In this document: positions 1 through 36,238 of the stretch, one piece after another
Layout: each line of letters begins with the position of its first letter
Position numbering within the stretch: the stretch's first letter is position 1
The notes under the pieces: generated by a model
What the model was told of the DNA's origin: nothing
The model's database searches: none
What the model saw: the letters and a program-made list of their open reading frames with translations, nothing else
Translations under genes and position numbers: made by a program
DNA from: Planctomyces sp. SH-PL62
GTDB taxonomy: Bacteria; Planctomycetota; Planctomycetia; Planctomycetales; Planctomycetaceae
Length of the DNA: 36,238 bases
Assembly (NCBI GenBank): GCA_945893075.1
Contig: CAMDDX010000030.1
Location: 1 to 36,238 of the forward strand
Direction of reading: 5' to 3'

Positions 1-1349
1 CGTTCGCGACCGGTTACCTCTATGCCGGCATGGGCTATACGACGGTGTTCGATGCCGCGATTCCACCGCTGGCCGCTCGGCATGCGCACGAGGAATTCGG
101 CGACACGCCGATTATCGACAAAGGTTTTTTCCTGCTGTTCGGCAACAACCACTACGTTCTCAATCAGATTTCTGCCAATGAGCCGGAACGTTTGAAGGCA
201 TTCGTCGGCTGGATGCTGCACGCGGCCAAGGCATACGCCGTGAAGGTCGTCAATCCGGGAGGCATCGAAGTCTGGAAGCATGGCGGCGACAACGTCCACA
301 ACCTTGATGAATCGATCGAGCATTTCAATGTGACGCCGCGGCAGATCATTACATCGCTCACGCAAACGGCGATGGATCTCGGCCTGCCGCACCCGGTCCA
401 CATTCACTGCAATAATCTCGGCCTGCCCGGTAACTGGATGACGACGCTGGCGACGATGCAGGCACTCGAAGGCCGGCGCGCTCATCTGACGCACATTCAA
501 TTTCACAGCTATGGCGGCGGACTCGGCGAGCAAAGTCAGTTCTGCTCGAAGACCACCGAGTTGGCCGAGTACGTCAACGCGCATCCGAATCTGACTGTCG
601 ATGTCGGACAGGTGTTGTTCGGCGAGACGACGTCGATGACCGGCGACGGACCGCTCGGTTACTACTTGCACAAGGTGACCGGCCGCAAATGGACCAACGC
701 CGATACCGAGATGGAAGCCGGCTGCGGCATCGTCCCGATCACGTATCGCGAGAAGAGCTTCGTTCACGCGCTGCAATGGGCGATCGGCTTGGAGTGGTAT
801 CTGCTCGTCAACGACCCGTGGCGAATCGCCATGAGCACCGATCATCCCAACGGTGGATCGTTCCTGGCGTATCCCGAAATCATTCAGCTCTTGATGGACC
901 GCACTTATCGGCAAGAGGTTCTCAAGCGCGTCCCGCCGCGCGTGCTGGAATGCTCGGTGCTCAAAGACCTCGACCGCGAGTACTCGCTGTACGAGATCGC
1001 GATCATCACCCGCGCCGCACCGGCTCGCATGTTGGGGCTGAAGCACAAAGGCCATTTGGGCCTCGGAGCCGACGGCGACGTGGCGATCTATACGCCGAAC
1101 GCCAACAAGCTCGATATGTTCGCGCTGCCACGCTATGTGCTGAAGGGGGGCGTGCTGATCGTCGAGCAAGGTGAGATCCGCGAGGAACTCTTCGGCCGCA
1201 CGCTGCACGTCGCCACGAACTACGACGAGGGGGTCTTGCCCGATATCCAAAAGTGGTTCGAAGAGTATTACACGATCCAGTTCAACAACTATGCCGTGGA
1301 TGAGCACTACATGGCGAACGGCTCGACCGCCGTCGCGTGCAGCAAGTAG
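1..1349 (+). CDS. fhcA: Formylmethanofuran dehydrogenase subunit A (amidohydrolase family), 5'-truncated by the window
   Basis: Frame is open upstream of the listed Met (FATGYLYAGMGYTTVFDAAIPPLAARHAHEEF). Amidohydrolase-type motifs HIHCNNLG, HIQFHSYGG, STDHPNGGSFLAYP match FmdA/FhcA. Confidence 0.88.
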   Translation, partial: FATGYLYAGMGYTTVFDAAIPPLAARHAHEEFGDTPIIDKGFFLLFGNNHYVLNQISANEPERLKAFVGWMLHAAKAYAVKVVNPGGIEVWKHGGDNVHNLDESIEHFNVTPRQIITSLTQTAMDLGLPHPVHIHCNNLGLPGNWMTTLATMQALEGRRAHLTHIQFHSYGGGLGEQSQFCSKTTELAEYVNAHPNLTVDVGQVLFGETTSMTGDGPLGYYLHKVTGRKWTNADTEMEAGCGIVPITYREKSFVHALQWAIGLEWYLLVNDPWRIAMSTDHPNGGSFLAYPEIIQLLMDRTYRQEVLKRVPPRVLECSVLKDLDREYSLYEIAIITRAAPARMLGLKHKGHLGLGADGDVAIYTPNANKLDMFALPRYVLKGGVLIVEQGEIREELFGRTLHVATNYDEGVLPDIQKWFEEYYTIQFNNYAVDEHYMANGSTAVACSK

Positions 1350-1370
1350 TTCGGACGCCTACGTCCGAAC
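1349..1370. repeat. Short hairpin just after fhcA stop
   Basis: gttcggacg-ccta-cgtccgaac: 9-bp perfect stem, 4-nt loop. No clear U-tract. Confidence 0.5.
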
Positions 1371-1403
1371 AACCGATCGGACGAGGGCGTCCAATCTACA
1401 GCC

Positions 1404-1850
1404 TCAAACCACCGGCACGTCGTGATAGTTCAACGCCCACTCGCGCATGAAGCGGACTTGCTGCGGTCGGATGCGGTACACGATCAGCGCCGGGTTCTCA
1501 GAGCTGCCGAGGTATTGGCGCAACAGCGAATTCGCATCCCAGATTTCTTGCAGAACCGGCCACTCGGTGACGACCTCCGCGACACCCGTGATGCGGACTT
1601 GGTCGTGCTTCTCGTCGAGATAACACAGCTCGACGTTGGGATTCGCGGCGATCTCGGCCGTCTTGTGGTACATGCGGAGGTTCGCGACGTAGACGGTGAA
1701 GCCGTCCGTTCTCACGGGCGAAACCGGTCGCACGCGCGGTTGATCGCCGTCGATCGTGGCCAAGTAGGGAAAGTGATCGGCGGCAATGACGGCGCGGGCG
1801 AGGTCTGGCAACTTCGTGGGATCAATCGGCTCTGGCTTTGGCTGACTCAT
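1404..1850 (-). CDS. Pyridoxamine 5'-phosphate oxidase-like FMN-binding split-barrel protein
   Basis: MSQPKPEPIDPTKLPDLARAVIAADHFPYLATIDGDQPRVRPVSPVRTDGFTVYVANLRMYHKTAEIAANPNVELCYLD. Start placed at the second Met. Confidence 0.8.
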   Translation of the reverse strand: MSQPKPEPIDPTKLPDLARAVIAADHFPYLATIDGDQPRVRPVSPVRTDGFTVYVANLRMYHKTAEIAANPNVELCYLDEKHDQVRITGVAEVVTEWPVLQEIWDANSLLRQYLGSSENPALIVYRIRPQQVRFMREWALNYHDVPVV

Positions 1851-2053
1851 GATGATTCCTTTCCGGTCAAATGGCGGCCGAGACATTTTGCAAAATCAGG
1901 GGAAGGCAAAATCATAAAGACGGGTCGTGTCTGGGCCGGACTCGATTTGTGGCGGTCGCGACCGGTTTTCATCAATTGACGGCTGCTGATATGACCGATA
2001 CCGTCCTTAACCCACCGGCCGAAAATCCCCGCCTTTTTCCGATCGAAACCATC

Positions 2054-3400
2054 ATGCTCACACTCTTCGGACGCCGCCAGAAATACTGTGATGGAGTCAA
2101 TCGCCGCAGCTTTTTGAAGATCGGCGGTTTTTCATTGGGAGCCGTTGGCGGCTTCGGCCTGGCCGACGTGATGCGAGCCAACGGCAGCGAGACCACTAAT
2201 CGCCACAAGGCGGTCATTAACGTCTTTCTTGGTGGCGGTCCTCCGCACCAGGACATGTGGGAAATTAAAACCGACGCTCCGAAAGAGATTCGAGGCGAGT
2301 TCGAGCCGATCAACACGAAAGTCCCCGGCATCCAAATCGGCGAGGCTTTTCCGCGAATCGCGGCGGCGTTCGACAAGTTCGTGGCAGTTCGCGCGGTGGT
2401 CGGCTGCGTCGATAACCACGACGGTTATCAATGCCTGAGTGGTTGGAATCGGAACCAAGATCGCTCAATCGGCGGCCGGCCGAGCATCGGTGCGGTCGTG
2501 ACGAAACTGCAAGGCCCGGTCACTCGATCCATGCCGCCGTTCGTAGCTCTGGCCGCAAAGACGCAGCATGTGCCGTGGTCCGAACCGGGTGGGCCTGGAT
2601 TCCTCGGCGCGACTTGTCAGTCCTTCAAACCGGATGGCCAGGGGATGGCCGATCTGACGCTCAATGGTGTGACGCTCGACCGATTGCAGGACCGCAAGTC
2701 ATTGCTCGGCGGGCTTGATCTGCTCAAACGCGAAGCGGATGCGAGCGGGATGTTGCGCGGACTCGATGCATTCAATCAAGCGGCGTTCGGCGTGCTGACA
2801 TCCAGCAAGCTGGCCGACGCGCTGGATGTCTCGAAAGAAGACCCGTTGGTCCGGGCCAAGTACGGCGATGGCAAGCCGTATCAATTCCAGTACGACGGCG
2901 CTCCGACCTGCAACGATCATTTGCTGATGGCTCGCCGCTTGGTTGAGGCGGGCGTCCGCTGCGTGACGCTGACGTTCGGCCGTTGGGACAGCCACGGGCA
3001 GAATTTTCAGTTGGTCCGCGATCATGGCGGCAAGCTCGATCAGGCCGTCACCGCGCTGGTGCAAGATCTTGAAGAGCGTGGAATGCTCGACGACGTGACG
3101 GTGGTCGTTTGGGGTGAGTTCGGCCGTACGCCGCGGATCAATCCGGGTGCGGGCCGCGATCACTGGCCGCAAGTCAGTTGTGCGTTGCTCGCCGGCGGCG
3201 GAATGCGCACCGGCCAAGCGATCGGTTGCACGAATCGTCTGGGCGAGGTTGCCAAGGACCGCCCGACGCACATGCAAGAGATCATTGCCACGATCTATCA
3301 CAACCTCGGCATTGATCCCCGCTCGACGACGCTGATTGATCCGACCGGTCGGCCGCAGTATCTGGTCGAGCAACGCGAGCCGATGCGCGAGTTGGTGTAA
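2054..3400 (+). CDS. DUF1501 domain-containing protein (sulfatase-like, Tat signal)
   Basis: MLTLFGRRQKYCDGVNRRSFLKIGGFSLGAVGGFGLADVMRANG Tat-type leader; FLGGGPPHQDMWEIKTDAP; VVWGEFGRTPRINPGAGRDHWP. Upstream Met at 1991 possible. Confidence 0.9.
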   Translation: MLTLFGRRQKYCDGVNRRSFLKIGGFSLGAVGGFGLADVMRANGSETTNRHKAVINVFLGGGPPHQDMWEIKTDAPKEIRGEFEPINTKVPGIQIGEAFPRIAAAFDKFVAVRAVVGCVDNHDGYQCLSGWNRNQDRSIGGRPSIGAVVTKLQGPVTRSMPPFVALAAKTQHVPWSEPGGPGFLGATCQSFKPDGQGMADLTLNGVTLDRLQDRKSLLGGLDLLKREADASGMLRGLDAFNQAAFGVLTSSKLADALDVSKEDPLVRAKYGDGKPYQFQYDGAPTCNDHLLMARRLVEAGVRCVTLTFGRWDSHGQNFQLVRDHGGKLDQAVTALVQDLEERGMLDDVTVVVWGEFGRTPRINPGAGRDHWPQVSCALLAGGGMRTGQAIGCTNRLGEVAKDRPTHMQEIIATIYHNLGIDPRSTTLIDPTGRPQYLVEQREPMRELV

Positions 3401-3605
3401 GGTGGCAAAATCATGGTTCACAGAATCATGGAAGCCTGAGCCTTACCAGATCGCGACGCTTGCCTGGGATTCTGTGGTTTCTTAGCTCTGCCAGCGGCCG
3501 GTTTAAGGTGGCGAGATTCCGCTTTACCTGCTTTGCGAATGTTGCGACATTCCCGGCCCCTTTCAGTCCCTCCGGCGCGAGCACTTCTTCCGCGCGAGTC
3601 TTTCC

Positions 3606-4151
3606 ATGTCTATTGGCCGGTTTTCCAGTTGGTTCTTGCTGCTGCTGACGTTGTCGTCGGGCTGCGCGTCGTCGCGTCCGATGATTGTGTCAAACCCGGT
3701 GTTCATACCGGCCAATTCACAGCACTCGGCGTGGGAGCGGACGGTTGATGCGCTGTACGACTTTCATTTCCCGATCGCTCGCGAGAACCGGTTGGACGGC
3801 GTGATCGAGACGGACTATCGCGTCGGCTCGAACGTGTTCGAGCCGTGGCATGGCGATTCGGTCGGCGCGTACAACCGAATGGAAAGCACGCTGCAATCCA
3901 TCCGTCGCAAAGTGCGCGTGGACCTCACGCCGGTGGAAGGTGGCTACCTCGTCGGAGTCGAAGCGTTCAAAGAACAGGAAGACCTGCTCGGCGTCGCCGA
4001 GAATACCGCTGGAGCTGCGACGTTCCGCAAGAACACGCCGCTGGAACGCAACCTCAACGTCGTTGTCGGACAGAGCAGCCCATCGGGTTGGATTGCGCTC
4101 GGCCGCGATGCGGATCTTGAGCAAGCGATTCTGGCCGAGATGCAACGGTAG
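3606..4151 (+). CDS. Hypothetical lipoprotein
   Basis: MSIGRFSSWFLLLLTLSSGCASS: signal peptide with LSSGC lipobox; 181 aa. Confidence 0.7.
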   Translation: MSIGRFSSWFLLLLTLSSGCASSRPMIVSNPVFIPANSQHSAWERTVDALYDFHFPIARENRLDGVIETDYRVGSNVFEPWHGDSVGAYNRMESTLQSIRRKVRVDLTPVEGGYLVGVEAFKEQEDLLGVAENTAGAATFRKNTPLERNLNVVVGQSSPSGWIALGRDADLEQAILAEMQR

Positions 4152-4249
4152 CTTTGGAGTGCGGTGTGTCAGCACCGCTTTGGATTCTTTCGGAATCGAT
4201 GTCGTTCGTCGGACAATCCAAAGCGGTGCTGACACACCGCACTCCAAAG
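4152..4249. repeat. Long perfect inverted repeat (35-bp arms, 28-nt loop) between convergent genes
   Basis: CTTTGGAGTGCGGTGTGTCAGCACCGCTTTGGATT (4152-4186) and its exact reverse complement at 4215-4249. Confidence 0.97.
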
Positions 4250-4253
4250 TGGC

Positions 4254-6278
4254 TCACGCCGCCTTCGCGGTTGGGAATGGCAGCACGTTGACCTGATCGA
4301 GCAAGCCGCGAATGATCTGCTCGGCTTCGATTTTTTCTTCGAGCCACTTGGCTCGTGAGGCGTGCCAGCGGCCTTCGCGTTTCTCCCACTCGTCGGCCTC
4401 GGCCTTGAGTCGTTGTTCCGCCAGCCGGACTTGTTCTTCGCGGATTGCCAGCGAGGTCGGTTGCTGCTCGCGGTCGGTTCGGATTTGGTCTTGCAGGCGG
4501 CGGGCGTGGTCTTGGAACTGCAATCGTTCGAGTTGCAATTGCTGGCGTTCGACTTCGAGTTCATCGCGGATGCGGCGATAGTGCTCGGCGATGGCGGCGC
4601 GGCCCGCTTCGACGCGGCGGCGAATGGTTTCCGGATCGACGGTCGGCAAGAGTTCCGCCCAAGCTTCTTCCATCGCCAGCCGAGCTTCCAGGGTGAGGCG
4701 ATTCGAGCTTTCCATCTCGCCGCGCATCATCTCGAACCGCTGTCGGCGAGCTTCGAGTTTTTCCACTTCGAGCGACCGTTGTTCCGCCTGCTGTTTGAGT
4801 GCGGCGAGTTCGGTCGTGCGTCGCTGTTCGAACTCCGCTTGCTCGCGTTCGAGCGAACGACGGTCGGACATGACTTCGTGAGAACGATCCGACTGCCAGC
4901 GTTGCAGAGTTTCCGCTTCGCGAGCGAGTGACTGCTCACGCTCATCGAGCTGCTGGCGAAAGTGCGTCAATTGCGAGTCACGCCGATCGAGATCCGCGGT
5001 GCGCTGCGTGATCTCGGACTGTCCCACTTGCCAGGACCGGGCGACTTCCTGCTGAGCCAGTTCCAAGTCGCGTTGCATGTCACTGAGCCGAGCCCATTGG
5101 GCGGCTCGCTGACGCTCCCAATCGGCTTTCTGCTGATCGAAATCGACGGCGTCCGTCCGCAACTGCTGCGCGTGGTCTTCTCGGAGCTTGCGGAGGTCCG
5201 CGTCTAACTGTTTGCGATGGGTTTGCAGGTCGGCCAGCGACTTTTGGACGTAGGCGTCGTGCGATTCGCGGTCACGCTGTGCGACCGCGCGTTCGGAATC
5301 ACGAGAGGTCTCGAACGCGGCTCGCTCTTCGGCGAATTTTTGTTTCTCTTCATCAAGGTCCGTCGCCCATTGAGTGCGGAGTTGCTGCCGTTCGGCCTCC
5401 CAGTTGAGTTGCAGGCGTCGCAGCGCCTCGTCATGTTCGCGTTGCAGTTGCTGCCGCTGCTGTTCCATCTGACGCCGCGTCGCGTCCAGGTCCGCTTGCT
5501 GCTGACGGCGTTGCTCGGCCCAATCGGTCTGCAACTTTCGCAACGCTTCCTCGTGAGCGCGTTTGTCGTCGGCGAGTTGCTCGCGATCCTGGGCTTGCTG
5601 TTGGTTCCACGCCTCGCGCTGATTGCGGAAGTGCTCGATCTCGCCGTCTAACTCCCACGCATATTCTTTGCGGAGCCGGGCCTTCTCCAGTTCGATCTCC
5701 GACTGGACCGCTTCGAGGATCGCCTGTTGCTCGCGAGCCAATCGCTCACGCTCTTCGGAGAGTTGTTTGCGTTCCGAGTCGGCCATCGCCTGCGAATGCT
5801 GCATCGCGGCTTTATCGACTTCGTTCTGCTTTTCTAATTGCTGCTTGAGCGTTGCCCGCTGTTGTTCGAGCGTTTGGTTCGCCTGCGTCAGTTCCCGCTC
5901 GCGCAGTTTCAGTTCGGCGAGCAATTGCTCCGTCTGCTGAAATCGCTCGGAGAATTGCTGCTCTTGCTGGGCGAGCTGTTCGGCTCTCAGCCGGGCTTCT
6001 TCCTCGGCGTTGAGCGCTCGCAGCCGCAATGACCGCTGCTCGCGATCAAACTGCGAGAGCTGTTCGTTGAGGTTCCGTTCTCGGCGCTCCAACTCAGCGA
6101 CTTGTGCGCGCAGGTTCTCGGCAACTTGGCTGGCTTGGACGAAGAGATCGACCTGTCCGCGCGAAGCCGGCGCAGTCGCCGTGGTGGCGAGTCCTCGCAA
6201 CCGCACTTCATGTACGTCGTCGAGGCCGACCGAGGCCACATCCGTGTTGAAACCTGAACGGTTCGTAAAGTCGCTCAT
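4254..6278 (-). CDS. Large coiled-coil (Gln/Glu/Arg-rich) protein
   Basis: Starts MSDFTNRSGFNTDVASVGLDDVHEVRLRGLA, followed by about 600 aa of heptad-like Q/E/R/L sequence. The upstream 67 aa of the listed ORF looks spurious. Confidence 0.75.
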   Translation of the reverse strand: MSDFTNRSGFNTDVASVGLDDVHEVRLRGLATTATAPASRGQVDLFVQASQVAENLRAQVAELERRERNLNEQLSQFDREQRSLRLRALNAEEEARLRAEQLAQQEQQFSERFQQTEQLLAELKLRERELTQANQTLEQQRATLKQQLEKQNEVDKAAMQHSQAMADSERKQLSEERERLAREQQAILEAVQSEIELEKARLRKEYAWELDGEIEHFRNQREAWNQQQAQDREQLADDKRAHEEALRKLQTDWAEQRRQQQADLDATRRQMEQQRQQLQREHDEALRRLQLNWEAERQQLRTQWATDLDEEKQKFAEERAAFETSRDSERAVAQRDRESHDAYVQKSLADLQTHRKQLDADLRKLREDHAQQLRTDAVDFDQQKADWERQRAAQWARLSDMQRDLELAQQEVARSWQVGQSEITQRTADLDRRDSQLTHFRQQLDEREQSLAREAETLQRWQSDRSHEVMSDRRSLEREQAEFEQRRTTELAALKQQAEQRSLEVEKLEARRQRFEMMRGEMESSNRLTLEARLAMEEAWAELLPTVDPETIRRRVEAGRAAIAEHYRRIRDELEVERQQLQLERLQFQDHARRLQDQIRTDREQQPTSLAIREEQVRLAEQRLKAEADEWEKREGRWHASRAKWLEEKIEAEQIIRGLLDQVNVLPFPTAKAA

Positions 6279-6558
6279 CGCGGGAATCCTTTCCCTGGGT
6301 GAGCCGAGAAGCTCGGCAAGACACGCACCTCGCACACGGCGAGGCAAGATTCGGGCACTCTGATAAGGGGCGGGATTATGGAAACGGTCCGAAAGTGTGT
6401 CAATTTGTGATTTCGGCCGGCACCCGATGCCCAACACTCGGTCGTGGGCGGATTGGAAAATTCTGCGGATGGGCACCACAATGCCGCCCCCCGTTATGAA
6501 ACGGCTTCACGCTCAGTGCCCGCTCGATCAGCCCCAAGAGAAGGATTCGCCACGACTC

Positions 6559-7833
6559 ATGGACACCGCCAAATTAACTCTGAACGGAAAAGACTACGAC
6601 CTGCCCGTGACGGTCGGCACCGAAGGGGAAGTCGGCATCGACATTACCACGCTGCGAGCCAAATCCGGGGCGATTACGCTCGATTCCGGCTACGGCAACA
6701 CCGGGGCCTGCAAGAGTTCGATCTGCTTCATCGACGGCGAAGAGGGCATCCTGAGGTATCGCGGCTACGACATTGCTGACCTGGCGGAAAGCGCCTCGTT
6801 TGTCGAAGTCTCGCACCTGCTGATCTACGGTGAGCTGCCCAATCCGCAGCAACTCAGCGTCTTCCGCGAGAAGCTGACTCGGCACAGCATGATCCACGAG
6901 GACATGAAGAAGTTCTACGAGGGCTACCCGCCGACGGCTCACCCGATGGCCGTCCTCTCGTCGATGGTCGCTTCGCTTTCGACTTATTACCCGACCGTGG
7001 CGGGTGAAGACTCCGATCAGAACATCATTCGGCTGCTGGCCAAGACCAAGACAATCGCGGCCTACGCTTATAAGAAGTCGGCCGGTCAGCCGACGATTTA
7101 CCCGCTGAACGAGTTGTCGTACTGCGCGAACTTCCTGCGGATGATGTTTGCCATCCCGTGCGAGGAATACAAAGTCAACGACGTCTGGGTGCGAGCGCTC
7201 AACAAGCTCCTGATCTTGCACGCCGATCACGAGCAGAATTGCAGCACCTCGACCGTCCGCATCGTCGGCAGCAGCCAGGCGAACTTGTATGCGTCGATCT
7301 CCGCCGGCATCTGCGCTTTGTGGGGGCCGCTGCACGGCGGGGCCAATCAGAGCGTGCTGGAGATGCTCGAACAAATTCGCAACGACGGGTCCGACTACAA
7401 AAAGTATGTCGACATGGCCAAGAACAAGAACAGTGGCTTCAAGCTCATGGGCTTTGGACACCGCGTCTACAAGAACTTCGATCCGCGAGCGACGATCCTC
7501 AAGAAGACCTGTGACGAGGTGCTCGGCCAACTGGGGATCAACGACCCGCTGCTGGACATCGCCAAGAAGCTGGAAGAAGTCGCGTTGCACGACGAGTTCT
7601 TCATCGAGCGCAAGCTGTACCCGAACGTCGATTTCTACAGCGGCATCATTTACCGCGCGATGGGCATCCCCACGAACATGTTCACGGTCATGTTCGCAAT
7701 CGGCCGTCTGCCCGGTTGGATCGCTCACTGGAAAGAGCAGAACGACGACACGAACAGCCGCATCAACCGCCCGCGCCAGATCTACACCGGCGCGACGCTT
7801 CGCCCCTTCTTGCCGCTGGAAAAGCGCGGCTAA
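6559..7833 (+). CDS. gltA: Citrate synthase (type II)
   Basis: KLTLNGKDYDLPVTVGTEGEVGIDITTLRAKSG; LLILHADHEQNCSTSTVRIVGSSQANLYASISAGICALWGPLHGGANQSVLEML; GFGHRVYKNFDPRA. Confidence 0.97.
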   Translation: MDTAKLTLNGKDYDLPVTVGTEGEVGIDITTLRAKSGAITLDSGYGNTGACKSSICFIDGEEGILRYRGYDIADLAESASFVEVSHLLIYGELPNPQQLSVFREKLTRHSMIHEDMKKFYEGYPPTAHPMAVLSSMVASLSTYYPTVAGEDSDQNIIRLLAKTKTIAAYAYKKSAGQPTIYPLNELSYCANFLRMMFAIPCEEYKVNDVWVRALNKLLILHADHEQNCSTSTVRIVGSSQANLYASISAGICALWGPLHGGANQSVLEMLEQIRNDGSDYKKYVDMAKNKNSGFKLMGFGHRVYKNFDPRATILKKTCDEVLGQLGINDPLLDIAKKLEEVALHDEFFIERKLYPNVDFYSGIIYRAMGIPTNMFTVMFAIGRLPGWIAHWKEQNDDTNSRINRPRQIYTGATLRPFLPLEKRG

Positions 7834-7861
7834 GACCCTCGTCTTCCCTTCCGCAGCGCAG

Positions 7862-7926
7862 TCATTCCTCTGGCCCCATTCGTCTGCCGAACTGCTTTTG
7901 CCAGACGAATGGGGCCAGAGGAATGA
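7862..7926. repeat. Perfect inverted repeat (25-bp arms, 15-nt loop) ending 4 nt before the SDR start codon
   Basis: TCATTCCTCTGGCCCCATTCGTCTG (7862-7886) and exact reverse complement 7902-7926. Confidence 0.97.
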
Positions 7927-7930
7927 ATTC

Positions 7931-8716
7931 ATGACTGACACGCTGTTCTCGGTTGCCGGCAAAGTCACGCTCGTTTCTGGAGGCAGCCGCGGCATTGGCA
8001 AAGCGCTCGCCGCAGGATTCGCCGCTCGCGGGGCGAAGGTGGTCATCACCGGTCGCGAGTCCAGCACTCTCGCTGCGGCCGCTGCCGAGATTGGTTCCTC
8101 TTCCAATCCAGTTGTGCCCATCGTGTGCGACGCTGCGAAGAAGGAGGACATTGAGCGATGCGTCCACGAAGTGGCCGACAGGTTCGGTCGCATCGACGTG
8201 CTGTTGAACGTGGCCGGTGTCAACAAGCGCAAGCCGGCTGAGACCTACACCGCCGAAGAGTTTGACTTCATCATCGACATCAATTTACGCGGCGCGTTCT
8301 GGATGGCGGTCGAGGTTGGCAAAGTGATGCTCGCGCACAAGTCCGGTTCGCAGATTCACATCGACTCGTTGAATACGTTCTCGCCGCTGAAGAACGTGAC
8401 TCCGTATGCGATGACGAAATTCGGCATCTCGGCCATGTCGCGCGGCTTGGCGACCGAATGGGGGCCGCGTGGCGTGCGAGTCAACGCACTCGCACCCGGC
8501 TTTGTCCTCACCGACCTGACTCGCAAGTTGTGGTCCGATCCGACGATGCTCGCTTGGGGCCTCGCCAACACGCCGGTCGGCCGACTGGGCGAAGTGGACG
8601 ACATGGTCGGAGCCGCAGTCTTCCTCGCTTCGGAAGCCTCCGCGTTCATGACCGGACAAGTCGTCCGCGTCGATGGCGGCTTCTCGGCCGGGATGGCCTG
8701 GCCGATTCCGAGTTGA
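7931..8716 (+). CDS. SDR family oxidoreductase
   Basis: VTLVSGGSRGIGKALAAGFAARGAKVVITGR (Rossmann TGxxxGIG-type), NVAGVNKRKP, YAMTKFGISAMSRGLATEW (YxxxK). Confidence 0.93.
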   Translation: MTDTLFSVAGKVTLVSGGSRGIGKALAAGFAARGAKVVITGRESSTLAAAAAEIGSSSNPVVPIVCDAAKKEDIERCVHEVADRFGRIDVLLNVAGVNKRKPAETYTAEEFDFIIDINLRGAFWMAVEVGKVMLAHKSGSQIHIDSLNTFSPLKNVTPYAMTKFGISAMSRGLATEWGPRGVRVNALAPGFVLTDLTRKLWSDPTMLAWGLANTPVGRLGEVDDMVGAAVFLASEASAFMTGQVVRVDGGFSAGMAWPIPS

Positions 8717-8722
8717 TGCCGA

Positions 8723-10828
8723 TTACTTGTCGCTCTTCTTCGAGTTTGGCTTGGCATCTTCGGCAGGCGGAACGGGGCGGGGCGGTAATTCGATGTCGGT
8801 TTCGTAGGGCACCGCCGGTTCCGGTGGCGTGTTGTTCGGAGCCGCAAACTCTTGGGCGGACCAACCAGGTTGAGCGACGAATTCTTCCGGTTGGGTGTTG
8901 AGGTTCGGATTGTCGATGGCGTGCGTGCGTGCCCAGGCGTGACGAATCGAGTCGCGATACGCCTCCGGGGTCCAATCGCTTTCGCTCAGCCAGACGCCGT
9001 CGTAGGGGAGCAACGTCCCCTTGTGGTAATGCAGTGCGACGATGGCTTTGTTGTATTCGACCAAGCTGGAGAAATACTGGGACTCAGCTTCGGCCTGGCT
9101 TTTCAAGGCTCGCAAGAGGATGTCGTAGGTCTGCGTGCCGGCTTCGACCTCGGCTCGGAAAAGCTGCACGCTTTGCTGTGCCGCTCGGTAGCGATTGAAG
9201 TTCGATTGAGCGGTCATGTACTGCACCGCGAGGTTTTGAAAGTCCTGAGCGACCTCGTGGCTGATGTCGATCTCTTGAGCCTCCAGTTGGTCGCGAGCCT
9301 TCGCGAGGCGCAGTTCGACGTTGCGAACTTGCGCATGAGCGGCTCGGAAGCCTAACGGCATGGAGAACTCGAAGCCCAAGTTCCAGCCGGTGAAGTTGCC
9401 GTTCGTCATCGCTCCGTAGACGCTGCTGAACTGGCTGGGCGAGTTGTAATGTCCCAGCAAGTCGTCGCCCAAACCGTTCACTTGATAGCCCGACACGAAA
9501 TCCAAACGGGGATTCGTCAGGCTCTCCGCCGCGCACAACTGCAACTCTAAACTTTTGATGTTCCACTTCTGGCGGCGCAGCTCAACACGTTGTGTCAGCG
9601 CTTCGGTGAGCGAGGTTTCCCAACTTGGTGAGAACGCGGCGGTGGTTGGTTCGTCGCTGGGACGCATCATGCGGCCATCGTTGACCGACAGACCGACGAT
9701 GCGTCGCAAGGCGATTTCCGCGGAGTAAACGCTGGCGAGCGCGTTCTCCGTGACGGCTCTGGTTTGAAAGTAAAAGTCGCGAGCTTGCGCTTCGTCGGAG
9801 GGTTTGAATCCCCGCTTGCCCCCGCCGACAAGGATGCGGTGAGCTTCTCGCCAAGACTGCAGCGCACTGTTCCGCGCGGTGACGGCCGTGTCGTATTGGC
9901 GATAGCTGAGATACAGCTCCCAATACAGATCCTCGACATCTTTCAGCATCAGGAGGACGCTCGCCTCGAAGTCCGCCAAAGTCAGGTCTTGATTGATGCG
10001 CGAGATCACGACACCCTGATTGACACCGCTCAGCCCGCCAAAGTTTTGCGCGACTGGTCCCGCGATGCGTGTGAATTCTGCACCGGCACCCGCCAAGAGA
10101 GGCTGGCGATACTCGGCCGTCGCTTTCCCGATGTAGGCCGACTGAAACATCTGACCGGTCGCCGTCTGGTTGGTCCCCAGATAGTCCATCTTGTGGCCGA
10201 GTGTCAGCGACCCACCGTAGGCGAATTGTTTCGACAATCCGGAATTAAACGCGCCGAACTCCTCGGTACGACCGGGACCGAAACCAACGCCCGCGGCGCT
10301 GTTTCGTGTCGGGTCATCACGGCCCCAGGTCATTGAGGACGTCAGTTGCGCATCGAAGGCCGCCAGCGCGCTCGCGATACCACGACCGCCGAAGAGCACG
10401 CCCGTCTCTTGAATCGCCGGATCGTATGCGGAGGGGACTCGATCACCGGCGGTCAGGATTGTGGACGGCGTACCTCGGCTGGTACGCGAACGAATGATGC
10501 TGTTGTTCTGGATCGCCAATTGAATCGCTTCGCTCAGCGGGATGTTCCAGAGGTCTTCCTTCTCGCGGTCCAGGACCGTGCGCGGGCGTTTGGCATAGGC
10601 CGCTTCGGGCGAGGTCTGTGTCTCAACCGCGGGATAGTCGATCGTCGTGGCAGCAGTCTTGTAGTAGCTCATTTCCTTGTCGCTGCCGAGATACTTCAAC
10701 TCCGGATCGCTGGCGCAGCCCAACAACCATGTTCCTAAGAAAAAGCTGATCGAGAGGCATTGCAGCCGTCGCCTCCCCGCTTCGCTGATCGAGCGGAGCC
10801 GCTTCGTCTTGGTTTTGGAGAATGACAT
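8723..10828 (-). CDS. TolC-like outer-membrane efflux/lipoprotein channel
   Basis: MSFSKTKTKRLRSISEAGRRRLQCLSISFFLGTWLLGCASD (lipobox LLGC). Repeated helices typical of TolC: LRLAKARDQLEAQEIDISHEVAQDFQNLAVQYMTAQSNFNRYRAAQQSVQLFRAEVEAGTQTYDILLRALKSQAEAESQYFSSLVEYNKAIVALHYHKGTLLPYDGV. Confidence 0.85.
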   Translation of the reverse strand: MSFSKTKTKRLRSISEAGRRRLQCLSISFFLGTWLLGCASDPELKYLGSDKEMSYYKTAATTIDYPAVETQTSPEAAYAKRPRTVLDREKEDLWNIPLSEAIQLAIQNNSIIRSRTSRGTPSTILTAGDRVPSAYDPAIQETGVLFGGRGIASALAAFDAQLTSSMTWGRDDPTRNSAAGVGFGPGRTEEFGAFNSGLSKQFAYGGSLTLGHKMDYLGTNQTATGQMFQSAYIGKATAEYRQPLLAGAGAEFTRIAGPVAQNFGGLSGVNQGVVISRINQDLTLADFEASVLLMLKDVEDLYWELYLSYRQYDTAVTARNSALQSWREAHRILVGGGKRGFKPSDEAQARDFYFQTRAVTENALASVYSAEIALRRIVGLSVNDGRMMRPSDEPTTAAFSPSWETSLTEALTQRVELRRQKWNIKSLELQLCAAESLTNPRLDFVSGYQVNGLGDDLLGHYNSPSQFSSVYGAMTNGNFTGWNLGFEFSMPLGFRAAHAQVRNVELRLAKARDQLEAQEIDISHEVAQDFQNLAVQYMTAQSNFNRYRAAQQSVQLFRAEVEAGTQTYDILLRALKSQAEAESQYFSSLVEYNKAIVALHYHKGTLLPYDGVWLSESDWTPEAYRDSIRHAWARTHAIDNPNLNTQPEEFVAQPGWSAQEFAAPNNTPPEPAVPYETDIELPPRPVPPAEDAKPNSKKSDK

Positions 10829-10950
10829 GCCGGCCACCTTGTTCGAGAACACTCTCGTGGGACGACACCGGCGCAGACCGGCGCAATGACCCTCACAAGT
10901 GGTATCGGCGACGCAATCGGCAAACTTTGGCCAGTTTGCCAGCCCGCCAC

Positions 10951-10987
10951 CGACCTTGCGTCGGTGGTTCCCGCGCTTCTGCACGAC
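10951..10987. repeat. Dispersed repeat block, copy A (33/37 identical to 27335-27371)
   Basis: CGACCTTGCGTCGGTGGTTCCCGCGCTTCTGCACGAC. Confidence 0.85.
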
Positions 10988-11513
10988 TCGCATAGATCAG
11001 AAACGTCCTGAGAACGTCGTGCAAAAGCGAGGGAATCACCGGGGCAAGCACGGTGGCGTGGTCTCGCAGTGACAAGCATCAGCCGAATGGGTGGTTGCGG
11101 CGTAATCGGCAGAAACAGCGTGACGAACCGCTTGCCGTCAAAGTTTGCCAAGATCGTGAGTCGGCGGCTCATCGGCGGAATTTGCCGGAGTCGATACCTC
11201 TTGAGTGAGGCAGTGGCTGGGTCACGTCCGTTGGATGCGGAACGATTCGCACGGAACGTCGCGACCAAGACCTGTCCCGTCCGCCCGCCTCCACCAGCAT
11301 TGAGGTTTCACCATGTCGTTTGAGTCGGAGCCGACAGAACCGGGAGCCAGCGAAGCCCCGTTGAACCGTTTTTCCAATTTCCGGTATCATCCGGCCCATG
11401 CTCCCAACGGCGACGACGCCGAACGGACGAGCCCACCCGAAAAAGATGATGCTCGTTCCGCCCGTCGCCGCCGCCAAAACTCTTCACCAGCCACTCCGGC
11501 AAGGAGGAACGAC

Positions 11514-11816
11514 ATGGAAGTCCAAGGCCCTGGTTTTGTGTCGAACGCGACCCCCATCCAAGGAGCGCGACCGGCGACCGGCCCCACCGCCGCCGCGAGC
11601 AAGCCGCCGCTGGAAGTGCCGCAAGACGAAGTCGAACTCTCCGCCGCCGGCCAGTTGATGGGCAAGCTCACCGAAGGAGCCGATGCTTCGCAACGCGCCG
11701 AACGACTGGCCCGCATCAAGGGCGAGATCGACGCTGGCACCTACGACACCGACGCCAAGCTCGAAGCTGCGCTCATGAAAATGTTTCAGAGCAACGGCAT
11801 CGACTTGGAAGCCTAA
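11514..11816 (+). CDS. FlgM-like anti-sigma-28 factor domain protein
   Basis: AAGGAGG RBS at about 11501. MEVQGPGFVSNATPIQ...DEVELSAAGQLMGKL...RLARIKGEIDAGTYDTDAKLEAALMKMF. Confidence 0.7.
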   Translation: MEVQGPGFVSNATPIQGARPATGPTAAASKPPLEVPQDEVELSAAGQLMGKLTEGADASQRAERLARIKGEIDAGTYDTDAKLEAALMKMFQSNGIDLEA

Positions 11817-11859
11817 GTCGTAATCGACACACTCCGAGCGTTTGAGAAAAAGACTCTCA

Positions 11860-11937
11860 GGCGAGCGGGGTGGCGTTAGCCCCCCGGTGGTCACGATGGC
11901 CGCTGAAGACCGGGGGGCTGACGCCACCCCGCTCGCC
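11860..11937. repeat. Inverted repeat (29-bp arms, 1 mismatch, 20-nt loop) upstream of fur-family gene
   Basis: GGCGAGCGGGGTGGCGTTAGCCCCCCGGT / ACCGGGGGGCTGACGCCACCCCGCTCGCC. Confidence 0.95.
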
Positions 11938-11967
11938 ATTTTTTGTGCGACCACTCTGAGGTGTGTT

Positions 11968-12444
11968 GTGGGTGAACTGACTCCTATCGAAAAGTTTCGC
12001 GAGTTCTTGCTGACGAAGGGCGAGCGATTGACTCGCGAGCGTTCGATCATCGTTGAAGAGGTCTTCGCTAAACACGAACATTTCGACGCGGAAGACCTGA
12101 TCGCGCGAGTGGCACGCGACAAGACCGGGCGGCGCGTCAGCCGAGCGACCGTGTATCGTGCGCTCAAACTGCTGGAAGACGCCGGTCTGCTGCGCAAAGT
12201 CGCGCGGCCCAACGGCAGCGAAGTCTACGAGCATGACTACGGCTACCCTCAGCATGACCACCTGATCTGCGCCAAGTGCGGCGCGTTGATCGAGTTCACC
12301 AACGAGGCGATCTCCGCGATTGTGGACAAAATCTGCAATGAGCACGGCTTTAACAAGAGCGGACATCGGTTGGAGGTCTACGGCATCTGTGCCAAGTGCA
12401 ACGCTCCGCCGAATCGCCGGCATCGCAAGTTAGATTTGGTGTGA
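11968..12444 (+). CDS. Fur family metal-responsive transcriptional regulator
   Basis: GTG start; VSRATVYRALKLLEDAGLLRKV helix-turn-helix; EHDYGYPQHDHLICAKCGALIEF and YGICAKCN metal-site motifs. Confidence 0.92.
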   Translation: MGELTPIEKFREFLLTKGERLTRERSIIVEEVFAKHEHFDAEDLIARVARDKTGRRVSRATVYRALKLLEDAGLLRKVARPNGSEVYEHDYGYPQHDHLICAKCGALIEFTNEAISAIVDKICNEHGFNKSGHRLEVYGICAKCNAPPNRRHRKLDLV

Positions 12445-12450
12445 GTTGTC

Positions 12451-12506
12451 CGGCCGAATGCCGTGAGCCGATCGCCGACCCGCCGCGGCGGGTGATACCG
12501 TTTTTA
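12451..12506. repeat. Heptameric GCCGNNN repeat with central 14-nt palindrome; half-copy of the 17931-18034 element
   Basis: GCCGAAT GCCGTGA GCCGATC GCCGACC then CCCGCCGCGGCGGG (12479-12492) then TGATACCGTTTTT. Confidence 0.75.
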
Positions 12507-12524
12507 CAAACCCAACTGACGATC

Positions 12525-13772
12525 ATGTCGCGTCTCGAACATTCCGAACCGACCGCCGCGCCGGAGACCGTCCGCCGCGCCGTGCAGCGTGACTACGAAC
12601 GCTTCGCCGTCTCTGGTCCGCCGATCCCTCTCGAACAATATCTGCTCGATGAATACGACCTCGACATGACTGCCAACTACGGCGGGTTCACGCTCAAGAA
12701 TCCGTGGGGCAAGGCGTCGGGTCAGTTATCGATGACGGCACGGCAAGTGGAAGAGGACGTCGCCGCCGGTCTGGGGTTTGTCGTTCTGAAGACCGTCATC
12801 GCGCAGGATGAACACGGCGAGCAGTCGATGGCGGCGTGGGCGATCCCCGAAGCGCGCATGGTGGCCGAGCCAATTATCGGGCAGTCGGGCGAACACGGCT
12901 GGACGATCACCTGGAAGGGCCGCGGTTGGTGGCAGTCGTTCGAGGCGTACTTGCAGTTGATCCGCGACGCGCGACGAGTCGCCGACGGCACTGGCACGCT
13001 GATCGTTCCGTCGTGCAAATATCACCTGCCATCTCCAAGCGAACCCGACTGGCGGCGCGGCGAATACGACTTCACCACACGGCGATTGCTGGAGGCTTGG
13101 CAGCCGGGCGAGACTCCGATGCCGCTCGAAAAGGATTTCAGTCCGACGCTCGCTGGAAGCGATCGGTCGGCCGTGCAAGCGAAGATCCTCGAATGGTTGC
13201 GCGTCGTCCCCAAGCTGATGCGCGAATCTGCTCAGACCAGCGGCGTCGGTGAAGTGTGCGTCGGGTTGAAGATGTTCAATGCGCTGTTCGACGACAGCTT
13301 TCAGATTGAGATGCTGGAGACGATTCACAGCGCTGGAACCGATCGGCCGGACTTCTTCGTCTATGCCAATCGGCTGTTCGACCCGCAGCGTGAGTTCGAC
13401 GGTCAGCGCGGAGTTGCGTTCGGCGGGCCGGACCTCAGTGACCGTAATCTGCGAGTGCTCGATCAGTGGCAGACGCATTCGGCCGGTGCATCCGCGCTGC
13501 CGTGGTCGGCGACCGGCAACATCACGACGGGTCGCATGGCGGTCGAATATCTCTGCCGCGGTGCGACGAGCTTTCAACTGCACACGTTCTTTCAACTCCC
13601 TGCTGACCAGTACGCGATGAAGGTCGGCAACCGGACTCAACGTGCTCTGCATGAGCTGCACTTTCATCCGCAAACCGGTCTCGTCGTCTGGCTGCATCAC
13701 CTAGCCAACCAGTTGGGACAATCGGGCCGACCAATTCGATTGCTGGACGTCTCAAGTCACCCGAAGCGTTAG
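12525..13772 (+). CDS. Dihydroorotate dehydrogenase-like (FMN TIM-barrel) protein
   Basis: GGFTLKNPWGKASGQLSMTARQVEEDVAAGLGFVVLKTVIAQDE and GAT/TTGR-type C-terminal barrel motifs resemble the DHODH family. Exact subfamily not determined. Confidence 0.6.
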   Translation: MSRLEHSEPTAAPETVRRAVQRDYERFAVSGPPIPLEQYLLDEYDLDMTANYGGFTLKNPWGKASGQLSMTARQVEEDVAAGLGFVVLKTVIAQDEHGEQSMAAWAIPEARMVAEPIIGQSGEHGWTITWKGRGWWQSFEAYLQLIRDARRVADGTGTLIVPSCKYHLPSPSEPDWRRGEYDFTTRRLLEAWQPGETPMPLEKDFSPTLAGSDRSAVQAKILEWLRVVPKLMRESAQTSGVGEVCVGLKMFNALFDDSFQIEMLETIHSAGTDRPDFFVYANRLFDPQREFDGQRGVAFGGPDLSDRNLRVLDQWQTHSAGASALPWSATGNITTGRMAVEYLCRGATSFQLHTFFQLPADQYAMKVGNRTQRALHELHFHPQTGLVVWLHHLANQLGQSGRPIRLLDVSSHPKR

Positions 13773-13849
13773 CGAGGGCGGTCGCTTCACCAGGCTGCGA
13801 TCTCGGAATCATCGTCGTGTGAAGCGTTCGCCCTCGCTGGCGCGTCGGG
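13760..13849. repeat. Imperfect inverted repeat (31-bp arms, 26/31) overlapping the stop codon of the DHODH-like gene
   Basis: CCCGAAGCGTTAGCGAGGGCGGTCGCTTCAC / GTGAAGCGTTCGCCCTCGCTGGCGCGTCGGG; right arm continues TTAG. Confidence 0.85.
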
Positions 13850-13923
13850 TTAGTTGTCGGCGCGCGATCCTCGCGATAGCTTGCTGCCGAGTTTTTCGAT
13901 CCACGGCAATTGAGGAGACAACC

Positions 13924-14991
13924 ATGAGTCGTTGGCTATGTGCGGTCTGGGTGGCGAGCGTCTGTGGAATTAACTTCGATCGTGCGAACGCGGCCGATCT
14001 GCCCAAGCCGACGGGTGACGCGATCGTCTCGCCGGATGCGACGGTGGAATTGCTCTTCACGCGCACGGCCAAGATCGAAGGTGGTCTGACGGAGGGGCCG
14101 GCAGTCGCTCCGGATGGATCGATTTATTTCTCGGATATCCCGATGGGCAGCGACAAAGGCATGATCTTGCGGTTCGATCCGAAGACCAAGACGACGACGG
14201 TGTTCGCCGAGGACAGCAGCAAATCGAACGGATTGATCTGCGATGCCGAAGGGCGATTGCTCGCGGCAGAGGGATCCGACTTTGGTGGCCGTGGTGTGTC
14301 GCGCTGGGATTTGAAGACCGGCAAGAGGACCGTGCTGGTCGATCGCTTCCAAGGGAAAAAGTTCAATGCGCCGAATGACATCTGCGTTGATCGGATGGGC
14401 CGGATTTATTTCACCGATCCAAAGTACGTCGGGGCCGAACCGCGCGAGTTGGAGCATCGGTCCGTCTATCGCATCGAAAGCGACAACTCGGTGATCGAAA
14501 TCACCCACGAGGTCGGTAAGCCAAATGGGATCGCGCTCAGCCCGGACGGCAAGACGATGTATCTCGCCGATCATGACAACGGCACGGATCGCATCGGCTC
14601 GGACGAGAAGGCAAAGCCCGGCGCGATGAAGATCTATGCCTTCCCGCTGGGTGCTGACGGCAAGGTCAGCGGGCCGCGCAAGACGATACTCGACTTCGGC
14701 GATCAAGCTGGCTGCGACGGGATGATCGTCGATGAGAAGGGGAACATCTATTTGACCTCGCGCGGACTGAAGCGACCGGGCGTGTTGGTCATCGACCCGA
14801 CCGGCAAAGAGGTCGCGTTCATTCCGACGGGCGTGCCGAATCAATCCGCCGACGGTGCCGTCGGGATGCCGAGCAACGTTGAATTCGGCATCGGGGACGA
14901 AGCGAACGTCTTATACGTGACGGTCGATAAGAGCTTGTTTCGCGTGGCGTTGAAGGTCAAAGGCTTCCACGTGCAGTTCGCGAAGAAATGA
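13924..14991 (+). CDS. SMP-30/gluconolactonase/LRE family beta-propeller protein, secreted
   Basis: Signal peptide MSRWLCAVWVASVCGINFDRANAA; LTEGPAVAPDGSIYFSDIPMG; FNAPNDICVDRMGRIYFTDPKYVG; GKPNGIALSPDGKTMYLADHDN. Confidence 0.9.
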   Translation: MSRWLCAVWVASVCGINFDRANAADLPKPTGDAIVSPDATVELLFTRTAKIEGGLTEGPAVAPDGSIYFSDIPMGSDKGMILRFDPKTKTTTVFAEDSSKSNGLICDAEGRLLAAEGSDFGGRGVSRWDLKTGKRTVLVDRFQGKKFNAPNDICVDRMGRIYFTDPKYVGAEPRELEHRSVYRIESDNSVIEITHEVGKPNGIALSPDGKTMYLADHDNGTDRIGSDEKAKPGAMKIYAFPLGADGKVSGPRKTILDFGDQAGCDGMIVDEKGNIYLTSRGLKRPGVLVIDPTGKEVAFIPTGVPNQSADGAVGMPSNVEFGIGDEANVLYVTVDKSLFRVALKVKGFHVQFAKK

Positions 14992-15779
14992 GCGATACAC
15001 CGCGACGCTTGTGGCAACCAACTCGGCCGCTCGCCCACTGGGGGCGAGCGGCTTTGCGTTTTGTGTTTCCTCCGTCGTGCCCGCTGTGCCAGGCTGATGT
15101 CGAGAATCACGCGGATGATTCCGGATGTCCCCCGGTCTCTCCCCTGCTGTGTGGTCGATGCCTGATCGACGTGTCGAAACCACGAGGGAACCGTTGTCAG
15201 CGATGTGGACTACCGGTCGGGCCTTATGTCCGTTCGGATCATGGTTGTCCAAAGTGCGAGTCGCATAAGTTTCGATTTCAAAAAGTCATTCGGCTCGGCC
15301 TGTACGACGACGCATTGCGACAAGCCTGCATTCGAGCCAAGGCGACCACGCAATTCCCGCTGGCGGCCGCGCTCGCGAATCTGTTGTGGTTGTCTGAGCA
15401 ATTCGATTTGCAAACGGCCAACGTCGATGTGGTCGCGCCGGTCCCCTGCCATTGGACTCGGAGAATGCTGCGACCACATCACGCCGCGGAAACAATCTCG
15501 CGCGTGCTGGCGGGGCGATTGGGGAAACCGCTGCAGCGCAGACTGCTCCGCAAGAAGCGATTGACGTCAGATCAATCCGATCTGCCGGCTGCTCAGCGGA
15601 GGCTGAATCTCAAAGATGCCTTCGCCGTTCGGTCGCACCCTCGATCGCTTGCCGGCAAGACGGTGTTGCTGGTCGATGACATCCTGACGACCGGCACGAC
15701 CGCCAACGAATGCACCCGGACGCTGCTGCATGCCGGAGCCAAACAAGTCTTTGTCGCCGTCATCGCGGTGGTGCCGTAG
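14988..15779 (+). CDS. comF: ComF family phosphoribosyltransferase-like protein
   Basis: Zinc-finger-like CPLC...CGRC...CQRCGLPV...CPKC, and PRPP motif VLLVDDILTTGTTANECTRTL. Overlaps the preceding gene by 4 nt. Confidence 0.9.
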   Translation: MSDTPRRLWQPTRPLAHWGRAALRFVFPPSCPLCQADVENHADDSGCPPVSPLLCGRCLIDVSKPRGNRCQRCGLPVGPYVRSDHGCPKCESHKFRFQKVIRLGLYDDALRQACIRAKATTQFPLAAALANLLWLSEQFDLQTANVDVVAPVPCHWTRRMLRPHHAAETISRVLAGRLGKPLQRRLLRKKRLTSDQSDLPAAQRRLNLKDAFAVRSHPRSLAGKTVLLVDDILTTGTTANECTRTLLHAGAKQVFVAVIAVVP

Positions 15780-15791
15780 TTGGAATTGGAT

Positions 15792-15878
15792 TTCATTTTC
15801 CGCCCTCCATTTTTCGCCTGCTCCGCACGGTTCCGTTCAACGCGACAGGCTGGCGAAAAATGAAGGGCGAAAAATGAA
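15792..15878. repeat. Inverted repeat (27-bp arms, 25/27) between convergent genes
   Basis: TTCATTTTCCGCCCTCCATTTTTCGCC / GGCGAAAAATGAAGGGCGAAAAATGAA. Confidence 0.92.
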
Positions 15879-15898
15879 CCGCAGATTTCGTTCGCGCT

Positions 15899-17914
15899 TC
15901 AATGGCGCGGATTCTTCAAGAAGTAGAAGAAGCCGTCTTCGGCACCGCCGAGGAAATCGGGGACGCCGTCGCCATCCCAATCGACGGTCGTGGGGCTGAC
16001 GTCGTGGCTGGCGATGTTGCGTGAGTCCAGCTTGCCCTTGTCTTGGAACAACCACGTACCGTCGCGCGACTCGACTTGTCGCAGCCAGTTCGCGTTCTCG
16101 GAATTCACCAGCAGGTCGAGCTTGCCGTCGCCGTCCCAATCGGTCGCGCAGAGCTTGCGACGTCCGCTCTTGCCCGCTCGGCCGCCGTTGAGCAGCAACG
16201 GCTGAGCCTTGTCGTCGAGGAATGCTCGGCGCGGCGGCATGAGTTTCAGTTGGCCGCCGATTTGTCGTCGTTCCAACAGCGTCAAAAAACCTTCGTGGTC
16301 GAGCATCGCCAAATCGAGCAGCCCATCGCCGTTCCAATCGGCGAGCACCGGCGTCGTGCGCCATTGCGTGACCAACTCTTTGCCGACCGGAGTCCACCAC
16401 GTCCAAGCCGGCTTCGGGGGCGCGCCGGACCATTCGACTTCGATCGGCTGCGGTGCAGCAAGCTTCGGTGAGGTGCGCGTGCCGATGTTGCGCAGCCATT
16501 GCACTCGCCCCCAGATCGAGTTGAACACGATGTCCGGCAGCCCGTCGGCATCCCAATCGGCGACATTGAGCGTCGTGTATCCCCACTTGGCTTCGGCCGG
16601 CCCTTGAATCGAACCGTTCGGCCCGGCCATCACGCGAAACGGCTGCGCCTCGCGAAGAGTAGCAGGCACACTCCGTGTGCCGTCCGCGGCATTCGGCACA
16701 CGGAGTGTGCCGTCTACTATGAGCCGTCGCGGCGCGGCCCATCTGGGCGACGCGACTTTCGGTCCGCTGAGATTCTCAAAGAACTCGATGTAGCCCGATG
16801 TGTTGCCGGAGACGATGTCGATGTCGCCGTCGCCATCCCAATCGCAGCCGACTGGCGTCGCCAGCGCTCCGCTCTGCAACTCGTCGGCCTCTTGCTGGAA
16901 GTAACGTGGCGGCTCGAACTGCGGCAGCCGATCGACGATGCGGCCGGTGTTCTCGATGAACGCGACGCGGCCATCTTCATCACCGACGATCAAATCGAAG
17001 TCGCCGTCGCGATCCCAATCGAACGCGACGGGGACGATCATCTCTAAATCCATCGTCAGCGGCCGGTCGCCGTGCATCAGCCGTCGTCCTTTCGCGTACT
17101 TCGGCTGCATGCGCGAGCCGATGTTCTCGAAGTACGTGAACCCGTCGAGGAACTCGCCGCACAGCAAATCGAGATCGCCGTCGCCATCGAAGTCCGCGAA
17201 GTTCGGCGACGGGCAACCGAACGTGTCGATGCGTTTCCCGTCTGCTTCAAGCAGCACCGGCTCTGCGTACTTCGGCTTGTCCGTCGAACCGCTGTTGCGG
17301 ACGAGATAGATCAAGCCATGTAGCGGCCCGTTGGTCCAACGGCCGTTTGCGTCCCAAGCATCATCCCAGCCGTAATCCGCCCAATCCTCGACCGCGACTG
17401 TCAGATCGAGTGCTCCGTCGCCATCGAAATCGACGTACCGCCATTGATTGTGTCGCACCTTGAACAAGCCCGACGTCTTGCCGACTTCGGTCTTGTGAAT
17501 GTTCGCCGGCAGCGGCAGTTTGACGGAGGCATCAATCCCCGACTTCAGGAAATCAGGATGCTCGTGCCCCGCCGTGAGCACTCGCAAACTGCTATCCACA
17601 TACGACGGCATCGTGTAATGCTTGCCCGCTCCGAGCCGCTTGGCCGCTTTGAAGACCGGCAGCTTTTCGCGCGGGCCGCTCGTGTTCTCGAAGAGATACG
17701 TTCCGTTGTACGGCTTGTCGGGACAGACCACGATCAAGTCATGATCGCCGTCGCCATCCACATCCCACGGCACCGGCCAAGCCCACAGTCCGACTCCGAG
17801 ATCAACCACCAAGCCGGGATTGTTGTACTTGATCCGCTGCAAGCCATCGGCGGCGACGACGTCGCTGGCGCAGGACAACGCGCAAGCCAATACCAACAGA
17901 ACCAGTGATCTCAT
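15899..17914 (-). CDS. FG-GAP/VCBS repeat-containing secreted protein
   Basis: Signal peptide MRSLVLLVLACALSCASDVVAADG; repeated DxDGDGxxD motifs (WDVDGDGDHDLIVV, FDGDGALDLTV, FDGDGDLDLLCG, WDRDGDFDLIVG, WDGDGDIDIVSG, WDGDGVPDFLGG). Confidence 0.92.
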   Translation of the reverse strand: MRSLVLLVLACALSCASDVVAADGLQRIKYNNPGLVVDLGVGLWAWPVPWDVDGDGDHDLIVVCPDKPYNGTYLFENTSGPREKLPVFKAAKRLGAGKHYTMPSYVDSSLRVLTAGHEHPDFLKSGIDASVKLPLPANIHKTEVGKTSGLFKVRHNQWRYVDFDGDGALDLTVAVEDWADYGWDDAWDANGRWTNGPLHGLIYLVRNSGSTDKPKYAEPVLLEADGKRIDTFGCPSPNFADFDGDGDLDLLCGEFLDGFTYFENIGSRMQPKYAKGRRLMHGDRPLTMDLEMIVPVAFDWDRDGDFDLIVGDEDGRVAFIENTGRIVDRLPQFEPPRYFQQEADELQSGALATPVGCDWDGDGDIDIVSGNTSGYIEFFENLSGPKVASPRWAAPRRLIVDGTLRVPNAADGTRSVPATLREAQPFRVMAGPNGSIQGPAEAKWGYTTLNVADWDADGLPDIVFNSIWGRVQWLRNIGTRTSPKLAAPQPIEVEWSGAPPKPAWTWWTPVGKELVTQWRTTPVLADWNGDGLLDLAMLDHEGFLTLLERRQIGGQLKLMPPRRAFLDDKAQPLLLNGGRAGKSGRRKLCATDWDGDGKLDLLVNSENANWLRQVESRDGTWLFQDKGKLDSRNIASHDVSPTTVDWDGDGVPDFLGGAEDGFFYFLKNPRH
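16658..16718. repeat. Palindromic element inside the VCBS-repeat CDS (25-bp arms, 23/25, 11-nt loop)
   Basis: AGTAGCAGGCACACTCCGTGTGCCG / CGGCACACGGAGTGTGCCGTCTACT; encodes VDGTLRVPNAADGTRSVPATL on the - strand. Confidence 0.95.
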
Positions 17915-17930
17915 TTCAAATCATCCTCTT

Positions 17931-18034
17931 CGGCCGATCGCCGTGAGCCGAACGCCGATGGCCGCGATACCGTTTTTCCTCAAGCCTTAAAACGGTATCC
18001 CGGCGATCGGCCGACGGCGATCGGCTTTCGGCCG
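17931..18034. repeat. Imperfect inverted repeat (46-bp arms, 36/46) built of GCCGNNN heptads
   Basis: CGGCCGATCGCCGTGAGCCGAACGCCGATGGCCGCGATACCGTTTT / AAAACGGTATCCCGGCGATCGGCCGACGGCGATCGGCTTTCGGCCG. Confidence 0.85.
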
Positions 18035-18045
18035 GATCAAAGTCG

Positions 18046-19320
18046 TCACTCCGCCAAACTCACGCGCACGATCTCTTTGTCGTTCCGCGCGAACACGCTC
18101 TTCATCGCGAACGCCGGGTGCGACCAGACGGTCATGCGGCGTTGGATCGGTGCCGTCGGCTCGATCAGTTTGGCTCGGCTGATTTCCTGGTAACCGGCGG
18201 GAGTCAGCTTGGCGATGATCAGGTCGCCCTGTTCGTTGTGCAGGAAGTAGCGGTCCTCGTGCGGCACGAGAAAGCAGTTCCACCAGCGTCCCTGTCCGGT
18301 GGCGTCGTGCGTTTCCCACAACCGCTCGCCGTTGCTGGCGTCGAGACATCGCAGCTGGCCATAGCTGTCGATGCCGTAAATGTGCGAGCCGTCAAAGACC
18401 GGCGTCATAATGATGGGATGGACGCCGTCGGTGCGCAGTTCGCTGTCGCTCTTGCCGGACCATGCGACGCGAGCGGACTGGCCGTCGTCCGCAACCTCGA
18501 TCATGCGCGGGCCGTTGTAGAAGCTGGCGACGAACAGCCGATTGCCGACTTGCCGAGGCGTCATCACGGTCAGTCCGGAACGGACCGAGTACGGCACTCG
18601 CCAAAGCGACTTGCCGCTTGCCGGGTCGAGCGACGAGACCGCCGATGGATGCCAGATGATGAGTTGCCGGTGTTCGCCGAACGTGAAGATCATCGGCGGC
18701 GCGTAACCGATTTCGCGATCGTTCAGCGCCCGCCACAATTCTTTGCCGGTCGCTTTATCAAAACTCACAACCAGCGCGTTCTCGCCGCCGACCAGCAGAA
18801 TGATTTGGTTGCCATCGACCAGCGGCGCGTGGACCATCCCCCATGTGGGCAATCGCGTGCCGAACTCCTCGACGAAGTTCTTTTTCCAAATCACCTGTCC
18901 GGTCTTTTCCTCCAAACAAAACAGATGCCCCATCGCGCCGACCGTGAAGACGCGCCCTTCGTCGATCGTCGGTGTGCAGCGCGGGCCGAGCGGGTAGCTG
19001 ACCGTGTATCGCGCCGGATACGCGTGCGTCCAAATCTCTTGGCCGGTGTCGGCGTCCAGGCAGAGCACTCGCTCGCCATCGGCCGAGCGATCCATCACGA
19101 ACACTCTTCCGTTCGCGACTGCCGGCCCCGCGTAACCCGCACCGATCGAAGTGGACCAGACGCGCGGCAGCAGTTCTTTCGTCTTGAGTTCTTTGACGAT
19201 CCCTTTCTCGCGCCACGCCAAGTCCCGCTGCGGTCCGCCCCATTGCGGCCAATCGTCGGCCATCATCGGACTACAGATTCCGAAAAGCGTCCAAAACCAA
19301 ATCGTTGATCGACTCATCAT
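18046..19320 (-). CDS. PQQ-binding-like beta-propeller repeat protein
   Basis: DWPQWGGPQRDLAWREKGI; repeated DADTGQEIWTHAYPARY, EEKTGQVIWKKNFV, DKATGKELWRAL, DPASGKSLWRVPY, DASNGERLWETHD blades. Confidence 0.92.
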   Translation of the reverse strand: MMSRSTIWFWTLFGICSPMMADDWPQWGGPQRDLAWREKGIVKELKTKELLPRVWSTSIGAGYAGPAVANGRVFVMDRSADGERVLCLDADTGQEIWTHAYPARYTVSYPLGPRCTPTIDEGRVFTVGAMGHLFCLEEKTGQVIWKKNFVEEFGTRLPTWGMVHAPLVDGNQIILLVGGENALVVSFDKATGKELWRALNDREIGYAPPMIFTFGEHRQLIIWHPSAVSSLDPASGKSLWRVPYSVRSGLTVMTPRQVGNRLFVASFYNGPRMIEVADDGQSARVAWSGKSDSELRTDGVHPIIMTPVFDGSHIYGIDSYGQLRCLDASNGERLWETHDATGQGRWWNCFLVPHEDRYFLHNEQGDLIIAKLTPAGYQEISRAKLIEPTAPIQRRMTVWSHPAFAMKSVFARNDKEIVRVSLAE

Positions 19321-19472
19321 TCGCCTCTTTCGTTGATGGACAGGGCAGAATCATCGCAAGATCGCGGGGCACTCGCCACGCTCTGGATAGAAGGGAAGTC
19401 CGCGTGGCGATAGTCTGCGGCCATCGACCGCTTGAGATATCTAGGCTGTGTCTGATTTGAGCGAGGCAATTC

Positions 19473-20024
19473 ATGAAACGAAAAACGAAAGCCATTGTTG
19501 GTGTTGTTCTCGCTGCCACATTGTTGGCGACGTTCGTGATGATTCGCGAAGGTCTGTCCCTGGGGAAGCACTCCAGTGTCACCAAGATGTTCGGCGGGAA
19601 TGACGGATTGCTGACCGTGACTCATCCCACAAAGGTGGCAGCGTATCGGCTCAAAGCAAATCTCAAGAACGACGGTACTGAGTACACCAACCCGAACAGC
19701 AATTACGAAGTCATCGCCGGGCCGATTTCGGTGCCTGAGACCGTGGCCGCCGAGGTTTCAGCAGTCTTGGTTTCACCTCGGTCATACGATTGGGAAGGTG
19801 CAAAAGGCTGCATGCCAGAGTACGGAGTCCGCCTGTCATTTCTGCGAGAGAGCGACCAAGTCGATGTGTATCTCTGCTTTGAGTGTCAGATTCTGTCGGT
19901 GAGTCGAAATGGACCGGTGACTGGCGGAGGAAACTTTGATCCGATGAATGCCGTCCTGGTCCGTGCGGCGAAGACGATGTTTCCAAACGATTCCGAAATT
20001 CAAAAGCTAAAATCCGGCTGGTAG
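19473..20024 (+). CDS. Hypothetical protein with N-terminal membrane anchor
   Basis: MKRKTKAIVGVVLAATLLATFVMIREGLSLGKHSSV; 183 aa; no recognised domain. Confidence 0.6.
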   Translation: MKRKTKAIVGVVLAATLLATFVMIREGLSLGKHSSVTKMFGGNDGLLTVTHPTKVAAYRLKANLKNDGTEYTNPNSNYEVIAGPISVPETVAAEVSAVLVSPRSYDWEGAKGCMPEYGVRLSFLRESDQVDVYLCFECQILSVSRNGPVTGGGNFDPMNAVLVRAAKTMFPNDSEIQKLKSGW

Positions 20025-20091
20025 TCGATCACCAAGCAGGCTGGTTACCATCAGGTCGATTGATTCTCAGCGATTTCATTGGAGGTTTCTC

Positions 20092-21153
20092 GTGCGCAAC
20101 ATTTCTTTCGTCCGTATTGGCCTGTTGGCCCTTTGGGTTTTCAGCATCACATCGGTGATCGCCGTCGCAGATGAGCCAAATTTGGCGACGGAGGCTGAGG
20201 CCAAGCATCTCGCCAACGTCCGGCAAGTCACGTTCGGGCTGCCGCGAGCGGGCGAAGGGTACTTCTCGCCGGACGACCAATGGATCGTGTATCAGGGGTA
20301 TCCGATCGGCTATCCGTTCTATCAAATCTATTTGCAGCGGCTGGACGAGAAGGTGCCGATGCAGCTCAGCACCGGCCGCGGCCGCACGACGTGCAGCTAC
20401 TTCACGCCCGACGGGAAGACGATCCTTTTCGCGTCCAGCCATACCGATCCGGACATCGAGCAGACCGAAGCGAAAGCTCGTGCGCTCGCGAAGGAAGGGG
20501 GCCGGCCGCGTTATCAATGGGACTTCGATCCGCACATGGAGCTTTACACGATCCGTCCCGACGGCACCGGCCTCAAGCGGCTGACGAACTCGCCCGGCTA
20601 TGACGCCGAGGGAAGTTACTCACCCGATGGCAAGCAGATCGTGTTCACGTCGTCGCGCGGCGAAAGTCCCGACATCTTCATCATGGATGCCGACGGCTCG
20701 CACGTCCGGCAACTCACCAATACTCCCGGCTACGACGGCGGTCCATTCTTCTCGCCGGACGGCAAGTGGGTCATCTTCCGCAGCGACCGCGACAAGGAAC
20801 ACATGCTGCAACTCTTCGCGATCTCCGTGGATGGCAAACGCGAAGTGCAGCTCACCAAGAATCTCGACGAAGTCAATTGGTGCCCGTACTTCCATCCGTC
20901 GAGTAAGTACTTGATCTGGGCCGGCGCGAATTACTCGCAAGGTCCGCGCGGCGCGAATTTCGATCTCTTCACAATGGATTTGGATTTCTCTGCCGGCTCA
21001 CCGAAAGCCGGAGCAGTCACGCGCATCACCGACCACAAAGCCACCGACATCCTGCCCGTCTTCAGCCCCGACGGCACCAAGCTGATGTGGACCTCCACGC
21101 GCACCGCCGATGGCAGCAGCCAATTGTGGATCGCCGACTGGCTGCGCAAGTGA
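20092..21153 (+). CDS. TolB-like/WD40-like PD40 beta-propeller protein
   Basis: GGAGG RBS and GTG start; repeated YSPDGKQIVFTSSRGESPDIFIMDADGSHVRQLTN / FSPDGKWVIFRSDRD / FSPDGTKLMWTSTR. Confidence 0.9.
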   Translation: MRNISFVRIGLLALWVFSITSVIAVADEPNLATEAEAKHLANVRQVTFGLPRAGEGYFSPDDQWIVYQGYPIGYPFYQIYLQRLDEKVPMQLSTGRGRTTCSYFTPDGKTILFASSHTDPDIEQTEAKARALAKEGGRPRYQWDFDPHMELYTIRPDGTGLKRLTNSPGYDAEGSYSPDGKQIVFTSSRGESPDIFIMDADGSHVRQLTNTPGYDGGPFFSPDGKWVIFRSDRDKEHMLQLFAISVDGKREVQLTKNLDEVNWCPYFHPSSKYLIWAGANYSQGPRGANFDLFTMDLDFSAGSPKAGAVTRITDHKATDILPVFSPDGTKLMWTSTRTADGSSQLWIADWLRK

Positions 21154-21163
21154 CCGCCGTGTT

Positions 21164-21289
21164 GGGGTCAGGTGTTCTGATTTCTGTTTTGGCCACACGA
21201 CGGCTGTGACTTTCAGTTGCCAAACAATCATCCCGACCACGGTTGACTCCGTTCGTGACGCCAAAACAGAAATCAGAACACCTGACCCC
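21164..21289. repeat. Perfect inverted repeat with 29-bp arms around a 68-bp centre (126 bp, MITE-like)
   Basis: GGGGTCAGGTGTTCTGATTTCTGTTTTGG (21164-21192) and exact reverse complement 21261-21289. Confidence 0.97.
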
Positions 21290-22817
21290 TCGCCCGCGCA
21301 CGAAGTTTCTGCTCGGCGCAGCGTTTGTGATCACGACGGGTTTGGGGCTGTTGTTGCTGGGTGGCCTCTGCGAGTCGGCGTTCGTCGATGTTCTCGGCTC
21401 GACAGCGAGCGATGAGAGTGAGTGGCTGACGAGCCTCTGCTTGACCGGACTGGTTGGTGCGGTCAGCGTGGCCAGCGGCGTTTGGCTGGCGCGTCGCATC
21501 CCGCGACGTGTGCTGTACCTGATCGTCTTCAGCAGCATGGTGGCGACCGTGACCATCGTGTTGGCGGAAGTCGTCTCGCGATTGGGACTCCCCGCATGGC
21601 CCGCCTCGGCGTTGCATGGCGTGCGGCCCAGCGTGCAACAGGCATTGATGACCGAGGCCGAACGAAACGATGTCGGGGCTCAGCGCAATGCCTGGGGACA
21701 GCGGGATCGCGAACGATCCTTGCGGCCCGCGGCAGGCGTGCTGCGAGTCGCCTTCATCGGAGATTCATTTCTGGAAGAGGGGATCGGAGCTCCCTTGTCA
21801 CTGGTCACGGAGAGGCTGCTCGACCGGGCGGACGTGGAAGTCGTCAACCTGGGCGTCTCTGCCACTTCACCGGACGAGTACTTCTACCGCGCGGCGCATG
21901 TGGCGTTGCCGCTCGAAGCGACGGGCTGCGTCGTCTGCATCTACTTGGGCAACGATTTGGCGGCGGACCATCGCACGCTGCCGAGTTGGTTCGGCATCGC
22001 CGCCGTGTCTCCGCGACCGGCGTTACTGACCACCTTGGGCTTGCGCGGACTGAATGATGTGCTGACGACTCGCGAGCGGCCGGTGCTGAAGATTTGGAGC
22101 AACGCCGGTGGTCTGGGTGAATCCGAAAAAAAGATGCACGAGTCCTGCCGCAACAGCTCCGACCGCGAACTGGCGGAACTCTTGTTGAGAAACGCGGAGT
22201 TGCCTCCACAGTTGGCCGAGCTAGTGCGCCCGCAAATGCTGGGGGCAGAGATGGCCTCGTTCTACAACGTGCTGCGCGATCCAGATGAGGGTCGATTTCG
22301 CTCGTACTTTCTGTTCGACGGCGTCTGGTTGAAGGCCACGGGGATGACGCCGCAGATTCTCAGCGATCCCGCATCGACGCTGCATTGGGTGCGTGTCGCC
22401 GCTGCGGTGTATTCGCGGCCGAAGGACCGAAGCGGCAAACTAGCCCGACGCGCAAGCGAGGGAGTGGGGATCAACGGCGGTGTTGATCCCTCGCTTGCGC
22501 GTCGGGCTAGTGTGGAAACCACTGCTCGATTCTTGGTGGTCCTGATCCCCGAAGGGTTTGCCGTCGATCCCCGGATGCAGGAACAATGGGCACCGTTGGC
22601 GGACATGCGGCGGATGACCGACAAGACCTCCGCGGCCGGACGTCGCATCGAACAAGAACTGACTCAAGCGGGGATTGAAGTGCTGAATCTGACGGACACT
22701 CTGGCCGGCGTTCGTGGCACGTACTTGAACGTGGATGGGCATTGGTCGCCGCTAGGAATCGAAACCAGTGCGGCCGCCGTGGCGGCTCATTTACGTCGTT
22801 GGTTGGAAGAGCCTTGA
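21243..22817 (+). CDS. Membrane-anchored SGNH/GDSL hydrolase-like protein
   Basis: Two N-terminal hydrophobic helices; block I FIGDSFLEEG, block V-like NVDGHWSPLG. N-terminus overlaps the inverted-repeat arm, so the true start is uncertain. Confidence 0.75.
   Translation: MTPFVTPKQKSEHLTPRPRTKFLLGAAFVITTGLGLLLLGGLCESAFVDVLGSTASDESEWLTSLCLTGLVGAVSVASGVWLARRIPRRVLYLIVFSSMVATVTIVLAEVVSRLGLPAWPASALHGVRPSVQQALMTEAERNDVGAQRNAWGQRDRERSLRPAAGVLRVAFIGDSFLEEGIGAPLSLVTERLLDRADVEVVNLGVSATSPDEYFYRAAHVALPLEATGCVVCIYLGNDLAADHRTLPSWFGIAAVSPRPALLTTLGLRGLNDVLTTRERPVLKIWSNAGGLGESEKKMHESCRNSSDRELAELLLRNAELPPQLAELVRPQMLGAEMASFYNVLRDPDEGRFRSYFLFDGVWLKATGMTPQILSDPASTLHWVRVAAAVYSRPKDRSGKLARRASEGVGINGGVDPSLARRASVETTARFLVVLIPEGFAVDPRMQEQWAPLADMRRMTDKTSAAGRRIEQELTQAGIEVLNLTDTLAGVRGTYLNVDGHWSPLGIETSAAAVAAHLRRWLEEP
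22440..22510. repeat. Palindromic element in frame inside the SGNH hydrolase CDS (24-bp perfect arms)
   Basis: CTAGCCCGACGCGCAAGCGAGGGA (22440-22463) / TCCCTCGCTTGCGCGTCGGGCTAG (22487-22510); encodes LARRASEGVGINGGVDPSLARRAS. Confidence 0.97.
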
Positions 22818-22868
22818 GGCAGTTTCAAAAGTCACCCGAAGCGTGAGATTTTGAGTTGCGTATTTCAT

Positions 22869-23065
22869 AGCCGCGAAGCGGCGACGGAATTTAGCCGTGG
22901 GCGCAAGCCCACGGAAAAGTGGGGAACAAGAGGCAAAGCCCTGAAAGGGCGACGCTCGAATGTGGTTCACGCGATGGCGTCGCCCCTATCGGGGCTTGAT
23001 CGGCAACAAGACCCGAAAACCGTGGGCTTTCGCCCACGGCTAAACTCCGTCGCCACTCCGTGGCT
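22869..23065. repeat. Nested composite palindrome (46-bp outer arms 41/46, plus inner hairpins)
   Basis: AGCCGCGAAGCGGCGACGGAATTTAGCCGTGGGCGCAAGCCCACGG versus CCGTGGGCTTTCGCCCACGGCTAAACTCCGTCGCCACTCCGTGGCT; inner AAGCCCTGAAAGGGCGACG / GGCGTCGCCCCTATCGGGGCTT. Confidence 0.92.
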
Positions 23066-23088
23066 TAAACCGATATGGCAGCGCCGCA

Positions 23089-24906
23089 ATGAAACAGGCC
23101 GTTCCAAAAGTTGTTCAGGCGGTCGCTGAGCCGCAGGTTCCGATCACTCGGCGCGAGTGGGCGATGCTGGCGGCCATCCTGCTGCTGACGGGGTTTGTCT
23201 ACGGACAGACTTTGTGGTTCCCGTTTGTGAATTTTGACGACGACGTCCACGTCTATCGCAATCCGCACGTCCGCAGCGGGCTGAGTTTCGACAATCTCGG
23301 CTGGGCGTTTGAGATTCACGGGCCGAGCCAATGGCATCCACTGGCTTGGATCTCGCATCAATTGGATTCGCAGTTGTTTGGCGCGGCGGCCGACGGCACG
23401 CATGCGGGTGGGCATCACGCCGTCAATCTGTTGCTGCACCTGAGCAACGTGGTGCTGGTTTTTGTCCTGTTTCGCCGTCTGCTGGGTCGCGGGGAACCGG
23501 CCCTGCTGTCGGCCGCGCTGTTCGCCGTCCATCCGCTCAACGTCGAGTCCGTCGCGTGGGTCTCCGAGCGGCGGAATCTGTTGTGTCTGCTGTTCTCGTT
23601 GTCGGCGCTGCTGGCTTATTTCCGGTACGCTCATCGCGAGAGTTGGCGCAGCTATCTGGCGGTGTGCGTATGGCTGACGGCCGCTCTGATGGCGAAGCCG
23701 CTGGCGGTCACTCTGCCGTGTGTGTTTTGGCTGCTGGATTTCTGGCCGCTGAAACGTTGGAGCAAGTCACTCGACGTCGAATCCGCCACACCGTTGCTGG
23801 ACCGGCTGTGGCTGCGTTGGTTGCCGAACCTCGACAAGCTGCCGCTGCTGGCGTTGTCGGCGGCATCGGGCGTGTTGACGATTCTCTGCCAGGAAGCCGA
23901 TGGCATCGTCAGTTCGCTCGACGCCTTGCCGTTCAACGATCGCGTGATCAATGCACTGGCCGCTTACGGTCAGTATCTGCTGACTCTGGTCTGGCCAATT
24001 CGTCTGTCGGTGTTCTATCCGCATCCGCGTTTTGTCGGACTCGATCCGTGGGAAGTGTTACTGGTCCCGGCGATCGGAGGCGCAGCCGCGCTGTTGTTGG
24101 TGACGCTGTTCGCCGTTGTTGTCCGTCGTCGCTGGCCGTGGTGGCTTGTCGGCTGGTTGTGGTTTGTCGGGACGCTCGTGCCGATGATCGGGCTGGTCCA
24201 ATCGGGGATGCAACAACGCGCCGATCGCTACCTGTACCTGCCGATGCTGGGAGTGCTGCTGGCCGTGACGGCCAGCCTGCCCTGGAATCGCTGGCAGACG
24301 GTCAAGGCGCGGTGGTGCTCGACATTGGTGGCGAGCGTGATCGTGCTGCTGTTAGCCGGTCGCGCTGGAGATCAGGTCGGCACCTGGCGCGACAGCCTGA
24401 CGCTGTTTGAGCATGCGCTCGACATCGACGATCACAATCATTGGGCGCATTTGAATGCCGGCCTGGCGCGGCAGGAACGTGGTGACTGGGACGCGGCCGA
24501 TCAACATTACGCGGCGGCGCTGGCGATTGATCCGCGATACGAGTTGGCTCATTACAACCTGGGGATTTTGAAATACGACCGAGGCGACCTGCGCGGTGCG
24601 GCGTCGCACTTCGGTCAAGCCCTGCGATTGAATCCGAGACTGGCCGATGCTTGGGTTCGACTCGGTGGACTGCACGGCAACACGGGACGACTTGATCTGG
24701 CCGAACAGGCTTTCCGCACGGCCTGCGAGGTCGATCCCGAACATGTCGATGCCTGGTCGAATCTCGGTGTCATCTACGAACACCGACGCGATTTCCGTCG
24801 CGCACGTCTGGCCTATCAAACGGCGCTGCGGATCGACCCGCAGTTTCCAGCGGCGCGAGAAGGACTTGCCAGAGTCACTGCTGGCGGCGGGAACTCGACT
24901 CCCTAA
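23089..24906 (+). CDS. Polytopic membrane protein with C-terminal TPRs (TMTC/O-mannosyltransferase-like)
   Basis: FVNFDDDVHVYRNPHVRSGLS...WHPLAWISHQLDSQLFG...HHAVNLLLHLSNVVLVFVLFRRLLG...LFAVHPLNVESVAWVSERRNLLCLLF; C-terminal TPRs (YAAALAIDPRYELAHYNLGILKYDRGDLRGAASHFGQALRLNPRLADAWVRLG). Confidence 0.85.
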   Translation: MKQAVPKVVQAVAEPQVPITRREWAMLAAILLLTGFVYGQTLWFPFVNFDDDVHVYRNPHVRSGLSFDNLGWAFEIHGPSQWHPLAWISHQLDSQLFGAAADGTHAGGHHAVNLLLHLSNVVLVFVLFRRLLGRGEPALLSAALFAVHPLNVESVAWVSERRNLLCLLFSLSALLAYFRYAHRESWRSYLAVCVWLTAALMAKPLAVTLPCVFWLLDFWPLKRWSKSLDVESATPLLDRLWLRWLPNLDKLPLLALSAASGVLTILCQEADGIVSSLDALPFNDRVINALAAYGQYLLTLVWPIRLSVFYPHPRFVGLDPWEVLLVPAIGGAAALLLVTLFAVVVRRRWPWWLVGWLWFVGTLVPMIGLVQSGMQQRADRYLYLPMLGVLLAVTASLPWNRWQTVKARWCSTLVASVIVLLLAGRAGDQVGTWRDSLTLFEHALDIDDHNHWAHLNAGLARQERGDWDAADQHYAAALAIDPRYELAHYNLGILKYDRGDLRGAASHFGQALRLNPRLADAWVRLGGLHGNTGRLDLAEQAFRTACEVDPEHVDAWSNLGVIYEHRRDFRRARLAYQTALRIDPQFPAAREGLARVTAGGGNSTP

Positions 24907-24941
24907 ACACATAACGCGAGCTGCGCCCGCAATCAAATCGC

Positions 24942-25054
24942 GAAGAAGGTAAAAAATAATTGGGTAAAAAATATGGACTAAGAAAGTCGCCATGATGTCA
25001 TGGATGCCCTTTGAACTTTCCGCATTTTTTACCCAATTATTTTTTACCTTCTTC
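24942..25054. repeat. AT-rich perfect inverted repeat (31-bp arms, 51-nt loop) between convergent genes; possible bidirectional terminator
   Basis: GAAGAAGGTAAAAAATAATTGGGTAAAAAAT (24942-24972) and exact reverse complement 25024-25054. Confidence 0.97.
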
Positions 25055-25108
25055 CAGTGCGATTCACGGAGAGCAATGCCAGTTTAGCGCCGCAGGTCTT
25101 ATGGCCAT

Positions 25109-27241
25109 TCACAGCGGTCCCGCCAATCGCCGAGCGCGTTCCAACTCGCGGGCGAATTGCGGATTCGGATTCGGAGAATTCTCAATCGCTTGTTCGAGGT
25201 ACGGCACCGCTTCGCGCGGGCGGTTCCGCATCAACAGAAACGCGCCGCGGTTGTAAAGCACTTGGGGATTCTTCGGGCTGATCTTCTCCGCCTCGCTCAG
25301 CCATTTTTCGGCGGCTTGTGGTTCTCGCTCGGCCATGAGCGCGGCGAGGTTCACGCGCGATTCCCAGGCTTGCGGGTTGATTTCGACTTCGCGACGCAGA
25401 TGCGGGATCGCCTGCGCGTTTCGCCCCTGCTGCACGAACACATTGCCCAAGGCTCCGTGCGCATTCAGAAACGTGTCGTCTTGTCGCAGCGTCTCTTCCA
25501 ACTGTTGCTGTGCTTCGTCGATCCGGCCCAGTCGCATCAGCACCAGCGCGAGGTTGTACCGAGCCGACGTCGCTTCCGGACTGAGCCGTAGAGCTTCGTC
25601 GAAGTAGTTCAAAGCCTCCTCGGAATGTCCTTGCGCGGCCCGCGCGACACCGAGGTGCGTCAGCGCATCGACGTGATCCGGTTTGAGTCGCAACACCTCG
25701 CGATAAAAGGCCAGCGCCTCGTCGATCCGCCCGTCTTGTTCGAGCGCTTCGCCCAAGAACACACGCGAGGCCAGATGCGTGGGGGAATCCGCCACGATCG
25801 TCCGAAATTGTGTGATCGCCTTCGCGACGTCCCCCGCGCGAAGAGTGTCCAACGCATCCTGCGACGCCACATCAAACGGCAACATCTCTTTGACGTCGGG
25901 AGCATTCCGCAAGTCCGCCGCGTCGGGAGTCCGGCGTCCGCCGAGATAGCCCAGGCTTTCCAACGCTTTCTGTTCGCGCGGCGTGAGCTGCACCGGCTTC
26001 GCCGTCCGCTCGACGAGCTGCCCCTCAAAATCAGCGAGCAACTTGTCGAGCCGCGCGGCTTCTTGCGGCTCAGTGCCGAACAAATTCCGCGTCTCACCGG
26101 GATCGGCCTGCAAGTCGTAGAGTTCCGGATGCTTCGTGCGGATGAACTTCCAGCGTCCCTGCACCAAGCTTCGCAGCGGCGACCAGCCGTTCTGCAAGAA
26201 GGGATCGTCGGTCATGCCATAACACGGTCGCTCGTCGAGCGGCTTCCCCGCGAAGGCCGGGGCCAGGCTACGGCCTTTCAAATCAACCGGACGACGCAGC
26301 CGCAGTTGTTCAAGCACCGTCGGCAGGACATCAACCAACGACACCGGTTTATTCACCTCTTGCCCAGCCGCGATGTGGCCCGGCCATTCCATCAGCAACG
26401 GAACGCGCTGCGTGGAATCGTAGAGCGTGTAGCCGTGCGTCCGTTCGACATGATCGCCGAAGCCTTCGCCATGATCGCCGAGCACGATCACCCAAGTCTT
26501 CTCGCGTTGTCCCGCAGTCTCCAGCGCGGCCAGCAGCCGAGCAATCTGCACATCGACCGCCGCCAACTCGCCGTCATAGGGGCGGTCGCGAAAGCGATCA
26601 CCGAACTCATCGGGATGAGCGTCATACGGGAAATGCGGATCGTAGAAATGCACCCACAAACAAAACGGCTTAGAGCTGCGTTTCTGAAACCAATCGAGCG
26701 CGGCATCGACCACCTCGCGAGCACCACGCTGCCGCTGCAACGCGTCCAGTTCGGAGGGCATCCGCGAGAGTTGCCCGTCATCATACTTCGCCCACCCGCG
26801 ACCGAGACCGAACCGGCCATCCAGCACGAACGACGAAACAAACGCCGCCGTGTCGTAGCCGGCCGCCTGCAACAAAGCCGGCAACGTCGGCAACTTTTCA
26901 TCCAACCGACCACGGCCATTCGTCCGCAAACCATGCTCCGGCGGATACAGCCCCGTGAATAAGCTGGTGTGCGTGGGCAACGTCAACGGAGCCGGCGAAT
27001 ACGCACGCTCAAACCGCACTCCCGCAGCGGCCAGCCGATCCAGTGTCGGAGTCGCGGCCTCGGAGTAGCCGTAACATCCGAGCCGATCCGCGCGAGTCGT
27101 ATCCAGCGTGATGAACAGCAAGTTGACCGTCGGCCGTGGCGTCGAAAACCACCAGTAACTCAATCCGCTACCCGCCAGCAGCAGTAGGCCGAACGCAATG
27201 AGGGCCAGTCTCTTCACTCGCGAATCACGGCCCACGGTCAT
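25109..27241 (-). CDS. Sulfatase-like (alkaline phosphatase superfamily) hydrolase fused to C-terminal TPRs
   Basis: LLFITLDTTRADRLGCYGYSEAATPTLDRLAAAGVRFERAYSPAPLTLPTHTSLFTGLYPPEHGLRTN; VIVLGDHGEGFGDH; TPRs such as AVARGHSEEALNYFDEALRLSPEATSARYNLALVL-like repeats. Confidence 0.9.
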   Translation of the reverse strand: MTVGRDSRVKRLALIAFGLLLLAGSGLSYWWFSTPRPTVNLLFITLDTTRADRLGCYGYSEAATPTLDRLAAAGVRFERAYSPAPLTLPTHTSLFTGLYPPEHGLRTNGRGRLDEKLPTLPALLQAAGYDTAAFVSSFVLDGRFGLGRGWAKYDDGQLSRMPSELDALQRQRGAREVVDAALDWFQKRSSKPFCLWVHFYDPHFPYDAHPDEFGDRFRDRPYDGELAAVDVQIARLLAALETAGQREKTWVIVLGDHGEGFGDHVERTHGYTLYDSTQRVPLLMEWPGHIAAGQEVNKPVSLVDVLPTVLEQLRLRRPVDLKGRSLAPAFAGKPLDERPCYGMTDDPFLQNGWSPLRSLVQGRWKFIRTKHPELYDLQADPGETRNLFGTEPQEAARLDKLLADFEGQLVERTAKPVQLTPREQKALESLGYLGGRRTPDAADLRNAPDVKEMLPFDVASQDALDTLRAGDVAKAITQFRTIVADSPTHLASRVFLGEALEQDGRIDEALAFYREVLRLKPDHVDALTHLGVARAAQGHSEEALNYFDEALRLSPEATSARYNLALVLMRLGRIDEAQQQLEETLRQDDTFLNAHGALGNVFVQQGRNAQAIPHLRREVEINPQAWESRVNLAALMAEREPQAAEKWLSEAEKISPKNPQVLYNRGAFLLMRNRPREAVPYLEQAIENSPNPNPQFARELERARRLAGPL

Positions 27242-27334
27242 TCCTCTCTCAGAGTCCGCCTCTTGTAGATCGACGGATCAAGCGTAGACTTTTCCGCGAT
27301 CATCGTCCAAGCGGTCAGTTGATTTCATCGCCAG

Positions 27335-27371
27335 CGACCTGTCGTCGGTGGTTTCCGCGCTTCTGCATGAC
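27335..27371. repeat. Dispersed repeat block, copy B (33/37 identical to 10951-10987)
   Basis: CGACCTGTCGTCGGTGGTTTCCGCGCTTCTGCATGAC. Confidence 0.85.
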
Positions 27372-27389
27372 CTGTGAGGCAGTTTCAAC

Positions 27390-29426
27390 GTGGATTCGAT
27401 TTTGGCGTACATCGGGCCGGGAGCCGGGCTGAGCTTGGTCGGCTCGTTCCTGGTGCTGCTGTCGGCTGGATTGATGTTGGTGTTCTCGCTGCTGACGCTG
27501 CCGATCCGGTTGACCGTGTATTGGTTTCGTCGCCGAGCGGCTGGGCTGCGCGGTCCAATTCCGCAAGTGGTCGTCGTCGGGTTGGATGGACTCGATCCGA
27601 CGCGCGTGAGACGGCTCATCGAACAGGGACGCTTGCCGCATCTGAAACAACTGGCGGACGACGGCACGTTTTGCGATCTGCGGACGACGCTGCCACCTAT
27701 TTCGCCGGTGGCTTGGTCGTCGTTTCAGACGGGAGTCAATCCGGGCAAGCACAACATCTTCGACTTCTTGAATCGCGATCTGCGGACCTATCTGCCGGAG
27801 TTGTCCTCCGTCCGCGTGACAGCGCCGTCGCAGTCACCGCGCTGGCGGCGCTGGTTGAATCGCTCACAAGTGAAACTGCTGCGTAAGAGTCAGCCGTTTT
27901 GGAAGCTGCTGGGGAACTGCGGAATCTTCAGCACGGTATTGCGAGTGCCGATCTCGTTTCCTCCGGAGAGATTCTTCGGGCTGTCGTTGTCGGCGATGTG
28001 TACTCCCGACTTGCGCGGCACGCAGGGAGAGTTCACGCTCTTCACGACCGATCCGGCCGAGGCCGAAGCACTGACGGGCGGCCGGCGCGAACTGCTCGAA
28101 CGCCGTGGCCAGCAGCTTGAGGCGTGGCTGGTGGGACCGCCGCATCCAAAGACCGGCGAACCGCTGCGCACGCGAATCTGTCTGCATCCCGCGCGGGGCG
28201 AGATGACGGTGCGCATCGGTCGCGAAACTCTGCAACTCCGTTTGCACGAATCGACCGGTTGGGTCTCGGTCGCGTTTCGGATTGGCTGGTGGAATCAGGT
28301 GCGCGGTCTATGTCAGTTTCGTTTGGAAGCCTTGCAGCCGCAGGTGCGGCTGTATGTCTCGCCGATTCATCTCGATCCTGAGCGGCCGGCGATGACGATC
28401 TCGTACCCATCGTACTACGCGATCTACTTGGCCAAGCTACACGGAGCATTCGCGACCGCCGGACTCGCGGAAGACACGTGGGGTTTGAATTCCGGAGCCA
28501 TGACCGAAGCCGCGTTTTTGGATCAGGCGTATCGAATTCACGACGAGCGCGAGCGAATGTTGCTCGATGCGATGCAGCGGATGCGACGTGGGTTGACGGT
28601 GTGCGTCTTCGACGGACCCGATCGCATTCAGCACATGTTTTACCGACACGATCAAGCGGACCATCCGGCAAACGCGGGCCGTGACTGCCAACAACATGCC
28701 GGCGTCATCGACGACATGTATGCGAAGATGGACGGACTCGTCGGCCGTGTGGCGGCCGCTCTGCCGCGCGACGCGGTGTTGATGGTCATGTCCGATCACG
28801 GCTTTTGTGCGTTCCGTCGCGGAGTGAATCTCAACGCCTGGCTGCGTGCCGAGGGATTTCTTTCCGTCGATCCGGACACCGCCGCGGGTGAGTATTTCAA
28901 AGAAGTCGATTGGTCGAAGACGCGAGCGTATGCCTTCGGGCTGAGCGGGATTTATCTGAATCTGCGCGGACGAGAATCGAAGGGGATCGTGCCTCCCGAA
29001 CAAGCGGCGGCGTTGGTTCGCGAGATCGCCGACAAGCTTTCTGCTTGGACTGATTCGCAGGACGGTGCTCGGATTGTGCGCCGCGCGTACGTGGCTTCGG
29101 AAAACTATCACGGGCCGTATGCGGGGAATGGGCCGGACATCATCGTCGGCTATGAGCGTGGCTATCGAGCCTCGTGGGAGGGCGCGGTCGGGCGCGCGAC
29201 CGGACCGGCTCTGCACGACAACACGCGGTTGTGGAGCGGCGATCATTGCGTCGATCCGGAGCTTGTGCCGGGAGCGTTCTTCGTCAATCGCAAGTTGGAC
29301 TGTGACGGCCTGTCGATGCTCGACATCGCACCGACGATCTTACGAATCTTTGGCCTGTCCGCACCGAGTTACATGGACGGTGAAGTGCGAACTCTGGTGA
29401 CTCGTGCCACAAATCAGAAAGAATAG
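27390..29426 (+). CDS. Alkaline phosphatase superfamily protein (type I phosphodiesterase/nucleotide pyrophosphatase-like), membrane-anchored
   Basis: GTG start; N-terminal TM YIGPGAGLSLVGSFLVLLSAGLMLVFSLLTL; VVVVGLDGLDPTRVRRLIEQGRLPHLKQLADDG; PPISPVAWSSFQTGVNPGKHNIFDF; VMSDHGFCAF; SGDHCVDP. Confidence 0.88.
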   Translation: MDSILAYIGPGAGLSLVGSFLVLLSAGLMLVFSLLTLPIRLTVYWFRRRAAGLRGPIPQVVVVGLDGLDPTRVRRLIEQGRLPHLKQLADDGTFCDLRTTLPPISPVAWSSFQTGVNPGKHNIFDFLNRDLRTYLPELSSVRVTAPSQSPRWRRWLNRSQVKLLRKSQPFWKLLGNCGIFSTVLRVPISFPPERFFGLSLSAMCTPDLRGTQGEFTLFTTDPAEAEALTGGRRELLERRGQQLEAWLVGPPHPKTGEPLRTRICLHPARGEMTVRIGRETLQLRLHESTGWVSVAFRIGWWNQVRGLCQFRLEALQPQVRLYVSPIHLDPERPAMTISYPSYYAIYLAKLHGAFATAGLAEDTWGLNSGAMTEAAFLDQAYRIHDERERMLLDAMQRMRRGLTVCVFDGPDRIQHMFYRHDQADHPANAGRDCQQHAGVIDDMYAKMDGLVGRVAAALPRDAVLMVMSDHGFCAFRRGVNLNAWLRAEGFLSVDPDTAAGEYFKEVDWSKTRAYAFGLSGIYLNLRGRESKGIVPPEQAAALVREIADKLSAWTDSQDGARIVRRAYVASENYHGPYAGNGPDIIVGYERGYRASWEGAVGRATGPALHDNTRLWSGDHCVDPELVPGAFFVNRKLDCDGLSMLDIAPTILRIFGLSAPSYMDGEVRTLVTRATNQKE

Positions 29427-29439
29427 ATCATCGAACGTT

Positions 29440-29534
29440 TCCTTCCGTGTTTTTTCCGCGTCATCCGTGTCATCCGCGTTCTCTTTCGACAGTCGGATGA
29501 ATGAAAACACGGATTGCACGGAAGACACGGATCG
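29440..29534. repeat. Degenerate inverted/tandem 'ATCCGTGTC' repeat between the two phosphodiesterase-like genes
   Basis: TTCCGTGTTTTTTCCGCGTCATCCGTGTCATCCGCGTTC ... GAAAACACGGATTGCACGGAAGACACGGATC. Confidence 0.6.
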
Positions 29535-29561
29535 AACCCCAAGTGTTCAGAGATTTTGAAA

Positions 29562-31556
29562 ATGCTCAACACATCTCAAAAAGGCCCTCGAAATTTGTCG
29601 CGACGAGCATTCGTGACTTCTCTGGGAATGTTGGCAGTGAGCGCGGGTTGCCAGAAACCTCGCCACGCAGCGGGGCATGGTGAGTTGGACCGGATGATTG
29701 TGCTGGGCATCGACGGGATGGACCCGAAGTTGGTGCAGCAGTTTGTCGCGCAAGGTCGGTTGCCAAATTGTCGCCGCTTGATCGAGCGTGGGACGTTTCG
29801 GCCGTTGCAAACCAGCAATCCGCCGCAAAGTCCGGTGGCCTGGTCGAACTTCGTATCGGGGACGAATCCCGGCGGGCACGGCATCTTCGATTTCGTGGCG
29901 CGCGATCCGCAAACGATGCAGCTTTATCATTCGGTCGCGCGCAGCACCGGGACGCAGCGGTCGCTGACGTTCGGCTCGCGGCGATTGCCGTTGAGCAGTG
30001 CGGCACCGACAAACTTGCGGCGCGGACCGACGCTTTGGGAGACGCTCACGCAGCACGGTGTGGATTGCACGGTGTTTCGCATCCCGGCGAATTTTCCGCC
30101 GACGGCCAGCGAGGCGCGCACGCTGTCGGGCATGGGGACTCCCGATTTGTTGGGTGGCTACGGCAGCTTCAGTTTCTTCAGTGACGCCGACAAGACGCGC
30201 ACGAAGGACGTACCGGGCGGACGCATCGAGCGTGTGGACGTGTCTGACGGACAAGTGACCTGTCGGCTGCGCGGGCCGGTCAACGAGTTTCTGACGTCGC
30301 AGGATGTCGTCGAGGTGCCGATTCAAATTTCGGTCGATCCGCGTGACGCGGTCGCGAAGATCGTGATTCAAGACAAGACGCTGATCCTGCAACAGAACGA
30401 ATGGAGCGACTGGATCGTCGTTCGCTTTCGACTGGTTCCGTGGGCGGCCGAGGTGACCGGCATTTGCCGGCTCTACCTGCAAAGCGTCCGCGAGCCGTTC
30501 GCGTTGTATGTGACGCCGATCAACATCAACCCGGCCGATCCCAGCGTGCCGATTTCGACGCCGCCCGACTACTCGCGAGAACTCGTTCGCGATCTCGGTT
30601 ACTTCTACACGCAGGGAATCGTCGAAGACACGCAAGCCCTCTCGTCCGGCGTGCTGACGGCCGATGAGTACCGTCAGCAGGCGCTCTTCGTGCATGACGA
30701 GCGGCTCCGCTTCTACAAGCATGAGCTGGGGCGTTTTCGGCGCGGCTTCTTGTTCTTCTATTTCTCGACGTTGGATTTGAACTCGCACATGTTCTGGCGA
30801 GCGATCGACTCCGGGCATCCGCAGCATTCGACGGAGCTGGCTCGCGGTCATGGCGACTTCATCGCCACGTTGTATGACCGCGTCGATCAGGCGATCGGTC
30901 AGGCGCTGGAGCAACTCGATGAGCGAGACTCGTTGCTGGTGATTTCGGATCACGGCTTCACGTCGTTCCGGCGGCAGTTCAATCTCAACTCGTGGCTGTT
31001 GGACAACGGTTATTTGCGAACGCGCGGCCCGGCTCAGCGTGCCGGCTCGAGCGGGTTTGCCGATGTCGAATGGGGCCGCTCGCGAGCTTACGGCGTGGGT
31101 TTGAACGGACTCTATTTGAATCGTCAGAGCCGCGAGGCTGACGGAATCGTCCAGGCCGATGAGGCCGACCGGCTCGCGGACGAACTGATTCAGCAGTTGC
31201 AGGCGATCCGCGATCCCGAATCCGGGGCGCAGGTCATCGACCAAGTCGTCCGCGCGAACAAGGATTACTCCGGCCCGTATGTGGATGACGCTCCCGATTT
31301 GATCGTCGGCTATCGGCCGAACTATCGCGCGTCGTGGGACACCGTGCTGGGCGGGTTTCCGAGGCAACATCTGCTCGATAATCTGGACCCGTGGAGCGGC
31401 GATCATTGCGTCGCGCCGAGCTTTGTCCCCGGAGTCTTGCTGAGCAATCACACGCTGACGGCCGACAATCCTCGGCTGGAAGATCTCGCGCCGACGATCC
31501 TCGACCGCTTCGGTGCGGTGTCGCCAAAGGAGATGACGGGGCGAATTCTGAGTTAG
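29562..31556 (+). CDS. Alkaline phosphatase superfamily protein (paralogue of the upstream gene), Tat/lipoprotein-type leader
   Basis: NLSRRAFVTSLGMLAVSAGCQKP leader; MIVLGIDGMDPKLVQQFVAQGRLPNCRRLIERGTFRPLQTSNPPQSPVAWSNFVSGTNPGGHGIFDF; VISDHGFTSF; SGDHCVAP. Confidence 0.88.
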   Translation: MLNTSQKGPRNLSRRAFVTSLGMLAVSAGCQKPRHAAGHGELDRMIVLGIDGMDPKLVQQFVAQGRLPNCRRLIERGTFRPLQTSNPPQSPVAWSNFVSGTNPGGHGIFDFVARDPQTMQLYHSVARSTGTQRSLTFGSRRLPLSSAAPTNLRRGPTLWETLTQHGVDCTVFRIPANFPPTASEARTLSGMGTPDLLGGYGSFSFFSDADKTRTKDVPGGRIERVDVSDGQVTCRLRGPVNEFLTSQDVVEVPIQISVDPRDAVAKIVIQDKTLILQQNEWSDWIVVRFRLVPWAAEVTGICRLYLQSVREPFALYVTPININPADPSVPISTPPDYSRELVRDLGYFYTQGIVEDTQALSSGVLTADEYRQQALFVHDERLRFYKHELGRFRRGFLFFYFSTLDLNSHMFWRAIDSGHPQHSTELARGHGDFIATLYDRVDQAIGQALEQLDERDSLLVISDHGFTSFRRQFNLNSWLLDNGYLRTRGPAQRAGSSGFADVEWGRSRAYGVGLNGLYLNRQSREADGIVQADEADRLADELIQQLQAIRDPESGAQVIDQVVRANKDYSGPYVDDAPDLIVGYRPNYRASWDTVLGGFPRQHLLDNLDPWSGDHCVAPSFVPGVLLSNHTLTADNPRLEDLAPTILDRFGAVSPKEMTGRILS

Positions 31557-31652
31557 CCCGACGCCCCACCGGAGTGCTGCGGTCTGGTCTTCAAAATTCC
31601 TGACTCCAACGAATTTCATGTCCTCTGTGATTTAGGTGTTGTGTGCTTGAGG

Positions 31653-31847
31653 CCCAAAGGGCCATTACTCGAAAGCCCAGGGCGCAGCCCTGGGAATCGG
31701 TCCCCCAAAAAGTTCTTCAAGGCCCAACGGGCCGCGACTCGTTCTATCTATAATCCGCGAGTCGCGGCCCGTTGGGCCTTACCAATCGCCAAACATCGGC
31801 TGGCAACCCAGGCCTGCGGCCTGGGCTATCGAGTCGCGTACCTTTGG
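31653..31847. repeat. Nested composite palindrome: perfect inner 23-bp arms and degenerate outer arms
   Basis: Inner AAGGCCCAACGGGCCGCGACTCG (31719-31741) / exact reverse complement 31758-31780; outer CCAAAGG...ACTCGAAAGCCCAGGGCGCAGCCCTGGG versus CCCAGGCCTGCGGCCTGGGCTATCGAGT...CCTTTGG. Confidence 0.92.
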
Positions 31848-31869
31848 TGCTGGATCTCAGGAGTGTTCT

Positions 31870-32061
31870 GTGTTCGAGCCGAAGATCAAAATTGAGCGAG
31901 CGTTGTACGAGCGACTGACGCTGATCGCCGAGCAGGCCGGCTACAGTACCGTCGAAGAACTCGTACAACACGTTCTCGAAAAGACCGCCGCCGAATTGGA
32001 GACGGCTCAATCCGAAGCGGAAGTGCGCAAGCGAATGAAGGGGCTAGGCTACATCGAGTAA
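31870..32061 (+). CDS. 63-aa ribbon-helix-helix-like small protein
   Basis: GTG start; FEPKIKIERALYERLTLIAEQAGYSTVEELVQHVLEKTAAELETAQSEAEVRKRMKGLGYIE; ends 2 nt before the next gene. Confidence 0.7.
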   Translation: MFEPKIKIERALYERLTLIAEQAGYSTVEELVQHVLEKTAAELETAQSEAEVRKRMKGLGYIE

Positions 32062-32063
32062 TC

Positions 32064-32885
32064 ATGTCTTGGCTGAATCGAATCAGTAACGTGATCGGCG
32101 ATGCGATCATCGGCCCTTGGGTGTCGGTGACTGTCGCACTGGTGATTTCCGCCAGCGTTCTGGCCGCGGTGATCGTGGGACTGTTCCGACTCGTGGGACG
32201 TCCGCAGAGAATTCGTCGCGCCCGGAATCGGCTGCTGGCACGGACTCTCGAACTCTTGTTGTTTGGGCATGACGGACGAAGTTTGCTGACGGCGAGCGGT
32301 CGCATCCTGGTGGCCAACGGAAGCTATCTGTGGCAATTCCTGGTTCCGCTGTTCGTGACCACGATCCCCGTCACGCTGCTGCTGATTCAAGGAGCCGCCT
32401 GGTTCGCGCACCGACCGTATCGCGTCGGCGAGCCGATCATCATCGAAGTCAACCTGGCATCGGGCCGATCCGTTCTTGGCACGTCCGTGAGTTTGAACAC
32501 AGCCGAGTGCCTGACGCTGACAGCCGGGCCGGTTCGCGTTCCTGGCCACAATGAGCTGTGTTATCGCTTGGTCGGAACTCAGCCGGGTGACGGCTGGGTG
32601 GACCTGACCGTGGATGGCTACACGATCCGCAAGCCAGTGGCCATTGGCGAACGGCTCGAACGGTTGTCGAGTGAGCGAGCCCAAGGCGACAACGGGGGCT
32701 CACTGCTGCATCCCGGCGAAGAGCCGTTGTCCGCGGACAGTCCCATCGTGCGCGTCGCCACGCCGTATCCGCAGCGAACTTGGAACTGGGGCCTCTCGGA
32801 ATACGATGCGTGTCTCGTCGGTGTGGTTCTGACGTTGGTGCTCAGTCTGGTTTTCGCTCGCGTGTTTCGAGTCAGTCTCGTTTGA
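32064..32885 (+). CDS. Integral membrane protein with predicted extracytoplasmic beta domain
   Basis: Hydrophobic segments near aa 20-40, 95-115 and 250-270; intervening VGEPIIIEVNLASGRSVLGTSVSLNTAECLTLTAGP domain. Confidence 0.75.
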   Translation: MSWLNRISNVIGDAIIGPWVSVTVALVISASVLAAVIVGLFRLVGRPQRIRRARNRLLARTLELLLFGHDGRSLLTASGRILVANGSYLWQFLVPLFVTTIPVTLLLIQGAAWFAHRPYRVGEPIIIEVNLASGRSVLGTSVSLNTAECLTLTAGPVRVPGHNELCYRLVGTQPGDGWVDLTVDGYTIRKPVAIGERLERLSSERAQGDNGGSLLHPGEEPLSADSPIVRVATPYPQRTWNWGLSEYDACLVGVVLTLVLSLVFARVFRVSLV

Positions 32886-32890
32886 ATCCT

Positions 32891-32956
32891 GTAGCCACGC
32901 TCGCCAAGAGCGTGGGTTTTCCGCGAATCTCCCACGCTCTTGGCGAGCGTGGCTAC
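32891..32956. repeat. Perfect inverted repeat (26-bp arms, 14-nt loop)
   Basis: GTAGCCACGCTCGCCAAGAGCGTGGG (32891-32916) / CCCACGCTCTTGGCGAGCGTGGCTAC (32931-32956). Confidence 0.97.
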
Positions 32957-32976
32957 CAAAAGATCGAACCGGTTCC

Positions 32977-33537
32977 ATGATCACGATCGTCTCCGGCCTG
33001 CCCCGTTCGGGAACCTCGCTGCTGATGCAGATGCTGGATGCCGGCGGCTTCCCCGTCCTGTGTGATGACGAGCGGCGGGCCGACGAAGACAACCCGCGTG
33101 GCTACTTCGAGTACACGCCGGTGCGTCGCCTGGAACAAGACAATCGCTGGCTGGCGGACGCCGAAGGGAAGGCTCTGAAAGTGGTGTCGCCGTTGCTCTA
33201 TCACTTGCCCAAGGACTTCAAGTACTGCCTCATCTTCATTCAGCGACCGCTCGATGAAGTGCTGCGGTCGCAAGCGATGATGCTGAACCGCAATGGTCAG
33301 AATTCGGCCGGCGATGATCCCGCGCTGCAATTGCACTTTGAACGGCACCTTCGCGCGGTCGATGCGTGGGTCGAGCAGCACTCGAACATCTCCCGGCTGA
33401 CACTGGCCTACGCTGAGGTGATCGCCGATCCGCGGCGCACCGCCGAACGGCTGTCCGAATTCTTACGTACCGATTTGAACCTCGAGCGCATGGCGGGTAT
33501 TGTCGATCCCGCTCTTTATCGGCAGCGAACCGCATGA
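32977..33537 (+). CDS. Sulfotransferase-like P-loop protein
   Basis: ITIVSGLPRSGTSLLMQMLDAGGFPVL (PAPS-binding-like P-loop), YCLIFIQRPLDEVLRSQAMML, LTLAYAEVIADPRRTAERLSEFL. Confidence 0.85.
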   Translation: MITIVSGLPRSGTSLLMQMLDAGGFPVLCDDERRADEDNPRGYFEYTPVRRLEQDNRWLADAEGKALKVVSPLLYHLPKDFKYCLIFIQRPLDEVLRSQAMMLNRNGQNSAGDDPALQLHFERHLRAVDAWVEQHSNISRLTLAYAEVIADPRRTAERLSEFLRTDLNLERMAGIVDPALYRQRTA

Positions 33538-35537
33538 TGCCTACTCCATTTCGATCTGACTGCAACCAAACAAGGGTCGGGGCGACGAGGTCTCACTCTG
33601 CGCTCTTCGCGCCTCTGCGTTGCAATCTTGTCCGGTCAATCGGAGAGCAACGCAGAGGCGCGGAGAGCGCAGAGAGACGGACCCAGACCGCACACGCCAA
33701 CTCATTTTTCAGACTGCTGATCGTCTGGGGATTGATGTGGCTGTCGGGGTGCGGTCGGTCACCAACTTCACCGCCGGATCAGTTGCCGCCGATCGCCGCC
33801 GCGCCGGTCAAGAACGCACAGACCGACGTGGCCTACATCGGCACCGAGCGCTGTGCCGCCTGTCATCGCGCGGAAGAAGCCTCGTACCACCACACCGCGC
33901 ATTCGAAAGCTCTGGCGGAGATTGACCTCGACGCCGAACCACTTGACGGAGAATTTTTTGATCCCATTTCGCAGCGGCACTATCGCATTTACCGCCAAGA
34001 CGGTCGCCTGCGCCAAGAGGAATCCATCCGCACTTCCGCGGGAGCCCCACTCATTTTGTGCGACTTGCCGGTGAGATATGTCATCGGATCGGGGCGATTC
34101 TCACGCAGTTATCTCGTCGAACGCGACGGCTTCTTCTATGAGTCTCCCGCGACTTGGTACACCGATCCGAAGGCCTGGAAGCTGTCCCCCGGATATGAAA
34201 CGGGCAATCTAGGATTCCAGCGACCCGTCGAATTGCGCTGCCTGGTCTGTCACGCTGGGCGTGTGGAATCGCTGGATCACAGTCCCCAGCGCGTCGCGTT
34301 GTCCGCCTTGGCCATTGACTGTGAACGCTGTCATGGTCCCGGCGAGTTACACGCTCGCAAGTGGGAGGGTGTGGTCGCGCGGCAAGGGACCAGTTCCGGG
34401 CCGGACGAGACCATTTTCAATCCGGCCCAATTTGATCGCCAATTCGGTGAGGATGTGTGTGCTCAATGTCATTTGCACAGCGCCGCGACGGTCGAGTTGC
34501 GCGGTCGCAGCCTGCTCGATTTCCGACCGGGCCGCAAACTGTCGGATTATCTTGCGCACTACGCGCCACAATCGCCCAAAACGGACATGAAAGTCGTGGG
34601 GCACGTCGAACAGATGCGGCTCAGCCGCTGTTATCAAGCGGATGCGCGGCTGACCTGTCTGACTTGCCACGACCCGCATGCCGAGAAGGCCGTTTCGGAA
34701 ATGCCAGCGGTCTACCGCGAGAAATGCTTGCAGTGCCACACGGATCAGTCCTGCAAGGCGTCCTCGGCAGACCGCCGCGCGACAACGGTCCCAGACGATT
34801 GCATCCAGTGTCACATGCCGCGCGGCCCGACCGAGATTCCGCACTTCGCGTTCACTCACCACCGCATCGGCATTCACAAGACTGCTCCCGCCGCGGCGGC
34901 GACGGCGACGAAAGCGGACGCGGACGAATTGGTGCTCATTCCCGGCAGCCCCGCCGCGGCTCCGTTGGAGGAGCTGCGCAACCGGGGGCTGGGTTATTTG
35001 CAGTACTCCGATGCGACGGACCAGGCCTCTCGCATTCCCGAATACCGAGCGCAAGCTGAGCAACTGCTGCGGCAGTTCAAACGCGGGGGCGGGAAGGATT
35101 CCGAAGTCGATGCCGCGCTCGCGCGACTTCAGTGGGGTGTCGATTCGCAGCAAATGCTGCGTAGCGCTCAAGCCGTTGTCGTCGCCAAAGACAAGTCGCC
35201 GGAGGCTTGGGCGACCGCGTGCTTTACTCTGGGTGGAACCTACTATGAGCTGAATCGTCCGGCCGAAGCGCAGCCCTGGCTGGAACGCACCCTGACGTTG
35301 CGACCGACCGCCGAGGTTTATTACATGCTCAGCGACTGCTTGGACTTTGGTGGCGATCGGCCGGCCGCGATTCAAGCAGCGAGACGGGCTTGTGAACTGG
35401 CTCCGGATCGTCCACGTTACTGCGATCAGCTCATCCATTTGCTGACCAAGACGGGCGAGCTCGCCGAGGTCGAGACTCTGCGACCGCGACGGGACGAGTT
35501 GATCCAATACCGCCGCCGAGTCGATCCACCACGCTGA
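33534..35537 (+). CDS. Multiheme c-type cytochrome (7 CXXCH) with C-terminal TPR region, lipoprotein
   Basis: CAACH, CLVCH, CERCH, CAQCH, CLTCH, CLQCH, CIQCH; LLIVWGLMWLSGCGRS lipobox. Overlaps the upstream gene by 4 nt if the ATG at 33534 is used. Confidence 0.88.
   Translation: MMPTPFRSDCNQTRVGATRSHSALFAPLRCNLVRSIGEQRRGAESAERRTQTAHANSFFRLLIVWGLMWLSGCGRSPTSPPDQLPPIAAAPVKNAQTDVAYIGTERCAACHRAEEASYHHTAHSKALAEIDLDAEPLDGEFFDPISQRHYRIYRQDGRLRQEESIRTSAGAPLILCDLPVRYVIGSGRFSRSYLVERDGFFYESPATWYTDPKAWKLSPGYETGNLGFQRPVELRCLVCHAGRVESLDHSPQRVALSALAIDCERCHGPGELHARKWEGVVARQGTSSGPDETIFNPAQFDRQFGEDVCAQCHLHSAATVELRGRSLLDFRPGRKLSDYLAHYAPQSPKTDMKVVGHVEQMRLSRCYQADARLTCLTCHDPHAEKAVSEMPAVYREKCLQCHTDQSCKASSADRRATTVPDDCIQCHMPRGPTEIPHFAFTHHRIGIHKTAPAAAATATKADADELVLIPGSPAAAPLEELRNRGLGYLQYSDATDQASRIPEYRAQAEQLLRQFKRGGGKDSEVDAALARLQWGVDSQQMLRSAQAVVVAKDKSPEAWATACFTLGGTYYELNRPAEAQPWLERTLTLRPTAEVYYMLSDCLDFGGDRPAAIQAARRACELAPDRPRYCDQLIHLLTKTGELAEVETLRPRRDELIQYRRRVDPPR
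33590..33678. repeat. Inverted repeat (about 34-bp arms, 1 mismatch and 1 gap) in the 5' part of the cytochrome ORF
   Basis: GTCTCACTCTGCGCTCTTCGCGCCTCTGCGTTGC (33590-33623) / GCAACGCAGAGGCGCGGAGAGCGCAGAGAGAC (33647-33678). Confidence 0.93.
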
Positions 35538-35558
35538 GCCGTGAGGAACAATCGCGTC

Positions 35559-36238
35559 ATGAGTTTCCCGATCGAACACCGCGCGCCGCTTCCCTCGAAT
35601 CCGGAATTGTCCGTCATCGTCACGACGTTGAATGAAGAGGTCACGATCGCGCTTTGTTTGCGGCGAATTCTGGCAGTCTTCCCCCAAGGAATGGAAATCC
35701 TGGTCGTCGATGGCGGTCATGATGACACCGGACGCATCGTGCGGGAGTTGGCTCAATCGTGTGCGGCGATCCGTTACATTCCGAATCCCAACGATCGCGG
35801 CAAAGGCCATGCGATGCATGTGGGGCTGGCAGCCGCTCAGGGAAAGTTCATCGCTCAGATCGATGCGGACCTGCAGTTTCTGCCCGAGGAACTTCCGCTG
35901 ATTTTAGAACCGCTTCGACAAGACCAGGCCGACCTTGTCTTGGGGAGCCGCTTTGCGTCCGGAGCCAAACGTTTGCCCGGCAGTACTCCGGTGGTGCGAA
36001 CCCTTGGGAACTGGGTCACCAGCCACTACGCATCGGCGCTGTTCGGCTGCCGGATGACCGATGTATTGGCCGGCATGAAAGCCTGGAAACGAATCGTGAC
36101 CGAGCGTGTGCGGCTGGTTGCCGAGAATTGTTCCTACGATGCGGAATTGCCCGCGAAGGCTGTGCGAGCAGGCTTTCGCGTCATCGATGTTCCGATCACG
36201 ACCGACGCTCGGCAAGGAGGCGTGTCGGCCATCCATGT
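35559..36238 (+). CDS. Glycosyltransferase family 2 (dolichol-phosphate mannosyltransferase-like), 3'-truncated by the window
   Basis: Manual translation: MSFPIEHRAPLPSNPELSVIVTTLNEEVTIALCLRRILAVFPQGMEILVVDGGHDDTGRIVRELAQ...GKGHAMHVGLAAAQGKFIAQIDADLQFLPEELPLILEPL. Not in the ORF track because no stop lies within the window. Confidence 0.9.
   Translation, partial: MSFPIEHRAPLPSNPELSVIVTTLNEEVTIALCLRRILAVFPQGMEILVVDGGHDDTGRIVRELAQSCAAIRYIPNPNDRGKGHAMHVGLAAAQGKFIAQIDADLQFLPEELPLILEPLRQDQADLVLGSRFASGAKRLPGSTPVVRTLGNWVTSHYASALFGCRMTDVLAGMKAWKRIVTERVRLVAENCSYDAELPAKAVRAGFRVIDVPITTDARQGGVSAIH

Follow-up and report, generated by a model that had tools for sequence, protein, structure and literature searches.

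The window, by which we mean the whole 36,238-nt stretch of planctomycete DNA analysed here, contains a gene for an SGNH hydrolase in which a palindrome is read through as protein, and this locus raises the question of what such an element is, where it came from and how its host gene carries it. A sequence-only reading had likened the palindrome to the Rickettsia palindromic elements (RPEs).

The palindrome and its host gene

The two arms of the palindrome (core 22440-22510, 71 nt) were complementary at 24/24 positions around a 23-nt spacer, and the hairpin greatly exceeded shuffled sequence in stability (RNA z -8.3; DNA z -13.0; 0/200 shuffles as good). In the host frame the region reads VYSRPKDRSGK-LARRASEGVGINGGVDPSLARRAS-VETTARFLVVLIPEGF with NVDGHW further downstream, and the frame is open from 5' of the insert through to the stop at 22817, which bears out the sequence-only claim of a palindrome lying in frame within an SGNH hydrolase. 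The extent first given is exact for the inverted repeat, but the conserved unit runs 4 nt further on each side to 79 nt (Table 1), as the outer TGTG/CACA is kept in 105 non-redundant unit ends and the information is at background beyond 4-5 nt; the family ends are CACA...TGTG and those of the window copy CAAA...TGTG. The inserted peptide, previously described as near-mirror, proved to be a direct repeat of LARRAS, because the arms are reverse-complementary and the reverse complement, one base out of register, spells LARRAS again. No T-run terminator was present 3' of the palindrome, and Rfam returned only sub-threshold microRNA-type matches for its hairpin.

Table 1. Coordinates of the host gene and of the parts of the palindromic element in the window
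Feature	Positions	Strand	Basis
Host ORF, AlgX-type SGNH hydrolase (longest reading; TTG candidate start)	21243..22817	+	PF16822 (E 9e-8, above cut-off); seven orthologues; motifs
REP-pair (REPIN-like) unit, complete with semi-conserved outer 4 nt (CAAA ... TGTG)	22436..22514	+	28-nt inverted repeat, 96%; outer-end conservation
Left REP arm CTAGCCCGACGCGCAAGCGAGGGA	22440..22463	+	Perfect complement of right arm; 0 mismatches to family motif
Spacer, 23-nt, GTGGGGATCAACGGCGGTGTTGA, partly self-complementary	22464..22486	+	Similar spacers in copies on contigs C22, C3 and C171
Right REP arm, reverse complement of left arm	22487..22510	-	Arm alignment
Read-through codons (n = 24), LARRASEGVGINGGVDPSLARRAS	22440..22511	+	Translation; sole open frame of the element on the + strand

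The SGNH motifs FIGDSF, YLGND and NVDGHW (GDS, GND, DxxH) are kept in the host protein and in its orthologues, and in the host protein GDS and GND precede the insert and DGHW follows it, all intact. A search of 170 genomes of the family, a set identical at family and order rank, yielded seven orthologues that were 39-48% identical upstream of the insert and came entirely from other genera; two entries (L031 and L025, G127) aligned as the same protein and were counted once. The SGNH gene was not found in the same-genus genomes, and the empty site is known only from these orthologues. None of them carried a LARRAS-type segment at the corresponding place, and the interval between HW and IP[DE]GF was exactly 21 residues in 7/7 in comparison to 54 here. 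This difference of 33 residues comprises 24 from the palindrome, the number of added codons originally reported, and 9 flanking residues outside it, which that report had left out of the total. The order of the hydrolase and the downstream TPR/mannosyltransferase-like gene was kept in the two relatives compared (L010, L011).

A structure model from AlphaFold, built on a two-sequence alignment and of low confidence (mean pLDDT 48.6), put the insert in a low-confidence segment with a predicted helix (360-374) before it and a predicted strand (410-419, FLVVLIP) after it, and a PDB sequence search gave no match. In the SGNH fold, helix-to-strand loops of this kind sit away from the catalytic face. 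By this weak model the insert probably occupies a helix-to-strand loop away from the catalytic residues.

Other repeats lie close to the gene. A 37-nt inverted repeat at 21164-21289 (GGGGTCAGGTGTTCTGATTTCTGTTTTGG...) overlaps the 5' end of the SGNH ORF, with candidate upstream starts (TTG at 21243, possibly GTG near 21255) in or beside it; its sequence also forms inverted pairs on either side of a Y1_Tnp gene on contig C147 (L092), and it therefore looks like a transposase-associated terminal repeat. Just 3' of the gene, two facing Acido-Lenti-1 (RF01687) matches above the Rfam threshold (22869-22914 and 23020-23065) form a 46-nt inverted repeat that is separate from the palindrome.

The REP-pair family and its copies in other genes

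The palindrome is one copy of a dispersed REPIN-like family in which small bulged hairpins stand inverted around a spacer. Each main-class arm folds singly into a bulged hairpin (CCC..CGC-GCAA-GCG.GGG) with an unpaired foot, CACACTAA; the hairpin sequence of the family includes CACACTAACCCGACGCGCAAGCGAGG, and the family ends read CACACTA[AG]...[CT]TAGTGTG. Allowing up to 2 mismatches, the 7.57-Mb draft genome held 303 arms in comparison to 5 for a reversed control, a strict pattern recovered 57 inverted pairs against 0 in the control, and the palindrome pairs of the family number well over a hundred genome-wide. The family was present in 12/12 same-genus genomes and in 23/59 relative genomes, with a control of essentially 0. 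Among 70 pairs sampled from listed places rather than from the full set, main-class units were mostly 59-62 or 70-71 nt in length, and units of a second, longer class (about 91-99 nt) often had GTAA feet. The step between the two main length clusters is ~10 nt, about one DNA helical turn. A 98-nt member of the longer class lies elsewhere in the window (13756-13853), where it overlaps the start listed for the ORF at 13819, and other long near-perfect inverted repeats at 4152-4249, 11860-11937, 31719-31780 and 32891-32956 apparently belong to several other families.

Reading frames were assessed with codon usage trained on this genome, where a copy was scored as in frame if both flanks were best read in one continuous frame through the element. 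By this measure 22/60 sampled main-class pairs, the window copy included, were in frame within codon-biased ORFs and 38/60 failed, with 3 on the same strand but shifted; the family is thus in frame in many genes besides the hydrolase. In the stop-free frames, translation of the 5' arm mostly gives L[AT]RRASE or T[NS]PTR[KQE]RG, and that of the 3' arm almost always SLARR[VA]S. Profile-checked hosts included PriA, GlnE, a methylmalonyl-CoA decarboxylase-type carboxyltransferase, a fused pyruvate dehydrogenase (PDH) E1, TsaB, a SelD fusion, UvrA, an A2M/TED protein and a DUF1592 protein, and in most of them a single family match bridges the insert. Three more carry putative names read from their sequences, namely GH94 (L005), DUF1549 (L055) and a glycosyltransferase-like protein (L062), for the last of which profile searches gave no match. 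The in-gene share was higher for units of 70-71 nt (9/14) than for those of 59-62 nt (9/36; p 0.02), although some of the short units have flanks in common and resemble a single intergenic subfamily.

Further repeat peptides were seen in some of these genes. UvrA (L084) contains two copies of another in-frame repeat peptide, VGSLFPAAE...SRQEKDSRPL, a related form of which is present in L079; repeat-like peptides are found in L089 (MGTLARPAEETGRSARPT) and L062 (VGQPFQADSEGRQAHD), and GlnE (L050) has a second REP-like stretch, GSRREAQARLARRVSEALP.

Occupancy of the same sites in species of the genus

Same-genus orthologues were sought with the insert-free flanks of 13 of these in-frame host genes, and the analysis covered 11 genes. 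At 8/11 sites a palindrome lay at the same place in at least one same-genus orthologue; at the remaining sites (PDH E1, TsaB and L005) none of the orthologues found had a palindrome, one L005 orthologue carrying a single REP arm, and PDH E1 and TsaB provided clean empty sites. An inverted repeat with a score of at least 10 was present in 35/62 orthologous segments, in comparison to 21/492 control windows drawn from these loci (odds ratio 29); the rows are related by descent, and the p value is therefore only indicative. As the sites had been picked for a REP pair in G000, occupancy by relatives that share the insertion, as at SelD, is inflated, and occupancy by unrelated palindromes is not. 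All orthologous segments were multiples of three and lacked a stop.

By similarity the occupants grouped into a total of about eleven clusters, of which the weakest may be marginal, and at 6/11 sites some same-genus occupants had no detected similarity to the REP family. At the L055 site, for example, two species had the REP family, three had GGACGCC(T/C)ACGTC repeats, two had GACGGGCACTC repeats and one had a GGGCGAGGCTC palindrome. Two of the occupant families are dispersed as well, reaching as many as 167 and 235 matches in a genome. REP-family variants predominate at the SelD and glycosyltransferase-like sites, and the spacer and arms at the SelD site are common to G000 and G003, which is vertical inheritance. 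By eye, no target-site duplication was recognised in the same-genus empty-site alignments, where indels were small and variable with no constant duplication, and net length differences between empty and filled sites varied in multiples of three and were unequal to the unit length.

One tentative interpretation, which we regard as possible although doubtful, is that certain loops in conserved planctomycete proteins serve as common landing sites, at which unrelated palindromes swap between species of one genus, always in frame. If true, this would point to targeted insertion into, or exchange at, existing palindromes and not to random insertion plus selection. In the open-access literature searched, neither this REP family nor in-frame sharing of sites by unrelated palindromes across a genus is reported. 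The changing occupant at shared sites is the newer part of these observations, in-frame REPs in genes being already known from R. conorii and Opitutus terrae.

Relation to known elements and origin of the insertion

Comparison with described systems showed likenesses to several. RPE-1 and other RPEs of R. conorii are multicopy palindromes that lie in frame in coding genes and are read through, and RPE-4 and RPE-6 are CGTC-tagged families of that genome (PMC3733652). The family described here resembles them in its in-frame insertion within protein genes and differs in having no CGTC tag (CACACTA[AG]...TGTG instead), in its planctomycete host and in the failure of most sampled copies in the in-gene test. 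The RPE-like character first proposed therefore holds for behaviour, as the element is multicopy, in frame, absent from other-genus orthologues and borne by a gene that looks intact, but membership is not supported. REP dimers in ORFs of Opitutus terrae, of the PVC superphylum, encode 20-30 residues, uvrA genes included, REP families occur in R. baltica, and recB of two Xanthomonas species carries different REPs at about the same site (PMC3733652). The likeness to the GTAG-tagged REPs of O. terrae extends to dimers within uvrA, whereas the GTAG/GTGG foot is absent here, GTAA occurring in the longer related class, and no associated RAYT was found. REPINs are REP doublets that form hairpins, are associated with RAYTs and are thought to be moved by them (PMC3116915, PMC6006769); our family shares their two inverted REP hairpins, variable spacer, outermost feet and dispersal at moderate to high copy number, and is unlike them in that a RAYT link was not found and about a third of sampled copies lie within genes. 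In-frame REPs also occur in tnpA_REP subclass 2.4 genes, a likeness to the insertions here, and class 3 TnpA_Y1 of Planctomycetes are accompanied by CnGA-foot structures (PMC6006769). The CCGA before the inner hairpin fits CnGA, which is a lead only, and this genome showed no recognisable class 3 transposase gene.

A mobilising enzyme was sought among Y1_Tnp genes. The genome, a 93% complete draft, had 8 Y1_Tnp matches; one variant REP pair lay ~0.9 kb from such a gene, and overall proximity was about that expected by chance. A RAYT adjoining the REP family was not found in this or the same-genus genomes, one of which (G011) had 130 arms and no Y1_Tnp match. Other palindrome families of the genome do flank Y1_Tnp genes, which makes an enzyme of this class plausible for some occupants. 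On contig C203 (L020/L091) a Y1_Tnp gene stands between GGGGTCGGGTCTACGATTTTTCGGATTTGGC inverted pairs and its own ORF holds GRVYDFSDLAGT twice; the transposase frame seems to pass through this repeat both inside the gene and at its end.

Taken together, the 71-79 bp palindrome is very probably a non-autonomous, dispersed REPIN-like element that inserted into a loop of the SGNH gene and is tolerated there, by a process that acts genome-wide. That the palindrome instead inactivated the gene, leaving a pseudogene whose frame is open by chance, could be argued from the 24-33 added residues, from a very stable mRNA hairpin that could hinder translation, and from the consideration that most insertions of random length or phase close the frame, such that an open frame alone is no proof of function. 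We consider this very unlikely, as the 508 codons of the gene show no other frame damage, GDS and DGHW are intact on either side of the insert, codon usage is coding-like in the same frame 5' and 3' of it, and the family is in frame in TsaB, PriA and UvrA, whose loss is generally costly. Equally improbable is a selected functional element, either an RNA hairpin that regulates translation or the stability of the mRNA, or a peptide that has become adapted to use in the protein, rather than a tolerated parasite; the strong hairpin and the repeated filling of the same intragenic sites across species, as if maintained, would fit this, but occupant sequences differ completely between species, some orthologues (PDH E1, TsaB and several others) have no palindrome at all, no T-run terminator follows the element and the host proteins have unrelated functions. 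There is no sign that the inserted peptide is itself functional.

With regard to origin, a genuine Rickettsia-type RPE or a GTAG-type REP family moved by a RAYT would share the inverted repeat, the multicopy in-frame occurrence in genes, the REP-type bulged hairpin arms and, in some copies, the GTAA feet; it is nevertheless unlikely, as the CACACTA[AG] feet are neither GTAG nor CGTC and a REPtron for the family was not found. Somewhat less likely still is that the repeats at shared sites descend from a single old insertion, the arms of which then diverged through mutation and conversion. The inherited SelD insertion of G000 and G003 and the dominance of REP-family variants at the SelD and glycosyltransferase-like sites favour such descent, in comparison to repeated insertion, which is favoured by the 6/11 sites with occupants lacking detected REP-family similarity, two of these occupants being dispersed families with tens to hundreds of matches.

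In the REPIN-like reading that we prefer, a non-autonomous pair of short inverted REP hairpins with CACACTA[AG] feet would have inserted into the loop of the hydrolase gene. The copy would survive because its arms can be read without stops and the insertion alters the length by a net multiple of three, and because the site is probably a helix-to-strand loop off the catalytic residues, where 24 to 33 extra residues may be tolerated. We infer that REP pairs are mobile and insert across the genome, where selection would purge frameshifted or damaging insertions and keep intergenic ones together with in-frame ones in permissive loops. Several palindrome families may insert again and again into the same permissive loops in conserved proteins, and these shared sites may be merely permissive or may be targeted, either by insertion into an existing palindrome or by hairpin loss followed by new insertion.

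In summary, the insertion of palindromes in frame, for which Rickettsia is the best-known case, is common in a planctomycete genus with large genomes and extends to housekeeping genes. For annotation, peptides such as LARRASEG, TNPTRKRG and SLARRVS in these proteins should be taken as repeat DNA and not as domains. The site-sharing pattern is the part worth following, as filled, empty and differently filled versions of one loop within a genus allow questions of tolerance, of targeting to old sites and of the seeding of new protein sequence to be asked.
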